Source: Euzebya tangerina (GTDB taxonomy: Bacteria > Actinomycetota > Nitriliruptoria > Euzebyales > Euzebyaceae). Taken from it: DNA of 64,000 nt. The notes under the pieces were generated by a model. That model was not told where the DNA came from. It saw only the letters and a program-made list of their open reading frames with translations, and did no database searches. Positions 1 to 64,000 of the stretch are shown piece after piece (position 1 is the stretch's first letter; every line of letters starts with the position of its first letter). Location: the NCBI RefSeq assembly GCF_003074135.1, contig NZ_PPDK01000001.1:2356001-2420000 (forward strand). Direction: 5' to 3'. Made by a program: the position numbers and the translations under genes.

Positions 1-1300
1 GGGCGGGAGGCGTGCCGTCGGCGAATGGCGCGGAGGCCTGCAGTTGGGCGAGATGGTCACCGGCCCGCACGCGGGCCTGCTCACCCGACAGGCCCAGCTG
101 CGCGGCCGTCTCGGGCCGACCGGTGTAGCGGGCGCGGGCAGTGTCGGGACCCGCAATCTCGGCGTCCGTGTCGATGATCGCTGGTGAGGTCGGCGCGAGG
201 ATGGGCGCGGGCGCGTCACCGCCGCTGTCTTCCGCCGGTGGCTCCACCGGTGTGCCCGGTGTAGCCGGGTCGGGCGTGTTGGGGGCGCCCGGGGCGGGGG
301 CGACCGGATCGGGGTCGGCTGGGTCGGGGTCACCCTGGTCGGGCTGGCCCGGCGCGGGTTGAGGTGTCTGTGGGGCCTCGCCCCCGTTGACCGGAGCCGG
401 GCCGTCCGCCGCCTCTGCCTCCTCGGTCGGAGGCGGTGCCGGGAGTGGGGCCGGGGCTGGTGGCGGGGCGTCAGCCTCGTCACGAATGCTTGGGTTCTCG
501 CCGGACGCCGTACCCGCGCCGGCCGCCTCACCCGGCCCGGAGGAGCCGGTGGTGTCGCCGCCGTCGGAACTGGACCGGTCGGGCAGGCTGTCGTCGGCGT
601 CTGCCTGGTCCGCCGCCTGGCTGTCGAACTCCTGGAAGTCCTGGCCACCCCGGTCGTCGAACGGGGTCTCGTCCTCGCCGGTTGGTCCTGGCCCCGCTTG
701 CCGTGAGGGTGTAGGCGTCGCCGCAGCCCCCGCCGCCCCGCTGGCCTGGAGTGAGGTCTCGGCCTCGGCCTGCTCGCCGGCCTGCTGCCCCTCCTCGGCC
801 GTGGGAGCCGCCGACTGGGACTGATCGAGGGGTTGGCGCAGGAAGGTGACCCCCAGCCCGGCCGTCACCGCCAGGACCAGCAGGACCGCCAGGGACCGGA
901 CCAGCCGGTCGACGCCACTCCAGCGGGACCGTCGGGACTGGTTCCCGCCGGCTCGGCCGCCGCCCGTCGACCCCCACGCCGCCACCGGTCGAGGTCGTCG
1001 CGTCCGCCCGTCCGTTGCTGCAGGTCCTGCTGAGCTCCCGCTGCTGGCGGTCTCGGAGAGGCGTGCGGTCAGCGCCTGGTCCAGCCGCCCTGCGAAGCCC
1101 TCGGCTGGCGCCGGTGCCACCGCCTCGGCCAGCGAGGACATGGTTTCGGCCAGCCGGTCAACCCGCTCAGCGACAGCGGCGTCCGTGGCCACCACTCGGT
1201 CGATGCGAGCCTCGGTGGCGTCGTCCACATCACCGGCAAGCCATGCGGCCAGCAGGTCGTCGGAGGGGGGCGGGGTTCGCCGGGGGGTTGGCTCAGTCAC
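1..1300 (-). CDS. Anti-sigma-factor-like membrane protein (partial, 3' end outside window)
   Basis: The GTG start overlaps the end of the ECF sigma gene by 8 bases, and 433 codons stay open to the window edge. The cytoplasmic part (about residues 1-130) starts with a short helical domain containing DDLLAAWLAGDVDDATEARI. It has no His/Cys zinc motif, so it is not a ZAS-type anti-sigma factor. One membrane segment follows near residues 137-155 (LAVLLVLAVTAGLGVTFL). The outside part is a very long Pro/Ala/Asp/Gly-rich region with no recognisable domain, ending near a helical stretch (AAQLGLSGEQARVRAGDHL) at the edge. The overlap with the sigma gene and this topology fit a membrane-anchored partner that holds the sigma factor. 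That role is inferred from position; sequence similarity to known anti-sigma families is weak. Confidence 0.75.
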   Translation of the reverse strand, partial: MTEPTPRRTPPPSDDLLAAWLAGDVDDATEARIDRVVATDAAVAERVDRLAETMSSLAEAVAPAPAEGFAGRLDQALTARLSETASSGSSAGPAATDGRTRRPRPVAAWGSTGGGRAGGNQSRRSRWSGVDRLVRSLAVLLVLAVTAGLGVTFLRQPLDQSQSAAPTAEEGQQAGEQAEAETSLQASGAAGAAATPTPSRQAGPGPTGEDETPFDDRGGQDFQEFDSQAADQADADDSLPDRSSSDGGDTTGSSGPGEAAGAGTASGENPSIRDEADAPPPAPAPLPAPPPTEEAEAADGPAPVNGGEAPQTPQPAPGQPDQGDPDPADPDPVAPAPGAPNTPDPATPGTPVEPPAEDSGGDAPAPILAPTSPAIIDTDAEIAGPDTARARYTGRPETAAQLGLSGEQARVRAGDHLAQLQASAPFADGTPPA

Positions 1301-1937
1301 GTGCGGGTCGGGTCGGTGATGGTCGGTCGGGTCGGGCATTGGACGGATCAGCGGCCGCCGTTGTTCCGGAGCGGCCATCCAGACGACGCCAGGCGGTGTC
1401 CAGTGCGGCGGTCGCGCGGTGGATCCGCGACTTCACCGTGCCGACGGCGACGTTCGTCCGCTCGGCGATCTCGCGGTAGGAGAAGCCGAGGAACACGTGC
1501 ATCACCAGGGCCGTCCGCTGGTCCTCCTGCAGCTCCGCGAGCGCCTCGCGGAGGTCCAGGCGCAACTCCGCATCGCGGATGGCGTCGGCAACGGGCCCAC
1601 CCGGCGAGACGGGTGCCCGGTCGGAGCGGTCGAGGTGTTCGGGGTCGACCCCCGCGGACTGCGGTCGACGGGCTCGGCGGCGGTGGATGTCGTGGCAGAC
1701 GTTGGTGGTCAGCCGGTACATCCAGGTGTTGAACGACGCGGTGCCGCGAAAGGAGGCGGCGTTGCGGTACAGCCGGACGAACGCCTCCTGGGTCGCGTCC
1801 TCAGCGTCGGCGTCGTTGCGGAAGAAGCGCCAGCAGATGGCATAGGTCCGCTCCCGGTGTCGGGACACAAGAGCGCTGAACGCCTGCGCGTCCCCCGCCA
1901 CGAACTGCGCCAGCAGCTCCTCGTCGCCGACTTCCAC
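1293..1937 (-). CDS. ECF-type RNA polymerase sigma factor
   Basis: The 214-residue protein has both sigma-70 regions of the extracytoplasmic-function family. Region 2 lies near residues 20-90 (ADAEDATQEAFVRLYRN, then FNTWMYRLTTNVCHD) and binds core polymerase and the -10 element. Region 4 lies near 135-190 (ALAELQEDQRTALVMHVFLG, YREIAERTNVAVGTVKSRIH), a helix-turn-helix for the -35 element. The C-terminal tail is basic and disordered. The stop overlaps the GTG start of the membrane anti-sigma-like gene, so the two are translationally coupled. ATG start chosen because it gives the usual ECF length. The regulon cannot be read from this window. Confidence 0.93.
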   Translation of the reverse strand: MEVGDEELLAQFVAGDAQAFSALVSRHRERTYAICWRFFRNDADAEDATQEAFVRLYRNAASFRGTASFNTWMYRLTTNVCHDIHRRRARRPQSAGVDPEHLDRSDRAPVSPGGPVADAIRDAELRLDLREALAELQEDQRTALVMHVFLGFSYREIAERTNVAVGTVKSRIHRATAALDTAWRRLDGRSGTTAAADPSNARPDRPSPTRPARD

Positions 1938-1986
1938 GACACCTCACGCTAACGGAGGGACCCGACCGGACACGGAACGTGTCGCG

Positions 1987-2158
1987 TCAGAACTGGGTGA
2001 TGAGGGTGATGCCGGTCGAATCGTCGGCATCGAAGTTCGCCAGGGCCGCCGGTGCCTGGTCCAGGCTGATGCTCCACACCAGCAGTCGTGGGGGAGGGGT
2101 CGGCAACATCCCGGACGTGCGGTGGGACCCCGAACTGGTCGTAGACGACAGCTCGCAT
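1987..2158 (-). pseudogene. Remnant of a zinc-type (MDR) alcohol dehydrogenase, internally deleted
   Basis: From the ATG the first frame reads MRAVVYDQFGVPPHVRDVAD, the typical N-terminus of a medium-chain dehydrogenase. After about 25 codons this frame stops making sense. A neighbouring frame then reads LDQAPAALANFDADDSTGIT and ends in LITQF-stop, which looks like the family's C-terminal helix and last strand. About 280 internal residues, including the cofactor and zinc domains, are missing, and the two ends are in different frames. This looks like a gene lost through a large deletion. It lies 12 bases downstream of pxpC on the same strand. Confidence 0.6.
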
Positions 2159-2170
2159 CGTGGTCGCAGC

Positions 2171-3223
2171 CTACGCCTGCCGGTCGCCGTCCCCGACCAC
2201 GCCGCCGATCAGGTTCCGACGCGCAAGGGTGTGGGCCAAGGAGCGCTCGGGCTGGCCGAGGACGGAGAGATAGGCCCGTCGTCGTCGGCTCTCCACCCGC
2301 ACCAGATGGACGGCAGCCGCAGGGGAGATCACCTCGAAGTGGACGTCATCGCCCGGAGGTCTCTGGGCCAGCCGGTCCACATCGGTGGAGATGACGGTAG
2401 CGATCTTCGGATACCCGCCGGTCGTCTGGTGGTCGGCCAGCAGGACCGTCGGCTGGCCGGTCCCGTCGACCTGGATCGAGCCACGGAGGACCGGCTGGGA
2501 CGGGATCGAGAGCACGCCGTCGCCCGTCAGGGCCAGCTCGCGGCCCGAGAGCGCCAGGCCCATCCGATCGCCGCGGGGGGTCACCGTCCAGGCCGACGAG
2601 GTCCAATCCGCGGTGACACCGCCCTGTCCCGGGCTCGGAGCCGCAACGTGATCGGCCTGTGGCCCCAGGACCAACCGCACGGTGCCTGCGTCGTCGTCCG
2701 GCAGGCCCGGGATCTCGCCCTCGCGGTCCCGGTCGACCTGGGCACCCACGACGTCCACGACGTCCCCCTGCTGCAGCAACTGGCCTCCGAGCGCGGACGG
2801 AGCGTGGGTGGAGACGCTGCCCAACCACTGCGTGGCCTGCACGGTCCCGAGCGGCGCGACGTAGGCCCAGCTGGCTCGCGGCCCCGGATCGGTGCGCAGC
2901 GTCTGACCACCGCGGAGGGTCAGGACCCGACCGCCGCTGTAGGTCCGTCCGTCCACGGTGACGCGGACGTCGGGCCCGGCGATGGCGACCGTCACAGCCC
3001 CCTCACCGAGCGTTCGTAGCGCCAGACCGGCGCGTGTCACCTCCAACGCCGGGTGGTCGGGCGGGTTGCCGACGGCTGCGTTCGCCGCGCCGAAGGACAC
3101 CCGGTCGATGGGTCCGGATCGCGGAACGCCGAACCGCATGTGCCCCGGGCGTCCACCATCTTGGATCGATGCGGGGGGACCGTCTGAGGTCACCCGCAGC
3201 CGGACGACCGCCGATGCGGTCAC
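2171..3223 (-). CDS. pxpC: 5-oxoprolinase subunit C / biotin-dependent carboxyltransferase family (PxpC, KipA-like)
   Basis: The 350-residue protein matches the PxpC/KipA family. The conserved N-terminal block is present (SIQDGGRPGHMRFGVPRSGP, then FGAANAAVGNPPDHPALEV), as is the later GDRMGLALSG block. In the family, PxpC works with PxpA and PxpB to open 5-oxoproline to glutamate using ATP. PxpB and PxpA are not in this window, so the subunit is an orphan here or its partners are elsewhere. The start overlaps the LD-carboxypeptidase stop by 4 bases (ATGA), suggesting one transcript. Full length for a stand-alone PxpC. Confidence 0.85.
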   Translation of the reverse strand: MTASAVVRLRVTSDGPPASIQDGGRPGHMRFGVPRSGPIDRVSFGAANAAVGNPPDHPALEVTRAGLALRTLGEGAVTVAIAGPDVRVTVDGRTYSGGRVLTLRGGQTLRTDPGPRASWAYVAPLGTVQATQWLGSVSTHAPSALGGQLLQQGDVVDVVGAQVDRDREGEIPGLPDDDAGTVRLVLGPQADHVAAPSPGQGGVTADWTSSAWTVTPRGDRMGLALSGRELALTGDGVLSIPSQPVLRGSIQVDGTGQPTVLLADHQTTGGYPKIATVISTDVDRLAQRPPGDDVHFEVISPAAAVHLVRVESRRRRAYLSVLGQPERSLAHTLARRNLIGGVVGDGDRQA

Positions 3224-4245
3224 ACCCCATCGACCAGTGCCTGGGTGATGGTCTGCTCGTCACCATCACACACGATCTGCGCGGCCAGTCCGTTGAGGAG
3301 TGACAGCTGTGGCGGAACATGCCCGCAGTCGACGTCCAGGATCACCGGGAGATCGAGGTCCCCAAGGACGGATCGGACCGCATCGGCCTGCGTGAACCCG
3401 TCGGCGTCCGGCGCGTAGGTCCGTCCGATCAGGACGGCGCCGGCCTGGTCGAACCAGCCCGCCAGGCGGAACCGCCAGAGATGCCGGGCGATGTCGATGG
3501 CGCCGTCCTCCGATGCCTCCAGGTACACCACGAACGGCGCGTCCAACGCGCTGATGTCGCCGAATCGGGTGCCGGCCAGGATGGAGACCGTTTCGATGCA
3601 CCCTCCGATGAGCGTTCCCGTGGCACGGACGGGACCAGCGTCCGGGGCCAGCAGCCGCCAGCCGCCGGGCCGGTCCAACTGGTAGACGTGGTCCTCCGGG
3701 TAGGTCGCGTAGTCCACGAAACCGGGGCCGCGAACCTGCCGAGCCGCACCCTGGTGCAGGACCGTCCCGGGGTCGGCGGAGGCGACGTCCAACCAGGTCA
3801 GCATCGGCTCGGGCACTCCATACGGGGTGTCCATCAGGTTCTGACCGTGCACGGTCACCAGGCCGGTCATCGTCGTGAGCGGCATCAGCAGCGTGTCCAT
3901 GTCGGAGTACCCGATCACCCACGTCGGCTGGGCCCTGGCGATCGCCTCCAGGTCCAGATGCGGCAGCACCTCGACCCCCAACTCACCGCCCCAGGGTGGG
4001 ATGATGGCCCGGACCTCCGGATCCAGGAGCATCCGCTGCAGCTCCTCGGCTCGCGCCGCCGCCGGGGCGCTGACGATGCCGTCACCGTCCATGCACGCGC
4101 CGACCTCGACGTCGTAGCCGCGGTTGCGCAGCATGTCCAGGCACACCTCCAACCGACGGCTGAGGGCAGCCGGGACGCCTGCGGATGGCGACGTCACCCC
4201 GATCCGGTCGCCGGGCTGCAGTGGAGCGGGCAGACGGATGGCCAT
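3220..4245 (-). CDS. LD-carboxypeptidase / MccF-like peptidase, family S66
   Basis: The 341-residue protein has the S66 layout. The N-terminal part begins LQPGDRIGVTSPSAG, and the nucleophile Ser114 sits in VIGYSDMD. Later come an acidic catalytic residue region (YLEASEDG) and a His in DVDCGHVPPQ, giving the Ser-Glu-His triad. Family members cut LD-peptide bonds in muropeptides during peptidoglycan recycling, or cleave microcin C-type acyl-adenylates. The sequence does not decide between these. First gene of a minus-strand pair with pxpC (4-base overlap), divergent from the toroid-CWB2 gene 47 bases away. No signal peptide, so cytoplasmic. Confidence 0.9.
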   Translation of the reverse strand: MAIRLPAPLQPGDRIGVTSPSAGVPAALSRRLEVCLDMLRNRGYDVEVGACMDGDGIVSAPAAARAEELQRMLLDPEVRAIIPPWGGELGVEVLPHLDLEAIARAQPTWVIGYSDMDTLLMPLTTMTGLVTVHGQNLMDTPYGVPEPMLTWLDVASADPGTVLHQGAARQVRGPGFVDYATYPEDHVYQLDRPGGWRLLAPDAGPVRATGTLIGGCIETVSILAGTRFGDISALDAPFVVYLEASEDGAIDIARHLWRFRLAGWFDQAGAVLIGRTYAPDADGFTQADAVRSVLGDLDLPVILDVDCGHVPPQLSLLNGLAAQIVCDGDEQTITQALVDGV

Positions 4246-4278
4246 GCCACCACCTTGGCGCCACGCTGCGGGCCTCGC

Positions 4279-4284
4279 TACGGT
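4279..4284 (+). promoter_or_regulatory. -10-like hexamer TACGGT, leaderless spacing
   Basis: TANNNT hexamer ending 8 bases before the ATG at 4293. A transcript starting about 7 bases downstream of it would have almost no leader. No good -35 seen. The same arrangement recurs at many operons in this window. Confidence 0.45.
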
Positions 4285-4292
4285 CCGCCGGC

Positions 4293-6212
4293 ATGACCGC
4301 TGTTGCGAGCGTGCGTCCTGTTCTCACCGTCCTTCTCGCGGTTGCGCTGCTGCTCACCGCCGTCCCGCGAGTTGGGGCCCAGGACCCCGTGGAGGTGGCC
4401 CGGACCGCGGCTGCCGAGTGGCTCGTCGAGCAGTACGACGACGACGCCATCCAAGGCTTCGGGTTGCTGGCCGACCTGATCTTCGCGCTCGTCGCCACCG
4501 ATGAGGCGGAGGAGACTGTTGCGTTCGCTCGAGATGAGTTGGAGCAGCTGGTCGGGGAGGGGCAGGGCGACGGGCCGCAGCCATCGGTGGGGGAGCTGGC
4601 CAAGACCGCGCTGGGAATCGCCGTTGCCGGCGGGGACCCGGATGATGTCGACGGAAACTCCCTCATCGTGCCGCTGCGCAGTCGCATCGTCGACGCCGGT
4701 CCGGACGCTGGACGCATCGGCGACGCCGGACCGTTCATCCAGGCGCTCGGGGTCTTCGCGCTGGCGGCAACACCCGAGGGGGCACCGGAGGAGACCCTCA
4801 CCTGGCTGGCGGACCAGGCCTGCGCGGATGGCGGCTACGCCTTCGTGATCGGTCAGGACGATGCCGGGATCAGTCAGGGCTGTCCTGCGGGCACCGAGAG
4901 TGAGGCCGACACCACGGCGCTGGTCGCGCAGGCGCTGCTCCTCGGTCCCGACGTCTCCAGCGACGCGGACGCCGCCGTGCAGTGGTTGCTGGACGCACAA
5001 GCCACGGACGGTGGCGTGGACGGGACCGCCAACGACACCGGTCTGGCCGGGCAGACGCTGCTCGCGGCCGGGGAGGACGAGGCGGCACGAGCGGCGGCAG
5101 GGTTCATCGTGAGCCTGCAGTACGACGCCGACCAGCCGGAGGCGGGAGCGATCCGGTTCACCCCCGAGGCGGACGGGTCGCTGCTGCTCGCGACGACGCA
5201 GGGGGTCCTCGGGCTTGGTGGTCCGTCCTTCCCGGAGCTGGTCGGGGCGGATCTGGCGCCAACACCCTCACCGTCCCCGACGCCGAGTCCGGCGCCGACC
5301 CCGTCCCCCACCCCGAGCGCGGTCGACCGGGTGGCCGGCGAGACCCGCATCACCACGGCGATCGCCGCCAGCCAGGCGGAGTTCGACGACGACGAGGCGG
5401 GTGGGGTCGTCCTGGCCCGTGCCGACGCCTTCGCCGACGCCCTGGCCGGCACCCCGCTGGCTGCCGAGTTGGACGGGCCCCTGCTGATCACCGGCTCGGA
5501 TGGGCTGGACGAGCAGGTCGCCGCGGAACTGCGACGCATCATGCCCGACGACGGCACCGTGACGCTGCTGGGCGGGACGGCAGCACTGTCCGAGCAGGTC
5601 GCGGCCGACATCGAGGCGCTCGCCCTGACCCCACGCCGGATTGCCGGCGACACGCGCATCACCACGGCGATCGCCGTAGCCGAGAGCCTGCCGGATACGA
5701 CCACGGTGCTGCTCACGACCGGGAATGACTTCCCCGACGCGCTGACGGCGGGTACGGCCGCGGCGGTCACCGGCTCGACGGCCGTCCTGCTGACACCGGG
5801 TGATCAGCCCAGCGCAGCGGTGGACGCGTTCCTGGCAGAGGCAGCGCCGGCGGGGACCTTCGCCATCGGCGGCCCGGCCGTTGCCGCCTACCCCGATGCG
5901 GTTCCGTTGGCCGGACCCAGTCGCGAGACGACCGCCATCGCCGTCGCCCGCGAGTTCTTCGACGCCCCGGCTGCCGTCGCGTTGGCCCGCAGCGATGGCT
6001 TCGCCGACGCTCTGGCAGGCGGGGTCCTCGCGGCACGCCGCGGCGCACCGCTGCTCTTGACGCCCACCGCAGCGCTCAGCTCGGCGGACCGCGAATACGT
6101 CTGCGCCACCTCCAGCATCAGCGGCGCCGTCCTGCTCGGTGGAACCGGGGCGGTCTCCCTCGAGGTGGAACAGACTGTCGAGGATCTGCTTGCGGGGTCA
6201 GGGTGCCCGTGA
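4293..6212 (+). CDS. Secreted alpha/alpha-toroid protein with three C-terminal CWB2 repeats
   Basis: The 639-residue protein starts with a clear Sec signal peptide (VLTVLLAVALLLTAVPRVGA, cut near residue 29). Residues about 30-320 are a helical repeat domain of the prenyltransferase/terpene-cyclase-like toroid type (AAAEWLVEQYDDDAIQGFGL, TWLADQACADGGYAF, AVQWLLDAQATDGGVDG). A Pro/Thr/Ser linker follows. Residues about 345-639 hold three cell-wall-binding type 2 (CWB2) repeats (RVAGETRITTAIAASQAEF, FADALAGTPLAAEL, LLGGTAALSEQV). The toroid resembles that of the next gene, which adds DUF4430 domains; this one has none. I chose this ATG because it gives the signal peptide a normal n-region and sits behind a -10-like hexamer. 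A role in surface corrinoid binding is inferred from the neighbour only. Confidence 0.88.
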   Translation: MTAVASVRPVLTVLLAVALLLTAVPRVGAQDPVEVARTAAAEWLVEQYDDDAIQGFGLLADLIFALVATDEAEETVAFARDELEQLVGEGQGDGPQPSVGELAKTALGIAVAGGDPDDVDGNSLIVPLRSRIVDAGPDAGRIGDAGPFIQALGVFALAATPEGAPEETLTWLADQACADGGYAFVIGQDDAGISQGCPAGTESEADTTALVAQALLLGPDVSSDADAAVQWLLDAQATDGGVDGTANDTGLAGQTLLAAGEDEAARAAAGFIVSLQYDADQPEAGAIRFTPEADGSLLLATTQGVLGLGGPSFPELVGADLAPTPSPSPTPSPAPTPSPTPSAVDRVAGETRITTAIAASQAEFDDDEAGGVVLARADAFADALAGTPLAAELDGPLLITGSDGLDEQVAAELRRIMPDDGTVTLLGGTAALSEQVAADIEALALTPRRIAGDTRITTAIAVAESLPDTTTVLLTTGNDFPDALTAGTAAAVTGSTAVLLTPGDQPSAAVDAFLAEAAPAGTFAIGGPAVAAYPDAVPLAGPSRETTAIAVAREFFDAPAAVALARSDGFADALAGGVLAARRGAPLLLTPTAALSSADREYVCATSSISGAVLLGGTGAVSLEVEQTVEDLLAGSGCP

Positions 6213-6317
6213 CCGACACCGCGGCTGGAGGCGTTGGGTCCGCGATCGCTCGTGCACAGCCTCACAGGTCGGAGCGCGCTGTCGGACGGTCAGGTTGACG
6301 CCCGACCCCCCTGGTCG

Positions 6318-6470
6318 GTACTGTCCCGCAGGTCCGGCCGCACTCCAGCCGGATGAGTCTCGCAATAGGGGAAGCCGGTCAGATGCCGGCGCTGACCCGC
6401 AACCGTAGGTGATACTCCGCGCCCCCCGGGGCGAGGACGTGCACGAGCCGGAATGCCTGTTCGGGACTGG
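6318..6470 (+). ncRNA. Cobalamin (B12) riboswitch
   Basis: The conserved B12-box core is at 6368-6405: GGGGAAGCCGGT, then GCCGGCGCTGACCCGCAAC and CGT. The 3' conserved element GAGCCGGAATGCCTGT is at 6445-6460. A closing P1 helix can form between GTCCCGCAGG near 6323 and CCTGTTCGGGAC near 6455-6466. It lies in the leader of the toroid-DUF4430-CWB2 gene and the following ECF genes. In the family, adenosylcobalamin binding turns the downstream operon off. This ties the operon to corrinoid supply. Outer boundaries are approximate. Confidence 0.93.
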
Positions 6471-6542
6471 CAGGAAGCTCCATCACCGTCGTGGCATACG
6501 GGCGGAGCCCCCACAACGTCCGGCACCTGTTCGACTCGGTCA

Positions 6543-6566
6543 GTGAGGGCCCGCTGGGCCCCTCAC
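6543..6566 (+). promoter_or_regulatory. Strong hairpin between riboswitch and start codon (expression platform)
   Basis: GTGAGGGCCC and GGGCCCCTCAC form a 10-bp G+C stem with one bulged base and a 3-base loop. It ends 15 bases before the GTG start. It lacks a U-run, so it could be an actinobacterial-type terminator or block ribosome access. Its switching by the riboswitch is inferred. Confidence 0.55.
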
Positions 6567-6581
6567 AGAAACCGAGACACC

Positions 6582-9281
6582 GTGTCAGATCCAACTCCGC
6601 CAGTCATCACGCCTGCCCGCAGGCACCAGCGGCGCTTGCGCCTCATCCTGTTCCTCGCGCTGCTGCTCAGCGCCACCCTCGTGCCCCCCGTCGCCGCCCA
6701 GCCGAGCGACGCCCCCCAGATCGCGGCTGCTGCCTGGCTGGCCGACCAGTACGACGCGGGCGAGGTGACCAGCCCCGGCGCCCTCTCCGACCTCATCTTC
6801 GCGCTGGCGGGGACCGATCAACAGGACGACACCCTCGCTGCGGCCCGCGCGGACCTCGAAGCCGCTGCAGCCGATGTCGATCCGATCAGCGACAACCCCG
6901 GGGCACTCGGCAAGGGTCTGCTCGGGATCCGGGTGGCCGGCGGTGACGGGGCCGACCTGGAGGCCGCCCTTCGAGACCTCATCACCGATGGTGGCCCTGA
7001 CGACGGCCAGATCGGCACCGCCGGCGCCTTCCTGCAGGCACTCGCGGTCATGGGCCTGACGACCACCACAGACGGCGCGCCGCCGGCCACCGTGCAGTGG
7101 CTGGCCTCCCGGCGCTGCCCGGACGGCGGATTCGAGTTCGGCGCCGATGTGTGTACGACCGCCGCGGGAGGCGACGTCGATACGACGGCCCTGGTCATCC
7201 AGGCGCTGGTCGGCCAGAGCGACGTCGAGGACGCCCTGGACGGAGCCGTCGACTGGCTGCTCGACCAGCAGGCCGGCGACGGATCGTTCTCCTCCTTCGG
7301 GACACCGAACAGCAACAGCACCGGGCTGGCCGGTCAGGCACTTCGGGCCGCCGGCCGACTGGCTGCAGCAGATCGTGCCGCCGCCTTCAACGCCACCCTC
7401 CAGAAGCCGGACGGCGACGGGAACGCCGGAGCGTTGGCCTTCTCGTCGGCCGACGACGGCTCGCTGTTCCTCGCAACCGCCCAGGGGGTCCTGGCCTTCG
7501 GCGCCCCCGCCTTCCCCGCGATCACCCCGGGCATCGACCAGCGCGACCCGCGCGGCCGGGCCTGCGTCGGCGATGAGGGCGTGACCGTCATCGTGGACCT
7601 CAGCCTCTTCGACGACTCCGCGCTGGAGGGCGATGTGATGATCGGCTGCGCGGCAGGTGATCCCAGCAGCAGCATCGACGCACTCCGCGAGGCCGACTTC
7701 GAGGTCGAGATCCAGTCCTTCGACTTCGGCGACCTGGTCTGCGCCATCGAGGGCCGGCCCGAGCTGGCCTGCGACGAGCCGTTCACGGGCGACTTCTGGG
7801 CCTTCTTCACGGGCAACGACGACGGCAGCTGGGCCACCTCGATGGTCGGTGCCAGCGACCGGGACCCCGATCCCGGGGACATCGATGGCTGGCGCTACGG
7901 CGATGGTGCCGAGCCCAGCGTCCCGGCCCTCCCCGCGACCCCGACCGGGGCCGCCTGTGACGGTGATGAGGGGGTCACCGTGGTGGTCGACCTCACCCTC
8001 TTCGACGAGGGCATCGTGACCAGCTGCGCCGTGGGTGATCCCGTCAACGGGTTGGATGCCCTGCGGTTGGCCAACTTCGACATCGTCACCCAGGCCAGCG
8101 ACTTCGGCGAGTTCGTGTGCGCCATCGAGGGCCGGCCCGAGCTGGCCTGCGACGAACCCTTCGCTGGCAACTACTGGGCGTACTTCGAAGGCTCACCGGA
8201 CGGCTCGTTCACCGAGTACCAGGTGGGTGCCAGCGACACCGACCCGCAGCCCGGCGACATCGAGGGCTGGCGCTACGGCGACGGCGCCGCGCCCGGAGCT
8301 GGTGGTGGCACCGACACGTCCACCGACACACCTACCGACACCCTCCGGCGCCTGGCAGGCGACGACCGGATCTCCACCGCGATCGCCATCTCGCAGGACC
8401 GCTTCGCCGACGGCATGGCCGGCGCGGTGGTGCTCGGGCGGGCTGACGTCTTCGCCGATGCCTTGCCCGGCACCCCGCTGGCGGTGGCAGTCGACGGTCC
8501 GATCCTGATCACACCGACGGATACCGTTGACGAGCGCGTTCGTGACGAGATCGCCCGGGTGCTACCCGACGGCGGCACCGTCTACCTCCTCGGTGGCGAG
8601 GTGGCCATCAGTGCGGACGTGGAGGAGGCACTGGCAGATCTCGGCTACGACGTCGTCCGGGCCGGGGGCCGAGATCGGATCGAGACGGCCCTCGCCGTGG
8701 CCGAAGCCATCGGTCTGCCGACCAACCTCCTGATCACCACCGGGTACAACTTCCCCGATGCGCTGTCGGCCGGCGCCGCTGCAGCCGCCACCGGCGACGG
8801 CGCAGTGCTGCTGACCGGTGACGGCGAGCCGCACCCGGCCGTCGACGCCTACCTTGACTCGCGGACCGACACCAACACGGATCCGGGCACCGACACCGGC
8901 ACCGACACCAGTTCGGACACCGCGGTGTTTTCCATCGGTGGGCCGGCGTCGGCTGCCTACCCCGCTGCCACCTCCGTGATGGGTGATACTCGCGAGGAGA
9001 CGGCTGTGGCGGTGGCGGAGACCTTCTTCAATACCCCGACGGTGGTGGGCGTGGCACGTAACGACGAGTTCGCCGACGCTCTGGCGGGTGGGTATCACAT
9101 CGCCACGCTGGGTGGTCCGTTGCTGCTGACCTCGGGGGAGGAGCTCTCAGCGGCGTCACAGGTGTACGTCTGCGCGACCCCGAGCACCGGCGCGGCCGTG
9201 GTGTACGGCGGCGAGGCGGCCATCGCCCCGGCGGTGGCGGGCGAACTGGCCGATGCGCTGGACGGAGGTTCCTGCAACTGA
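6582..9281 (+). CDS. Cell-wall-anchored transcobalamin-like protein: toroid + two DUF4430 + three CWB2 repeats
   Basis: An 899-residue secreted protein directly behind the B12 riboswitch. I chose the GTG start because it follows the expression platform and gives a normal signal peptide (RLRLILFLALLLSATLVPPV, cut near residue 39); longer readings begin inside the riboswitch. Residues about 42-315 form the alpha/alpha toroid (IAAAAWLADQYDAGE, VDWLLDQQAGDGSFSS). Two DUF4430 (transcobalamin-like C-terminal) domains follow at about 327-443 and 458-568. Each has four Cys and the ending GDI(D/E)GWRYGDGA. A TDT-rich linker leads to three CWB2 repeats (589-899). Toroid followed by DUF4430 is the fold order of intrinsic factor and transcobalamin, which clamp cobalamin between the two domains. 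Predicted job: hold corrinoids at the cell wall and pass them to the ECF importer. The binding itself is inferred. Confidence 0.9.
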   Translation: MSDPTPPVITPARRHQRRLRLILFLALLLSATLVPPVAAQPSDAPQIAAAAWLADQYDAGEVTSPGALSDLIFALAGTDQQDDTLAAARADLEAAAADVDPISDNPGALGKGLLGIRVAGGDGADLEAALRDLITDGGPDDGQIGTAGAFLQALAVMGLTTTTDGAPPATVQWLASRRCPDGGFEFGADVCTTAAGGDVDTTALVIQALVGQSDVEDALDGAVDWLLDQQAGDGSFSSFGTPNSNSTGLAGQALRAAGRLAAADRAAAFNATLQKPDGDGNAGALAFSSADDGSLFLATAQGVLAFGAPAFPAITPGIDQRDPRGRACVGDEGVTVIVDLSLFDDSALEGDVMIGCAAGDPSSSIDALREADFEVEIQSFDFGDLVCAIEGRPELACDEPFTGDFWAFFTGNDDGSWATSMVGASDRDPDPGDIDGWRYGDGAEPSVPALPATPTGAACDGDEGVTVVVDLTLFDEGIVTSCAVGDPVNGLDALRLANFDIVTQASDFGEFVCAIEGRPELACDEPFAGNYWAYFEGSPDGSFTEYQVGASDTDPQPGDIEGWRYGDGAAPGAGGGTDTSTDTPTDTLRRLAGDDRISTAIAISQDRFADGMAGAVVLGRADVFADALPGTPLAVAVDGPILITPTDTVDERVRDEIARVLPDGGTVYLLGGEVAISADVEEALADLGYDVVRAGGRDRIETALAVAEAIGLPTNLLITTGYNFPDALSAGAAAAATGDGAVLLTGDGEPHPAVDAYLDSRTDTNTDPGTDTGTDTSSDTAVFSIGGPASAAYPAATSVMGDTREETAVAVAETFFNTPTVVGVARNDEFADALAGGYHIATLGGPLLLTSGEELSAASQVYVCATPSTGAAVVYGGEAAIAPAVAGELADALDGGSCN

Positions 9282-10573
9282 GGACGCGTGGGATCGAAAC
9301 GGCCGACGGCGGCCGGGCGGCTGCCCCGAGGGCGGCGGCCCTGCGCTGGCCTGCCGGGACGCGATCCCGGAGGGTCTGCGGGGCCATCCTCGCTATTGTC
9401 CTGACGGCGGCGATCATCCCCGTCCTCGGCGTCCCGGTTGGGGCGCAGGGCAGTGCCGGCCCGTGCACGGATGCCACGGGTGTCACGGTCGTGATCGACT
9501 TCCAGGGCCTGGATCGGGACACCATCGTCAGATGTGCCCCGCAGCCGGTGGAATCCGGCTTCGACGCACTGGAGCGGGCCGGCGTCGCCACCACTCGGGT
9601 CACGCAGCAGCCGCTGGTGGTCTGCCGGTTGGAGGGGGTGCCGGCGGACGACCCGTGCGCGTCCATGCCGGCGGCAGACTTCTACTGGTCGTACTGGCAT
9701 GCGGAAGGGGGAGGGGAGTGGACCTACTCCGACGACGGTGCGGCGACCCGGAGGCCGCCACCCGGCAGTGTCGAGGGCTGGTCCTTCGTCACCGATGCCG
9801 GTCGGAGCGACACCACGCCGCCTCGTGACGCCCCGCCAGCCCCCACCTCGGCTGACGAGACGAACCCCGACGGGGACGGAGGAGGGTCGGACGCCGACGC
9901 ACCCCAACTGCCCACCGGCGATCCCGCGGATGACGAGCCGGCACCGCCGGCGCTCGGTGACAACACGTCGGGATCGAGCGGCTCGGACGGGACCGGCAGT
10001 ACGAGCGGGGGTTCGGGGGCCCCCGGTGGGTCAGGCAGCAATTCGGGGTCCGGGTCAGCAGGGTCCGGGTCAGACGGAGGCTCGGGTTCTGCCAGCGGCG
10101 GTTCAGGGTCGGGCGGCAGCTCCGGGTCAGCCGGCCCAGGGTCCTCCGAGTCAGGACCGGAGAGCGGCGACCAGGCGGATGACCCGGGAGCGGCGGACCA
10201 GGACGACGCCACCACGCCCGACGCATCAGCGGAGGGCGCTGACGAGGAGGCGTCAGGTCCGACCAACGCACGGCCGTCGACGAGCCCGCCACCCTCGCCA
10301 CGTCCCTCCGCCTTCGACGCCGCACCACCCGAAGACGCCCCGAGCCCACTCCCGTCGGACGATGTTGCGCTGCTCGACCTCTTCCCCGAGCAGGATCGAC
10401 CCACCGACTTGCCGACGGTCTTCGGCGTGGCCGGCGCAGCAGGCGCAGCCGAGCTGGCAGATCAGGCGAGCACCGGCCCGCCGCCGGACACCCTTGCCGG
10501 GATCAGCCTGCTGCTGATCATGGGCAATATGGCCGGTTTGGCCGCCTATCGCCGTCGGGAGGCCCCGGCGTGA
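9278..10573 (+). CDS. Membrane-anchored DUF4430 (transcobalamin beta-domain-like) protein, CTG start
   Basis: In this frame no ATG, GTG or TTG occurs until 9491, which would cut into the DUF4430 domain and remove the signal peptide. A CTG at 9278 overlaps the previous stop (CTGA), and GGAGG at 9264-9268 gives ideal spacing. From there, 431 residues read as a basic n-region, a hydrophobic signal (GAILAIVLTAAIIPVLGVPV, ending GAQ) and DUF4430 at about 62-180. That domain has the same four-Cys pattern as the upstream protein (PCTDATG, VRC, VVC, DPC) and ends GSVEGWSF. A Ser/Gly/Asp-rich spacer of about 200 residues follows. A C-terminal membrane helix (LAGISLLLIMGNMAGLAAY) and RRR close the protein. 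No LPXTG motif. Likely a membrane-tethered corrinoid receptor between the wall protein and the importer. Confidence 0.82.
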   Translation: MRTRGIETADGGRAAAPRAAALRWPAGTRSRRVCGAILAIVLTAAIIPVLGVPVGAQGSAGPCTDATGVTVVIDFQGLDRDTIVRCAPQPVESGFDALERAGVATTRVTQQPLVVCRLEGVPADDPCASMPAADFYWSYWHAEGGGEWTYSDDGAATRRPPPGSVEGWSFVTDAGRSDTTPPRDAPPAPTSADETNPDGDGGGSDADAPQLPTGDPADDEPAPPALGDNTSGSSGSDGTGSTSGGSGAPGGSGSNSGSGSAGSGSDGGSGSASGGSGSGGSSGSAGPGSSESGPESGDQADDPGAADQDDATTPDASAEGADEEASGPTNARPSTSPPPSPRPSAFDAAPPEDAPSPLPSDDVALLDLFPEQDRPTDLPTVFGVAGAAGAAELADQASTGPPPDTLAGISLLLIMGNMAGLAAYRRREAPA

Positions 10574-11720
10574 CCGCCGCCGCCCTCCGGAGCCTGCACC
10601 CAGCCGCATGGTGGGTGTGGGCCATCGGGCTGGCCGTGGCCGCCACCCGGACCACGAACCCGCTCCTGCTCGGCCTCATCCTGGTCGTGGCCCTGACCGT
10701 CGTGGCCTCGCGGCAGCCAGCTGTTCCGTGGGCTGCGGGCCTGCGCCTCTACCTCGTCCTCGCCATCCTCGTCGTGGCCGTCCGTGTCATCTTCCGCATG
10801 GTGCTCGGTGGTGGTGACGGCGGGACGGTCCTGTTCGCGCTGCCCGAGATCCCTCTCCCGGAGGCCGCTCGCGGCATCCGGATCGGCGGTCCGGTCTCCG
10901 CGGAGGGTCTCGCTGCGGCCTTCTACGACGGTCTCCGGCTGGCGACCATGCTCGTCTGCGTCGGCGCCGCCAACCTCCTGGCCGACCCGCGACGGCTGCT
11001 CAAGTCCGTCCCGGGCGCCCTCTACGAGATCGGCACGGCCGTCGTCGTTGCCCTCACGATCGCTCCGCAACTGGTCGTCAGCGTCGGGCGGGTCCGTCGC
11101 GCCCAGTCGCTGCGTGGCGAGGCCGGAGGACGGCTCACGTCGATCCGACGCAGCCTGGTCCCGGTGCTGACCGACGCGCTCGACAACTCGCTGCACCTGG
11201 CTGCGGCCATGGGGTCGCGGGGGTACGGACGGACTGCCGGCTGGTCCGCTTCTGCGCGACGCCGGGCCGGTGGCCTGCTCCTCGGCGGGCTGATGGGGAT
11301 CTGCATCGGCCTGTACGGTCTGCTGGATGCCTCGGCCCCTCGGGCGTTGGCGTGGCCCGCGCTGCTGAGCGGTGCGGCCGTGGCGATCGTCGGCCTGGTG
11401 CTGTCCGGTCATCGGACACGACGAAGCCGGTACCGGGCGGAGGTCTGGGGTGCCGCCGATGTGGCGACCGTCATGGCAGGCGTCGTGGCAGCGCTGGGTG
11501 TGACGGTCGCCGGCTCGAACTCCCCGACCGTGCTCCACCCCTCGACGTTCCCGCTGGTCTGGCCCTCGGTGTCGTTGCTGGCGACCGGGACCGTGCTCCT
11601 TGCTGCGCTGCCGGCCGTCATCACCCCCCGGCCGTCGTCACCGGGTGCACCGGAGACGCTGGAGGAGCCGTCGACCCTGCGGTCCACACCCTCGGTCCAC
11701 ACCCCGGTGGTGCGCGGCCG

Positions 11721-11724
<4 letters not shown>
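10570..11724 (+). CDS. ecfT: ECF transporter T component (EcfT/CbiQ family)
   Basis: A 384-residue integral membrane protein with several hydrophobic helices. It carries the two cytoplasmic coupling-helix motifs that bind the ATPases: RRAQSLRGE near residue 178 and AAAMGSRGYGRT near 215. EcfT links ATP hydrolysis to the substrate-binding S component. GTG start overlaps the preceding stop by 4 bases (GTGA), and its own stop overlaps the ATPase start. The protein is longer than a minimal EcfT: two extra C-terminal hydrophobic segments near 290-360 may be added helices. Substrate is not shown by EcfT itself; the B12 riboswitch points to cobalamin. Confidence 0.9.
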
Positions 11725-13567
<1,843 letters not shown>

Positions 13568-13571
<4 letters not shown>

Positions 13572-14416
13572 GCACTCCAACCCACCAGTCGTCGGTTGGC
13601 GGTCGGGCCATGGTCGTGCGCATCTCCGGCCGTGGCGCCCTCATCCTGGCCCTTGCCAGCGGGGTCGGACTGGCGATGTTCACCTGGCCGCTGCTGCTGC
13701 AACCGGCCGCCGACTTCGCCCACGCCACCGACGCCCCCTTCATCTTCGTCGGGATCCTCCCGATCGTCCTGGCCATCGTCCTGGCCGAGATGGCTGACGG
13801 CGGAATGGACACCAAGGCCCTCGCGATGCTCGGGGTCCTGGCTGCTGTCGGAGCCGTCCTGCGACCACTCGGTGCCGGTCTCGCCGGGATCGAGTTGGTC
13901 TTCTTCCTCCTCATCCTGGCCGGGCGCGTGCTCGGCCCCGGATTCGGCTTCGTCCTGGGGTGTGTGACGCTCTTCACCTCAGCGCTGCTCACCGCAGGGG
14001 TCGGTCCCTGGCTGCCGTTCCAGATGCTCGCCGCCGGATGGGTCGGCATGGGCGCCGGGCTGCTGCCGCTCCCGCGCCTCCGCGGCCGTGCCGAGACCGC
14101 TCTGCTGGCGCTCTACGGTGCCCTGAGCGGCTACGCCTTCGGCTTCCTCATGAACTTGGCGTTCTGGCCCTTCACGCTGGGGGCGGACACCTCGCTGTCC
14201 TACCTCCCCGGTGGCGCGGTGATCGACAACCTGTCCCGCTTCGTCCTCTACACGCTCAGCACGTCGGCGGCTGGGTGGGACACCGGCCGAGCCATCACGA
14301 ACGCCGTCGCCATCCTGCTGCTCGGTCCCGCCGTGCTGGCCGCCCTCCGCCGCGCCTCCCGCCGCGCCGCCTTCGACGCACCGGTCACGTTCACCGCCAA
14401 AGCGCGAGACACCTAG
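13568..14416 (+). CDS. ECF transporter S component, predicted cobalamin/corrinoid-specific
   Basis: A 282-residue protein with about six hydrophobic segments and little outside them, as in ECF substrate-binding components (LILALASGVGLAMFTWPLLL, IELVFFLLILAGRVLGPGFG, LPFQMLAAGWVGMGAGLLPL). The order LPFQMLAAGWVG ... LYGALSGYAFGFLMNL resembles S components annotated next to toroid/DUF4430 genes. It overlaps the ATPase stop by 4 bases and ends the riboswitch operon. Cobalamin specificity is inferred from the riboswitch and the transcobalamin-like partners. Classical BtuM or CbrT motifs cannot be confirmed by eye. Confidence 0.85.
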
Positions 14417-14419
14417 ACT
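14414..14419 (+). promoter_or_regulatory. -10-like TAGACT with -35-like TTCACC at 14390
   Basis: TAGACT ends 8 bases before the murI ATG, with TTCACC 18 bases upstream inside the S-component gene. It would make murI expression independent of the riboswitch and leaderless. Confidence 0.45.
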
Positions 14420-14427
14420 TCGACGCC

Positions 14428-15264
14428 ATGGCCGATCCGCGCCCCATCGGGGTATTCGACTCCGGCGTGGGCGGGCTCACGGTCGCCCGGGCGCTGATGG
14501 ACCTGCTCCCCGACGAGCAGATCGTCTACCTCGGCGACACCGCCCGAGGCCCCTACGGCCCGTTGCCACAGCCAACCGTCCGCGACTACACCCGACAGGA
14601 CGTCGACTGGCTGATCACCCGCGACGTGAAGATGGTGGTCGCCGCCTGCAACACCGCGACGGCCGCCGCCCTCGAGGTCGACCCGCTGCGATTCGACCGC
14701 CCCGTCGTGGGCGTGATCGAGCCGGCCGTCGAGACCGCCATCCGCGCCACCCGCTCGCGTCGCGTCGGGGTGATCGGGACGGAGGGAACCATCACGTCGC
14801 GGTCCTACGACCGGGCCGTCGCCCGCATCGGCGGTGAGGCAACCAAGCTGTTCAGTCAGGCCTGTCCACGCTTCGTGACCCTGGTGGAGGAGGGCCGGAC
14901 GACGGATCCCGAGGTGCTGGAGGTCGCTCGGGCCTACCTCGCCCCCCTGGTGGCCGCGCAGGTGGACACGCTGATCCTCGGCTGCACCCACTACCCGCTG
15001 CTGACCGGCGTGATCAGCTACGTCATGGGCCCAGACGTCGTGCTCGTCTCCTCGGCCGAGACCTGTGCACGATCGGTCTTCGCGCAACTGATCGATCATC
15101 GTCTGCTGGCACACCACGCCGGATCGACGCCGGGCACGGTGGACCACCGCTTCGCCTCGACCGGAGACCCCGCGACCTTCGCACGGCTGGCGCGTCGCTT
15201 CCTGGGCCCCCGACTGTCGGACTCAGAGGTGCTCGCGGCCAGCGACGTCGCCACGTCCTCGTGA
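14428..15264 (+). CDS. murI: Glutamate racemase
   Basis: The 278-residue enzyme makes D-glutamate for peptidoglycan. Both catalytic cysteines are present: Cys74 in VAACNTATAA and Cys186 in GCTHYPLL. The N-terminal signature IGVFDSGVGGLTVARAL is complete, and YLGDTARGPYG follows. Cofactor-free family, cytoplasmic. The ATG 11 bases after the S-component stop gives the normal length. It heads an operon of five genes joined by 4-base overlaps (MBL hydrolase, rph, rdgB, E1-alpha), the common actinobacterial murI-rph-rdgB grouping. Confidence 0.96.
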   Translation: MADPRPIGVFDSGVGGLTVARALMDLLPDEQIVYLGDTARGPYGPLPQPTVRDYTRQDVDWLITRDVKMVVAACNTATAAALEVDPLRFDRPVVGVIEPAVETAIRATRSRRVGVIGTEGTITSRSYDRAVARIGGEATKLFSQACPRFVTLVEEGRTTDPEVLEVARAYLAPLVAAQVDTLILGCTHYPLLTGVISYVMGPDVVLVSSAETCARSVFAQLIDHRLLAHHAGSTPGTVDHRFASTGDPATFARLARRFLGPRLSDSEVLAASDVATSS

Positions 15265-16025
15265 AGGTCACCGTCATCGGCAGCGCGGGCACCCACGCGA
15301 CCGCCCAGCGCGTCTGCAGCAGCTACCTGCTGACCCACGAGGGCACCAACCTGGTCCTCGACCTGGGCCCTGGAGCCCTCCACAACCTGTCCAAGGTGAT
15401 CGATGTCGCCGAGCTGGACGGGATCATCATCAGCCACCTGCACCCCGACCACTACCTGGATCTCTACGGCCTGTCCTACGCGTTGCGCTTCCACCCCGAT
15501 CAGGCCCGCCGCGACCAGCCCCGAGCGATCCCCGTCTATGGACCCGCCGACCTGGTCCAGACCGTCGGCGCGATCCTGCCCGAGGACTCGGAGGAGCGCT
15601 TCGCCGAGGTGCTCAGCCTCACCGAGGTCGGCGACGGTGACCGGCTGCGCGTCGGGCCGTTCGAGGTCCGGTTGATGGCGATGAACCACTCCGCCCCCTG
15701 CCTCGGATCACGGGTCGAGGCCAACCGCAAGACGGTGGCCTACACCGGCGACACCGCGCCCACGCCCGCAACGACACCACTGGCCCGGGACGCCGACCTC
15801 CTCATCTGCGACTGTTCCTGGCTCGAGTCCCAGCGTCCCCTGCCGGCCGACACCCACAACACCGGTCGGGAGGCGGGGGAGGCCGCTGCCGAAGCCGGTG
15901 TCACCAGGCTGCTGATCACCCACGTCTCGCCGACCAACGATCCGGCCGCTGTCGCCGCCGAGGCTGCAATGGCGTTCGACGGTGAGATCATCGTGGCGAC
16001 CGACCTCATGGAGATCACCCTGTGA
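15261..16025 (+). CDS. MBL-fold metallo-hydrolase (RNase Z-like)
   Basis: A 254-residue metallo-beta-lactamase-fold protein. The metal motif [10 protein letters not shown] is near residue 54; later ligands fit [17 protein letters not shown] and LITHVSP. This spacing resembles the RNase Z/phosphodiesterase branch of the family, but the long exosite arm of true tRNase Z is missing. It lies between murI and rph with 4-base overlaps on both sides. That position, common in Actinomycetota, suggests an RNA or nucleotide phosphodiesterase role. GTG start. Confidence 0.88.
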
Positions 16026-16792
16026 CCACCCCCGACGTGACCACGTCCCCCACACCCGACCGCCACGACGGCCGCGCCGACGACGACCACCGGCCCTTGG
16101 AGATCCGCACCAACGTGCAGTCCTACGCCGAGGGCTCGGCGCAGATCCACATGGGCGACACCCACGTGTTGTGCTCGGCCAGCGTGACCGACGACGTACC
16201 CCGATGGCTGCGGGACTCCGGCTCGGGCTGGATCACCGGTGAGTACTCGATGCTGCCCCGCGCCACGCGGGAGCGGACCGGACGCGAAGCCGCTCGGGGC
16301 AAGCAGAAGGGCCGCACCGTGGAGATCCAACGGCTGATCGGCCGCTCGCTGCGCGCCGCGGTCGACCTCGACACCCTCGGCGCGGTCTCGATCACCATCG
16401 ACTGCGACGTGCTGCAGGCGGACGGCGGCACCCGGACGGCCTCGATCACCGGTGGCTGGGTGGCGCTGGCCATCGGCCTCCACGCCGCCGCCGAGCGGGG
16501 CATGATCGCACGGGTCCCCGAGCTGACGCAGGTCGCCGCCATCAGCGTGGGCATCGTCGACGGGGCCGCCGTCCTGGACCTCGACTATGTGGAGGACTCG
16601 GGCGCCGAGACCGACATGAACGTCGTGATGACCGGCGACGGACGGCTGATCGAGGTGCAGGGGACCGCGGAGGGTGAGCCCTTCGACCGCGCGGAGCTGA
16701 CCGCCATGCTGGACCTGGCGGCTACCGGCTGTGACCGCCTGTTCGCCGCGCAGCGCGAGGCTGTGACGGCCGCGACGTCCTCGTCCGCATGA
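16022..16792 (+). CDS. rph: Ribonuclease PH
   Basis: A 256-residue phosphate-dependent 3'-5' exoribonuclease that trims tRNA 3' ends. Conserved blocks: [32 protein letters not shown], then [19 protein letters not shown] and [19 protein letters not shown] start with 4-base overlaps to its neighbours. The N-terminus carries about 25 extra polar residues before the usual start of homology. Three of the five tRNA genes with clear ends in this window lack an encoded CCA, so 3' trimming and CCA addition are both needed in this organism. Confidence 0.96.
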
Positions 16793-17469
16793 GCGGGCCG
16801 CTCCGGCTGGTCCTCGCAACCCACAACCAGGGCAAGGTCGCAGAGCTGCGCGACATCCTGGCCGACCCGACCTTGGACCTGCCTGTCGTTGACCTGCTGA
16901 GCGCCGACGACGTTGGTCTCCCCGATGTCGAGGAGACCGGTGACACCTTCCAGGCCAACGCACTGCTCAAGGCCCGGGCGGGTGTGGCTGCCAGCGGTCT
17001 GCCCTGTGTGGCGGACGACTCCGGGCTCGAGGTCGATGCGCTCGACGGTGCCCCTGGCATCTACAGCGCCCGGTACGCCGCTCGTGAAGACCCTGCCCGT
17101 CTCGCTGATGACACGACGACCGACACGGCCAACCTCGAGCTGGTGCTGGACCGGCTGTCCGGCGTCCCCACCGGGCAGCGGACCGGCCGGTTTGTGTGCG
17201 CGGCCGCCGTGGCCTGGCCCGATGGGACCGAGGACGTGGTGCGAGCGACCATGGAGGGCACGCTGTTGGATCACACCCGCGGGGACGGCGGCTTCGGGTA
17301 CGACCCCATCTTCCTCCCCGACGGCCACGCTATCACCTCCGCGGAGATGACACCGGAGCAGAAGCACGCCATCAGCCACCGCGGCAAGGCGTTCCGGCAA
17401 CTGGCGACCCGAATCGCCGCCAACCCGCATCTAGAGTTCTCGACGACACCCGCTGAGGAGACACGTTGA
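16789..17469 (+). CDS. rdgB: XTP/dITP diphosphatase (Ham1/RdgB family)
   Basis: A 226-residue house-cleaning pyrophosphatase that removes non-canonical purine nucleotides such as dITP and XTP. Conserved motifs: [17 protein letters not shown] at the N-terminus, [27 protein letters not shown], and [13 protein letters not shown] with the later [10 protein letters not shown]. Cytoplasmic. It overlaps rph and the E1-alpha gene by 4 bases each. Confidence 0.96.
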
Positions 17470-18566
17470 GCGACCACCCCGACCTGGCGGCACGAGCCGC
17501 GGAACTCCTACCCGACCCGTTGCTGCTGCAACTGCTCTCCGACGACGGCGTCCCGGCCACCGTCGACGGCTTCCCCGCCCCCACCTCCGAGGCGATGCTG
17601 CAGCTGTACCGGACCATGAAGCTGGTTCGAGCCGTCGACCGGCAGTCCATCCTGTTGACGCGGCAGGGTCAGTTGGCCGTCTACCCCTCCAGCCACGGCC
17701 AGGAGGCGGCGCAGGTCGGCGCGGTCCTGGCGCTGCGGGAGCAGGACTGGCTGTTCCCCTCCTATCGGGAGACCGTCGCCATCATCGCCCGCGGCGTCCC
17801 GCCGCTCGAGTCCATGCCGCTGTTCAAGGGCACCTGGCATGCCGGCTGGGATCCCCACGCCTACCGTGTCATGCCGCACTGCACGCCGATCGCCACCCAG
17901 TGCGTCCACGCCGTCGGGTTGGCCCACGCCGCCACACTGGCCGGGGACGACGTGGTCTCGATGACGTTCTGCGGCGACGGCGGGACCAGCGAGGGGGACT
18001 TCCACGAGGCGCTCAACTTCGCCGCCGTCTACCGGGCGCCGACCGTGTTCGTCGTCCAGAACAATGGCTGGGCGATCAGTGTCCCCTCGGAGTCCCAGAC
18101 GAAGGCGCCGACGTTGGCCCACAAGGCTGTGGGATACGGCATGCCGGGTGTCCGCGTCGACGGCAACGATGTTTTGGCGGTGCACGCCGCGGCAACCCAA
18201 GCCGTCGCCCGGGCGAGTCGGGGCGACGGACCCACGTTGATCGAGGCGATGACGTACCGCGTGGAGGCCCACACCACGGCCGATGACGATCTGCGCTATC
18301 GCTCCGAGGAGGAGGTCGAGGCGTGGCGACGGCGGGATCCGATCGCCCGGATGGAGGCGTTCCTCGCCGCCGCCGGTATCGCCGACGAGACGCTCTTCGC
18401 CGACGCCGACGACGCCGCCAGGGCGGCGGCCGCAGAGTTCCGGGGCGGCATGTTCGATGCGCCACACGGAGATCCGCTGGAGATGTTCGCCCACGTCTAC
18501 GTCGACCCACCCAGCGAGATGATCGCCCAGCGGGACCGGCTGTCCCGCGAGCTGGCCGCCTCCTGA
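17466..18566 (+). CDS. pdhA: Thiamine-dependent 2-oxoacid dehydrogenase E1 component, alpha subunit
   Basis: A 366-residue E1-alpha protein. It has the thiamine diphosphate motif starting GDGGTSEGDFHEAL and ending VVQNNGWAISVPS, and the phosphorylation-loop-like AHTTADDDLRY. It would decarboxylate pyruvate or branched-chain 2-oxoacids together with a beta subunit and a lipoyl E2. Neither is nearby: the next gene is an AAA ATPase. TTG start overlapping the rdgB stop (TTGA). Substrate cannot be fixed from this sequence alone; pdhA is used in the broad sense. Confidence 0.85.
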   Translation: MSDHPDLAARAAELLPDPLLLQLLSDDGVPATVDGFPAPTSEAMLQLYRTMKLVRAVDRQSILLTRQGQLAVYPSSHGQEAAQVGAVLALREQDWLFPSYRETVAIIARGVPPLESMPLFKGTWHAGWDPHAYRVMPHCTPIATQCVHAVGLAHAATLAGDDVVSMTFCGDGGTSEGDFHEALNFAAVYRAPTVFVVQNNGWAISVPSESQTKAPTLAHKAVGYGMPGVRVDGNDVLAVHAAATQAVARASRGDGPTLIEAMTYRVEAHTTADDDLRYRSEEEVEAWRRRDPIARMEAFLAAAGIADETLFADADDAARAAAAEFRGGMFDAPHGDPLEMFAHVYVDPPSEMIAQRDRLSRELAAS

Positions 18567-18618
18567 CGGGAGGGGAAGGCATCAGATCGGCGCGCGACGT
18601 GCCGATACTGAGGACGCC

Positions 18619-20154
18619 ATGCCGCAGGAACACGCCAACATCGAGTTCGCCGAACAGCTCGGCGTTCATCTGCGCGCGCAATTCCCGCTGCTGCTGGTCG
18701 ACACGGTCGAGGAGCAGCGGCTGGTCGACAAGGTCGCCGCGGCCACCGAGCCGCTCAGCATGCGCTGCCTCACCTGGGACAGCGTCTCCGGGTTCTCCTC
18801 GGTCCACGACAGCCGGTCCATGGCCCCCGCCACCGATCCCCTGGACGTCCTCGAGCGCCTCCGGGGCATGAGCAGCAACTCCGTGGTCGTCCTCAAGGAC
18901 TTCCACACCCAGTGGGAGAACCCACAGGTCCTGCGGGCGACCCGGAACTATGCGCAGCGTCGCGGAGAGGCCGGGCCGACCGTCATCGTCGTGGGTGCCG
19001 GGGCCACCCCGCCGCCCGAACTGGCCGACAGCGCCGTGATCCTGGAGTTCCCCCCGCCCAGCCGAGTCGAACTGCAGGCCGTGTTGCGCGAGGTCCTGGA
19101 GGGACGGTGGGTCCGTCGCGAGTTGGACGACGGCGGAATGGACCGGCTGATCGAGTCCGGTCGCGGTCTGACGCTCGAGCAGGCCCGCCGTGTGTTCACC
19201 AAGGCCGTGGTGGCCGACGGGGTGCTGGACCACGGCGACATCCGGCTGGTGCTGGAGGAGAAGAAGGCGATCATCGCCACCTCCGGGGCCCTGGAGTACC
19301 TGGAGCCCGATGAGGCGGCTGAGGACGTCGGCGGTCTGGACGCACTGAAGGAGTGGCTGCGCCTGCGCGAACGCGGCTTCTCCTCCTCCGCCCGGGAGTT
19401 CGGCCTCCCGGCTCCGAAGGGCATCGCGCTGGTCGGCCTGCCGGGCACCGGCAAGTCCCTGACGGCGAAGACGATCGGGTCGCTCTGGGGCGTGCCGTTA
19501 CTCCGCCTTGACATCGGCGCGATCTACTCCTCCTTCATGGGAGAATCCGAGAAGCGTGCCCGGCACGCACTGAAGCTGGCCGAGACCATCGCCCCGTGTG
19601 TGGTGTGGATCGATGAGCTGGACAAGGCCATCAGCACGGGGAGCAACGACAACGGCACCTCCACCCGGGTGGTCGGGACGCTGCTGACGTGGATGAGCGA
19701 GAAGACCGCCCCGTGCTTCGTCGTCGCCACCGCCAATGACATCTCCAAGCTGCCCCCCGAACTCCTTCGGCGCGGCCGGTTCGACGAGGTCTTCTTCCTG
19801 GATCTGCCCACCGAGTCCGAGCGGCGCGAGATCCTGGCCGTCCACATCCGCGCGAGCGGCCGCAACCCCGACAGCTTCGACCTCGAGACCGTTGCTCGGC
19901 ACACGGACGGCTTGGTGGGCGCCGAGCTGGCTCAAGCCGTGCACGATGCCCTCATCGTCGCCTTCGACCACAACCGCGAGTTGACGACGGATGACCTGCT
20001 GGCCTGCGGGGCCCAGGTGGTACCCCTGGCGGTGTCCCAGCGGGAACGGGTCGCATCGCTCCGCGCCTGGCTGGCCGAGGGGCGTGCGAAGCCGGCGTCG
20101 CGAGAGGCCGCTGCGTCACCGGTGCCACCCCAGAGGGTGACCGGTGCATGGTGA
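18619..20154 (+). CDS. AAA+ ATPase, Ycf46-like
   Basis: A 511-residue protein. Residues about 1-240 form a domain that looks like a degenerate AAA module (FPLLLVDTVEEQRLVDKV, SVVVLKDFHTQWENPQVL). Residues about 250-490 are an active AAA module: Walker A LVGLPGTGKSLTAKTIG, Walker B CVVWIDELDKAI, sensor 1 FVVATANDISKLPPELL and Arg finger RRGRFDEVFFLDLP. This two-part layout is that of the cyanobacterial/plastid Ycf46 family, whose cell role is poorly known. A GATACT hexamer 9 bases upstream suggests a near-leaderless transcript. Its stop overlaps the DUF5667 gene by 11 bases. Confidence 0.85.
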   Translation: MPQEHANIEFAEQLGVHLRAQFPLLLVDTVEEQRLVDKVAAATEPLSMRCLTWDSVSGFSSVHDSRSMAPATDPLDVLERLRGMSSNSVVVLKDFHTQWENPQVLRATRNYAQRRGEAGPTVIVVGAGATPPPELADSAVILEFPPPSRVELQAVLREVLEGRWVRRELDDGGMDRLIESGRGLTLEQARRVFTKAVVADGVLDHGDIRLVLEEKKAIIATSGALEYLEPDEAAEDVGGLDALKEWLRLRERGFSSSAREFGLPAPKGIALVGLPGTGKSLTAKTIGSLWGVPLLRLDIGAIYSSFMGESEKRARHALKLAETIAPCVVWIDELDKAISTGSNDNGTSTRVVGTLLTWMSEKTAPCFVVATANDISKLPPELLRRGRFDEVFFLDLPTESERREILAVHIRASGRNPDSFDLETVARHTDGLVGAELAQAVHDALIVAFDHNRELTTDDLLACGAQVVPLAVSQRERVASLRAWLAEGRAKPASREAAASPVPPQRVTGAW

Positions 20155-21076
20155 GGCGGCGCACGGCACTGATGAGCGGTTCTTCGAGCGCTCGGGTGTC
20201 GTCGCCACAGCCCTGATCGTCGCGCTTCTGATCGCCCTGGCCAGCACGGCCGCGGCAGCCAACCAGGCGGGCCCGGGCGACCCGCTGTACGGCGCCAAGG
20301 CGACCGTCCAGGATCTCCGGCTGGCGCTGACCCTGGACCCGACGGACCGGATCCCCCGCGCCATGGACTACGCCGCGGCACGGGTGGAGGAGGCTCGAGC
20401 CGCGGTCGTGGCCGAGGAACCCGAACTGACCCGCGCGGCGCTGACCAGCGCCACAGGGCACGTCCGGACCGCGGTGGACACCGCCGTGGAGTTGGAGGAT
20501 CAGGAGCTGGCGGACCTCCTCCTCGATCGACTGCTCGAACTCGAGGAGCAGGTCGCCACCCTGATCCGCCAGATCGAAGGGCCGTTGCCGGCCGCCGTAG
20601 CCCTCGCTGACCTCGTCGAACGGTCCCAGCTTGCCGTGGCGGAGATCGCCGGCCGTGAGTTGCCCGTCGACCCGACCGCAACCCCGACGCCCATCGACCG
20701 GGCGACACCGCTGCCGACCCCGAGGCCGACGCCGACCCCACGGCCCACGCCGACCAGCCCAACCGAGCCGGCGACACCGCAGCCGCCCGACGGTGGCACC
20801 TCCACCGGACCCACCCCACCACCCGACCCGGGCCCGGACGAGGTCGCTCCTGCGGCACCGGCGCTGCCGGGCGTTGACCCGGCCCAGGCGCCGAGGCCTG
20901 GCGCGGTGGCACCGCCGCACCAGCCCCCACCCGACGGTGCCCCCGACCCATCCACGCAGAACCCCCTCGAGCCGACGCAACCGGCTCCAGCCGGCCCGCC
21001 GGTCGACGACGCACCCACCATCGACATCCTTCCTGCTGATCAGCCGCAGTCCGTGGTCGCACCAGATTCCCGATAG
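20144..21076 (+). CDS. DUF5667-domain membrane/secreted protein with Pro-rich tail
   Basis: A 310-residue protein with one N-terminal hydrophobic segment (VVATALIVALLIALASTAAA) followed directly by the DUF5667 signature QAGPGDPLYGAKATVQDLRL, and a helical region to about residue 170 with many acidic and Leu residues. The rest is a Pro/Thr-rich, probably unfolded tail. DUF5667 domains are usually found outside the membrane in actinobacterial proteins tied to sigma or anti-sigma genes, but no sigma gene is adjacent here. GTG start inside the end of the AAA gene, so probably co-translated. Function unknown. Confidence 0.8.
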   Translation: MHGEAAHGTDERFFERSGVVATALIVALLIALASTAAAANQAGPGDPLYGAKATVQDLRLALTLDPTDRIPRAMDYAAARVEEARAAVVAEEPELTRAALTSATGHVRTAVDTAVELEDQELADLLLDRLLELEEQVATLIRQIEGPLPAAVALADLVERSQLAVAEIAGRELPVDPTATPTPIDRATPLPTPRPTPTPRPTPTSPTEPATPQPPDGGTSTGPTPPPDPGPDEVAPAAPALPGVDPAQAPRPGAVAPPHQPPPDGAPDPSTQNPLEPTQPAPAGPPVDDAPTIDILPADQPQSVVAPDSR

Positions 21077-21132
21077 CCTGATTAGACTCTCCGTGGCGGA
21101 GCATCGAGGAGGCTCCGGCCCGCGAGTCGGAG

Positions 21133-23121
21133 GTGGCAGTGCAACAGCGCGAGACGAGAGACGCCGCAGCGGAACTCAGCGATGTCGACCTTGCCTTCCA
21201 GGGCTGGCATCGGCTGCTCCGCTTCCTGCTGGTCCTCGACGCGGTGGCGCTGGGCCTGTTCGCCTTCTTCCGGGAGGTCGACACCATCGAGCTCCTCGGG
21301 TTCGTCGCCGTGCCGCTGGCCCTGGTCGGGGCCGCAAGCCTCGTGGGCAGCGACCGGTTCCGCTCGGCGCTGGTCGCGATCGGCTTCAGCTGGTGTTCAT
21401 GGCTGATCGTGGTCTGGTCCGGCGGTGCCATCGAAGCCCACTTCCACGGCCTCGTGGTGATCGGCCTGGTGGCCCTCTACCAGGACGGCCCTCCCGTGGT
21501 GCTCGTCGCCGTCGGGCAGATCCTGCTGCACGGCCTCGGTCTGGTCGACCCGCCCTTGGTCTACAACCACCAGGCCGCGATCGACGCGCCGGCGGTGTGG
21601 GGCTTCATCCACGTCATCGCCATCCTCGGAGCTGTCTCCGTGCCCGTCTTCGTCTGGCGTGGCAGCCGCGACCGTGCCCAGGCCTATGCGAGCCGCGCCT
21701 CCAGCAAGGCCTTCGCCGTCGCCGACGCCCGCCGACGCAAGGAGTTGGCCCAGGTCTACGCCACCGTCGCCCGGCGCAGCCAGAGCCTGCTGGAACGACA
21801 GATCGGCGTGATCGAGGAGCTGCAGCAACACGAGCAGGACCCCGACTCTCTCCAGCGCCTGTTCACGCTGGACCACCTGGCCACCCGCATGAACCGAGAG
21901 GCCACGTCGATGTTGGTCCTCGCCGGCGGGGAGCCAAGCCGTCGCGTGACCGGCAATCCGCCGCTGTCGGAGGTGGTACGGGCTGCCGTCGGCGAGATCG
22001 AGTCCTACACGCGCGTGGACGTCCGATTGGAGGACGATCGTTCGGTCACCGGGCCCGTCGTCGCGGCGCTGGTCCATCTCCTGAGCGAGCTGGTCGAGAA
22101 CGCCACGATGTACAGCGCTCCGAGCACGCGCGTCGACGTGATCGGCGGCTCCACGACCGACGGCGGGTACGAGCTCCTCGTCAGGGACCGCGGGATCGGC
22201 CTGGACGAGCAGAAGCTGGAGCAGTACAACACCCTGCTGTCGGAGGGGTCGAACACCGCCACCGTCGACACGCAGCGGCTGGGCTTCGAGGTGGTCGGGC
22301 GGCTGGCCGACCGCTACGACATCACGGTCACGCTGGACCACAACATCAGCCAGCGCGGGGTCAACGCCACCATCGGCATCCCGGCCGCCCTCCTGCTTCG
22401 TGCTGAGGTGTCGGCTGGTCAAGCCAGCTCCACCGCACTGGGCGCGCCACCGGCGCAGCTGACTTCCAGCACACCTCGCTGGGCACAGGCCACCGCACGA
22501 GCCGGGCAGGGGGACGGCGTGGCCACCCCGAGCCGCACCGCGGCGGAACCGGAGACACCGGCGCCTGCGGCCACCACCGCGCCCACGCCGGTTGCGCCGG
22601 CACCCGCAGCCCAGTCCGGGCAGCCCAGCTGGTCCTACGGGGGCCACCTCAAGCCACAGGAGCCAACACCAGAACCGGTGGCCAAGCGCGGGTTCGGCCG
22701 CGGATCCCGCTCGCAGGTCACCGGGCTGTCGGTGGCCGAGACCGACGACGCAGCCGGATCGCTGGACGCGCCGGTGTCGTGGGCCGTGTCCCAGGAACCC
22801 GGCCAGGTGCCGACCGAGCCGCCGATCACCCCCGACGGCGGAGCTCCGCCTCCCGACGGGGACACCCCGCAGCGCGACGCCGATGTCGCGGCGGAGGAGC
22901 CCGAGGCCGCACGGGTCGGTGGGCTTCCGAAGCGCTCGCCGGGGGCCTCTCTGCCGACACAGCTGCAGACGCCGACCTCCGGCATGCCGGCACGAAGCAG
23001 TTCATCCGCTCCGGTATCCCGCGAGGAGTCCCGGTCGCTACTCTCCAGTTACCAATCTCGGCTCCAGGCAGGTCGAAAAGCCGCCGAAGATCAGATCTCC
23101 GACGAAAACGACAGCTCGTGA
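21133..23121 (+). CDS. cvnA: Conservon sensor histidine kinase-like protein (CvnA type)
   Basis: A 662-residue protein with about six membrane helices in residues 25-180, a linker, then a dimerisation region containing LFTLDHLATRMNREATSMLV as in Streptomyces CvnA/nitrate-sensor kinases. The HATPase domain has the N-box HLLSELVENATMYSAPSTRV and DRGIGLDEQKLEQ. Residues from about 430 are a long disordered Pro/Glu tail. It starts a four-gene set with roadblock, DUF742 and GTPase genes, each overlapping the next. These conservons act as membrane-linked, G-protein-like switches in actinobacterial development and metabolism. GTG start with GAGTCGGAG upstream. Confidence 0.9.
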   Translation: MAVQQRETRDAAAELSDVDLAFQGWHRLLRFLLVLDAVALGLFAFFREVDTIELLGFVAVPLALVGAASLVGSDRFRSALVAIGFSWCSWLIVVWSGGAIEAHFHGLVVIGLVALYQDGPPVVLVAVGQILLHGLGLVDPPLVYNHQAAIDAPAVWGFIHVIAILGAVSVPVFVWRGSRDRAQAYASRASSKAFAVADARRRKELAQVYATVARRSQSLLERQIGVIEELQQHEQDPDSLQRLFTLDHLATRMNREATSMLVLAGGEPSRRVTGNPPLSEVVRAAVGEIESYTRVDVRLEDDRSVTGPVVAALVHLLSELVENATMYSAPSTRVDVIGGSTTDGGYELLVRDRGIGLDEQKLEQYNTLLSEGSNTATVDTQRLGFEVVGRLADRYDITVTLDHNISQRGVNATIGIPAALLLRAEVSAGQASSTALGAPPAQLTSSTPRWAQATARAGQGDGVATPSRTAAEPETPAPAATTAPTPVAPAPAAQSGQPSWSYGGHLKPQEPTPEPVAKRGFGRGSRSQVTGLSVAETDDAAGSLDAPVSWAVSQEPGQVPTEPPITPDGGAPPPDGDTPQRDADVAAEEPEAARVGGLPKRSPGASLPTQLQTPTSGMPARSSSSAPVSREESRSLLSSYQSRLQAGRKAAEDQISDENDSS

Positions 23122-23546
23122 ACCTCAACCACCTCTCCGATGACGCCCGCAACCTCAACTGGTTGGTGGGCAACTTCACGTCGAAGGTGCCGGGGGTGGC
23201 CAACACCCTGGTGTTGAGCGCGGACGGCCTCCCGTTGGCCATCAGCGACAACCTGGATCGCGAGGCGGCCGATCAGCTGTCCGCCATCGCCAGTGGACTG
23301 TCGAGCCTGACCCACGGTGCGGCGCGCTGCCTCGCCGCTGGGGCCGTCAAGCAGTCGATCGTCGAGATGGAGGCCGGGTTCCTGTTCGTGCAGACGATCT
23401 CGGACGGCTCCATCCTGTCCGTCCTGACGACGACGGATGCCGACCTCGGTCTGATCGGGTACGAGATGGCGTTGCTCGTCTCCCGCGTGGGCGACGTCCT
23501 CACGCCGGCGCTGCGAGTCGAACTGCAGGCTGCGCTGCCCACATGA
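23118..23546 (+). CDS. cvnB: Roadblock/LC7 domain protein (CvnB type)
   Basis: A 142-residue single-domain protein of the roadblock/LC7 family (LNWLVGNFTSKVPGVANTLV, LSADGLPLAISDNLDREAAD, SILSVLTTTDADLGLIGYEM). In conservons this protein regulates the GTPase as a GAP-like or scaffold subunit. GTG start overlapping the kinase stop (GTGA); longer readings would run through the kinase tail and are not used. Confidence 0.93.
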   Translation: MNLNHLSDDARNLNWLVGNFTSKVPGVANTLVLSADGLPLAISDNLDREAADQLSAIASGLSSLTHGAARCLAAGAVKQSIVEMEAGFLFVQTISDGSILSVLTTTDADLGLIGYEMALLVSRVGDVLTPALRVELQAALPT

Positions 23547-23944
23547 CCGCGCCAGAGAAGCCCGACGCGCGATCGCCGGCGTCCAAGGCTGCCAAGAGCT
23601 ACTCACGTCTGACACGCCCCTACGCACTCACGGGTGGGCGCACGGAGCCCACCGACACCAGTCTGGCCATCGAGGCACTGGTGGAGAACACCGACTCGGG
23701 GCTGCGGGCCCGCGACTCGCTGACGTTCGAGAAGCGAGACATCATCGACCTGACGACCGAGACGCTCAGCGTCGCCGAGGTCGCCGCCCACCTGCAAGTG
23801 CCGCTCGGCGTGGCCCGGGTGCTGGTCGGCGACCTGGTCGAAGACGGGTACGTCGTCATCCACAAGCCGGCCGCGCCCACACGAACGGGCGGTCAGGATC
23901 CGAAACTGCTGCAGAAGGTGCTTGATGGTCTCCGCTCGCTCTGA
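23543..23944 (+). CDS. cvnC: DUF742 winged-helix-like protein (CvnC type)
   Basis: A 133-residue DUF742 protein. Typical blocks are SRLTRPYALTGGRTEPTD, then SLAIEALVE, and a helix-turn-helix-like part (ETLSVAEVAAHLQVPLGVAR) before VLVGDLVEDGYVVIHKP. It overlaps cvnB by 4 bases and cvnD by 20. Conserved third member of conservons; it may mediate interaction with DNA or with the GTPase. Confidence 0.92.
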   Translation: MTAPEKPDARSPASKAAKSYSRLTRPYALTGGRTEPTDTSLAIEALVENTDSGLRARDSLTFEKRDIIDLTTETLSVAEVAAHLQVPLGVARVLVGDLVEDGYVVIHKPAAPTRTGGQDPKLLQKVLDGLRSL

Positions 23945-24530
23945 ACGCGGACACGGTGTCGGGACCCGCATCGCGCCGACCCCGACCAAGATCGTGATCG
24001 CCGGCGGCTTCGCGGTCGGCAAGACGACGTTCGTCGGAGCCGTCTCCGAGATCGACCCCCTACGGACCGAGGCCGTGATGACGGTCGCGTCGGTGCCGAC
24101 GGATGATCTCAGCCACGTCGCCAACAAGACCTCGACGACGGTGGCGATGGACTTCGGCCGCATCAGCCTGTCCGACGAGCTGATCCTCTACCTCTTCGGA
24201 ACCCCGGGCCAGGGCCGCTTCTGGTTCATGTGGGACGACGTCTGTCACGGCGCCATCGGCGCGGTGGTGCTGGTCGACACCCGTCGCCTGGAGGACTCCT
24301 TCGGGCCGATCGACTACTTCGAGAACCGGGGCATCCCCTTCATCGTGGCCGTCAACGCCTTCGAGGGGGTGCTACGCCACGATCTCGAGGACGTCCGCGA
24401 GGCGCTGGGGCTTGACCGCAGCGTCGCAGTCGTGCGGACCGACGCCCGGCTCAAGGACAGCTGCACCCAAGCACTGATCGACCTCGTCGAATTGGCCTTG
24501 CAGCGAGCCAAGAAGGCCGGTGTGCGCTGA
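23925..24530 (+). CDS. cvnD: Conservon Ras-like GTPase (CvnD type)
   Basis: A 201-residue small GTPase. P-loop GGFAVGKTTFVGAVSEI near residue 28, G3 region LYLFGTPGQGRFWFMWDD, and IVAVNAFEG at the G4 position, where the usual NKxD is altered as in other CvnD proteins. ATG chosen over the TTG one codon upstream; AGAAGG lies at good distance. Last gene of the conservon, followed at once by a stem-loop. Confidence 0.92.
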   Translation: MVSARSERGHGVGTRIAPTPTKIVIAGGFAVGKTTFVGAVSEIDPLRTEAVMTVASVPTDDLSHVANKTSTTVAMDFGRISLSDELILYLFGTPGQGRFWFMWDDVCHGAIGAVVLVDTRRLEDSFGPIDYFENRGIPFIVAVNAFEGVLRHDLEDVREALGLDRSVAVVRTDARLKDSCTQALIDLVELALQRAKKAGVR

Positions 24531-24559
24531 CCCTGGCCTGATGGCCCGGCGGGGGTCAG
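24527..24559 (+). terminator. Stem-loop between convergent genes
   Basis: CTGACCC and GGGTCAG form a perfect 7-bp stem over a 19-base loop that can itself fold. It includes the cvnD stop and ends just before the stop of the opposing small gene. No U-run. Confidence 0.5.
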
Positions 24560-24560
24560 G

Positions 24561-24815
24561 TCAGTCGAACAGCACCCAGGCCGCCAGGGCGCCCATGACG
24601 ACACCCGCACGGCTGTGGGAGGACCGGGCCAGCGCTGTGAGCGCGTCATCCCAGCCGAGGAGCGCCATCAGCAGCGACGCCGCCACCACGTCGGAGTTGT
24701 CGTCGTTCAGCGTCCGGGTGACGAGCTCCTCGGCGGGGGCGACCAGCAGACCGGCTTCGTAGCGGGCTCGTGGGGCGTCGGCGCCTGGGATGGACGTGCG
24801 GTTCGGGGTTGACAT
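24561..24815 (-). CDS. Small hypothetical protein
   Basis: Eighty-four residues, helical, with no domain I recognise. The C-terminal half is hydrophobic and alanine-rich (AASLLMALLGWDDALTALAR, VVMGALAAWVLF). I chose the ATG reading MSTPNRTSIPGADAPRA because ACGGAGACCCCG precedes it with good Shine-Dalgarno spacing; a longer reading would begin inside the pyrC promoter region. Divergent from pyrC and convergent with cvnD. Could be membrane-associated. Function unknown. Confidence 0.55.
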   Translation of the reverse strand: MSTPNRTSIPGADAPRARYEAGLLVAPAEELVTRTLNDDNSDVVAASLLMALLGWDDALTALARSSHSRAGVVMGALAAWVLFD

Positions 24816-24941
24816 CGGGGTCTCCGTTTGAGTTGCTGCCGCCGGAACTCGATCAGTTCGGGTCTCGGCTTGTGGCGTCTCCAACCGTGAGCCTGCCCCC
24901 AATCAGCCAGCCAACGCCCGGTTTGGTCAACTCTTTGCCTC

Positions 24942-24947
24942 TACGCT
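24942..24947 (+). promoter_or_regulatory. -10-like TACGCT, leaderless spacing to pyrC
   Basis: TACGCT ends 7 bases before the pyrC ATG. No clear -35. Confidence 0.45.
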
Positions 24948-24954
24948 GCCGATC

Positions 24955-26247
24955 ATGGACGCACGGATCATCAGGGGGGCAACCCTGCCTGGCAACGCGG
25001 CGTACGAGGCCGTCCCGGCCGACGTGGTGATCGAGGACGAGAGGGTCGTCCACGTGGCCCCAGCAGGGGCGGCGGACGCCGGAGGCCGAACTGTGACGGA
25101 GGCGACCGGTCTGCTGCTCCTGCCCGGCCTGGTCGACATCCAGGTCCACTTCCGCGAGCCGGGCACCCCCGAGGCCGAGGACGTCGCCAGCGGAGCGGCC
25201 GCAGCCGCCTCGGGAGGCATGACGGCCGTCGTGATGATGCCGAACACCACGCCGCCGCTCGACAACGTCGACATCGTCCGAGCGGTGCTGCGCAGCGGCG
25301 ACTCCGCGCCCGTCGAGGTGCACACCTCCGCCTGCATCACCCGTGGTCGTGCCGGCGAGGAACTCGTGGATGTCGATGCACTGCACGCCGCGGGTGTTCG
25401 GGTCTTCACCGACGACGGGAACTCGGTGATGAACGCCAGGCTCATGCGCCAGGCACTGCGGGCAACAACACGGCTGCCCGGGATGGTCGTCAGCCAGCAC
25501 TGCGAGGACGAGTCCCTGGTCGCCGGCGGGGCGGTCAACGAGGGGCCGGTCGCCGAACGGTTCCAGGTCGGTGGACGACCTGCCGTCGCAGAGGAGATCA
25601 TCGTGGCGCGGGACATCGCCCTGGCCGCCGACACCGGCGGCCGCTACCACGTCCTGCACCTGTCCGCGGCCGGTTCGCTCGAGCAGGTCCGGCGTGCGAA
25701 GGCCGCTGGGCTGGCCGTGACCTGTGAGGTCACACCGCAACACCTGGTCCTGACAGAGACAGCGGTGGAGCGCCTGGGGACCCACGGCAAGATGAACCCG
25801 CCCCTGCGGACCGACGCTGATGTCGAGAGCCTTCGGATGGGGCTCGTCGACGGCACCGTGGATGCCGTGGCCACGGACCACGCCCCCCACGCGCCGGATC
25901 GCAAGGCCGCGCCGCTGGCCGATGCCCCACCGGGGATGCTGGGCGTGGAGACGGCCGCGTCTGTGGTGTGGACGCACCTGGTGCACCCGGGGATCATCAG
26001 TGCGGCCCGCGCGGTGGAGGTGCTGTCGAGCCGACCGGCCGCGATCGTCGGGCTGGCGGACCACGGTGGGCCCATCACGGCTGGGATGACGGCGAACCTC
26101 TGCCTGTTCGATCCGGCCCACAGATGGACTGTCGCGCCGGAGGACATGGCCAGCCGGTCGCGCAACGATCCCTTCGCGGGGGAGGAGCTGACCGGGCGGG
26201 CGGTGCTCACCCTCCTGCGCGGCACGCCGACGCTCGACCGTCTCTAG
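24955..26247 (+). CDS. pyrC: Dihydroorotase (class I, HFREPG subtype)
   Basis: A 430-residue amidohydrolase of the dihydroorotase/allantoinase family. It would close carbamoyl-aspartate to dihydroorotate in pyrimidine synthesis. Motifs: GLVDIQVHFREPG, GGMTAVVMMPNT, VFTDDGNSVM, VSQHCEDES, YHVLHLSAAGS and AVATDHAPHAPDRK. The first metal site is DxQxH rather than the usual DxHxH; a DxQVHFREPG version is, as I recall, found in other bacterial dihydroorotases. It stands alone, not in a pyr operon, so allantoinase or another cyclic amidase remains possible. Confidence 0.85.
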   Translation: MDARIIRGATLPGNAAYEAVPADVVIEDERVVHVAPAGAADAGGRTVTEATGLLLLPGLVDIQVHFREPGTPEAEDVASGAAAAASGGMTAVVMMPNTTPPLDNVDIVRAVLRSGDSAPVEVHTSACITRGRAGEELVDVDALHAAGVRVFTDDGNSVMNARLMRQALRATTRLPGMVVSQHCEDESLVAGGAVNEGPVAERFQVGGRPAVAEEIIVARDIALAADTGGRYHVLHLSAAGSLEQVRRAKAAGLAVTCEVTPQHLVLTETAVERLGTHGKMNPPLRTDADVESLRMGLVDGTVDAVATDHAPHAPDRKAAPLADAPPGMLGVETAASVVWTHLVHPGIISAARAVEVLSSRPAAIVGLADHGGPITAGMTANLCLFDPAHRWTVAPEDMASRSRNDPFAGEELTGRAVLTLLRGTPTLDRL

Positions 26248-26279
26248 GGATTCCAGCACCTCTCAGGGCAGTGGCCGTT

Positions 26280-26285
26280 TAGGGT
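26280..26285 (+). promoter_or_regulatory. -10-like TAGGGT, leaderless spacing to the GH1 gene
   Basis: TAGGGT ends 7 bases before the ATG at 26293. Confidence 0.4.
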
Positions 26286-26292
26286 TGCGCGC

Positions 26293-27657
26293 ATGCCGAT
26301 CATCGAACCCCGCGAACTTGCCAGTCGACTGCCGGCGTCCCTCCGGATGGGCACGGCGACGTCCTCCTACCAGATCGAGGGGGCCACCGACGTCGATGGT
26401 CGTGGCGTGGCCAACTGGGACACCTTCTGCGCCAAGCCGGGCACGATCGATGATGGGTCGAGCGGCGCCGGTGCCTGCGACCACTACCACCGGTATCCGG
26501 CGGACGTCGCGCTGATGGCCGAGATGGGCCTGGACGTCTATCGCTTCTCGGTGGCCTGGCCGCGGGTCGTTCCGCAGGGCAAGGGGGCCGTGGAGCAGCG
26601 TGGCCTGGCCTTCTACGACCGCCTGGTGGACGAGCTGCTGTCGGCAGGCATCGAGCCGGTCCCCACCCTGTACCACTGGGATCTGCCCCAGGCGCTGGAG
26701 GACACCGGTGGGTGGACCAACCGGGACACCGCCGGTCGGTTCGCCGACTATGCCGGCATCGTGGTGGACCGGCTGGGTGACCGGGTCACACGGTGGGCGA
26801 CCCTCAACGAGCCGTGGTGCTCCTCCCACCTGGGCTATCACAGCGGGACACACGCTCCGGGGGAGCGGGATGCGGGCAAGGCCATGGCGGCTGCCTACAA
26901 CCTGCTGCGCGCGCACCACCTGGGGGACCAGGCGATCCGGGCGGCCCACAGCGACGCCGAGGTCGGTGTGGTCCTCAACGTCACCACGGTGCGGGGTGAT
27001 GACGAGGAGGCCGTGCGGGCGCTCGATGCCATTCGGAACCGCTGGTGGCTGGATGGCTGCATCAACGGGACGGTGCCCGAGGACGCGCTGGCCGCCTGGT
27101 CTCTGGTCGCCGAGCCGGACGTCCGCGCGGGTGACCTCTCCGGCGCTCGCCCGGACTGGCTCGGGATCAACTACTACTTCCCCGACTACGTCACCACCGA
27201 TCCGTCGGCCGAACCGCTTCCCGACGCCTGTGTCGAGCCGGCGCGCACCCAGCCATACGACGGGCCCACAACAGCGATGGGCTGGCGGATGGAGCCGGAG
27301 GCGTTCCGGGATCTGCTCCAGCGCGTGCACCGCGAGTGGGGGCCCATCCCGATCGCCATCACCGAGAACGGTGCCGCGTTCGACGACGACCCGCCGGTCG
27401 ACGGTCGGGTTGCGGACCCGCGCCGCACGACCTATCTCAGCGAGCACCTGGCCGCCCTGGCGGAGGCGATCAACAGTGGCGTGAACGTGACGGACTACAT
27501 GGCATGGTCCTTCATGGACAACTTCGAGTGGTCCTTCGGGTATGAGAAGCGCTTCGGGATCGTCTACGTGGACTACGAGACCCAGGAGCGCACCATGAAG
27601 GACAGCGCCCACTGGTACGCCGAACTCGTGGATGCGCTGCAGAGTCGGCGCTCCTAA
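26293..27657 (+). CDS. Beta-glucosidase, glycoside hydrolase family 1
   Basis: A 454-residue GH1 enzyme with the full (beta/alpha)8 set of motifs. N-terminal substrate loop GTATSSYQIEGA, acid/base Glu173 in ATLNEPWC, nucleophile Glu358 in ITENGAAF, and the aglycone-side block MAWSFMDNFEWSFGYEKRFG. Retaining hydrolysis of beta-linked glucosides or galactosides. No signal peptide, so it acts on imported or internal sugars. No sugar transporter or regulator gene is adjacent; it looks like a single-gene unit. Confidence 0.95.
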   Translation: MPIIEPRELASRLPASLRMGTATSSYQIEGATDVDGRGVANWDTFCAKPGTIDDGSSGAGACDHYHRYPADVALMAEMGLDVYRFSVAWPRVVPQGKGAVEQRGLAFYDRLVDELLSAGIEPVPTLYHWDLPQALEDTGGWTNRDTAGRFADYAGIVVDRLGDRVTRWATLNEPWCSSHLGYHSGTHAPGERDAGKAMAAAYNLLRAHHLGDQAIRAAHSDAEVGVVLNVTTVRGDDEEAVRALDAIRNRWWLDGCINGTVPEDALAAWSLVAEPDVRAGDLSGARPDWLGINYYFPDYVTTDPSAEPLPDACVEPARTQPYDGPTTAMGWRMEPEAFRDLLQRVHREWGPIPIAITENGAAFDDDPPVDGRVADPRRTTYLSEHLAALAEAINSGVNVTDYMAWSFMDNFEWSFGYEKRFGIVYVDYETQERTMKDSAHWYAELVDALQSRRS

Positions 27658-27716
27658 CCCCAGCGGCGCGGCATGGTCGCGTCCGCTGGCCGCCGAAGTG
27701 GTCCGTCCCCAGGGAG

Positions 27717-27722
27717 TAGCGT
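27717..27722 (+). promoter_or_regulatory. -10-like TAGCGT, leaderless spacing
   Basis: TAGCGT ends 6 bases before the ATG at 27729. Confidence 0.4.
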
Positions 27723-27728
27723 CAGCCC

Positions 27729-28532
27729 ATGACCACCGCAGCACGGAGCACGCTCGCCGACCTGCACCGCCAGGGCACGTTCATCCTGGCCAACGCCCAC
27801 GACGCCGGCTCAGCGCGACTGCTGCAGGCGCTGGGCTTCGACGCCGTCGCCACCACCAGTGCCGGCTACGCCGGGACCCTCGGGCGGCAGGACATGGCCA
27901 TCCGTCGAGAGGAGCTCCTGGAACACGTCGCGGTCGTCACGACGGCCGTGGACATCCCGGTGTCGGTTGACGCCGAGCGCGGGTTCGGCGACACCCCCTC
28001 GGCGGTGGCAGAGACGGTCGACGCCCTGGCGGAGGCCGGTGCAGCAGGCTGTTCGATCGAGGACTACAACCCGGACTCCGGTGCCATCCAGTCGGTCGAG
28101 GAGTCCGTCGAGCGCCTCGAGGCCGCCGTCGGGTCTGCGACGGCACACGGCATGGTGATCACGGCGCGGGCCGACAACCACTTCCACAGGGTGGATGACC
28201 TGGATGACACCATCCACCGACTGCAGGCCTACGCCGCGACGGGAGCCCACTGCGTCTACGCGCCGGGCTTGCGGGACATCGAACAGATCACGCGCGTGGT
28301 CACCGAGGTCGACGCGCCGGTGAACGTCCTGCTGTACCCGCGCGGCCCATCGGTGTCAGAGCTGGCTGCGGTCGGCGTACGCCGCGTCTCGGTGGGGAGC
28401 TTCCTGTTCCACGCGGCCACCAAGGCCTTCGTCGACGCAGCGCGCGTGCTCGCCACCGACGGGATCCTGGACGCGGAGGCGGTCCGCTCGGACCGGGACC
28501 TGCTCCGGGCCGCGTGGCCAGCCGGGGCCTGA
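27729..28532 (+). CDS. Isocitrate lyase/PEP mutase superfamily protein
   Basis: A 267-residue protein of the PEP mutase/isocitrate lyase superfamily (COG2513 type). Active-site blocks: LANAHDAGSARLLQALGFDA, TTSAGYAG, PVSVDAERGFGD (metal-binding acid), GAAGCSIEDYNP and VITARADNHF. The KKCGH lyase loop of isocitrate and methylisocitrate lyases is replaced (TLGRQD), so substrate may differ: 2-methylisocitrate, oxaloacetate or a phosphonate-type acid. Single gene, cytoplasmic. Confidence 0.87.
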   Translation: MTTAARSTLADLHRQGTFILANAHDAGSARLLQALGFDAVATTSAGYAGTLGRQDMAIRREELLEHVAVVTTAVDIPVSVDAERGFGDTPSAVAETVDALAEAGAAGCSIEDYNPDSGAIQSVEESVERLEAAVGSATAHGMVITARADNHFHRVDDLDDTIHRLQAYAATGAHCVYAPGLRDIEQITRVVTEVDAPVNVLLYPRGPSVSELAAVGVRRVSVGSFLFHAATKAFVDAARVLATDGILDAEAVRSDRDLLRAAWPAGA

Positions 28533-28558
28533 CCACCGATCTCTCAGGGCGGCCTGGC

Positions 28559-28564
28559 TACTGT
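28559..28564 (+). promoter_or_regulatory. -10-like TACTGT, leaderless spacing
   Basis: TACTGT ends 7 bases before the ATG at 28572. This supports that ATG over a GTG at 28563 that would lie within the promoter. Confidence 0.4.
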
Positions 28565-28571
28565 GGCGGCG

Positions 28572-29285
28572 ATGACGCAGACCGACTCACCCGCCCAGTC
28601 CGAACCCGTCCGCCAGTTCCGCTTCCGGCTTCCGCCCGGTGGGTGCGACATCATCCTGGTTCGCCACGGCGAGTCCCAGCCGGCCGTTCCCGGCGTGGCC
28701 TTCCCGACGGTCAACGGGCAGGCCGATCCACCACTGGCTGACGAGGGCCACCGCGAGGCCCGGGCGATGGCCGATCGGTTGCGGCACGAGGACGTCAGCG
28801 CGATCTACACCAGCAGCCTGACCCGAACCAAGCAGACGGCGGCACCCCTGGCCGAGTACCTGGGGATCACGCCGGTCGAGGAGCCCGACCTGCGCGAGGT
28901 CTACCTGGGGGAGTGGGACGGCGGTGAGTACCGGATTCGGATGCGCAGCGGGGATCCGCTGGTGGCCGACATCGTCGCCCAGCAGGACTGGGCACCGATT
29001 CCCGGGGCGGAGTCGATGGCCGATCTCTGCGCCCGGGTGAAGCCGGCGCTGGAGCGCATCGCCGCCCGGCACGCCGATCAGCGTGTGGTGGTCGTCGCCC
29101 ACGGCGGCGTGATCGGAGCGGCGCTGCACCTGGCGACCCGCGCCGACCAGTTCGCGTTCGTCGTCTCGGCCAACGCCTCGATCTCACACCTGGTGATCAC
29201 CGAGGATCGGTGGATCCTGCGCCGGTTCAACGACACCGGTCACCTGGCAACCGATCTGGACAAGCCGGTTCAGCCCATGACCTGA
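28572..29285 (+). CDS. Histidine phosphatase (phosphoglycerate mutase-like) family protein
   Basis: A 237-residue protein with the RHG motif IILVRHGESQP near residue 30 (phospho-histidine) and the second catalytic His in VVVVAHGGVIGAAL near 180. Middle blocks AIYTSSLTRTKQTAAPLAEY and REVYLGEWDGGEYR are typical. Likely a phosphatase with broad or unknown substrate. Its last 16 bases overlap the end of the opposing DUF3097 gene. Confidence 0.9.
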   Translation: MTQTDSPAQSEPVRQFRFRLPPGGCDIILVRHGESQPAVPGVAFPTVNGQADPPLADEGHREARAMADRLRHEDVSAIYTSSLTRTKQTAAPLAEYLGITPVEEPDLREVYLGEWDGGEYRIRMRSGDPLVADIVAQQDWAPIPGAESMADLCARVKPALERIAARHADQRVVVVAHGGVIGAALHLATRADQFAFVVSANASISHLVITEDRWILRRFNDTGHLATDLDKPVQPMT

Positions 29286-30100
29286 TCGGGGACCAGGAAG
29301 TCCAGCAGCTGCTCCACCGCGCCGATCAGGGGGGTCTCGAGATCCGCGAGGGAGGAGACCCCTCCAAGGGCCCGTCGCCACACGTCACGGTGATCCCGGA
29401 CACCCAGCGCCGCGGCCACGCCTTCCTTCCAGGGGCGACCCCTCGGGACGTCCGGCCAGGCGGGCAGGCCGAGCACCCGTGGGCGGACACCGGCCCACAC
29501 GTCGACGTACGGGTGGCCGGCGATCAGGACGTGGTCCTGGGCAGCCTCGGCGGCAATGCGAGTCTCCTTGGAGCCCGGGACGAGGTGGTCCAGCAGGACC
29601 CCAAGTCGTCGTGTCGGCGACGGCTGGAACGCGCGGATGGCAGCCGGCAGGTCGTCGGCGCCGTGCAACGGCTCGACCACGATGGCGAGCTCACGCAGCT
29701 CCTCGCCCCAGACCTTCTCCAGCAGTTGGGCATCGTGTTTGCCCTCGACCCAGATCCGACTGGCGCGGGCCACCTTCGCGGTCTGGGTCGCGGCCACCCG
29801 CGCGCCGCTGGCGGAGGTCAGTGTGGCCGGTCGGGAGATGCCGACGCCGCCCTTGGTCAGCCGGATCGGCTTGCCGCCCTGCGCGAACCGGTCAGCTTCG
29901 AAGGGAAAGGCTCGCCGCCCCCCGTCGTCATCGGCTTCGAGGATCACGACCCCTGACTCGTACTCGACGACCGTTCCCTCGAAGCGGCTGACCCGGTCGG
30001 TCAGGCGGAGCCCGAGCCGGAGGGTCACGTGTCGTGGTGGCGGCTGCTTCTTGGCGGGCACGGCCAAGACGTCGGCCGCGTAGCGGGGACGGCGGTTCAT
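29270..30100 (-). CDS. DUF3097 family protein
   Basis: A 276-residue protein of the DUF3097 family, found almost only in Actinomycetota. Features seen: N-terminal RRPRYAADVLAVPAKK, an OB-like part (RFEGTVVEYESGVVILEADD), and a conserved toprim-like region (ASRIWVEGKHDAQLLEKVWG, LGVLLDHLVPGSKETRI, HVLIAGHPYVDVWAGV). The EGKHD and LLDHLVPGSK blocks resemble Toprim catalytic acids, hinting at nucleic-acid work; that is inference. Start chosen at MNRRPRYAAD, the family N-terminus. Convergent with the phosphatase gene. Confidence 0.85.
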   Translation of the reverse strand: MNRRPRYAADVLAVPAKKQPPPRHVTLRLGLRLTDRVSRFEGTVVEYESGVVILEADDDGGRRAFPFEADRFAQGGKPIRLTKGGVGISRPATLTSASGARVAATQTAKVARASRIWVEGKHDAQLLEKVWGEELRELAIVVEPLHGADDLPAAIRAFQPSPTRRLGVLLDHLVPGSKETRIAAEAAQDHVLIAGHPYVDVWAGVRPRVLGLPAWPDVPRGRPWKEGVAAALGVRDHRDVWRRALGGVSSLADLETPLIGAVEQLLDFLVPDQVMG

Positions 30101-30162
30101 GGGCGGATGACCGTACGACAGTGGCCCGCGGATTCGCTGCAACGGGGACGGGGACTGTGACT

Positions 30163-30179
30163 GTCAAGAAAGTCTTGAC
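30163..30179. promoter_or_regulatory. Perfect palindrome over the -35 element
   Basis: GTCAAGA-AAG-TCTTGAC, a perfect 7-3-7 inverted repeat. Its right arm contains the -35 TTGACG (30175-30180) of the Clp-N/HTH gene. A second palindrome lies 28 bp away centre to centre. Confidence 0.75.
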
Positions 30180-30203
30180 GCGTCCTGGATGTCAACCTAC
30201 GGT
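30175..30203 (+). promoter_or_regulatory. Promoter TTGACG-17-TACGGT, leaderless
   Basis: -35 TTGACG and -10 TACGGT with an optimal 17-base spacer. The expected start site falls on or next to the ATG at 30210. Both elements are covered by palindromes, so a bound repressor would block the polymerase. Confidence 0.7.
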
Positions 30204-30207
30204 TGAC
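30191..30207. promoter_or_regulatory. Perfect palindrome over the -10 element
   Basis: GTCAACC-TAC-GGTTGAC, a perfect 7-3-7 inverted repeat with the same GTCAA/TTGAC ends as the repeat at 30163. It covers the -10 TACGGT and ends 2 bases before the ATG. Probable operator pair. Confidence 0.75.
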
Positions 30208-30209
30208 GC

Positions 30210-31226
30210 ATGACCATTCCGCCATACCGCCTCGACGACCTGATCGCCGCCGTGACCGCTGACGGCCGTGCAGCCGACCCGCTCGGTGACGTCAGGCGCG
30301 CCGTCCAGACAGCCGAGCAGCTGGGGGAGTTGGCGGATCACCTGGTGGGCCACTTCGTCGACGAGGCCCGGCGCGCCGGCGCGTCGTGGGCCGACATCGG
30401 GGCCAACATGGGGGTCACCCGTCAGGCGGCTCAGCAGCGCTTCGTGCCCCCCAACGCCGATGAGCCACGGCCGGTCGAGCCGTCGGCCTTCGACCGCTGG
30501 AGCGAGGCGGCACGCGATGCTGCGGCCGCCGCCATCGAGCGGGCGCGCCAGGCCCAGCGCGACAGCGTGGGCGGGGAGGACCTCTTCCTCGGTCTGCTGG
30601 ACCAGCTCGACTCGATGGCCGAGCAGGCCTTCGAGGCCTTCGAGGTACCACTCGAGCAGGTCCGGGAGGCCGCACTCAAGGCCTTCGGACCGCCCGCCTC
30701 ACCTCTGGCGAAGCAGGGCGGCGACCGGCCAGAGACAACCTCGACCGAGGATGGCTCTGTCGACAGCCCAGACGGGTCGGACGACGCCCGGGGGACCGAT
30801 CAAACCGTCGACACCGTCGCCACCGACGAGGTCGACGAAGCCCACGAGACCGAGCAGACCGACGGTGACGATCAGGCGGACGACGCTGACCAGGCCGCTG
30901 CGACGGCCGGCCGGGACGAGGGGAGTGCCGGCTTCGACCGCGGCTCGACTCGCGACGAGGTGTGGGAGGCCTTCGAGCGAGCGGGTCGCCATCGCGGCCC
31001 GCGGCGCACGGACGAGCTGCCACCGTTCCCGTTCGGTCGGGACGCCTCCCGCTTCATCCAGATGGCCCTGCGCGAGGCCCTCCGGACCGGCAGCGGCTCG
31101 GTCGGCCCGGAGCACATGCTCCGTGGACTCCTCCGCGACGACACCTCACCGGCGTGGGCTCTCCTCCGCAGCCTCGGCATCACACGGGAGCAGGCGGAGG
31201 AGTGGCTCCGAGACCAGCGATCCTGA
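30210..31226 (+). CDS. Clp N-terminal repeat protein with N-terminal HTH (probable regulator)
   Basis: A 338-residue protein. An N-terminal helical domain has a helix-turn-helix-like stretch (SWADIGANMGVTRQAAQQRF). Two Clp-N repeat halves follow, one near residues 95-150 (GGEDLFLGLLDQLDSMAEQA) and one near 285-335 (VGPEHMLRGLLRDDTSPAW). They are separated by a strongly acidic, probably unfolded stretch of about 90 residues. No AAA module, so it is not a Clp ATPase. The two perfect palindromes in its own promoter suggest autoregulation, possibly sensing proteostasis through the Clp-N part; both points are inferred. Confidence 0.85.
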   Translation: MTIPPYRLDDLIAAVTADGRAADPLGDVRRAVQTAEQLGELADHLVGHFVDEARRAGASWADIGANMGVTRQAAQQRFVPPNADEPRPVEPSAFDRWSEAARDAAAAAIERARQAQRDSVGGEDLFLGLLDQLDSMAEQAFEAFEVPLEQVREAALKAFGPPASPLAKQGGDRPETTSTEDGSVDSPDGSDDARGTDQTVDTVATDEVDEAHETEQTDGDDQADDADQAAATAGRDEGSAGFDRGSTRDEVWEAFERAGRHRGPRRTDELPPFPFGRDASRFIQMALREALRTGSGSVGPEHMLRGLLRDDTSPAWALLRSLGITREQAEEWLRDQRS

Positions 31227-31233
31227 CAGCGGC

Positions 31234-32070
31234 TCAGCCGGCGGTGCGCATCGTCCCCCACCTGGCCATGGCGACGCAGTACACCGCGTAGCAGAAGAAG
31301 CCAGCGCCGATCAGAGTCAGCAACGGGAGCCCGGCCCCAGAGCCGGCGAGTGTCTGGATCGCCTTGTCCACGCCGCCGGCCTCCGAGGAGTCGGACTGCA
31401 GGGCGGCTTGACCGAAGAGGACGCCGACGGTGCCGAAGACGAGCCCGCGGGTGACGTGACCGGCGACGCCGGCCCACCTGGTCACCGACTTCTGAGTCCC
31501 GGTCGGCTGCCGGAGCTGGTCCATGAAGTCGCGGGTCCAGGCGTCCTTCAACTGGCTGATCGCAACCCCGAACATCACCAGGGCGATGATCGCGACCAGG
31601 AACCGGCCGCCAGGCAGCTCGAGGAGCCGTCCCGTCAACTGCTGGCTCGAGCCGCTACCGCCGCCCCCGCCGCCCGATCCGGTGATCTCCGAGATCGCAT
31701 AGAACGTCAGCCCGCCGTAGATCACGAATCGGACGACGTAGCTGATGCGCATCACAACGCCCTTCATGCCGTCCTCGCCACTCGGATTGATGAAGGCGTG
31801 GAGCAGCCTCAGGAGCGCGTACCCGGCGAGGCCGACAGCCAGCAGGCTGAGCAGCACGGTGCCGTAGGACTGCTCTGACAGCTGAGCGATGGCGCCCTGG
31901 GAGCTGGCGTCACCCTCAGCGCCACCAGCGAACCCGACCGAGGCGGCGATGGCGCCGATCACGGCGTACAGCACACCCTTGGCGAGGAAGCCGATCGAGC
32001 CGAAGCGTTCGACCCACTCACTGCTGAGGAAGGAGTAGGCGGCTGCACGAGTTTGGTCTGAGGCTGTCAC
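31234..32070 (-). CDS. DUF1206 integral membrane protein
   Basis: A 278-residue protein with three DUF1206-like modules, each a pair of membrane helices: GFLAKGVLYAVIGAIAASV, VRFVIYGGLTFYAISEITG and HVTRGLVFGTVGVLFGQAAL. A six-Gly stretch lies between modules two and three. GTG start chosen for the strong GGGGAAGGGGG upstream and because it begins just before homology. DUF1206 proteins are common in Actinomycetota; function unknown. Convergent with the Clp-N gene, 7 bases apart. Confidence 0.85.
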   Translation of the reverse strand: MTASDQTRAAAYSFLSSEWVERFGSIGFLAKGVLYAVIGAIAASVGFAGGAEGDASSQGAIAQLSEQSYGTVLLSLLAVGLAGYALLRLLHAFINPSGEDGMKGVVMRISYVVRFVIYGGLTFYAISEITGSGGGGGGSGSSQQLTGRLLELPGGRFLVAIIALVMFGVAISQLKDAWTRDFMDQLRQPTGTQKSVTRWAGVAGHVTRGLVFGTVGVLFGQAALQSDSSEAGGVDKAIQTLAGSGAGLPLLTLIGAGFFCYAVYCVAMARWGTMRTAG

Positions 32071-32133
32071 GTGTGCCCCCTTCCCCGATGTGTCACCCGT
32101 GACGCACACCGAAGTGGACTCCGCCGCGCGGCG

Positions 32134-32139
32134 TAGGCT
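32134..32139 (+). promoter_or_regulatory. -10-like TAGGCT, leaderless spacing
   Basis: TAGGCT ends 7 bases before the ATG at 32147. It supports this start over an upstream GTG at 32090. Confidence 0.4.
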
Positions 32140-32146
32140 GGCGGCG

Positions 32147-33337
32147 ATGCTCGAGAACCTCTCACCGCTGCCGCCTGACCCGATCCTCGGCACCACGGTT
32201 GCGTGCCGCAACGATCCGAACCCCAGCAAGGTCGATCTGGGTGTCGGCGTGTACAAGGACGCTAGTGGCAACACGCCGGTCTTCGAGGCCGTCGCCGAGG
32301 CCGAGCGTCGGGTGCTGGCGGACCAGACCACGAAGGTCTATGTGTCCCCGCCCGGGGATGAGCGGTTCATCGGCGGCATCACCCGCCACCTCTTCGGAGC
32401 CGACCATCAGGTGGTGACCGATGGTCGAGTGGGCGCCGTCCAGGCGCCCGGTGGGTCGGGGGCACTCCGTGTCGGGGCCGGGCTCCTGCTCCGCGCGCAG
32501 GCCCACACCGAGCTGTGGGTCTCGACGCCCACGTGGGGCAACCACGTCCCACTCCTCGGAGCGGCCGGGCTGGACATGCAGCACTACCCCTACTACGACA
32601 AGGGGGCGCACGAGATCCAGTTCGACGAGATGGTCCAGACGCTCAAGGAGCGCGGCCCCGGCGACGTGGTCCTGCTGCACGGCTGCTGCCACAACCCGTG
32701 CGGCGCCGACCTGACCCACGAGCAGTGGGACGTGGTCGGCGATCTGGCCGACGAGCGCGGCTTCACCCCCTACGTCGACCTGGCCTACCACGGCCTCGGC
32801 GAGGGCATGGACGCCGACGCCTACGGGGTCCGGATGCTGGCGGACCGGCTCCCCGAGATGCTGGTCAGCTACAGCGCCAGCAAGAACTTCGGGCTCTATC
32901 GGGAGCGGACGGGGCTTGCGTTCACGGTCAACGCCACCGCCGAGGGCGCGAAGACGGACACGTCCCAGATGGCCAACATCGCCCGTGAGCTGTACTCGAT
33001 GCCTCCTGCACACGGCGCCTCGATCGTGGGGGAGATCCTGGCCGACGAGGAGCTGACGACGCTGTGGCAGGACGAGGTCGCGACGATGCGTGAACGCATC
33101 AACGGTCTTCGTGCGCTGCTGTCGGACGAGCTGCGTGAGGCGACGCAAACCACTGAGTTCGACTACATCGCAGGCGAGCGCGGGATGTTCAGCTTCCTCG
33201 GCCTCTCACCGGAGCAGGTCACGCAACTGCAGGCCGAGCACAGCGTCTACCCGATCCCCTCGAGCCGCATCAACATCGCCGGGGTGACGGAGGAGAACGT
33301 CGACTACGTGGCACGCTCGATCGCCGCTGTCGTCTGA
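32147..33337 (+). CDS. Aspartate/aromatic amino acid aminotransferase, class I
   Basis: A 396-residue PLP enzyme of the AspC/TyrB branch. N-terminal LPPDPILG and VDLGVGVYKDASGNTPVFEA, substrate loop and Trp (STPTWGNHVPLL), PLP ring contacts HGCCHNPCGADLTHEQW and PYVDLAYHGLGEG, and the Schiff-base Lys in SYSASKNFGLYRERTG. It moves amino groups between aspartate or aromatic amino acids and 2-oxoglutarate. The SxSKNFGLYxERxG form is typical of enterobacterial-type AspC/TyrB. Single gene. Confidence 0.93.
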   Translation: MLENLSPLPPDPILGTTVACRNDPNPSKVDLGVGVYKDASGNTPVFEAVAEAERRVLADQTTKVYVSPPGDERFIGGITRHLFGADHQVVTDGRVGAVQAPGGSGALRVGAGLLLRAQAHTELWVSTPTWGNHVPLLGAAGLDMQHYPYYDKGAHEIQFDEMVQTLKERGPGDVVLLHGCCHNPCGADLTHEQWDVVGDLADERGFTPYVDLAYHGLGEGMDADAYGVRMLADRLPEMLVSYSASKNFGLYRERTGLAFTVNATAEGAKTDTSQMANIARELYSMPPAHGASIVGEILADEELTTLWQDEVATMRERINGLRALLSDELREATQTTEFDYIAGERGMFSFLGLSPEQVTQLQAEHSVYPIPSSRINIAGVTEENVDYVARSIAAVV

Positions 33338-33431
33338 CCGGCGTCCACGCGAAGAAAGCCTGATTCGGCAACGCAACTTTCGGGGCGACTGCGAGTCCAA
33401 TGCCTGAGAACCGACACGAGGGGCTTGCACA

Positions 33432-34256
33432 ATGCTGAACGGATTGAAGGGGGCCATCACCGGCGCGATCGGTGCGGGCTTGGTGATCGCGCTGGTCGCG
33501 GTCGGCGTCGTCGACTTCTCGCTGCCCGACGCGTGGTCGCCGGACGCCATCGCGAGGAACCTGGCTGATGATCTGGTCGACGTCGAGGAAGCTCTCGAGG
33601 TCAAGGAGCCGGCGACCATCGTGACCGTAGAGCCGATCGCCCTCGACTGCCGCGCCCGGGTCCAGGCGACCGTGCCGGTCGAGGGCATCCGCGAGGTCGA
33701 GGTCGCGGGCGTCGTGATCCGCACCGACACGGTGACCGTCGACGCCGAGGGCGACGTCGACACCTGTGTGGACGCAGACCAGGTCGAGATCCGTCAGTTC
33801 GCCGATGGTGGCTGGTTGGTCGACATCCCCGGGGAGGCAATCCAGTTCGTCCGACCGCGGGTCGACATGGTCGCGAGCGCGGAGAACGTCGAGTACGACA
33901 AGGGCTTCGTCGGAGAGCTGACCGACCTACTGCCCGGGGTTGCCGATGGCGACTCGATGATCCCGGCAGCCTACGCCTTCGCCCAGCAGGTGATCGGCGG
34001 TGACGCGTGCATGCGAGAGGCGTTCGACGTCACCAGTCAGGCGCTCGAGCAGGCCTACGTCGATCAGGTCGTGGCACAGGGGCTCGATCCCGAGCAGGTG
34101 GAGGTAACCATCGGTGACCCTGATTTCGACCAGAACAGATTGCCCGACGAGACAGGTGACATAGACTTTGTCGTGCGCAACCAATCGGTACGATGCATGC
34201 TTGCACCTGGAGCACATGACGGGGCTCAGCCCAGCTGGGACGAGTCGGCTCCGTAA
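33432..34256 (+). CDS. Membrane-anchored extracytoplasmic protein (DUF4230-like)
   Basis: A 274-residue protein with one N-terminal hydrophobic segment (ITGAIGAGLVIALVAVGVV), probably an uncleaved anchor, and a mostly beta extracytoplasmic part. The region around VAGVVIRTDTVTVDAEGDVD and GGWLVDIPGEAIQFVRPRVD resembles DUF4230, but I am not sure. Two Cys pairs could form disulfides. The following strong terminator ends the transcript. Role unknown. Confidence 0.72.
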   Translation: MLNGLKGAITGAIGAGLVIALVAVGVVDFSLPDAWSPDAIARNLADDLVDVEEALEVKEPATIVTVEPIALDCRARVQATVPVEGIREVEVAGVVIRTDTVTVDAEGDVDTCVDADQVEIRQFADGGWLVDIPGEAIQFVRPRVDMVASAENVEYDKGFVGELTDLLPGVADGDSMIPAAYAFAQQVIGGDACMREAFDVTSQALEQAYVDQVVAQGLDPEQVEVTIGDPDFDQNRLPDETGDIDFVVRNQSVRCMLAPGAHDGAQPSWDESAP

Positions 34257-34371
34257 ACGGGATGACGGGTTCTGATGTCGAGGTACGCACCTCCGACACA
34301 GCCGTCAACGACACAACTTCACAGCCCGGCGGTCAGCCGATCCCCCTCACCTTGGCTGGCCGCCGATCGAT

Positions 34372-34426
34372 CTGGCCACCTGCGGCCTTACCCCTCAAGA
34401 GGTCGCAGGTGGCCAGCTTCCTTTTC
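34372..34426 (+). terminator. Strong rho-independent terminator
   Basis: CTGGCCACCTGCG at 34372-34384 pairs perfectly with CGCAGGTGGCCAG at 34404-34416 (13 bp), followed by CTTCCTTTTC. It serves the plus-strand gene; the convergent minus-strand gene ends at the T-run. Confidence 0.9.
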
Positions 34427-34925
34427 AGGCCTCGCCGGTCATGCCCTGGATCCGGCCACGGAGATCCTCCAGTGCTCGGACGTCCTGCGACGCCGTCGAG
34501 TGGGTCTGGCGGACCGCCAGGTCGGCCGCAGCGGCCTCGATCGCGGCAACTGACACCTCGATCTCAGCGATCGCCGGCTCACGAGAACCGACGGGAAGGG
34601 TTGCGGCCTTGATGAGCCGCTGGTCGGTCTGGCGGACGTGCTCCTCCAGTTCGACCCGAAGTTCCAGGCCGGCCACATCCTCATCGAGGGAGGCGGACAC
34701 GGTCCGCAATGTCTTCGAGACATCAACCAGACGGCGGTGCAGCTTCGCCTCAGGAGTGTGTGCTCCGGCCCACTCCTTCGGTGCGCCGTGGTCCATCCCG
34801 AGGTCGAGTTGGACGGCCTTGGCCTGGCGTTCCTGCCCCTTCTTGGCCAGCGCCACGACGAACGCGATGCCGACCCCGACCACAGCGACGACACCGAGCA
34901 GTGAGAGGATCAACAGGGCGCTCAT
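34425..34925 (-). CDS. Membrane-anchored coiled-coil hypothetical protein
   Basis: A 166-residue protein with one N-terminal membrane helix (LLILSLLGVVAVVGVGIAFV), a KK stop signal, and a long helical part rich in Leu, Ala, Arg and Glu that looks coiled-coil from about residue 65 (LHRRLVDVSKTLRTVSASLD, LELRVELEEHVRQTDQRLIK). The helical part faces the cytoplasm by the positive-inside rule. Last gene of the SPFH/zinc-ribbon cluster, 8 bases after its neighbour. It might play the role of a PspA- or stator-like helper; inferred from position only. Confidence 0.75.
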   Translation of the reverse strand: MSALLILSLLGVVAVVGVGIAFVVALAKKGQERQAKAVQLDLGMDHGAPKEWAGAHTPEAKLHRRLVDVSKTLRTVSASLDEDVAGLELRVELEEHVRQTDQRLIKAATLPVGSREPAIAEIEVSVAAIEAAAADLAVRQTHSTASQDVRALEDLRGRIQGMTGEA

Positions 34926-34933
34926 GGGGGCTC

Positions 34934-36130
34934 CTACCCGCTTCGGGCGACGGCGATGATGATGACGATGAGGATCGCGATGGCCACAGCGGCCGCGATC
35001 TTGACCTTCGAGTATGGCCGCTCGCCCACGACCTCACCGGTGGTGCCGTTGATCATCACCTGGTAGGTGGCGCCACCGTAGATGACGGTGAGCAGCCAGA
35101 TGGGCAGCAGGACGTGCTTGAAGGTCATCGCTCCCCACCGGGTGTCCTTGTGATGGATCCGCTGGTGGTCTCCGCCGATGTCTCGTCGGACCTGTTGGGT
35201 GATGACCTGGTCCATCTGCCGCTGCGCATCCTCCAGGCAGTGGTCCACGGTGTGGTCGTAGGTCCTGCTGAGATGGCCGGCCAGGAACTCGGGGCTGAAG
35301 GGCCTGACCTGCTCCATCGGCCACGGCTCCAACCGGTTCACATAGCGCGTGTTGAGTCCGGTGTTGGCGAGGACCGCGACGTCGTCGAATGACGTCTGGA
35401 TCCGCCCAGCCGCCGGTCGCCAACGCGTCCGGGTCTCGGTCCGGCGATTCTGGCCCGAGCCCACGGTCACGGTGTAGTTGTCGCCCCGTTGCCCTCGGTA
35501 GGTCGTCTCGGTCTCGGCGTCGTAGGTGAAGTAGGCCGTGTAGACGGACTGAAACGACCCCGCGCGGCTGTACTCCTTGAACTCCGTGGGGGCGAACCAC
35601 CGACTGGACACCCAGTCCTTCAGCTGCCCCTCCGCCGTCCTCTGGTCGACCGTGAACGGCAGGACCGCATCAACCGGCAGGCGCTCGGGGGCGTCGTGGA
35701 CGTCGTCGCGTTGGATCGGTGTAGCGCAGTACGGGCACCGTTGCGCGGTCCAGGTACCCGTGAAGGTCGTGTGTCCACCACAGTTCTGGCAGACGATCTC
35801 CTTCTCGCCCTGCACGAGGGACTGATGGCCGGCCTGGCGCTGCTGTTGTGCGGCCAAGGCCGCCCGTAGGTCGTTCTCGACGACCTGTCCGGTGACCTCC
35901 GCCAGCTCGGCGGTCGTCCCGCAACTCGGGCAGCGCAGGCGCTGCTCGCCGATGTGGAACTCGAGCTCCCCACCACACACCTGGCACGGGTAGGTCCGGG
36001 TGTCCTCGGTCCGGTGGCGCATCGCGTGGCCGACGGGCGGTGGGCTGGGATCAGGAGCGGATGGGGGTGCAGTTGCGGAGGGTTGTTCAGGCGGCGGAGG
36101 TGGCGGGCCTCCGAACTCCTCGTTCACCAC
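34934..36130 (-). CDS. Zinc-ribbon membrane protein (YdjG-like)
   Basis: A 398-residue protein. After a Pro-rich start come two zinc ribbons: CQVCGGELEFHIGEQRLRC with CPSCG near residues 48-70, and CQNCGG with CPYC near 113-136. A large domain follows (VDQRTAEGQLKDWVSSRWFA, YTAYFTYDAETETTYRGQRG). One or two C-terminal membrane helices (HVLLPIWLLTVIYGGATYQV; AAAVAIAILIVIIIAV) close it. Proteins of this shape pair with SPFH YdjI proteins in the Bacillus ydjFGHI membrane-stress locus. Here it lies 5 bases after the SPFH gene, on the same strand. Such proteins are often mislabelled as primosomal or helicase proteins because of the ribbons. Confidence 0.85.
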   Translation of the reverse strand: MVNEEFGGPPPPPPEQPSATAPPSAPDPSPPPVGHAMRHRTEDTRTYPCQVCGGELEFHIGEQRLRCPSCGTTAELAEVTGQVVENDLRAALAAQQQRQAGHQSLVQGEKEIVCQNCGGHTTFTGTWTAQRCPYCATPIQRDDVHDAPERLPVDAVLPFTVDQRTAEGQLKDWVSSRWFAPTEFKEYSRAGSFQSVYTAYFTYDAETETTYRGQRGDNYTVTVGSGQNRRTETRTRWRPAAGRIQTSFDDVAVLANTGLNTRYVNRLEPWPMEQVRPFSPEFLAGHLSRTYDHTVDHCLEDAQRQMDQVITQQVRRDIGGDHQRIHHKDTRWGAMTFKHVLLPIWLLTVIYGGATYQVMINGTTGEVVGERPYSKVKIAAAVAIAILIVIIIAVARSG

Positions 36131-36135
36131 TGCAG

Positions 36136-37314
36136 CTAGCCGGCTGGCGTGTCGCTGGCGTCAGCAGCCGGAGCGGGCGGGGGTGCCGCACCGCCCGCCG
36201 GCGGCAGCGGTGGCGGGGCGTTGAACAGGCCAGCCAGCGCCGGGACCTGGCCGGCAGGGGTCCACCCTGACATGCCGTTCGCCCAGACCAGGGTGTCGGC
36301 CGATACCTGGCCCTGGCCGACCGCCTGCTGGAGCTGGGGGATGCCGTAGGGCCCCAGCTGCTGTCCGTTGACTGCCACGTGGAAGGACTGCGCCCCTGGC
36401 AGCGGCGGCGGAGCACCAGCCCCGCCCGTCTGCTGGCCGAAGGCGTTGGCCATCTGACCGGCCATGGCCATGCCCAGGCCGATTCCCATCGCATCGCCGG
36501 CAGCGCCACCCCCCGGGTTGGAGGCCGCCGCGATCATGGCGTCTGATGCGCGAACCTGCTGGAAGCGGTCCAGGTCGCCGACGTTGCGGGCGTAGCCACC
36601 CTCCTCCACACCGCGTGCGACCCCGCGGGTCATGGCCTGTGTGATCTCCTCAGGCAGGGAGATCCGCATGGTGATGTCGGGGATCGACAGTCCGAACTCG
36701 TCGTCGACCTTCTCCTGGACGTGCTCCCGGAGCTGGCCGGCCAGCTCGACCTGCTTGCCCTGCAGGTCGATCGCGCCGACACCGGTGTCGAGGACCATCT
36801 CGCTGAACGCCGTGGAGATCACCTGGCGGAGGAGCTCGGCGATCTCGTTGGCCTCCACCTCGGAGTCGGTGCCGATGACCTCCCGCAGGAAGATGTCGAC
36901 CTCCTCGATCTTGACCATGCACAGGCCGTTGGCGCGGACCTGCACCATGCCGAAGTCGGGGTCCCGGATGGTGATGGGCGCAGGCGTACCCCACCGCAGG
37001 TCGGTGATCGGCCGGGTGTTGATGAAGTACACCTCGGACCGGAAGGGACTGCGGAAGCCGTGCTCCCATCCCTGGAGGGTGGAGAGGATCGGCAGGTTCT
37101 CCGTCCTCAGCTCGTAGTTGCCCGGCATGAACTGATCGGCCAGCTGCCCCCGATAGACGAACACGGCCCGCTGCCCCTCTCGGACGATCAGCTGGGCGCC
37201 GTTCTTGATCTCGTTGTTGTAGCGCGGAAAGCGCCAGGCCAGTGTCGTCCGGGAATCATCGATCCACTCGATGATGTCAACCAGTTCACCCTTGAGCTTG
37301 GCCATGAGGCCCAT
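36136..37314 (-). CDS. SPFH-domain protein with C-terminal GYF_2 domain (YdjI-like)
   Basis: A 392-residue protein. Residues about 30-270 are the SPFH/YdjI ('virion core'-like) domain: QLIVREGQRAVFVYRGQLAD, MPGNYELRTENLPILSTL, VYFINTRPITDLRWGTPAPI, DDEFGLSIPDITMRISLPEE. A Gly/Ala/Met-rich hinge follows. Residues about 320-370 form a GYF_2 domain (VAVNGQQLGPYGIPQLQQAV, VWANGMSGWTPAGQVP), a fold that binds Pro-rich peptides. The next gene in the cluster starts with a Pro-rich tail, a possible partner. No membrane helix; such proteins collect at the membrane. ATG chosen over a TTG three codons upstream, with AGAGGG about 10 bases before it. Confidence 0.88.
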   Translation of the reverse strand: MGLMAKLKGELVDIIEWIDDSRTTLAWRFPRYNNEIKNGAQLIVREGQRAVFVYRGQLADQFMPGNYELRTENLPILSTLQGWEHGFRSPFRSEVYFINTRPITDLRWGTPAPITIRDPDFGMVQVRANGLCMVKIEEVDIFLREVIGTDSEVEANEIAELLRQVISTAFSEMVLDTGVGAIDLQGKQVELAGQLREHVQEKVDDEFGLSIPDITMRISLPEEITQAMTRGVARGVEEGGYARNVGDLDRFQQVRASDAMIAAASNPGGGAAGDAMGIGLGMAMAGQMANAFGQQTGGAGAPPPLPGAQSFHVAVNGQQLGPYGIPQLQQAVGQGQVSADTLVWANGMSGWTPAGQVPALAGLFNAPPPLPPAGGAAPPPAPAADASDTPAG

Positions 37315-37410
37315 GTCGGTCAATCCCTCTGTGTCGATGAGCAGCTGTCGTCATCAATTCTCACATACGGGACCAACCCGTGTCGGCAGATCTTGGCCGG
37401 CGGCGAAGGG

Positions 37411-37779
37411 CTACTCGCCGAACTCCTCGACCAGCTCCTCGGGTTCGATCAACCCGGCAGCCGCCGCCAACGCGCCTGACAGGGTGACGGCCTTGTCGTA
37501 GATCGCGGTGAAGTAGTGCATCGCGATGGTCTCGTGGCCTGGCAGGGGAGGAGGGCCGAGTGAGTGCGGAACCACGGCCGGCTCGGTGCTGATCCGGACT
37601 TCCGAGGTGGGCTGAGGCAGCTTCGCAGGATCGCCGAAGAAGCCAACCTGCTTCTTCGAGTTCTGGCGACCGCCGGACTTCTGGCCGGATCGTCCCTTGT
37701 TGGACTGGCCCTTGTTGGACTGGCCCTTGTTGGACTGATTCTTGTTGCTTCCCTTGCGTCGTCTCCTCGCGGCGCTCAT
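37411..37779 (-). CDS. Small basic repeat-containing protein coupled to SNF2 helicase
   Basis: A 122-residue protein. Residues 1-45 are highly basic and contain four SNK(G/N)Q-type repeats (SNKNQ, SNKGQ twice, SNKGR). The rest is acidic to neutral (FFGDPAKLPQPTSEVRI, HYFTAIYDKAVTLSGALAAA) and ends ELVEEFGE. The basic tail suggests nucleic acid binding. ATG overlaps the helicase stop by 4 bases (ATGA), so translation is coupled and function is probably linked. No family recognised. Confidence 0.7.
   Translation of the reverse strand: MSAARRRRKGSNKNQSNKGQSNKGQSNKGRSGQKSGGRQNSKKQVGFFGDPAKLPQPTSEVRISTEPAVVPHSLGPPPLPGHETIAMHYFTAIYDKAVTLSGALAAAAGLIEPEELVEEFGE
37694..37753. repeat. Four tandem 15-bp units
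   Basis: Unit CCCTTGTTGGACTGG, three near-perfect copies and one degenerate, in frame in the small basic protein (SNKGQ repeats). Copy number could vary by slippage. Confidence 0.85.
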
Positions 37780-40700
37780 GCAGACACCAGCTCCCTCGAG
37801 GTCTCCTCATCCGAGTCGTCGGTCAGAAGCGCGTCCTGGTCGATGCCGAGGGCCTTCTGCAACTGGTCGGCGTCCAGGTCGCCCACGGAAGACGACTTCG
37901 GCAGCGCCAGGTCGGCGATCTGCCGCTTGCCGGCGACGACCTCCTCAACCCGCTCGTCGACCGTGCCAGGGCACACCAGCCGGTGGGCCACCACGGTCTT
38001 GGTCTGACCGATCCGCCAGGCCCGGTCGCGCGCCTGGTCCTCGACGGCCGGGTTCCACCAGCGGTCGTACAGGACCACGTGGCTGGCCGCGGTGAGGTTG
38101 AGGCCGGTCCCGCCGGCCTTGAGGCTGAGGACCAGTGCGCCCTTGCCGGTTCCGTTCTGGAACCGCTCGATCATCTTGTCGCGAGCACCACGCGCCAACC
38201 CACCGTGGTAGCAGTCGATCTGCTGGCCCGTCCGCTCGGTCAGGTACGCCGCCATCTTCTCGCCCCACTGCGCGAAGTGGGTGAAGATCAGCACCCGCTC
38301 GTCAGCGTCGAAGACGTTGTCGACGATCTCGTTCAGGCGGGCCAGCTTGCCCGACCGACCGTCCAGCGGGCCGTCGTCGCCGTCCCGGTAGGCGGCCGGG
38401 TGGTTGCAGATCTGCTTCAGCGCGGTGATCGCGGCCAGCACCGCGCCCTTCTTCTTGGGTCGGTCCAGCCCGTCGTCCGCGGTCTCCTGCATCAGGTTGT
38501 CGAGGACCGCCTGGTACAGCCCGATCTGCTCGGGGGTCATCGCACACCGGTCCAGCGTGTCGATCCGGTCCGGGAGTTCGGCGGCGATGCTCGGCTCGGC
38601 CTTGGTGCGGCGATACACCATCACGCCGTTGAGGGTGCGGAGGGCCTCCTCGGCCGATGACCGACCGTCGGAGGTGTTGGAGAGCTGCGCGATGAACGTC
38701 GACCGCTCACCGATCAGGCCCGGGTTGGTGAAGTCGAGGAGGGCCCACAGGTCGCCGAGTCCGTTCTCGATCGGCGTGCCGGTCAGGATGATCCGGCTGT
38801 GGGCATCGAGCCGGCGGAGCTGCTGCGCGGTCTCGCTGGCCGGGTTCTTGATGGCCTGCCCCTCGTCCAGGACGACCATGTCCCAGGCGAACTCCTCCAG
38901 CATGTCGATGTCCCGCATCCCGGTGCCGTAGGTGGTGATCAGCACGTCGGTGGTCTCGAGCTGCGAGCGCAGCTCGCGGATGCCGGCGCGGTTCGGTCCG
39001 TGGTGGACCCGCACCGTCAGGCCGGGCGTGAAGGACTGCGCCTCCGAGGCCCAGTTGCCCACCACGGCCGGCGGCGCGATCACCAGGGAGGGTGCGCCTC
39101 CCTCGTGCCGCGGCCGCTTGGTGGTCGCCAGGTGGGCGAGCAGCGTCGGCGTCTTTCCCAGACCCATGTCGAGGGCGAGGATTCCGCCCAGACCGGCGTC
39201 GTGCAGGAAGGCGAGCCAGGCCAGCGCGTCGGCCTGGTAGCTGCGCAGTTCGCCCTCGAACCCGTCGGGGCTCGACGGCGGGTGCTCGGGGATGTCCTGG
39301 GCGCTGCGCAGCAGATCGGCCGCCCAGCTGTCGCCCTCGACGGCGACCCCGCCGTGCAGGACCGTCCCCTCCAACCCCATGGCGTGGCGCAGCATCTCGG
39401 CACCCGACATCTGGGTCTTGTCGGCCCGCTCAGCAAGCGCCTCGGCAGCTGCCTCCAGATCGGCCTTGTCCAACTCGACCCAACGACCACGGGATTGGAC
39501 CAGCGGGCGGGCCTCCTGCGACAGCCGCATGATGTCGGCGGCCGTGAGCTCGACATCGCCGAAGACCGCCGACCACTGCACGTAGGTCAGCTGCTGGGCC
39601 CCGACGGCGGTCTCGCTCGACTCGGTCGCAGTCAGCTTCAGGCCCGGGCGAGGCTTCTTCCGGGACAGCGGTGGGACTCGGACGTCGAACCCGGCGGCGC
39701 TCAGCACCGTGCCGGCTTCGGTCATCAGCTCCCACGCCTCGTCCTGGCTGAGGATCACCTCGCCGCGGCGTTCGGCCTTGCCACGCAACAAGGGCTCGTA
39801 GATCCCCTCCAGGCGGTCGAGTTCGGCCTTGATCTGCTCGCGTCGGTTCTGCGATGCGTTGGACATCGCGGCGTCGACGGGCTCGAGCTTGCCACCCGAG
39901 GAGCTGATGACGGTCCGGACGTACCAGGCATCGCTGTCGTCGGGCTCGTCCAACTCGATGATCAGCGTCGCCTTCGACGTCCCGGTGACCCCTCTGGCCC
40001 AGGTGGCCATACCCTTGGACAGCTCATTGCCTCGTTGGGTCGGCGCGTCGAAGATCCGACCGTTCATCAATGCCAGGATGGTCTCGGCGACCTCCGTGGC
40101 CGACCGCGGCTTGGGTGGCGGCGCGGGCACCTCCACGCGTTCGGCCGCGTCGGTGCAGATCGCGTCGACGACGCCACCCAGCACGTCCTCGGTGAACTGA
40201 CGCCGGTCGTTGCTCTTGGACAGGCCCATGACGGCGCCAGGCATGGACTTCGACAGAGTCTGGAACTCCTCGGAGTTGATCAGTGCCGGCACCCAGTGGA
40301 CCTGATAGTCACTGCGGCCGCCGCCTCCACGACCGCCATTGCTTGAGGAGTCCTTCCGCAACTGGGGGACCATCCGACCCTGTGCGCACAGCCGGACGGC
40401 CAGGCCAGCGGCCAACGCCATCCAGGTGAGCGAGGCACCGACACGCTCGTCGTCATGGGTGCTCCGCATGGAGACCAGCCACCCCAGGCAGTCCTTCATC
40501 GTTGCGACGAAGGCTGCAGCGTGCGTTCCGTCGGGCAGCGGCATCCCCGGGTGGGCGGACCACGGGACCGTGCCGGCCCCGATGTCGTCCAGTCGGCTGC
40601 GCAGCTCGTCCTCGTCGGCCGTGTCGGCGTCGTTGCCGCCGGCCCACACCACCACATCCCCCTGCTCCCAGGTCAGCTGGAGGCCGGTGACGCCAGAGGG

Positions 40701-41189
40701 CTCCGACTCGTCCTCGTCCTCCTCGTCTTCCTCGTCGTCCTGCTCCGGGGCCGGCTCCTCGGGTTGCCCGATGAGTTCGGCCAACGCCGACTGGAGGTCC
40801 TGGAGGTGGGACTCGAAGTCATGCAGCGCCAGGCCCCGCTCGGGACCGTGGACGTCGGATCGGATCCGCTCGAGCACCGTCTCGGTCTCGGAGATGAGAT
40901 GACGCAACGCATAGACCCACTCCCGCTCGTTCTCGGCCAGGAGGCGGTCGTCGTGGTCAGTCGTCAGTCCGTCGATGTGCGCCAGTGCCAGTCGTCGGTA
41001 GTCCGAGCGAACCAGCGCACTTCCCGGCTGGTTGATCAAGGTGGTGATCGTGGCTTCCTTCGGGTCCGCCGCGGGGACGGGTGGGGAGAGCAGACATGCT
41101 GTCGCTGATGCCCGGCGGCGCAGCTGCTTCCGCGTGGCAGTAGCGAGTGTGGTGCACCCGCTGAGCGAGAGGTCCCGGCAACCACGCAC
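37776..41189 (-). CDS. SNF2-family helicase (bacterial RapA/HepA-like)
   Basis: A 1137-residue protein. The N-terminal two-thirds is the bacterial SNF2-associated region, with an acidic run of Asp/Glu near 150-170. The motor follows: Lys679 in LDMGLGKTPTLLAHL (motif I), Asp775 in VVLDEGQAIKN (motif II), ILTGTPIENGLGDLWALLDF (III), KQICNHPAA, then VLIFTHFAQWGEKMAAYL and ALVLSLKAGGTGLNLTAA (V), and ARDRAWRIGQTKTV (VI). It translocates on double-stranded DNA and may remodel protein-DNA complexes. The true start is unsure: homology begins well inside, and the first 60 residues are unlike the rest. It overlaps the small basic protein by 4 bases. Confidence 0.9.
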   Translation of the reverse strand: MRGCRDLSLSGCTTLATATRKQLRRRASATACLLSPPVPAADPKEATITTLINQPGSALVRSDYRRLALAHIDGLTTDHDDRLLAENEREWVYALRHLISETETVLERIRSDVHGPERGLALHDFESHLQDLQSALAELIGQPEEPAPEQDDEEDEEDEDESEPSGVTGLQLTWEQGDVVVWAGGNDADTADEDELRSRLDDIGAGTVPWSAHPGMPLPDGTHAAAFVATMKDCLGWLVSMRSTHDDERVGASLTWMALAAGLAVRLCAQGRMVPQLRKDSSSNGGRGGGGRSDYQVHWVPALINSEEFQTLSKSMPGAVMGLSKSNDRRQFTEDVLGGVVDAICTDAAERVEVPAPPPKPRSATEVAETILALMNGRIFDAPTQRGNELSKGMATWARGVTGTSKATLIIELDEPDDSDAWYVRTVISSSGGKLEPVDAAMSNASQNRREQIKAELDRLEGIYEPLLRGKAERRGEVILSQDEAWELMTEAGTVLSAAGFDVRVPPLSRKKPRPGLKLTATESSETAVGAQQLTYVQWSAVFGDVELTAADIMRLSQEARPLVQSRGRWVELDKADLEAAAEALAERADKTQMSGAEMLRHAMGLEGTVLHGGVAVEGDSWAADLLRSAQDIPEHPPSSPDGFEGELRSYQADALAWLAFLHDAGLGGILALDMGLGKTPTLLAHLATTKRPRHEGGAPSLVIAPPAVVGNWASEAQSFTPGLTVRVHHGPNRAGIRELRSQLETTDVLITTYGTGMRDIDMLEEFAWDMVVLDEGQAIKNPASETAQQLRRLDAHSRIILTGTPIENGLGDLWALLDFTNPGLIGERSTFIAQLSNTSDGRSSAEEALRTLNGVMVYRRTKAEPSIAAELPDRIDTLDRCAMTPEQIGLYQAVLDNLMQETADDGLDRPKKKGAVLAAITALKQICNHPAAYRDGDDGPLDGRSGKLARLNEIVDNVFDADERVLIFTHFAQWGEKMAAYLTERTGQQIDCYHGGLARGARDKMIERFQNGTGKGALVLSLKAGGTGLNLTAASHVVLYDRWWNPAVEDQARDRAWRIGQTKTVVAHRLVCPGTVDERVEEVVAGKRQIADLALPKSSSVGDLDADQLQKALGIDQDALLTDDSDEETSRELVSA

Positions 41190-41324
41190 CGCCCCTTGCG
41201 GCTAGCGCGGCAAGCCAGACCTTCCCAGATACTACATCTCCTCCAGCCTCGCGTCGATCTCGAACGAGCCTGCGGTCGCAAATCCGATCTGCCGAAGCCC
41301 GCGGCGCGTGTGAGGTTGGGAACG

Positions 41325-42008
41325 GTGACTGATACCGATCCTCGTGGCGTCCGGTTGCTCCCAGCCATCGGGATCGCGCTGCCGGTGGCCGTGGTCGTGG
41401 CCGTCGGTCTCGTGCTGCTCGACAGCTACAGCCGCGAGCAGGCCACCCTGGCGATCGCCCAGGACGTCGAGGAGGAGTTGGGTGTCCCCGTCCAGGTCGA
41501 GCTGGGTGGCTTCGGAACGGGGCTGGCCAGCCTGGCTGGCCGCATCGGTGGCGTGGAACTGACAGCCGTCGAGGTCCCCCTGGTCGACGTGGAGCCACCG
41601 GGCCTGCACATCACCCGCCTCGACACCACGATCGTGGACCTCCAGGTGAGCGACCGCGTCCCGACGTCGGGCAGCGGGACCTTCCGCGCCGCCTTCGACA
41701 CCGAGGAGGTGCAGCGTGCGGCCGGCGAGGGGATCGGCCAGGCCATCGGCCTCGAGGACGGCGCAGTGGTCGTCGACCTGGCCGTTGCCGAAGTCCGGTT
41801 GGACGTGGCCATCGAGCAGGGAGACCTGCGCTTCGTGCCGCCCGAGGAGTTGGGGATCATCGACCGGTTGATCGGCGACGACCTGCTCGTTCCGTTGGAC
41901 GTCCCCGAGGGCGTGGTGGTCCAGGAGGCCGCGGTCGAGCAGGACATGTTGGTCATCACAGGCACACTCGATCCCGTCGAGCTGGCGGCACAGGCGGCGG
42001 CCGACTGA
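41325..42008 (+). CDS. DUF2993 (LmeA-like) phospholipid-binding protein
   Basis: A 227-residue protein with an N-terminal hydrophobic anchor or signal (LLPAIGIALPVAVVVAVGLV). A tubular lipid-binding-type domain follows, as in DUF2993/LmeA (LGVPVQVELGGFGTGLASLA, GVELTAVEVPLVDVEPPGLH, EEVQRAAGEGIGQAIGLEDG). In mycobacteria LmeA is a periplasmic protein involved in mannan-lipid assembly. GTG start chosen because the signal segment begins 10 residues later and the longer reading overlaps the helicase promoter region. Convergent with the metallopeptidase gene. Confidence 0.8.
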   Translation: MTDTDPRGVRLLPAIGIALPVAVVVAVGLVLLDSYSREQATLAIAQDVEEELGVPVQVELGGFGTGLASLAGRIGGVELTAVEVPLVDVEPPGLHITRLDTTIVDLQVSDRVPTSGSGTFRAAFDTEEVQRAAGEGIGQAIGLEDGAVVVDLAVAEVRLDVAIEQGDLRFVPPEELGIIDRLIGDDLLVPLDVPEGVVVQEAAVEQDMLVITGTLDPVELAAQAAAD

Positions 42009-42029
42009 GCGCCGCCTCCCGAGGTCCGC

Positions 42030-43010
42030 CTACTCGGGCGTGTCTGGTCCGGTGACCAGCCGGTGGATCCAGTCCAGCTTGTCGACGACTTTGGGGGACA
42101 GGACGAAGGGGTAGAGCGGCGCCTGGCCCATCGAGACGTTGACGGCGTTCATGGCGTAGGTGAACGGGAGCCAGCGGGCGATCAGCGCGTCGATGCTCCC
42201 CTGATCAGCGTCGTTGGCGGCGCTCCGATCTGGATGACCACGGTGTGTGGCCTCGTCGACGTGCAGGCCGAAGGCGTCCGCCGTCTGCAGTGCACCACGG
42301 ATGTGGAAGTAGTGCGCCATGGTCTCGGCGAAGTCCTCCCACGGATGCGCGGTGGCGTAGATGCTGACGTACTGCTGCGACCAGTTGGCCGGATGGGGGC
42401 TGCCATAGTGCTCGTCCAGTGCCGCTTGATAGTCCTGGCGCTCGTCGCCGAACACCCGACGGCAGGACGTGATGTGCTCGGTGCCCGAGACCATCGTCAT
42501 CCACAGGTAGTGCCCGATCTCGTGTCGGAAGTGGCCCAACATCGTCCGGTACGGCTCACCCATCCGCTCCCGCATCCGAACCCGCCGGACATCGTCGGTC
42601 TCGAGGACGTCCAGCGTGATCACACCCTCCGCATGGCCGATGGTCACCGCCTCGTGGGCACTGGACTTCATCTCGAACGAGACCCCGCTGATGTCCAGGC
42701 CGAGATCGTTCATCTGCACCACCAACCGTCGTTTGTCCTTCTCGGCCTCGGCCCAGGCGGCCTGACCCTCGGCATCACCGTCGGGCGGGTGGACGGTGGT
42801 GAGGCGGCAGGACAGGCACAGGGCAGAGCCGTCCCGAACGAGCCAGTTGCAGCCGATTCGCGTGTGATGGCGACAGCGGACGTCACCCGCCTCGACGCCG
42901 ACCATGGTCATGGACGCGGGGTCGAATGCCAGGCCCGTGCCGCAGCGCAGGCAGAGGTCGTTGTCGACGTAGACGAGCTGCGCGCAGTTGGGGCAGGAGA
43001 AACTTCGCAT
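42030..43010 (-). CDS. Putative zinc-binding metallopeptidase with N-terminal zinc ribbon
   Basis: A 326-residue protein. Cys pairs CPNC and CLRC (residues about 5-25) form a zinc ribbon, with a second set further on (RCRHHTRIGCNWL, CLSCR). The catalytic motif GHFRHEIGHYLW has the HExxH form, and a downstream acidic segment WEDFAETMAHYFHIRGAL supplies further ligands. This is the layout of the 'putative zinc-binding metallopeptidase' family (PF15887). No signal peptide, so cytoplasmic. ATG chosen at MRSFSCPNC. Substrate unknown. Confidence 0.88.
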   Translation of the reverse strand: MRSFSCPNCAQLVYVDNDLCLRCGTGLAFDPASMTMVGVEAGDVRCRHHTRIGCNWLVRDGSALCLSCRLTTVHPPDGDAEGQAAWAEAEKDKRRLVVQMNDLGLDISGVSFEMKSSAHEAVTIGHAEGVITLDVLETDDVRRVRMRERMGEPYRTMLGHFRHEIGHYLWMTMVSGTEHITSCRRVFGDERQDYQAALDEHYGSPHPANWSQQYVSIYATAHPWEDFAETMAHYFHIRGALQTADAFGLHVDEATHRGHPDRSAANDADQGSIDALIARWLPFTYAMNAVNVSMGQAPLYPFVLSPKVVDKLDWIHRLVTGPDTPE

Positions 43011-43132
43011 GTGGCACCGCCTTACCTGGTCAGAGGGACACCTACACCACGCCGAGCGACCTGTCGATGGCATGCACGGGGGCCAACCGGGCAGGAGTCA
43101 ATGAGCGGTGGGTCCCCTACGATCCCACACCA

Positions 43133-44938
43133 ATGCATGCTCGTCGCGTACCTTCGCGTGCGCGTAGAGGCCGGCGCAGTCGCCGGATAGCCACTTCCCG
43201 AGGTCTGTTGAAGTTGTCACTCGTCTCGTCCACACACGCCCGCGCCGGACTGTCCGCCGCGGCTGTCGTCCTGCTCCTCGTCCTGGGTCTCCCGTTCGCT
43301 GGCTCGGCTGACGCCGGTGCGGATGGTGACCAGTACGCCTTCGATGCCGGGCGAGCCGACTGGTTGGCCGGTGACGATGGCTTCACTGCGACTGAACCCG
43401 ATGTGGCCACCCCCGACGTCGCTGCGGCTCCCGAGGAGCCCGAGGGGGAGGGGATCTTCTTCCCCGTCCAACTGCCCGTCAACTTCTCCGACACCTGGGG
43501 GGCGCCGCGTGGCGGGGGCCGCTCGCACGAGGGTGTGGACATCCTCGGTGAGCAGATGCTCGAGGTCTACGCTGCCGAGGGCGGCGAGATCATGCGGGCC
43601 TACGGCGAGGACTGCGCCGACGGCGCCTACTGCGGGTCCTACGCACTGGCGATCGCCGGCGATGACGGGCGCGGCTACTTCTACGTCCACATGAACAACG
43701 ACACGCCGGGCCGCCCGAACGGGTGCGACGGCCACGGCGGTGTCGAGAACGCATTCAGCCCGCGCCTGGTCGAGGAGTTGGACGCTCGCGGGACGCTCGA
43801 AGGCGTCCGGGTCGAGCGGGCGGAGCACATCGGCTACAACGGCTCATCCGGCAACGCGGGGTGCGGCGTCGACCACATCCACTTCGAGATCTGGATGGAC
43901 CACGACTACGGGCGGTCCGGCGGGAAGATCAACCCGTACAGCGCCACCCAGGCGGCCTACGACGCGGGCGAGTACTTCACCGAGCCCCAGGTCGAGGCCA
44001 CCCCGTCCGTCGGTCGTGTCGCCGGTCCGGACCGGTACTCCACCGGTGCCGCGCTGTCTGCGGCGGCCTTCGAGTCGGCCGACACCGTCGTGCTGGCCCG
44101 CGGCGATGAGTACACCGACGCCCTGGTCGCGGCACCGCTCGCGGCGGCATCGAACGCACCGGTCCTGCTGGTGCCGCCGGAAGGCCGGGCCACCTCCGCC
44201 GTGATCGCCGAGATCAACCGGTTGGGACCCACCTCCGCGACCGTCGTGGGCAACCTCGAGGGCTCGGTGATCACCTCGATCGTGCAGGAGACCGATCTCT
44301 CCTTGACCTCCATCTCACGCATCACCGGTGGGAACCGGTATGCCCTGTCGGCCGCCGTGGCCCGCGAGGTGGTCGCCGCCGGCGGGTCGACCGATCGGGT
44401 CTTGGTGGCCGCCGGTGGGGCGCCCGAGGGCCGTTCGGCGTGGCCGGATGCGCTCATGGCCAGCCTGCTGGGCTCCCACGAGCTCTCACCGGTCCTGCTG
44501 ACCGACCCGGACTCGCTCTCGCCCGAGACGGCTGACGTGCTGGCAGAGTTCACGCCGAGTGAGGTGAGCGTCGTGGGTGGGACCGCCGCCGTGAGCTCAG
44601 CGGTGTCTGACCAGATCACTGGCGGTGGCGCGTCGGTCGCCCGGCTGGCGGGTCCATCCCGGCTGGAGACCGCGGTCGCGGTGATGGGTGAGGTCGACGC
44701 CGACCTCTCGACCTTCTACATCGCGACGGCCAGCAACTTCCCGGACGCCCTGGCGGCCGGCCCGGCCTTGGCCCGGATGGACGCGGGGATGCTGCTGATG
44801 GGCACGTCCAATGGGAGCGGCCCGGTCCTTGAGTGGATCGGCGACAACGCTGGCTTGATCGACGAGGTCATGGCCATCGGCGGGACCGCCGCCCTGTCGG
44901 ATCGCAGCGCGAACGCGGCGGTCGGTGCGGCGGAGTAG
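43133..44938 (+). CDS. Secreted M23 metallopeptidase with three CWB2 repeats
   Basis: A 601-residue protein. After an Arg-rich n-region comes a signal peptide (AGLSAAAVVLLLVLGLPFAG). The M23/LytM domain has zinc ligands His132 and Asp136 (SHEGVDIL) and His250 in DHIHFEIW, so it should be an active peptidoglycan endopeptidase. An insertion with four Cys (GEDCADGAYC, NGCDGHGG, NAGCGVD) lies between. Three CWB2 repeats (from about residue 288: GRVAGPDRYSTGAALSAAAF) anchor it to the wall. The n-region from this ATG is long; a TTG at 43208 behind CGAGGTCTG gives a normal one and may be the real start. Confidence 0.88.
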   Translation: MHARRVPSRARRGRRSRRIATSRGLLKLSLVSSTHARAGLSAAAVVLLLVLGLPFAGSADAGADGDQYAFDAGRADWLAGDDGFTATEPDVATPDVAAAPEEPEGEGIFFPVQLPVNFSDTWGAPRGGGRSHEGVDILGEQMLEVYAAEGGEIMRAYGEDCADGAYCGSYALAIAGDDGRGYFYVHMNNDTPGRPNGCDGHGGVENAFSPRLVEELDARGTLEGVRVERAEHIGYNGSSGNAGCGVDHIHFEIWMDHDYGRSGGKINPYSATQAAYDAGEYFTEPQVEATPSVGRVAGPDRYSTGAALSAAAFESADTVVLARGDEYTDALVAAPLAAASNAPVLLVPPEGRATSAVIAEINRLGPTSATVVGNLEGSVITSIVQETDLSLTSISRITGGNRYALSAAVAREVVAAGGSTDRVLVAAGGAPEGRSAWPDALMASLLGSHELSPVLLTDPDSLSPETADVLAEFTPSEVSVVGGTAAVSSAVSDQITGGGASVARLAGPSRLETAVAVMGEVDADLSTFYIATASNFPDALAAGPALARMDAGMLLMGTSNGSGPVLEWIGDNAGLIDEVMAIGGTAALSDRSANAAVGAAE

Positions 44939-45013
44939 ATCGCGTCCAAGCCCTTCAACGGAACGAGCAGTTGTCTCCAGGTTCCGGGCGTGCGCCTGAG
45001 TGCGCGAGCTGGG

Positions 45014-45400
45014 TCAGATACCGCTGTTGAGTTGGACGAGGTTGCCGCAGGTGTCGTCGAGCACGGCAGTCCAGATGCCGCCGGCCTGCACCGGTTCCTG
45101 CGTGAACCTGACGCCGGCGTCGACGAGTCGTTGGTGTTCGGCGGGGACGTCGTCGCAGGCGAGGGAGAGGCCGGGGATGCCGTCGTCGAGGAGTGCGGCG
45201 GCGTAGGCCTTCGCGGCGGGGTGGTCGTCGGGCTCGAGCAGCAACTCGGCGCCGTCCGCCCCAGGTCCGGAGACCGTCAGCCATCGGTGCGCGCCGAGGG
45301 GCACATCTGATCGCTTCGTGAGTCCGAGGACCTCGGTGTAGAAGGCCAGGGCCTTGGCCTGGTCATCGACGTGGACTGTGGCGAGGGTGACGTTGAGCAT
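45014..45400 (-). CDS. VOC (glyoxalase/dioxygenase) superfamily protein
   Basis: A 128-residue single-domain protein with two beta-alpha-beta-beta-beta modules (LATVHVDDQAKALAFYTEVL; LSLACDDVPAEHQRLVDAGV) and end DDTCGNLVQLNSG. Possible metal ligands are His in TVHVDD, Glu in AELLLEPDD, and a replaced His in the second module. Likely a small-molecule binding or resistance protein of the bleomycin/glyoxalase type; substrate unknown. ATG chosen because the longer reading has no family similarity, and AAGGA lies 10 bases upstream. Confidence 0.85.
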   Translation of the reverse strand: MLNVTLATVHVDDQAKALAFYTEVLGLTKRSDVPLGAHRWLTVSGPGADGAELLLEPDDHPAAKAYAAALLDDGIPGLSLACDDVPAEHQRLVDAGVRFTQEPVQAGGIWTAVLDDTCGNLVQLNSGI

Positions 45401-45749
45401 GATCGTGGAGTCCTTCGCAGGCGCGGGTGGTGCTCCTACGATGACACGAGCCGAGCAGGTGGTGGCGATGGTGGTCTCGCTCTCGATCACGTCCCGTGAC
45501 GACCGGTGGAGGAGAGAGCCGGCTACGACAGCTCTGGAGGGGCACCCCGTTCTACTCTTGACAGTTCTTGCCAAGAACGGAGTATCTGGCGTGTCCTCCA
45601 CGCCCACCGAGACATCCCGTCATGGATTGTCGACCCCGACGTTCGGCCCACCTTGGAGGATGAGCCCGACTGACGCTGAACGAGTCCGCTCTGCCACGGT
45701 CGGCGAGCGAGTACACTCCTCTTTCGCCATACAGCGAGGTCAGATCGGG
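45401..45749. other. Intergenic region with a palindromic promoter, no convincing gene
   Basis: About 350 bases between the VOC gene and tRNA-Leu. Short readings here do not look like proteins. It holds TTGACA at 45558-45563 and a palindrome in the spacer (listed separately). A short GTG reading from 45591 would run into tRNA-Leu on the other strand and is not credible. Confidence 0.6.
45558..45588 (+). promoter_or_regulatory. Consensus -35 with palindrome GTTCTTG-C-CAAGAAC in the spacer
   Basis: TTGACA is followed at once by a perfect 7-1-7 palindrome at 45564-45578 and a weak -10 (AGTATC at 17 bases, or TATCTG at 19). A repressor dimer there would sit between the promoter elements. No downstream gene is evident on the plus strand. 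Confidence 0.55.
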
Positions 45750-45833
45750 TGCGCGAGGGGAGACTTGAACTCCCACACCCGTGAGGGCACCAGGACCTAA
45801 ACCTGGCGTGTCTGCCGATTCCACCACTCGCGC
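45750..45833 (-). tRNA. tRNA-Leu (anticodon TAG)
   Basis: Acceptor stem GCGCGAG/CTCGCGC, anticodon loop TTTAGGT giving TAG, long variable arm, T-loop GTTCAAGTC. Reads CUA leucine codons. No encoded CCA. Confidence 0.95.
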
Positions 45834-46008
45834 GCAGCGGCCACTGTAGTCGTTGCCTGGACGGGCACGTGTTCGTCGTCGCCCGATGGGGTTAGGCTGT
45901 GGATGGTCAGAGAATTGTGAACCCTTGGCCCCTGTTGTGCGTCTACTGATGTGAGAGCGGCTTCCCCATCCGCCGACCGCTCACTCCGAGAGATCTTCCC
46001 CCACCATC

Positions 46009-47247
46009 ATGAAACGTCTCCTTCTCGTCACAGCTGCCATTCTCATGGCTGCCGTCGGGCTTGCGTCCGCCGCTGTCTTCACCGGGTCGCTCCCGTCTGA
46101 GGAGCCGACCACCGGCCCCACGGTGATCGCTGAACCCGACGTTCTGGTCACGACCGAGCCGCCGGCCGAGCCGACCACCCAGCCGGTGGCCTCGGATGCC
46201 AGGACGCCGACACCCACGCCGGAACAGACGCCGAGCCCCGAGGCAACCCAGACCTCCGACGACCAAGTGGCTGCGGTCCAGCAGCAACTGGCCGACCTCG
46301 GATACTACGTGGGTGCCATCGACGGGGCTGCCGGCCCCGCCACCGCCAGCGCCGTGCAAGCCTTCCAGAAGGTCCAAGGCCTGACCGCCGACGGGGTGAT
46401 CGGCCCGAACACGATCGCGGCTCTCGAGAGTCCTCGGGTTCCCTCCCTCCGCGGCGGGCCGGGCAACCGCGTCGAGGTGGACCTGGATCGCCAGGTCATG
46501 TACCTCGTCCAGAACGGCGACCTGGCTCGGATCTTCCCGATCTCCTCCGGCTCCGGCGAGACCTATACCCAGCCCGGGGGCGGGACTGCACGGTCGGTCA
46601 CCCCGGTCGGATCGTTCACGGTCGAGCGGAACATCCGCGGCGTCCGGAACGCTCCACTCGGGACCCTGTACGACCCGATGTACTTCCACGGTGGCTGGGC
46701 GATCCACGGATCGAACTCCGTCCCGAGCTACCCGGCCAGCCACGGCTGTGTCCGCGTGACACGCGCCGACGCCCAGTGGCTGTTCGACCGCATTCCGGTT
46801 GGCACCGCGGTCGAGATCTACGGCAACACCAACGCCTTCAGCCCGGCGCTCGGCGAGACGGCCGGGACGAACACACCGGCCGGGGACACGCCGGAGACGA
46901 CGCCGGCAGACGGGATCCAGACCGAAGAGCCCGTCCCCGAGCCGAGCCAGGCAACCGAGCCGACCGAGTCATCTGCCCCCGAGCCCGTGACGCCGGCCCC
47001 GGTCGCTCCCGAACCCTCGCCCGTCACTCCTCCGGCCCGCGAGCCGACCACACCGCCCGCACCCGAGCCGCCGGCTCCGACCACTCCGTCCGCGTCTCCG
47101 TCCACACCACCGGAGCCGTCCACACCGGGCACACCGACGGAGGAGTCGGCTTCTGATGTCCCGGCACCGCAGGTCGAGCCAGCGCCGGCCGAGGGTGGGG
47201 CCGACGTGCAGGGCCCGGACACGGCCACCGTCCCTGGGCCGGACTAG
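46009..47247 (+). CDS. L,D-transpeptidase with peptidoglycan-binding domain and Pro-rich tail
   Basis: A 412-residue secreted protein. Signal peptide MKRLLLVTAAILMAAVGLAS, a Thr/Pro linker, then PG_binding_1 at about 85-140 (VAAVQQQLADLGYYVGAIDG, ADGVIGPNTIAAL). The YkuD catalytic domain is at about 150-275, with His in WAIHGSNSVPSYPASHG and nucleophile Cys247 in HGCVRVT. It makes 3-3 (L,D) crosslinks in peptidoglycan or attaches proteins to it. The last 135 residues are Pro/Glu/Thr-rich, likely spanning the wall. A TAGGCT hexamer lies about 110 bases upstream. Its stop overlaps the opposing SRAP stop inside a 12-base palindrome. Confidence 0.93.
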   Translation: MKRLLLVTAAILMAAVGLASAAVFTGSLPSEEPTTGPTVIAEPDVLVTTEPPAEPTTQPVASDARTPTPTPEQTPSPEATQTSDDQVAAVQQQLADLGYYVGAIDGAAGPATASAVQAFQKVQGLTADGVIGPNTIAALESPRVPSLRGGPGNRVEVDLDRQVMYLVQNGDLARIFPISSGSGETYTQPGGGTARSVTPVGSFTVERNIRGVRNAPLGTLYDPMYFHGGWAIHGSNSVPSYPASHGCVRVTRADAQWLFDRIPVGTAVEIYGNTNAFSPALGETAGTNTPAGDTPETTPADGIQTEEPVPEPSQATEPTESSAPEPVTPAPVAPEPSPVTPPAREPTTPPAPEPPAPTTPSASPSTPPEPSTPGTPTEESASDVPAPQVEPAPAEGGADVQGPDTATVPGPD

Positions 47248-48044
47248 TCCGAGAAGAGCGAGGGCTGCTCCGCGGCGTCGATGTCGTGCGTCGACGGTGT
47301 GATGGCGGGGTGCCCGGGACCGACGATGTCCTCGTCGTTCGCCTCGTCGACCGGCTCGAGGAGTGACGGGTCGTTGTTGGCCACCGAGTTGGCCCGCGTG
47401 GAGACGCGAAACCGCTCCACGGCCGCGTCGGGGGAGGGGCGCAGCAGCCGCTTGAGGTCGGCCTCGTCTGCCTGCGGGTCCAACCACAGGTCGAAGTCCG
47501 CCTCCTCGATCACCACGGGCATCCGATCGTGGATGGGGGCGAGGACCTGGTTGGCGTCGGTCGTCAGGATCGCGCAGGTCAGCAGGCGGTCGGTGTCTGG
47601 CTCATCCTTGGGTCGCCATGAGGCCCAGATGCCGGCGAAGACCATCGGACGGCCGTCGGTCCGCCGGACGAACCAGGGCAGTTTCTTGCCGCTGGCCTTC
47701 TGCCACTCGTAGAACCCGTCGGCGGGCAGCAGGCAGCGCCGGCGCTCGAAGGACTGGGCGAAGGCGGACTTCTCCTCGATGGTCTCGGACCTGGCGTTGA
47801 TCATCCGCGCGCCGATCTTGGCGTCCTTGGCCCAGAACGGGACCAAGCCCCAGCGGAAGCTGGTGAGGACACGGTGTCCCTCGTGGAGGACGATGGCGGG
47901 AACGGAGTCGGTCGGAGCGACGTTGTAGTTGGGCGCGCCGTCCCAGTGACTCCGGCTGTCCTTGGCCCGCGGGTCGCGCTCGTCGACCACGAACATCTTC
48001 AACAGGCCGTCGGCGTCTTCCGTGGCCACGTAGCGTCCGCACAT
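47244..48044 (-). CDS. SRAP domain protein (YedK/HMCES family)
   Basis: A 266-residue SOS-response-associated peptidase-like protein. Catalytic Cys2 after Met removal (MCGRYV), Asn in MINARSETI, Glu in LPADGFYEWQ and His in APIHDRMPVV. HMCES/YedK forms a stable thiazolidine crosslink with abasic sites in single-stranded DNA, protecting them. All catalytic residues are present. C-terminal acidic tail. A TACCCT hexamer 7 bases before the ATG suggests a leaderless transcript. No clear LexA box found. Confidence 0.95.
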   Translation of the reverse strand: MCGRYVATEDADGLLKMFVVDERDPRAKDSRSHWDGAPNYNVAPTDSVPAIVLHEGHRVLTSFRWGLVPFWAKDAKIGARMINARSETIEEKSAFAQSFERRRCLLPADGFYEWQKASGKKLPWFVRRTDGRPMVFAGIWASWRPKDEPDTDRLLTCAILTTDANQVLAPIHDRMPVVIEEADFDLWLDPQADEADLKRLLRPSPDAAVERFRVSTRANSVANNDPSLLEPVDEANDEDIVGPGHPAITPSTHDIDAAEQPSLFSD

Positions 48045-48051
48045 GGGCTTG

Positions 48052-48057
48052 AGGGTA
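48052..48057 (-). promoter_or_regulatory. -10-like TACCCT, leaderless spacing to the SRAP gene
   Basis: On the minus strand TACCCT ends 7 bases before the ATG at 48044. Confidence 0.4.
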
Positions 48058-48119
48058 GGGGCTCAGATCGTTGCTAGCCGACGCCCGGAGATGTCACAGG
48101 TGGATGGTGCAATGGGGGC

Positions 48120-48545
48120 ATGGACGGGATGAAGACCTGCACGGGATGTGGGCAGGCGCTGCCGGTCGATGTGTTCGGCTGGAAGGACAGGGCAGCGGGG
48201 CGACGGAAGGCGCGTTGTCCCGACTGTCTGTCGGCGTACCAAGCGGCCTGGTATGAGCGAAACGCGGAGGCGCACAAGGGGCGGAACCGAGCCGCCCGGC
48301 GACGGCGGTATGCGGCGAACATGGCAGAAGCCATACGTGGCAAGCGCGCGCCGTGCGCCGACTGTGGCGATCGTTTCGAGCCTGAGCAGATGGACTTCGA
48401 CCATGTGCGAGGGACCAAGCACTTCAACGTGAGTGATGGTCTGTGGCACATGAGCCCGGATCGGTTCCGGCGAGAGATCTCCAAGTGCGATGTCGTCTGC
48501 GCCGTGTGCCATCGGATCCGGACCACGCGACGGGCGCGGCCATGA
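48120..48545 (+). CDS. Zinc-ribbon HNH-like protein, copy 1
   Basis: A 141-residue protein. N-terminal zinc pair CTGCGQALP with CPDC, a basic helix (YERNAEAHKGRNRAARRRRY), then an HNH-like core: CADCGDRFEPEQMDFDHVRG (His of the betabetaalpha-Me finger), TKHFNVSD, and CDVVCAVCHRIRTTRR. The pattern fits small HNH proteins seen near tRNA genes and in phages; nuclease activity is possible but unproven. A similar gene follows with a 4-base overlap, a tandem duplication. Confidence 0.8.
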   Translation: MDGMKTCTGCGQALPVDVFGWKDRAAGRRKARCPDCLSAYQAAWYERNAEAHKGRNRAARRRRYAANMAEAIRGKRAPCADCGDRFEPEQMDFDHVRGTKHFNVSDGLWHMSPDRFRREISKCDVVCAVCHRIRTTRRARP

Positions 48546-49015
48546 AGCGCTGCACGGTCTGCCAGGAGGAATTGCCTCTTACGGCGTTCCACCGTCACGC
48601 CGGTCGGAAGGACGGACGCCAGACGATCTGCAAGGAGTGCAAAAAGGCCTACAACCGCGACTACTACGGGAGGAATGCCGATCGACATCGGTCCATGCGG
48701 AAGGCTCACCGTGATCGCATGCGGCAACGGGTGGTGGCCATCATCAAGGACGCAAAGAACCGCCCCTGCATGGACTGTGGCGTCCGCTACCCACCACAGG
48801 CGATGGATGTGGACCATGTTCGCGGTGTCAAGCTCGGTGGTGCCGACGTCATGCGCAACCAAGGCGTGCCGTTCGTCGAGCGCGAACTGGTCAAGTGCGA
48901 CATCGTCTGCGCGAACTGCCATCGGCTGCGCACTCGATACAGACGCCTCCGCGAACGACTGCTGCGGCAGGAAGGGTGGGTCCCGTCGGGCTCGAACCGA
49001 CGACCGGCTGATTAA
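48542..49015 (+). CDS. Zinc-ribbon HNH-like protein, copy 2, overlapping tRNA-Lys
   Basis: A 157-residue homologue of the preceding gene: CTVCQEELPLTAFHRHAG, CKECKKAYNRDYYGRNADRH, CMDCGVRYPPQAMDVDHVRG, CDIVCANCHRLRTRYRRL. ATG overlaps the previous stop (ATGA). The last 13 codons run into the tRNA-Lys gene on the other strand and the stop TAA lies over its anticodon arm. The C-terminal residues GSNRRPAD are therefore dictated by tRNA sequence, and the original end was probably lost or replaced. Confidence 0.8.
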   Translation: MKRCTVCQEELPLTAFHRHAGRKDGRQTICKECKKAYNRDYYGRNADRHRSMRKAHRDRMRQRVVAIIKDAKNRPCMDCGVRYPPQAMDVDHVRGVKLGGADVMRNQGVPFVERELVKCDIVCANCHRLRTRYRRLRERLLRQEGWVPSGSNRRPAD

Positions 49016-49048
49016 GAGTCAGCTGCTCTACCAACTGAGCTAGAGACC
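48976..49048 (-). tRNA. tRNA-Lys (anticodon CTT)
   Basis: Acceptor GGGTCTC/GGGACCC with one U-G pair, D-loop AGCTCAGTTGGTAGAGC, anticodon loop CTCTTAA giving CTT, T-arm CGGTTCGAGCC. No encoded CCA. Its 3' part overlaps the end of the second HNH gene on the opposite strand. Confidence 0.95.
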
Positions 49049-49102
49049 CGGAGGTGTGTGATTGTAGCGACGTGCCGGTCAACATCACCGGCGCGCCATT
49101 AG

Positions 49103-49178
49103 GGTGATCGACGGGATTCGAACCCGCGGCCTCCGCGACCACAACGCGGCGCTCTAAACCAACTGAGCTACGACCACC
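49103..49178 (-). tRNA. tRNA-His (anticodon GTG)
   Basis: Acceptor GTGGTCG/CGATCAC, with an encoded G at position -1 and C73, the usual histidine identity. Anticodon loop TTGTGGT gives GTG. No encoded CCA. Confidence 0.95.
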
Positions 49179-49276
49179 ATGGTGTCCACCCAAGGGTGGC
49201 GGGTGAGAAATGGTACAGCCGCCGCCGCAACTTGACACCGGGTGGCCGGGCGTCCACGTGGCACAGTAGGAGCCCT

Positions 49277-49350
49277 GCCTCAGTAGCTCAGTGGATCAGA
49301 GCAGCGGGCTTCTATCCCGTGGGTCGAGGGTTCGAATCCTTCCTGGGGCG
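49277..49350 (+). tRNA. tRNA-Arg (anticodon TCT)
   Basis: Acceptor GCCTCAG/CTGGGGC, D-loop AGCTCAGTGGATCAGAGC, anticodon loop CTTCTAT gives TCT for AGA codons. T-arm GGTTCGAATCC. No encoded CCA. Confidence 0.95.
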
Positions 49351-49356
49351 CCCGGC

Positions 49357-50826
49357 TCAGACCGACCCGACCGGTGTCCGCCGTGGGTCCTGTTCCTCGA
49401 CATCGACGGCTGCCGCCTCGACGCGGTCTCGGCCGCCCTGCTTGGCCCGGTACAGCGCGGCGTCCGCCGCCTGGAAGAGCTGCTCACCGGTGGCGAGATC
49501 CTCCGAGTGCGTGGCAACACCGATGCTGACCGTGAAGGGGATCGGTCCGCTGCCGTCGCCGAGCTGCCGACGAAGCTTCTCGGCCACCTCCCGCGCCTGC
49601 CGAGCGCCGGTCTCGGGGAGCAGGACCACGAACTCCTCACCGCCGAAGCGCGCGGGAAGGTCGGTATCGCGGACGTTGGCCTGCAAGACCCGGCCCACGT
49701 GGGACAGCACCTGGTCCCCTACGGCGTGGCCGTGGGTGTCGTTGACCGCCTTGAACTTGTCGATGTCGAGCACGAGCAGGCTGAACGTGGAGCCGTACCG
49801 CCGGGCCGCAGCCACGCGGTCCGCCATCGCCCCGTCGAACACCCGGCGGTTGGCCAGTCCGGTCAGGCCGTCGACCGTTGCCAGCCGCGTGATCTCCGCC
49901 TGCAGGCGCGCCCGATGGATGGCCGCCCCGACCGTTGCCGCGTAGCGCTCGGTCAACCGGACCGTCTCACCTGGGATCGACTGGGTTGCCGTCCCGCCCC
50001 TCACGAAGACCGCAACCCCGAGACGATCGCCACCGGACTCGAGCCCCACGATGACGACGTTGCTGTCGTCAGCCTCCAGCGCGCCGCTCAACTCCGGGTG
50101 TGTGGCATGGACATCAGCCACCAGCGCGGCGACACGCCGAACGGTTGGCGCGACGTCAGGATCGAGGACCACCGCGACCCGGCGGTACCCCAGGGCAGCA
50201 ACCCGGTCCTGCAAGCCCGAGGTGATCACGTCGATGTCGTCCTCGTCCTGCAGGACCTCGGCCAGCTGCGCCAGGCCGTCCACCTGTCGTCGGCTTCGGT
50301 CTCGCTGGTTCTGTGCCTGCCGGCTGAACAGCGACGTCGCCAGGGCGACGAGGAGCAGCCCGGCGATCGCGACTGAAAGATCACCGAGCTCCGAGGTGCT
50401 GATGGGTGCCCCGAACACGCCAGCAACCCGCAGCGAGGTGAAGACGAAGGCCAGGACGCCGTGGAGGAAGGCCACGCTGAGACCGATGCGGTGGGGGAGC
50501 AGCATCATGACCGAGAGCACGTGCACGAACGAGAGGAAGCCGAAGGGCCCGAGGGGGTCCTGACCGCTGGCCGTGACCGCACGGACCAGCACCACGTCAG
50601 CCGCCAGCAACCACATCCCAGCCCCCACGGCGGATTGGCGGGAGCGCCGACGGTGCCACTCCAAGGCGGTCGTGAGGATCAGGTAGAGCGCTGCAGGGAC
50701 CCGCAGGTACTCACCCGCAACCGGCCCGATGACCGAGGCGACGATCGCGGCGCTTGCGAGCGCGACGCGGGTGAGCTGCAGCCAGGTGAAGCGCGACGAG
50801 GCCAGAGCGGTGAGGACGGCGCTCAC
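49357..50826 (-). CDS. Membrane diguanylate cyclase (GGDEF)
   Basis: A 489-residue protein. About six membrane helices in residues 15-165, a GAF-like or linker domain (residues about 175-310, VAVVLDPDVAPTVRRVAALV), and a C-terminal GGDEF domain (about 315-470). Active site RFGGEEFVVLLP is intact, with LDIDKFKAVNDTHGHAVGD and SIGVATHSEDLATGEQLFQA, so it should make cyclic di-GMP. No EAL domain and no obvious RxxD inhibitory site just before the active site. The small membrane protein upstream overlaps it by 4 bases. Confidence 0.92.
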   Translation of the reverse strand: MSAVLTALASSRFTWLQLTRVALASAAIVASVIGPVAGEYLRVPAALYLILTTALEWHRRRSRQSAVGAGMWLLAADVVLVRAVTASGQDPLGPFGFLSFVHVLSVMMLLPHRIGLSVAFLHGVLAFVFTSLRVAGVFGAPISTSELGDLSVAIAGLLLVALATSLFSRQAQNQRDRSRRQVDGLAQLAEVLQDEDDIDVITSGLQDRVAALGYRRVAVVLDPDVAPTVRRVAALVADVHATHPELSGALEADDSNVVIVGLESGGDRLGVAVFVRGGTATQSIPGETVRLTERYAATVGAAIHRARLQAEITRLATVDGLTGLANRRVFDGAMADRVAAARRYGSTFSLLVLDIDKFKAVNDTHGHAVGDQVLSHVGRVLQANVRDTDLPARFGGEEFVVLLPETGARQAREVAEKLRRQLGDGSGPIPFTVSIGVATHSEDLATGEQLFQAADAALYRAKQGGRDRVEAAAVDVEEQDPRRTPVGSV

Positions 50827-51188
50827 GAGAAGTACCGGAGGTCGTCATCGAGTCGATCCAGCAGTTCCCGATCGACCGGAGCCAACCGGAACGTGACCAG
50901 CAGGGCGATGACAAGACAGCCACCGAACAGCAGGGGGATGCGGAACGCGGAGGCCGTTCGGAGCAGCGCGCCCAGGGGCCCGAGATCGAGTGGGGCCTCA
51001 AGCCGTTCCACGGCCGTGGCCAGAAGGGTCTGCGGCACCCGGTTCCAGGAGTCTGCTCCTACGATCACCGCCCCGGTGCCGGGCGGGAATGCGGGCTGTT
51101 CCACGTGGACAGTCGGCAGCAGCGCGGTGACCACTAGGGTGACCGCGGCGGCGATGAGGGCCAGTCGAATGGCGGCAGCACGTGACAA
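50823..51188 (-). CDS. Small membrane protein coupled to the GGDEF gene
   Basis: A 121-residue protein with two hydrophobic helices: IRLALIAAAVTLVVTALLPT near the N-terminus and FRIPLLFGGCLVIALLVTF near the C-terminus. About 50 residues between them (GADSWNRVPQTLLATAVERL) lie on one side of the membrane, probably outside. Its stop overlaps the cyclase start by 4 bases, so it may act as a sensor or partner of the cyclase. TTG start, uncertain. No family recognised. Confidence 0.65.
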   Translation of the reverse strand: MSRAAAIRLALIAAAVTLVVTALLPTVHVEQPAFPPGTGAVIVGADSWNRVPQTLLATAVERLEAPLDLGPLGALLRTASAFRIPLLFGGCLVIALLVTFRLAPVDRELLDRLDDDLRYFS

Positions 51189-51252
51189 ACTCCTGGTTCC
51201 ATCGGCTCGCCGCTACGGCGCCTTGAGCTCCGTCCCGTCGCTGGCCCTGTGG

Positions 51253-51258
51253 CAGGGT
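51253..51258 (+). promoter_or_regulatory. -10-like CAGGGT, leaderless spacing
   Basis: CAGGGT ends 7 bases before the ATG at 51266. Confidence 0.35.
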
Positions 51259-51265
51259 TGAGCCG

Positions 51266-52459
51266 ATGACGCTGCTGGACCTGGACCCCATTCGAGCCCG
51301 CTTCCCGGCCCTGGCGGCCCAACAGGACGTGGTCCACACCTGCGCTCCAGGAGGGACCCAGATCCTCGACTCGGCACTGGATGCCATGCGTGACACCGCG
51401 ATCGCGGCCAATGCCAACGCCGGTGCGCCGTTTGCTGCGAGTCAAGCCGTCGAACTGGTCGTGACCCGGGCACGCGAGCGCCTGGGGGTGCTGCTGGGGT
51501 CCCAGCCGGAGTCGATCGTCTTCGGACCCAACATGACCACGCTGGCCTTCCACCTCAGCCACGCCTTGGACGAGGTGCTGGCCACCGGAGGCGAGATCGT
51601 CTGCACACGCCTGGACCACGACGCCAACGTGGCGCCATGGAGGGAGCTGGCCGCCAGGACCGACGCCACCATCCGCTGGATCGACATCACCTCCGACGGC
51701 AGCATCGACTCCTCGACGATCGCCGAAGCGATCACCGACCGGACACGTCTGGTCACCTTCCCACTGGCCTCGAACGCCCTGGGGTCGATCGTCGATCACG
51801 CCGAGATCGTCCGGGCGGCCCGAGCGGTCGGGGCGCTCACGATCATGGACGCCGTGCATGGAGCGCCACACCTGGCCATCGACCGGCTTGGCTGGGGCAT
51901 CGACGTGATCTTCTGCTCGCCGTACAAGTTCTTCGGCCCGCACGCGGGCGTGATGGCAGCCGATCCGGCCCTGCTGGCGCGCCTGACCCCCGACAGGGTG
52001 CGCCCGAGTCCGGACACCGGCCCCGATCGGTGGCAGACCGGGACGGCCAGCTTCGAGGCGATCGCGGGCTGCGGCGCTGCCGCGCAGTACCTGCTCGACG
52101 TCGGCATGGCGGCGATCGCGGCCCATGAGCGGTCGCTCACGGCGTTGGTCCTGGACGGGTTGGCCGAGCGACCGGGATGGCGGCTGCACGGGCACGATGA
52201 TCCCGAGTGGCGGACACCGACGTTCTCGATCACCCACGAACGGCTGTCGCCCGGGGACGTGACCGCCTCGTTGGCCGAATCCGGCGTCAACGCCTACGCC
52301 GGTCACTACTACGCCGTCGAGCCGATGGACCGACTCGGGTTGCTGGAGGAGGGGGGTGCCACCCGGTTGGGCTTCGTGCACTATCACGGCCCCGCTGATG
52401 TCGAGCGGGTCTTGGCCGCTCTGGACCTCGCGCACGAGGGGTCTGACCGGTCGTCGTGA
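51266..52459 (+). CDS. Class V aminotransferase (cysteine desulfurase-like)
   Basis: A 397-residue PLP enzyme of the SufS/CsdA-like 'cysteine desulfurase-like protein' branch. Blocks: IVFGPNMTTLAFHLSHAL, TRLDHDANVAPWRELAAR, SNALGSIVDHAEIVRAA, MDAVHGAPHLAID and the PLP Lys in FCSPYKFFGPHAGVM. The C-terminal part lacks the mobile active-site Cys loop of true NifS/SufS proteins, so it may not be a sulfur donor. It overlaps the pirin-like gene by 4 bases. Confidence 0.88.
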   Translation: MTLLDLDPIRARFPALAAQQDVVHTCAPGGTQILDSALDAMRDTAIAANANAGAPFAASQAVELVVTRARERLGVLLGSQPESIVFGPNMTTLAFHLSHALDEVLATGGEIVCTRLDHDANVAPWRELAARTDATIRWIDITSDGSIDSSTIAEAITDRTRLVTFPLASNALGSIVDHAEIVRAARAVGALTIMDAVHGAPHLAIDRLGWGIDVIFCSPYKFFGPHAGVMAADPALLARLTPDRVRPSPDTGPDRWQTGTASFEAIAGCGAAAQYLLDVGMAAIAAHERSLTALVLDGLAERPGWRLHGHDDPEWRTPTFSITHERLSPGDVTASLAESGVNAYAGHYYAVEPMDRLGLLEEGGATRLGFVHYHGPADVERVLAALDLAHEGSDRSS

Positions 52460-53385
52460 CCGTTCTCGGCAGGTTTCGACGTCGCAGCGGTAGACACCGC
52501 CGACCGGGCCTTCCGCGAGCCACGGGGGCACCGGTGGAGGTGGTGTCGGTGCACACCTGGGGCCGATCACACCAGCGACTCTCCGTCGAGGCGCTGCCTG
52601 CCGAGGGGCTCAGTCGGATCGGGCAGGTGATCCACGTCGGCTTGGACGGCCCGGGGCTGCTGCGGCCGGGTGATCGAACCGACCCGTCTGCGGTGTCGTT
52701 TCGCAGTGTGGCGGAGTTGACCGTCGTCACGGCCGGCGAGCTGGAGTTCCGCGACAGTCTGGGCAACCGCGGCGTCCTCACGACAGGCCAGGTCCGATTG
52801 CTCTCCGGAGGTGCCGGCGTCGTGAGCGAGATCGGCCCCTCACGAGCCATGCGACGCGACGGGGGCGACCACCAGACGTTGACAGTGAGGTGGCTCCAGC
52901 CTGGTCAGCCGGTGGTTCCCACGGTGCGGATGGCCGAGGAGATCCCCTCCGCCGGGCAGGGCCGGAGCACCATCGCCACACTCGTCGGCGCGGACGGTGC
53001 GGTCGCCGCGCCCGGTGGGATCCACGTCTGGGCCGCCGAGGTCGCCCCCGGGGCCACGGTTGATCTCCCCATCCCGCCGCAGCGGGTCGCGGGGATCGTC
53101 GTGCGGCGCGGCGCGGTCCTGGCCGGCGAGGCCCTGACGTCGGTCGAGGGTCCGGCCACGGCACTGTTCACCCCATCGGGGTCGGATCCGCAGCGTCTGA
53201 CGTTGGCCACGCAGCTGGAGGGGGACGACGGCGCCTCGGTCGTGGTCCTCGTCTCACCGGCGATGGACACACCTATGGTGCACCAGCACACGGTGCTGGC
53301 GGCCGGGGATGCAGAGGAGTTGGCCGGCGTGGTCGAGAACGCCAGGACCCCTGGCTTTGGTCCGCTGCCTCGACTTGATGGGTAG
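52456..53385 (+). CDS. Pirin-like bicupin protein with degenerate metal site
   Basis: A 309-residue protein with pirin layout: the N-terminal cupin has ELTVVTAGELEFRDSLGNRG and VRLLSGGAGVVSEIGPSRAM, and the C-terminal cupin has GGIHVWAAEVAPGATVDLPI. Ordinary pirins bind iron with three His and one Glu (HPHRG and GIVHSE motifs). Here those His residues are missing, so a metal-dependent dioxygenase activity is unlikely. The first 30 residues are Arg-rich. GTG start overlapping the aminotransferase stop. Function unknown. Confidence 0.78.
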   Translation: MTVLGRFRRRSGRHRRPGLPRATGAPVEVVSVHTWGRSHQRLSVEALPAEGLSRIGQVIHVGLDGPGLLRPGDRTDPSAVSFRSVAELTVVTAGELEFRDSLGNRGVLTTGQVRLLSGGAGVVSEIGPSRAMRRDGGDHQTLTVRWLQPGQPVVPTVRMAEEIPSAGQGRSTIATLVGADGAVAAPGGIHVWAAEVAPGATVDLPIPPQRVAGIVVRRGAVLAGEALTSVEGPATALFTPSGSDPQRLTLATQLEGDDGASVVVLVSPAMDTPMVHQHTVLAAGDAEELAGVVENARTPGFGPLPRLDG

Positions 53386-53475
53386 ACCGCAGGCGCTGCT
53401 GACCTCCGGCCCTACAACCGGTCACTACTGCACCGCAGCGAGGGACGGCGGGACCCGGTCGGGGTGGAGGGGACG

Positions 53476-54615
53476 TCATCGCCCGAGGCGACGCTGGTTG
53501 GGCACTTGGGGCAGCCGGGTCCACCAGCGGTGGTACCTCGCGAAGGGCGGGTCATTGTCGCCGAGGAAGGTCAGAAGAGCGGCCGCCTCCTGCTCCAGCG
53601 CACGCCAGGTCCGTTCGTCTTGTTCGGCGAAGCACGTGATCTCGACCAGGCCGTCCACGATGCGCCAGACTCCCACGACACGACCACCGACCAGCACCGT
53701 CGGAAGGCAGTCGCCATTCCGGCGGATGACCAGAGAGCGAACGGCGTCGTCGATGACGCGGGTCCGGTCGTGATAGGCGAACAGCAGGTTGTCCCACATG
53801 CCCAACAGTCGTGGGGGTGGCTCGGCCCCCTCGTCGGGCAGCACGCCATCGGCAACATCGAGCAGGGTTTGACCCTCGGGCCCGGTGAGGTTGCGGAGGT
53901 CCGACTGCCGGGCAGCGAGGGCCTGCCGAACCCGACTCCGGGGCACCAAGGCGAACTGCGCGATGTCGGCGATGCTGGCGGGACCGAACGCCCGCAGGTA
54001 CCGGTCCACCAGTCGGGCCAGAGCCTCGTTAGCGGCGTCCATGTCGCTCGGGTCGGGGGGCGCGGTGTCGGTCGCGACGTACCGGTCGGTCCCGTGGAAT
54101 CCCCAGGGACCGTCGGTCGGCGCGCGAGTGATCGGCGCGATGTGCCGCAGCGCCCACCACAGCCGATCAGGGTCCGGGCTGCGAGCTGCCAAGTGCTCGC
54201 GGACCTCCCTGGGGGAACGGGGAGTGCGGAGAAGCCTGATCACGTCCTCGACCGCCTCGTCGGCGTCGGAAGGGGAGAGCCCCGCCTCCCGATAGCGACG
54301 GTCGTCCAGGCGGGCGCTGCGGAGCGTTGGGGTCATCGCGGCGAGCAGCCAGGGGTGATCCTCGACGCGGGCGGCGTGGATGGTGACCCGCAGGAGGTTC
54401 GCGCGGACGAGGCGGCCCTGGCGGAAGGCCTCAGCGACCTGGCTGGTCGTCACCGTCTCAAGCCGGTTCCAGATGGCCAGGTGCACGGCAGGGGGGTGCT
54501 GGGCCTGGACGGCGACGACGTCGGCCACAACCCGCTCCACGCTGAAGTCAGAGCGCTCCAGGAGGTGTTGGCGGGCCATCGTCGCCAGGGTCAGCGCGTG
54601 CGCGGTCAGTTGTGG
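53476..54615 (-). CDS. Winged-helix DNA-binding protein, AlkZ/HTH_42 family
   Basis: A 379-residue protein of the HTH_42/AlkZ family. It contains the QxQ element (VAVQAQHPPAVHLAIWNR) that in AlkZ-type enzymes marks the DNA glycosylase site for bulky or crosslinked bases. Other family blocks: LVRANLLRVTIHAARVEDHP, RAFGPASIADIAQFALVPRS, LLGMWDNLLFAYHDRTRVID, and the tail VEITCFAEQDERTWRALEQE. It may repair alkylated DNA or act in resistance; the actual substrate is unknown. GTG start chosen because GAGG lies 7 bases upstream; a GTG 45 bases earlier is also possible. Confidence 0.82.
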   Translation of the reverse strand, partial: PQLTAHALTLATMARQHLLERSDFSVERVVADVVAVQAQHPPAVHLAIWNRLETVTTSQVAEAFRQGRLVRANLLRVTIHAARVEDHPWLLAAMTPTLRSARLDDRRYREAGLSPSDADEAVEDVIRLLRTPRSPREVREHLAARSPDPDRLWWALRHIAPITRAPTDGPWGFHGTDRYVATDTAPPDPSDMDAANEALARLVDRYLRAFGPASIADIAQFALVPRSRVRQALAARQSDLRNLTGPEGQTLLDVADGVLPDEGAEPPPRLLGMWDNLLFAYHDRTRVIDDAVRSLVIRRNGDCLPTVLVGGRVVGVWRIVDGLVEITCFAEQDERTWRALEQEAAALLTFLGDNDPPFARYHRWWTRLPQVPNQRRLGR

Positions 54616-54735
54616 CACGACGGCGCCTCGAGGGTCTTGAACGTCCGGGCCAAGATGCACACATACCGCGGTGCTACGTCGAAGAGTCCCTCCCGGCCGA
54701 GCGTAGGGGACGTGCGCGGGATCAGCCGAAGACGG

Positions 54736-54919
54736 TCAGGCATCGAGCCAGCGTCGTTCGTCCTCGCTGAGCTCAGCGGCCAACTCGCGACCCATGTGGT
54801 CTTGGCGAAGCAGTCTGACGGCTTGGTCAGTGTCTCCGACACTGTGCTGCTGCGGCGCTCGGCCAGGCGCTGCAACGTCGCCTGCGTCGCCCGGTCGATG
54901 CCACCGTGGCAAGGTCCAT
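54736..54919 (-). pseudogene. Frameshifted ribbon-helix-helix antitoxin remnant
   Basis: Three frames together read a standard RHH antitoxin: MDLATV in the first, IDRATQATLQRLAERRSSTV and SETLTK in the second, then AVRLLRQDHMGRELAAELSE and DERRWLDA-stop in the third. Two single-base deletions would restore one frame. An overlapping ATG (ATGCCTGA) starts MPDRLRLIPR, which looks like the beginning of the partner toxin, but sequence similarity ends there. So this is a dead toxin-antitoxin locus. The rest of 54616-55025 shows nothing else I can name. Confidence 0.6.
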
Positions 54920-55025
54920 GGGTCAAAGTCTGCCCCTCTGGTGGTGCTGGTGGTCGTGAGACCTGCGGCAACAGCGGGCGATCATGCTGATCGGTGGCGG
55001 CGATGGCACTGACCTGCGGTTTCAG

Positions 55026-55099
55026 TGGAGCGGGTGAGGAGAATCGAACTCCCGTAGCTAGCTTGGAAGGCTAGGGTTCTACCATTGAACTACACCCGC
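55026..55099 (-). tRNA. tRNA-Gly (anticodon TCC)
   Basis: Acceptor GCGGGTG/CACCCGC, D-loop AGTTCAATGGTAGAA, anticodon loop CTTCCAA giving TCC, T-arm GAGTTCGATTCTC. CCA is encoded after discriminator T. Confidence 0.95.
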
Positions 55100-55275
55100 A
55101 GAGTGCGGTGAGTGTAGCGCGGGGGCAAACCAGACTCACCGAGCTGTTGTCGCGGCGCCGGCTGATCGATCGATCTAAAATCGGTCTTAGCAGTGATTAG
55201 TCCCCCGTAGACGGGGAATGCTGCCTCAAGCTGGAAGCCACATTTGGTTCCGTAGCCGTTGGAGGCAAAGAGCAC

Positions 55276-56001
55276 ATGCAGACCGATGACCTCAGCCGTA
55301 GACACGCGATGTGGATCGCGAAGAACGTCGCACGGACAGATCAGTCTCCGCTGACGGCGTCCGACATCATGGCGCTCGAAGCGACCTTCGAGCCCCGCCG
55401 GGTGGAAGCGGGCACGGTCTTGGCCAGTACGGGATCCGAGGCCGACGCCGTTCACATCGTCCGAGACGGCCGGGTCCACCTCGCGATCCGGGCTGCGGGG
55501 ACGGGGCGTCAGACCATCGGAATCGTCGGGCCAGGCTGTGTGGTCGGCGATGTGCCGATCCTGACCCAGGAGCTGACGTCGTCCGACGCGTATGCCGACG
55601 TCGACACAACCTTGTTGACCGCGGACCGCACGGACTTCGTCAACATGCTCCGCGAGTCACCGACGCTGTCCATCCGCTGGGCAACGTCCATGGCGCAACG
55701 CATCGAGCGTCAGCAGGCACGCACGGTCACGCTCTTGACCAAGGACCTCGCCGCACAGATCGCCACGATCCTCTGGGAATTCCGCAAGGAGGAGGAGGGT
55801 GTCTGGCGGGTTCGGATGCCGCACCAGACCATCGCCCACCTTCTGGGAGCTCGCCGGCAGTCGGTCAGCCGCGTGCTCGGCCAGCTCCGTCGTGAGGGAC
55901 TCGTACAGTCGCGATACGGCTCGGTCGAGTTGACCGACCTGCAGGGCATCGCCTCCCTGGCCGGCATGAAGACCGTCGAGGACCTGGCCCAGTCGGCGTA
56001 G
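55276..56001 (+). CDS. Crp/Fnr-family transcription regulator
   Basis: A 241-residue protein. N-terminal cyclic-nucleotide-binding-type beta-roll (residues about 25-140: VLASTGSEADAVHIVRDGRV, IGIVGPGCVVGDVPILTQE), dimer helix, and a C-terminal winged helix (MPHQTIAHLLGARRQSVSRV, LGQLRREGLVQSRYGSVELT). The effector is not obvious: no FNR-type Cys cluster, and the cAMP-contact Arg/Ser pair is not clear. Single gene with a long leader (about 170 bases) that can fold into several hairpins. Regulon unknown. Confidence 0.9.
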   Translation: MQTDDLSRRHAMWIAKNVARTDQSPLTASDIMALEATFEPRRVEAGTVLASTGSEADAVHIVRDGRVHLAIRAAGTGRQTIGIVGPGCVVGDVPILTQELTSSDAYADVDTTLLTADRTDFVNMLRESPTLSIRWATSMAQRIERQQARTVTLLTKDLAAQIATILWEFRKEEEGVWRVRMPHQTIAHLLGARRQSVSRVLGQLRREGLVQSRYGSVELTDLQGIASLAGMKTVEDLAQSA

Positions 56002-56065
56002 CTCAGTCCAGCCCTGTCTGGCTCCAGAACGGCTACCGTAGGCTCGTTGGTCGCGAGAAGACCAT

Positions 56066-56142
56066 CGGGACGTGGCGCAGCTTGGTAGCGCACCTGCTTT
56101 GGGAGCAGGGGGTCGCCGGTTCAAATCCGGCCGTCCCGACCA
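56066..56142 (+). tRNA. tRNA-Pro (anticodon TGG)
   Basis: Acceptor CGGGACG/CGTCCCG, anticodon loop TTTGGGA giving TGG, T-arm CCGGTTCAAATCCGG, discriminator A and encoded CCA. Confidence 0.95.
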
Positions 56143-56262
56143 CAGTGATCCCGGCCATCGCGTGCACGACCCGCGATCACGATCCTGAACGTCCGTGGCC
56201 ACGACGTCGGCGAGCGGCAACCCGTATGGCTGCGTAGATTCGCGGTCGCCCTCACCGCCTGA

Positions 56263-57732
<1,470 letters not shown>

Positions 57733-57734
57733 CG

Positions 57735-58535
57735 TCAGAGGACGGCTGACTCACTGGGCCGGTCGGACCGGATCAGCGTCATGATCTCCGGGCCGTCCTT
57801 GGTGATGGCCACGGTGTGCTCGCTGTGGGCGGTCAGGCAGCCCGTGGCGCTCTTCAGCGTCCAGCCGTCGGCGTCGGTGACCAGTTCGGCGGTGTCGGCC
57901 ATCACCCACGGCTCCAGCGCGACCAGCAGCCCGGGCCGCAGCTTCGGCCCGCGGCCCCCGCGTCCGTCGTTGGGGACGTGGGGGTCCTGGTGCATGGTCG
58001 AGCCGATGCCGTGCCCGCCGAAGTCGGTGTTGATCGAGTAGCCCGCCTCGCCCAGCACCTGCCCGATCGTGTGCGAGATGTCACCGATCCGGTTGCCGGG
58101 CACCGCGGCGTCGATACCGGCAGCCAGGGCCCGCTGGGTCACGTCGATCAACGCCTCTGCGCCAGCCGGCCGGGACTCGCCTACGACGAAGCTGATGGCG
58201 GAGTCCGCGGCCACACCCCCGATCATCACGGCCAGGTCCAGGGTGAGCAGGTCACCGTCCTGCAGGTCGTAGTCGTGCGGCAGGCCGTGGAGCACCGCAT
58301 CGTTGACCGCGGTGCAGATGTAGTGACCGAACGGACCTCGCCCGAACGCAGGCTCGTAGTCGACGTAGCACGATGTTGCGCCGGCCTCGGCGATCATCTC
58401 GCGAGTCCACTCGTCGATCTCGAGCAGGTTGGTGCCCACCGACGCACGGTCCCGCATGGTGCGCAGGATCTCGGCGACGACCGCGCCCGTCTCCCGTGCC
58501 TGGCCGATGCGGGCAGGGCTGAGGATCTCGATCAA
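57735..58535 (-). CDS. map: Methionine aminopeptidase, type I
   Basis: A 266-residue enzyme that removes the initiator Met. Metal ligands are present: Asp in LLTLDLAVMIGG and Asp in GVAADSAISF, His in GGHGIGSTMHQDPHVPN, and Glu in LVALEPWVM and SEHTVAIT. Substrate His in GFGHYICTAVND-type context (PFGHYICTAVNDAVLHG). Single gene not next to secY/infA, so it may be a second copy. Its stop almost touches the argG stop within a CTGACGTCAG palindrome. Confidence 0.94.
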   Translation of the reverse strand: MIEILSPARIGQARETGAVVAEILRTMRDRASVGTNLLEIDEWTREMIAEAGATSCYVDYEPAFGRGPFGHYICTAVNDAVLHGLPHDYDLQDGDLLTLDLAVMIGGVAADSAISFVVGESRPAGAEALIDVTQRALAAGIDAAVPGNRIGDISHTIGQVLGEAGYSINTDFGGHGIGSTMHQDPHVPNDGRGGRGPKLRPGLLVALEPWVMADTAELVTDADGWTLKSATGCLTAHSEHTVAITKDGPEIMTLIRSDRPSESAVL

Positions 58536-58573
58536 CGTGAGGCCTTTCGACGACGGATGCGGTCGGCCCCAAC

Positions 58574-58981
58574 CTATTCCTCGGTGCGCGCGGCGACCGC
58601 CTCGACCTCGAACAGGATGTCGGGGAGGGCGAGCCCCGCAACCCCGATGACCGTCTGCGTCGGCAGGTCGGCCGGCCAGTGCCCTCCCACCACGGCCGAC
58701 ACCGCTCCGAGGCGCTCGAAGTCAAGCCCGACCACGTAGGTGCGGAGTTGCACGACGTCGCGGAATTCCAGTCCGTGAGCGGCCAGTGCCACGCCGAGGT
58801 TGGCGAATGCCTGCTCGACCTGCTCACCGAACTCAGGCGACGTGGCGGCTCCGTCGGGGCCGGACCCGTACTGGCCGGCGACGAACACCAGTCGCGCGTC
58901 TGCTGCGACCGCCGCGGTGTGGCTGTAGCCGAAGGGGGTCGGGTCGTGCAGGTCGGAGGGGTTGATGAACGTGCTGGTCAT
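58574..58981 (-). CDS. RidA/YjgF family protein
   Basis: A 135-residue protein with the Rid fold (FGYSHTAAVAADARLVFVAG, QVEQAFANLGVALAAHGLEF, DVVQLRTYVVGLDFERLGAV). The imine-deaminase Arg of true RidA (near residue 105, in a P-x-R-x-x-x-x-V context) is replaced here by Thr (PTQTVIGVAGLALPD), so it may belong to a Rid subgroup without deaminase activity. AAGGAG lies 6 bases before the chosen ATG. Divergent from the WYL regulator, sharing a palindromic promoter region. Confidence 0.88.
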   Translation of the reverse strand: MTSTFINPSDLHDPTPFGYSHTAAVAADARLVFVAGQYGSGPDGAATSPEFGEQVEQAFANLGVALAAHGLEFRDVVQLRTYVVGLDFERLGAVSAVVGGHWPADLPTQTVIGVAGLALPDILFEVEAVAARTEE

Positions 58982-59034
58982 GGCGAACTCCTTCGGTGGT
59001 TTCGGAACGGCACGACCACCGTGGATCCCGAACC

Positions 59035-59063
59035 TTGACAACCGATGTCAGTGTTTGGAGATA
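59035..59063 (+). promoter_or_regulatory. Promoter TTGACA-17-GAGATA with palindrome TGACA-ACCGA-TGTCA
   Basis: Consensus -35, optimal spacer and a fair -10 ahead of the WYL regulator. The perfect 5-5-5 inverted repeat (59036-59050) overlaps the -35, and lies between ridA and the regulator, a likely autoregulatory operator. Confidence 0.6.
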
Positions 59064-59075
59064 CCGTGAGCCATC

Positions 59076-60038
59076 GTGCGAGCCAGCCGCCTGATCGACC
59101 TCCTCGTCCGCCTGCAACTGAGCGGTGGAGCCTCGGCGACGGAGCTGGCTGAGGAGTTCGCCGTCTCCGTCCGAACGGTCTATCGCGACGTGGAGGCGCT
59201 TCGCGCGGCCGGTGTCCCGGTCTTCACCGAGGTGGGACGGGCCGGCGGGATCAGGATTGACCCCGCCTACCGGATCGCCGGCCTTCCCCGGCTGGACTTG
59301 ACGGAAGCCCGCAGTGTCCTGTTCGCCGTTGTCCCAGCCATCGCCGACCAGCTCGGCTTCGACGCCGGTGTCGCCGATCGGGCGCTCCTGCCGGCCATGG
59401 AGACCTCGGCGGAGCACGCCGCTCGCGTCGTCAGGGACCGGCTGCTGGTCGAGCCCACGCACTGGTTCGAGCCGCCCGAGCAGACGCCGGCCCTGGCGGA
59501 GGTGGCCCGCGCCGTCTGGGCATCCCGCGAGCTGCGGCTCACCTACCGGGAAGACGTGATGGAGGTGCGTCCCCTGGGCCTGATCTTCAAGGGCAACACC
59601 TGGTACCTCCTCGCCCAACCGGTGCGGTCCGGCCGCAACCGCCTCCTGCGACTGTCGCGGATCAGCCAGGCCGACGTGCTCAGTCGCCGGTTCGCCCGGC
59701 CAGAGGACTTCGACCTCGCAACCGCCTGGACCCAGCAGCGCGAGAGCTTCCTTGAGCGCATGCGTCCTACGTACCGCACGCAGGTGCGGGTCGCCCCGAC
59801 GGCGGAGCCGCTGCTCGCCACCCTGGCCGAGGCACGGCCCGAGCTGCCGCTCCCCCCAGTCACCCGGCGGGATGGACGCGGCTGGGCCGAGTTGGTGCTC
59901 CACTTCGACGACGGCGATCGTGCCACCAGCCAACTCCTCCGCTTCGGAGCCGACCTCGAGGTGCTGGGCCCGGCCGAGCTGCGGGTCCGCATGCAGCAGA
60001 CAGCCGCCCGGCTGGCGCAGCTGTACGAGGCCCCGTGA
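59076..60038 (+). CDS. WYL-domain HTH transcription regulator
   Basis: A 320-residue YafY-type regulator. N-terminal winged helix (RLIDLLVRLQLSGGASATEL, AEEFAVSVRTVYRDVEALRA), then the WYL domain with LTYREDVMEVRPLGLIFKGN and TWYLLAQPV (Trp-Tyr-Leu), and a WCX-like C-terminal part. WYL domains sense small or nucleic-acid ligands. Divergent from ridA, so ridA is its likely target. GTG start. Confidence 0.9.
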   Translation: MRASRLIDLLVRLQLSGGASATELAEEFAVSVRTVYRDVEALRAAGVPVFTEVGRAGGIRIDPAYRIAGLPRLDLTEARSVLFAVVPAIADQLGFDAGVADRALLPAMETSAEHAARVVRDRLLVEPTHWFEPPEQTPALAEVARAVWASRELRLTYREDVMEVRPLGLIFKGNTWYLLAQPVRSGRNRLLRLSRISQADVLSRRFARPEDFDLATAWTQQRESFLERMRPTYRTQVRVAPTAEPLLATLAEARPELPLPPVTRRDGRGWAELVLHFDDGDRATSQLLRFGADLEVLGPAELRVRMQQTAARLAQLYEAP

Positions 60039-60087
60039 TCGCTACGCTGCTTGGGCCGTCCCGTCGAGCCCACGAGTGAGCCAGCCC

Positions 60088-60891
60088 ATGCCGGAGTCAT
60101 CGTCCGCCCCCGTTCGCCTCGAGCGCGACGGGCACATCGCCATCGTCACCCTGGACCGCGCCGAGAAGCTCAACGCGCAAACCGTCACGATGTGGCAAGC
60201 CCTGGCCGAGATCGGGGCCGAGTTGGCAGCCGACGACGATGTGCGCGTCGCCGTCGTCCGCGGCGCCGGCCGGTCGTTCTCGGCGGGACTGGACCTGCAG
60301 GACATGGCCACTCGTCTTCGGGACGCCGGGGCAGACCGCTCCGCGACGGAGGACGAGCAGACCGGCTCGTGGGCACAGGCCTCCACCGCCTGGCTCGCGG
60401 ACGCGCCGTTCCCGACCATCGCGGCGGTGCGTGGCCACGCCTATGGGGCCGGGCTGCAGCTGGCGCTGGGAGCCGACATCCGAATCGCCTCCACCACGGC
60501 CAGACTGGCGGCCATGGAGGCCAAGTACAGCCTGGTCCCCGACATGGGCGCGGTGGAGTGGCTGCCGCGGCTGGTCGGGCCGGCGAAGGCCGCCGAGATG
60601 ATCTACCTCACGCAGGTGGTGGAGGCCGACGAGGCACTCCGCATCGGGCTGGTCAATCGTGTGGTGCCTGATGAGGGGCTGGACGAGGCGGCCATGGCGA
60701 CCGCCACCCAACTGGCACAGACGGCACCGCGTGCCCTGCGGCACGCCAAGGCCCTGCTCCGCCAGGCATACCTGCAACCCGGTACGGCTATCGCCGCGTC
60801 GCTGACCGCGCAGCGGGAACTGATCGCCTCGCCTGACTTCGCCGAGGCGGTCGCCGCGATGCTCGAGAACCGTCCGGCTCGATACGCCTAG
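60088..60891 (+). CDS. Enoyl-CoA hydratase/isomerase family protein
   Basis: A 267-residue crotonase. Oxyanion-hole segments are RSFSAGLDLQDMA and GHAYGAGLQLALGADIRIAS. The hydratase Glu positions read MEAKYSLVPDMGAVEWL: one acidic residue is kept (Asp in PDMG), as in several dienoyl-CoA isomerases, so hydratase activity is uncertain. Probably fatty acid or aromatic acid degradation. A GTG four codons upstream (60076) is an alternative start. TACGCT about 38 bases upstream may be the -10. Confidence 0.88.
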   Translation: MPESSSAPVRLERDGHIAIVTLDRAEKLNAQTVTMWQALAEIGAELAADDDVRVAVVRGAGRSFSAGLDLQDMATRLRDAGADRSATEDEQTGSWAQASTAWLADAPFPTIAAVRGHAYGAGLQLALGADIRIASTTARLAAMEAKYSLVPDMGAVEWLPRLVGPAKAAEMIYLTQVVEADEALRIGLVNRVVPDEGLDEAAMATATQLAQTAPRALRHAKALLRQAYLQPGTAIAASLTAQRELIASPDFAEAVAAMLENRPARYA

Positions 60892-61018
60892 AAGTCCAGC
60901 TTCGACATCTGGCTGCGATGGCCTCGCCCACCTCCTCCATCTGCGCGTCCAACAGGACCTTCCCGGCTTGCTGGACGACCTCCTGCTCCTCCTCGTCGAG
61001 CTCGGCCGCGGCGGTCAG
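60888..61018 (-). pseudogene. Short coding remnant downstream of TetR (frameshifted)
   Basis: Right at the TetR stop, a frame reads LTAAAELDEEEQEVVQQAGK then VLLDAQMEEVGEAIAA, protein-like and acidic. A one-base shift then reads QMSKLDF and a stop overlapping the opposing crotonase stop (CTAG). The last 43-residue stretch looks like the end of a lost or broken gene of the TetR operon. No family recognised; low confidence. Confidence 0.35.
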
Positions 61019-61599
61019 GTGTCCAGCGGAGCCAGGAAGAGCGTGTTGGACCAGCCCTTTGCCAGGGTGATCGGATCGCCCAGGTCCGGTCCGAGGTTGC
61101 CGGTCCGCCACAGGGTCGCCAGTCCGTGCGCGATCGACCACGCAGCCACCGCGACCTCCTTGGCCTCCTCCACCGACGTCCCGGCCTGCCTGGCCGCCGA
61201 CTCGAACAGGACCTTGGCGGCCGCGGACCTGGCGTGGCGCAGCGCCTCGTCGCTCTCGTCCAGCACGTCGGGCCGGAACATGGCCTCGAAGTGGCCCGGG
61301 TTGGTGGTCGCGAACCGCACGTACTCCACACCGGTCTCCCCGAAGCCGTCCTCGGCGACCACCCGATCCAGCCGGTCGGACAGCAACCGGAAGCCCTCAG
61401 CCGCCACCGCGGTGAGCAGCCCGGCCTTGCTGCCGAAGTGATGCCGGGCGGCGCCGTGGGTGACCCCGACGGACTTCGCCACGCTGCGCAAGGTGATCGA
61501 GGCGACACCCCCGGCCCCGATCGCCTGCACCGTCGCCTCGATCAAGGCCTCGCGCAGGCTGCCGTGGTGATACGGCCGCTGTGATGCCGCGGCGCTCAC
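61015..61599 (-). CDS. TetR-family transcription regulator
   Basis: A 194-residue protein. N-terminal TetR helix-turn-helix (REALIEATVQAIGAGGVASI, TLRSVAKSVGVTHGAARHHF, GSKAGLLTAVAAEGF), and a C-terminal ligand-binding domain of the TetR_C_33/WHG type (SAAAKVLFESAARQAGTSVE, AVAAWSIAHGLATLW). It overlaps the DUF2855 gene by 4 bases, and so is the third gene of the monooxygenase operon; it probably represses that operon. GTG start. Confidence 0.92.
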   Translation of the reverse strand: MSAAASQRPYHHGSLREALIEATVQAIGAGGVASITLRSVAKSVGVTHGAARHHFGSKAGLLTAVAAEGFRLLSDRLDRVVAEDGFGETGVEYVRFATTNPGHFEAMFRPDVLDESDEALRHARSAAAKVLFESAARQAGTSVEEAKEVAVAAWSIAHGLATLWRTGNLGPDLGDPITLAKGWSNTLFLAPLDT

Positions 61600-62687
61600 A
61601 GCTGCACGACGACACCCGAGGAGGGCGGCAGCGTGCCATCACGTACGTCCGGATACACCGCCTCCAACGCCTCGAGACCATGGCGCCGGTCCACGGTCAT
61701 CCAGCCGAAGGTCGCCGTCGCCGCGTCGCGCAGGAACGCCGTCGACCGCCGATCGAACTCCTCCGGCCCGACCTGTGCGACCAGGTCCCGGATGTAGCTG
61801 GGTGCGAAGAAGTTCTCCTGCTCGGCCGGATCCGGCCGTGTGGTGACGCCGCTGGTCTCCTCCCAGTGCGTGATGCCGACCAGCAGGGTGTAGGCGAGGG
61901 CCTCACCCAGGTCGGCGCGGAGTTGGTCGGCAATCTGGGCGTTGCCGGCCATGTCCACGACAACCGTCGACCGCTGCGGCACCTTATCGACCGCGTCGTA
62001 GGTAACCACGAGGTCGTACAGCCCCGTCGAGGTCACGAAGTCGGCATTCCGCTCGGAGGTGAGGCCGATGATCTCCGGTGCGTCGGCCATCTGACGCAAC
62101 GCGAACGCGAGACCGAGACTGGTCTTGGAGGAGGCGCTGACGATGACCACCTGCTCGGCTCCGTGGAAGTCACGGGTCTCCAGCCGATGTCCAAGGACGA
62201 ACGACGTCATGTGCAGCGGGCCGAGCAGCATGGTTGCGTCGTCGAATCGCCGATTGGAGCCAGACTCGCCGGTGACCCTGCGGTAGCGGTTGTACAGCGG
62301 CGGGAGGGACTGTCGGTGCGCAACGCCGTCGGTCAGCGAGGTGCTCGAGACCCGCGTCGGCAGCATGAGGACCTCCTCGGCGGGCGGGAAGTATCCGTAG
62401 AGGCGGTCGCCCACCGGCACCTCGTCGCACCGCGACTCGACCACGTCGGCGAAGCCCCACACCGGGATGATGCCCCAGTTGCCGGTCTCGTCCGCGTCAG
62501 TCGGGAAGAACTGCCAGTACCCGAGCATGTCCCCGGCCACTGCGTAGGTGATGTTGTTCGCGGTGAAGGCGAACGCATCCACGCGGACGCGGACCTCGCC
62601 GGGCGCGAGCTCGTCACGTGGGATCGTGGCGACCTGCGTGTTCGAGTAGTCGTCACGATCGACGCGGAATGACCTGATCGTGCTCAT
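61596..62687 (-). CDS. DUF2855 family protein (MDR-like)
   Basis: A 363-residue protein of the DUF2855 family. It resembles quinone oxidoreductase/medium-chain dehydrogenases in outline: GEVRVRVDAFAFTANNITYA, VPVGDRLYGYFPPAEEVLML, and a Rossmann-like part (AEQVVIVSASSKTSLGLAFA, STVVVDMAGNAQIADQLRAD). DUF2855 genes often sit beside flavin monooxygenase genes, as here, with 4-base overlaps on both sides. Substrate unknown. Confidence 0.87.
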   Translation of the reverse strand: MSTIRSFRVDRDDYSNTQVATIPRDELAPGEVRVRVDAFAFTANNITYAVAGDMLGYWQFFPTDADETGNWGIIPVWGFADVVESRCDEVPVGDRLYGYFPPAEEVLMLPTRVSSTSLTDGVAHRQSLPPLYNRYRRVTGESGSNRRFDDATMLLGPLHMTSFVLGHRLETRDFHGAEQVVIVSASSKTSLGLAFALRQMADAPEIIGLTSERNADFVTSTGLYDLVVTYDAVDKVPQRSTVVVDMAGNAQIADQLRADLGEALAYTLLVGITHWEETSGVTTRPDPAEQENFFAPSYIRDLVAQVGPEEFDRRSTAFLRDAATATFGWMTVDRRHGLEALEAVYPDVRDGTLPPSSGVVVQL

Positions 62688-64000
62688 GTGTGGACCTCCT
62701 CGGTGGTGGGCGCCTCCATGGCGGCCTGGAACTGCAGCAGCTTGGCCGCGGCCAGGGGTGCGGCCTCCCGGATCCGGTGGATGATGGCCCGCTTGTCCTC
62801 GTCATCCTCCCCGACGGACTTCATCAGGGTTCCTGCGCCGTCCAGCCGGTTGCCCGCGATCCAGGACCGGAGCGGCTTGTCCTGGCCCCAGTGGTACTGA
62901 TTGACCAGGGCGGCGGCGGTGAAGCGGATGAAGTCGTCAGTTGTGTCGGGGAGTGGGACCAGTCCGCACAGGCGGTTCTTCGTCTCCTCGTCGGCGTAGG
63001 CGAGTTCGACATGTGCCACGAGTGCGGAACTGAACACCGGCTGATAGGGACGGACGAGTTGGGGCGTGATGAGGTTGCCCTGGAAGATCGGCTTGGCCCC
63101 CGGATCGACGATGGCTGAGGCGGAGCAGTCGACGTGCACCGTGTTCCGGGTCGTCGGGATCGCGCCACGCGTGAGGGCGACCTCATCGGGGGTGATGGCG
63201 GTGACGTGGCCCAGGCGTACGACGTCGGTGATCCGTCGCAGCTCCTCGATCTCGCGGTGGGAGACCGTCGCGCCGTGGAACATCTCCGGCTGGACCGACT
63301 GGTCAATCCGCAAGAAGTAGCCGCACGCCTCCAGCCGGTCGAACATGTCCTCGGGCGAGTCGGCCCGGGCGATGCTCTCGTACATCCGGGCCTGGGTCTC
63401 CATCGTGGTGAAGAAGAACTCGGGCGTCATCTGGGTGTTGCGCCGGTCGAGCAGCCAGGCCTCGCGTGAGACGACCCAGGTGATCCTGGCAGGGTCAACA
63501 CCCTGTTCGAGCAACCACAGACAGGCATCGATCCCCGTCTTGCCGCCGCCGATGACGACGTAGCCGTCGGGAGCCTCACGGATGCTCGGCAGGTCGTTCA
63601 GCGGCATGAAGCGCACCCCGTCGGCCACCTCGAAGTTGGGCGTGTGGGTCTTGGGGACGGTGGTCTTCAGGAACGTGGCATCAACCAGCTTGCGGATTGC
63701 CGTGACCTGGTACTGCTCGCCGCTGATCAGGTTGACGACGTGGCCATCGCCTCGGTAGTCGCACATCGGAAAGTACTGCACGCGACCGGAGGGGAGGAAG
63801 GTGTGGCGCATGACATCATCGAAGTACGCGCTCACCGCTGCACCACTGGAGAGTTCGCCCAGTCCGTCGTTCAGCCCGCCCTGCTCCAGCCTCCCACCAC
63901 TGAGTTCCTTCGAGCTGACGCCGTAGAACGACGCGGGCTGATGCAGGGTCACGAACGGGTAGGCCAGGTTCCAGTGCCCGCCCGGCTTGGCGTACCGGTC
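62684..64000 (-). CDS. FAD-dependent monooxygenase-like oxidoreductase (partial, 5' end outside window)
   Basis: The frame stays open to the window edge: the first visible residues DRYAKPGGHWNLAYPFVTLH precede QPASFYGVSS. The N-terminal FAD-binding GxGxxG is outside. Inside are a second Rossmann motif (GYVVIGGGKTGIDACLWLLE, the NAD(P)H site) and WVVSREAWLLDRRNTQMTPE, both typical of flavoprotein monooxygenase-like proteins. Its stop overlaps the DUF2855 start by 4 bases. The set (monooxygenase, DUF2855, TetR) looks like a small catabolic or detoxification operon. Confidence 0.85.
   Translation of the reverse strand, partial: DRYAKPGGHWNLAYPFVTLHQPASFYGVSSKELSGGRLEQGGLNDGLGELSSGAAVSAYFDDVMRHTFLPSGRVQYFPMCDYRGDGHVVNLISGEQYQVTAIRKLVDATFLKTTVPKTHTPNFEVADGVRFMPLNDLPSIREAPDGYVVIGGGKTGIDACLWLLEQGVDPARITWVVSREAWLLDRRNTQMTPEFFFTTMETQARMYESIARADSPEDMFDRLEACGYFLRIDQSVQPEMFHGATVSHREIEELRRITDVVRLGHVTAITPDEVALTRGAIPTTRNTVHVDCSASAIVDPGAKPIFQGNLITPQLVRPYQPVFSSALVAHVELAYADEETKNRLCGLVPLPDTTDDFIRFTAAALVNQYHWGQDKPLRSWIAGNRLDGAGTLMKSVGEDDEDKRAIIHRIREAAPLAAAKLLQFQAAMEAPTTEEVHT

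Follow-up and report, generated by a model that had tools for sequence, protein, structure and literature searches.

The window, as we call the whole 64,000-nt stretch of Euzebya tangerina DNA analysed here, probably holds an autorepressor of the ClpC2 type, in which a helix-turn-helix (HTH) would bind two palindromes over the promoter of its own gene and a Clp_N domain would serve as the sensor; we put the probability of this reading at about 0.88. The locus is a new member of the ClpC2 family, because Taylor et al. (2023, PMC10030653) have already described autorepression and paired operators of this kind, and the main idea is already in print. What deserves following up is that the family may be modular and that the DNA-binding site may not be the published one.

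The repressor gene and its promoter

Two perfect 7-3-7 palindromes precede the repressor gene (Table 1), exactly as an earlier note on this DNA had reported; their 7-base arms are fully complementary, their starts are 28 bp apart, and 11 bp lie between them. The same note had the palindromes span the -35 and -10 elements, and the geometry of TTGACG and TACGGT fits, though a consensus promoter scan called no promoter in the operator region, because TACGGT agrees with TATAAT at only three of six positions. The assignment of the -10 element is backed by homologues, in which TANNNT stands at the equivalent place (site positions 8 to 13) in 33 of the 38 loci with a start close behind the site, and the promoter geometry suggests that the 338-aa gene is probably transcribed without a leader. 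The pattern GTCAA-N7-TTGAC matches twice in the window, both times at this promoter, and in 0 of 100 shuffles. The 4.78-Mb genome has five matches, two of them at this promoter and the remaining three (L001, L002, and L005) inside long open frames. Base composition predicts about 1e-6 pairs with 28-bp spacing per genome.

Table 1 Features of the repressor locus (window coordinates) and loci of the second candidate target
Feature	Position	Strand	Basis or remark
DUF3097 gene, divergent	29270-30142	-	Longest frame begins 21 bp away from operator 1
Operator 1, GTCAAGA-AAG-TCTTGAC	30163-30179	+	Exact; right arm is the source of the -35
Putative -35, TTGACG	30175-30180	+	17-bp spacer to the -10
Operator 2, GTCAACC-TAC-GGTTGAC	30191-30207	+	Exact; -10 inside; ends 2 nt 5' of the ATG
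Putative -10, TACGGT	30198-30203	+	6 bp to the ATG at 30210; TANNNT at the same place in homologues
ClpC2-type repressor gene, 338 aa, probably leaderless	30210-31226	+	Clp_N matches and ClpC2 structure match
Helix-turn-helix GASWADIGANMGVTRQAAQQRF, residues 57-78	30378-30443	+	Alignment with Rv2667, motif, model
Clp_N repeat 1, residues 93-160	30486-30689	+	Pfam, match to solved domains
Acidic linker between the repeats, residues 161-271	30690-31022	+	31 D/E and 11 K/R in 111 residues
Clp_N repeat 2, residues 272-333	31023-31208	+	Pfam, match to solved domains
FAD monooxygenase facing paired operators	L157-L159, L163-L167, L170, L171, L173-L175; plus L092, L093		

The protein has the HTH and Clp-N repeats that the earlier note had read from it: Pfam finds two Clp_N matches and does not call the HTH, which is recognised by alignment with Rv2667 (M. 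tuberculosis ClpC2), by its motif, and by a structural model. The N-domain aligns with residues 4 to 72 of Rv2667 in structure 8ADA (E = 5e-17), and its model (mean pLDDT 77.6) has helices at residues 60 to 67 and 71 to 78. Residues D43 and R54 align with the D46-R57 dimer pair of the ClpC2 N-domain (8ADA chain numbering) and are invariant among the compared sequences. A fold search with the N-domain model returned nothing at E ≤ 0.001 (best Z 4.7, Fis); the rows shown include many HTH proteins, at scores too low for a claim, and 8ADA is not among them. The two repeats match the Clp_N domains of solved ClpC2 and ClpC1. No packing was read from the full-length model, built from 3 sequences, because it is too poor (mean pLDDT 43.9).

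In mycobacteria, ClpC2 represses itself, according to EMSA, reporter, and deletion experiments (deletion of clpC2 derepresses the reporter), and binds the pseudopalindrome CGTCAAC-n5-GTTGACG 1 to 2 nt before its own ORF; the site is often doubled upstream, over the -35 and -10 elements, and the transcript is probably leaderless (PMC10030653). The window locus resembles this arrangement in both protein and promoter. Like Rv2667 and its M. smegmatis homologue, the protein joins an N-domain to a Clp_N domain, and the palindromes with GTCAA/TTGAC arms are likewise doubled over the -35 and -10, with the start 2 nt after the site. Operator 1 departs from the ClpC2 consensus in one symmetric pair, the sixth base being G...C where the consensus has C...G.

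At 338 aa the window protein is longer than most relatives (about 240 to 270 aa), and about 100 additional acidic residues split its Clp_N repeats, such that the conserved aromatics of the two repeats are 181 residues apart, compared with 75 to 93 in the other measured homologues (a range taken without L085 and L087, which have no Clp_N). The linker appears coding-like, with a GC3 of 0.82 versus 0.86 to 0.89 in the rest. Of the cyclomarin-contacting residues of ClpC2 (Q94, F96, F172, and E181), three were compared: F96 and F172 are kept as F, and E181 is replaced by Q. The N-terminal domain of ClpC1/ClpC also has two Clp_N repeats; these are contiguous in ClpC1, and the window protein differs further in its HTH domain in front and its lack of an ATPase part.

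Cyclomarin A hinders DNA binding by ClpC2, heat induces mycobacterial clpC2 about 2-fold, and ClpC2 protects casein at high micromolar concentration (PMC10030653). In a 2026 paper, cyclomarin was the sole inducer of ClpC2 among three ClpC1-binding peptides (PMC12913811). The self-repression through two palindromes proposed in the earlier note is well supported by homology to ClpC2 and by operator conservation, but it is not new, mycobacterial ClpC2 autorepression being published. Its suggestion that Clp_N is a sensor finds support in the effect of cyclomarin A in mycobacteria; sensing of misfolded protein is more weakly indicated, by the roughly 2-fold heat response and by casein protection at high micromolar ClpC2.

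By analogy with ClpC2, a dimer of the window protein would sit on each palindrome through its N-terminal HTH, and the bound repressor would keep RNA polymerase off the -35 and -10 elements of its own, probably leaderless, promoter. The Clp_N part is a homologue of the domain with which the ClpC protease docks its substrates, and would act as both sensor and sponge. Once a peptide antibiotic aimed at ClpC, or an unfolded client, occupies it, the repressor would come off the DNA, and the additional protein then made would soak up the ligand and spare ClpC. We infer by the same analogy that this autorepression operates in E. tangerina and what its ligands may be.

Two other proteins were considered. 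The N-domain also matches the structure of the RelI antitoxin (Rv2664; 9sdc, E = 2e-6), the HTH region of which is partly similar to that of ClpC2 and for which its authors describe no sign of DNA binding or of upstream inverted repeats (PMC13284704). RelI, unlike the window protein, has 85 aa and is without Clp_N; a RelI-type antitoxin is ruled out by the 338-aa length, the Clp_N repeats, and the gene's neighbours, which encode DUF3097 and DUF1206 proteins and not a RelS toxin. Ccr1 (447 aa), as described in PMC11272600, is unrelated.

Conservation of the paired operator

Most of the orthologous promoters examined, on which the earlier note had staked its proposal, carry the operator. The pair is present in the two named Saccharothrix orthologues and in Tsukamurella tyrosinosolvens EL451_RS14830 (annotated as a Clp_N gene), where the ATG lies 2 nt past the second site; in 44 of 52 loci, one or more GTCAA-N7-TTGAC sites, allowing a single mismatch each, lie near the gene. 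A pair is present in 36 of these 44 site-bearing loci, spaced 28 bp apart in 23 and 29 bp in 13, and the start falls 2 to 6 nt past the last site in 38. The eight loci without a site comprise L080 and L086, which gave no tblastn match, and L078, L081, L083, L084, L085, and L087, with no 7-base-centre site nearby; L080 carries 6-base-centre sites, and at L078 a 7-base pair (L178) lies at a greater distance upstream.

The conservation of the HTH in this set is partly a selection effect, because N-domain similarity was the main criterion by which the homologues were chosen; searches by DNA pattern are free of that bias. The pair pattern is very selective: a protein-blind search for 7-base-centre pairs recovered 32, spread over 30 of the 396 phylum genomes, with none from the reversed-pattern control. 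An HTH motif occurs within 1.5 kb downstream of 29 of the 32 (28 of L097 to L126, plus G280:C45, which is the clpC2 locus L063). L092 and L113 are without a downstream HTH motif, and L118 (G385) has an HTH match nearby.

Split operons and the DNA-reading domain

Pairs with a 6-base centre were found 48 times, in 46 of the 396 phylum genomes, and not in the control. Thirty of these pairs were taken into a locus comparison, in which a stand-alone HTH gene lies downstream in 30 of 30 and a Clp_N gene as well in 24, some of the tblastn queries having come from these same loci. The Clp_N gene follows the HTH gene directly in 23 and about 760 bp further on in L201, and 21 of the 30 have a start 2 to 4 nt past the site. 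HTH regular expressions missed seven of the 30 split loci that tblastn found, and the Clp_N expression missed the ordinary clpC2 locus L104. The window's own genome has the split form too (L080 998-1040, the same as L207, G000:C1:1561597-1561639): the operators GTCAACCTGGGTTGAC and GTCAACGTATGTTGAC lie 27 bp apart, an ATG follows 3 nt later, and the first gene encodes a 76-aa HTH protein, the second a 172-aa Clp_N protein. The genus has three other genomes; two are in the 396-genome sample, both with a 6-base pair.

The operator is also found with HTH-only proteins. These include L077 (95 aa) and L079 (93 aa), which have 1-mismatch sites and no Clp_N-like motif behind the HTH, as well as L177 (120 aa) and L157, L165, and L171 (about 90 aa each). 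Across the genomes compared, the paired operator goes with the HTH, also at loci with a separate Clp_N or none.

This distribution bears on the question of the DNA-reading domain. Taylor et al. assign the operator contact to the C-terminal domain, with its conserved arginine helix, from the weaker binding of the R185A/R189A protein; the matching double mutant raises in vivo expression 2.0-fold (PMC10030653). Under that account the arginine helix of Clp_N reads the DNA and the N-domain merely dimerises. The window protein keeps both arginines, and 30 of 40 full Clp_N homologues with an operator have R or K at each position; this set of 40 leaves out L067 (one repeat) and L077, L079, and L082 (no Clp_N). 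However, neither residue is present in 5 of the 40, which still have the operator, and the stand-alone HTH proteins carry it without any Clp_N. The N-domain mutant R57A has a larger effect on expression, a 4.6-fold increase, and the crystallised piece of the ClpC2 N-domain stops at residue 72 (PMC10030653), short of the recognition helix; alignment with the window protein places this residue at the turn before that helix, inside the HTH. The term helix-turn-helix is absent from the main text of Taylor et al. (PMC10030653). We consider reading by the arginine helix improbable.

A recognition-helix residue varies with the length of the operator centre. All 23 readable 6-base-centre loci have His there, whereas the 7-base-centre loci (n = 44) have Gln in 41, Phe in 2, and His in 1; among the 27 readable 7-base-centre loci found by DNA pattern, Gln occurs in 25 and His in 2. 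Contacts may explain this covariation, but so may the history of two subfamilies. The comparisons point to the N-terminal HTH, and not Clp_N, as the DNA-reading head, which is favoured because the crystal fragment stops early, HTH-only genes and split operons carry the operator, and a recognition-helix residue changes with the length of the operator centre. It is possible that the Clp_N domain stabilises the DNA complex. If the HTH does read the DNA, the published model, with cyclomarin covering a DNA site on Clp_N, needs revision, and the ligand signal would have to pass from one domain to the other. The split operons make sensor and repressor as two proteins that can be mixed freely, and would open this relay to a direct test.

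Other possible targets of the operator

The palindromes might instead be the sites of a different regulator, or might also control the divergent DUF3097 gene; shared control is possible with a DUF3097 frame starting as near operator 1 as in Table 1. We regard this as quite unlikely, since the operator travels with the HTH gene in homologues, and in the three same-genus relatives no site (at most one mismatch) was found at DUF3097 in the 5-kb stretches examined. These stretches also gave no ClpC2-like match beside DUF3097. In one such relative, an unrelated 218-aa membrane-protein frame (L096 3063-3719, minus strand) lies between DUF3097 and DUF1206, the place of the repressor gene in the window.

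A wider heat-shock regulon, predicted by the earlier note to include clpB/dnaK, would suit a protein-quality-control domain such as Clp_N and the heat induction of mycobacterial clpC2 (PMC10030653), but is very unlikely, as the genome search found no such promoter site among the five motif places and GTCAAC-N5-GTTGAC in 30 homologue-bearing genomes gave 72 matches in 27 genomes, 1 to 6 each, with 44 at clpC2 (summed by eye).

A larger regulon of a non-heat-shock kind, directed at an FAD monooxygenase, may exist in one genus. This is genus g77 (the genus of G112), which may be Nocardia (and g57 perhaps Streptomyces); 116 of its 118 genomes have at least one pair, and 44 have two or three (counted by eye). 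Among the matches listed, 20 further g77 pairs include 13 that face an FAD monooxygenase (Table 1), 3 that are clpC2, 2 between membrane-protein and PEP-swivel frames, and 2 before a methyltransferase-like frame, the neighbouring frames having been named by eye. In L157, L165, and L171 the stand-alone HTH gene is divergent from the monooxygenase, with its ATG 2 nt past the operator; in L163 the HTH gene is broken. Either ClpC2 or the stand-alone HTH protein may act at these operators. Against models of tetracycline destructase and rifampin monooxygenase, the FAD monooxygenase scores far below the cut-offs. A literature search, conducted for the most part outside subscription journals, found no account of an FAD-monooxygenase operator or of an operon of a stand-alone HTH gene and a Clp_N gene.

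Taken as sequence patterns, these loci make it fairly likely that the family is modular: the constant element would be a small HTH repressor on paired GTCAA-N6/7-TTGAC sites over a leaderless promoter, with Clp_N fused to it (7-base centre), encoded by the next gene (6-base centre), or missing, and the FAD monooxygenase operator in one genus would link drug sensing to an enzyme. If true, sensing of Clp-directed or other drugs would be tied to an enzyme that possibly acts on them.

Some of the FAD-monooxygenase operators are divergent from a PEP-swivel domain frame. The methyltransferase-like frame follows paired operators in two g77 genomes (L162 and L169), and small membrane-protein frames follow them in L178 and L179, with an HTH gene nearby.
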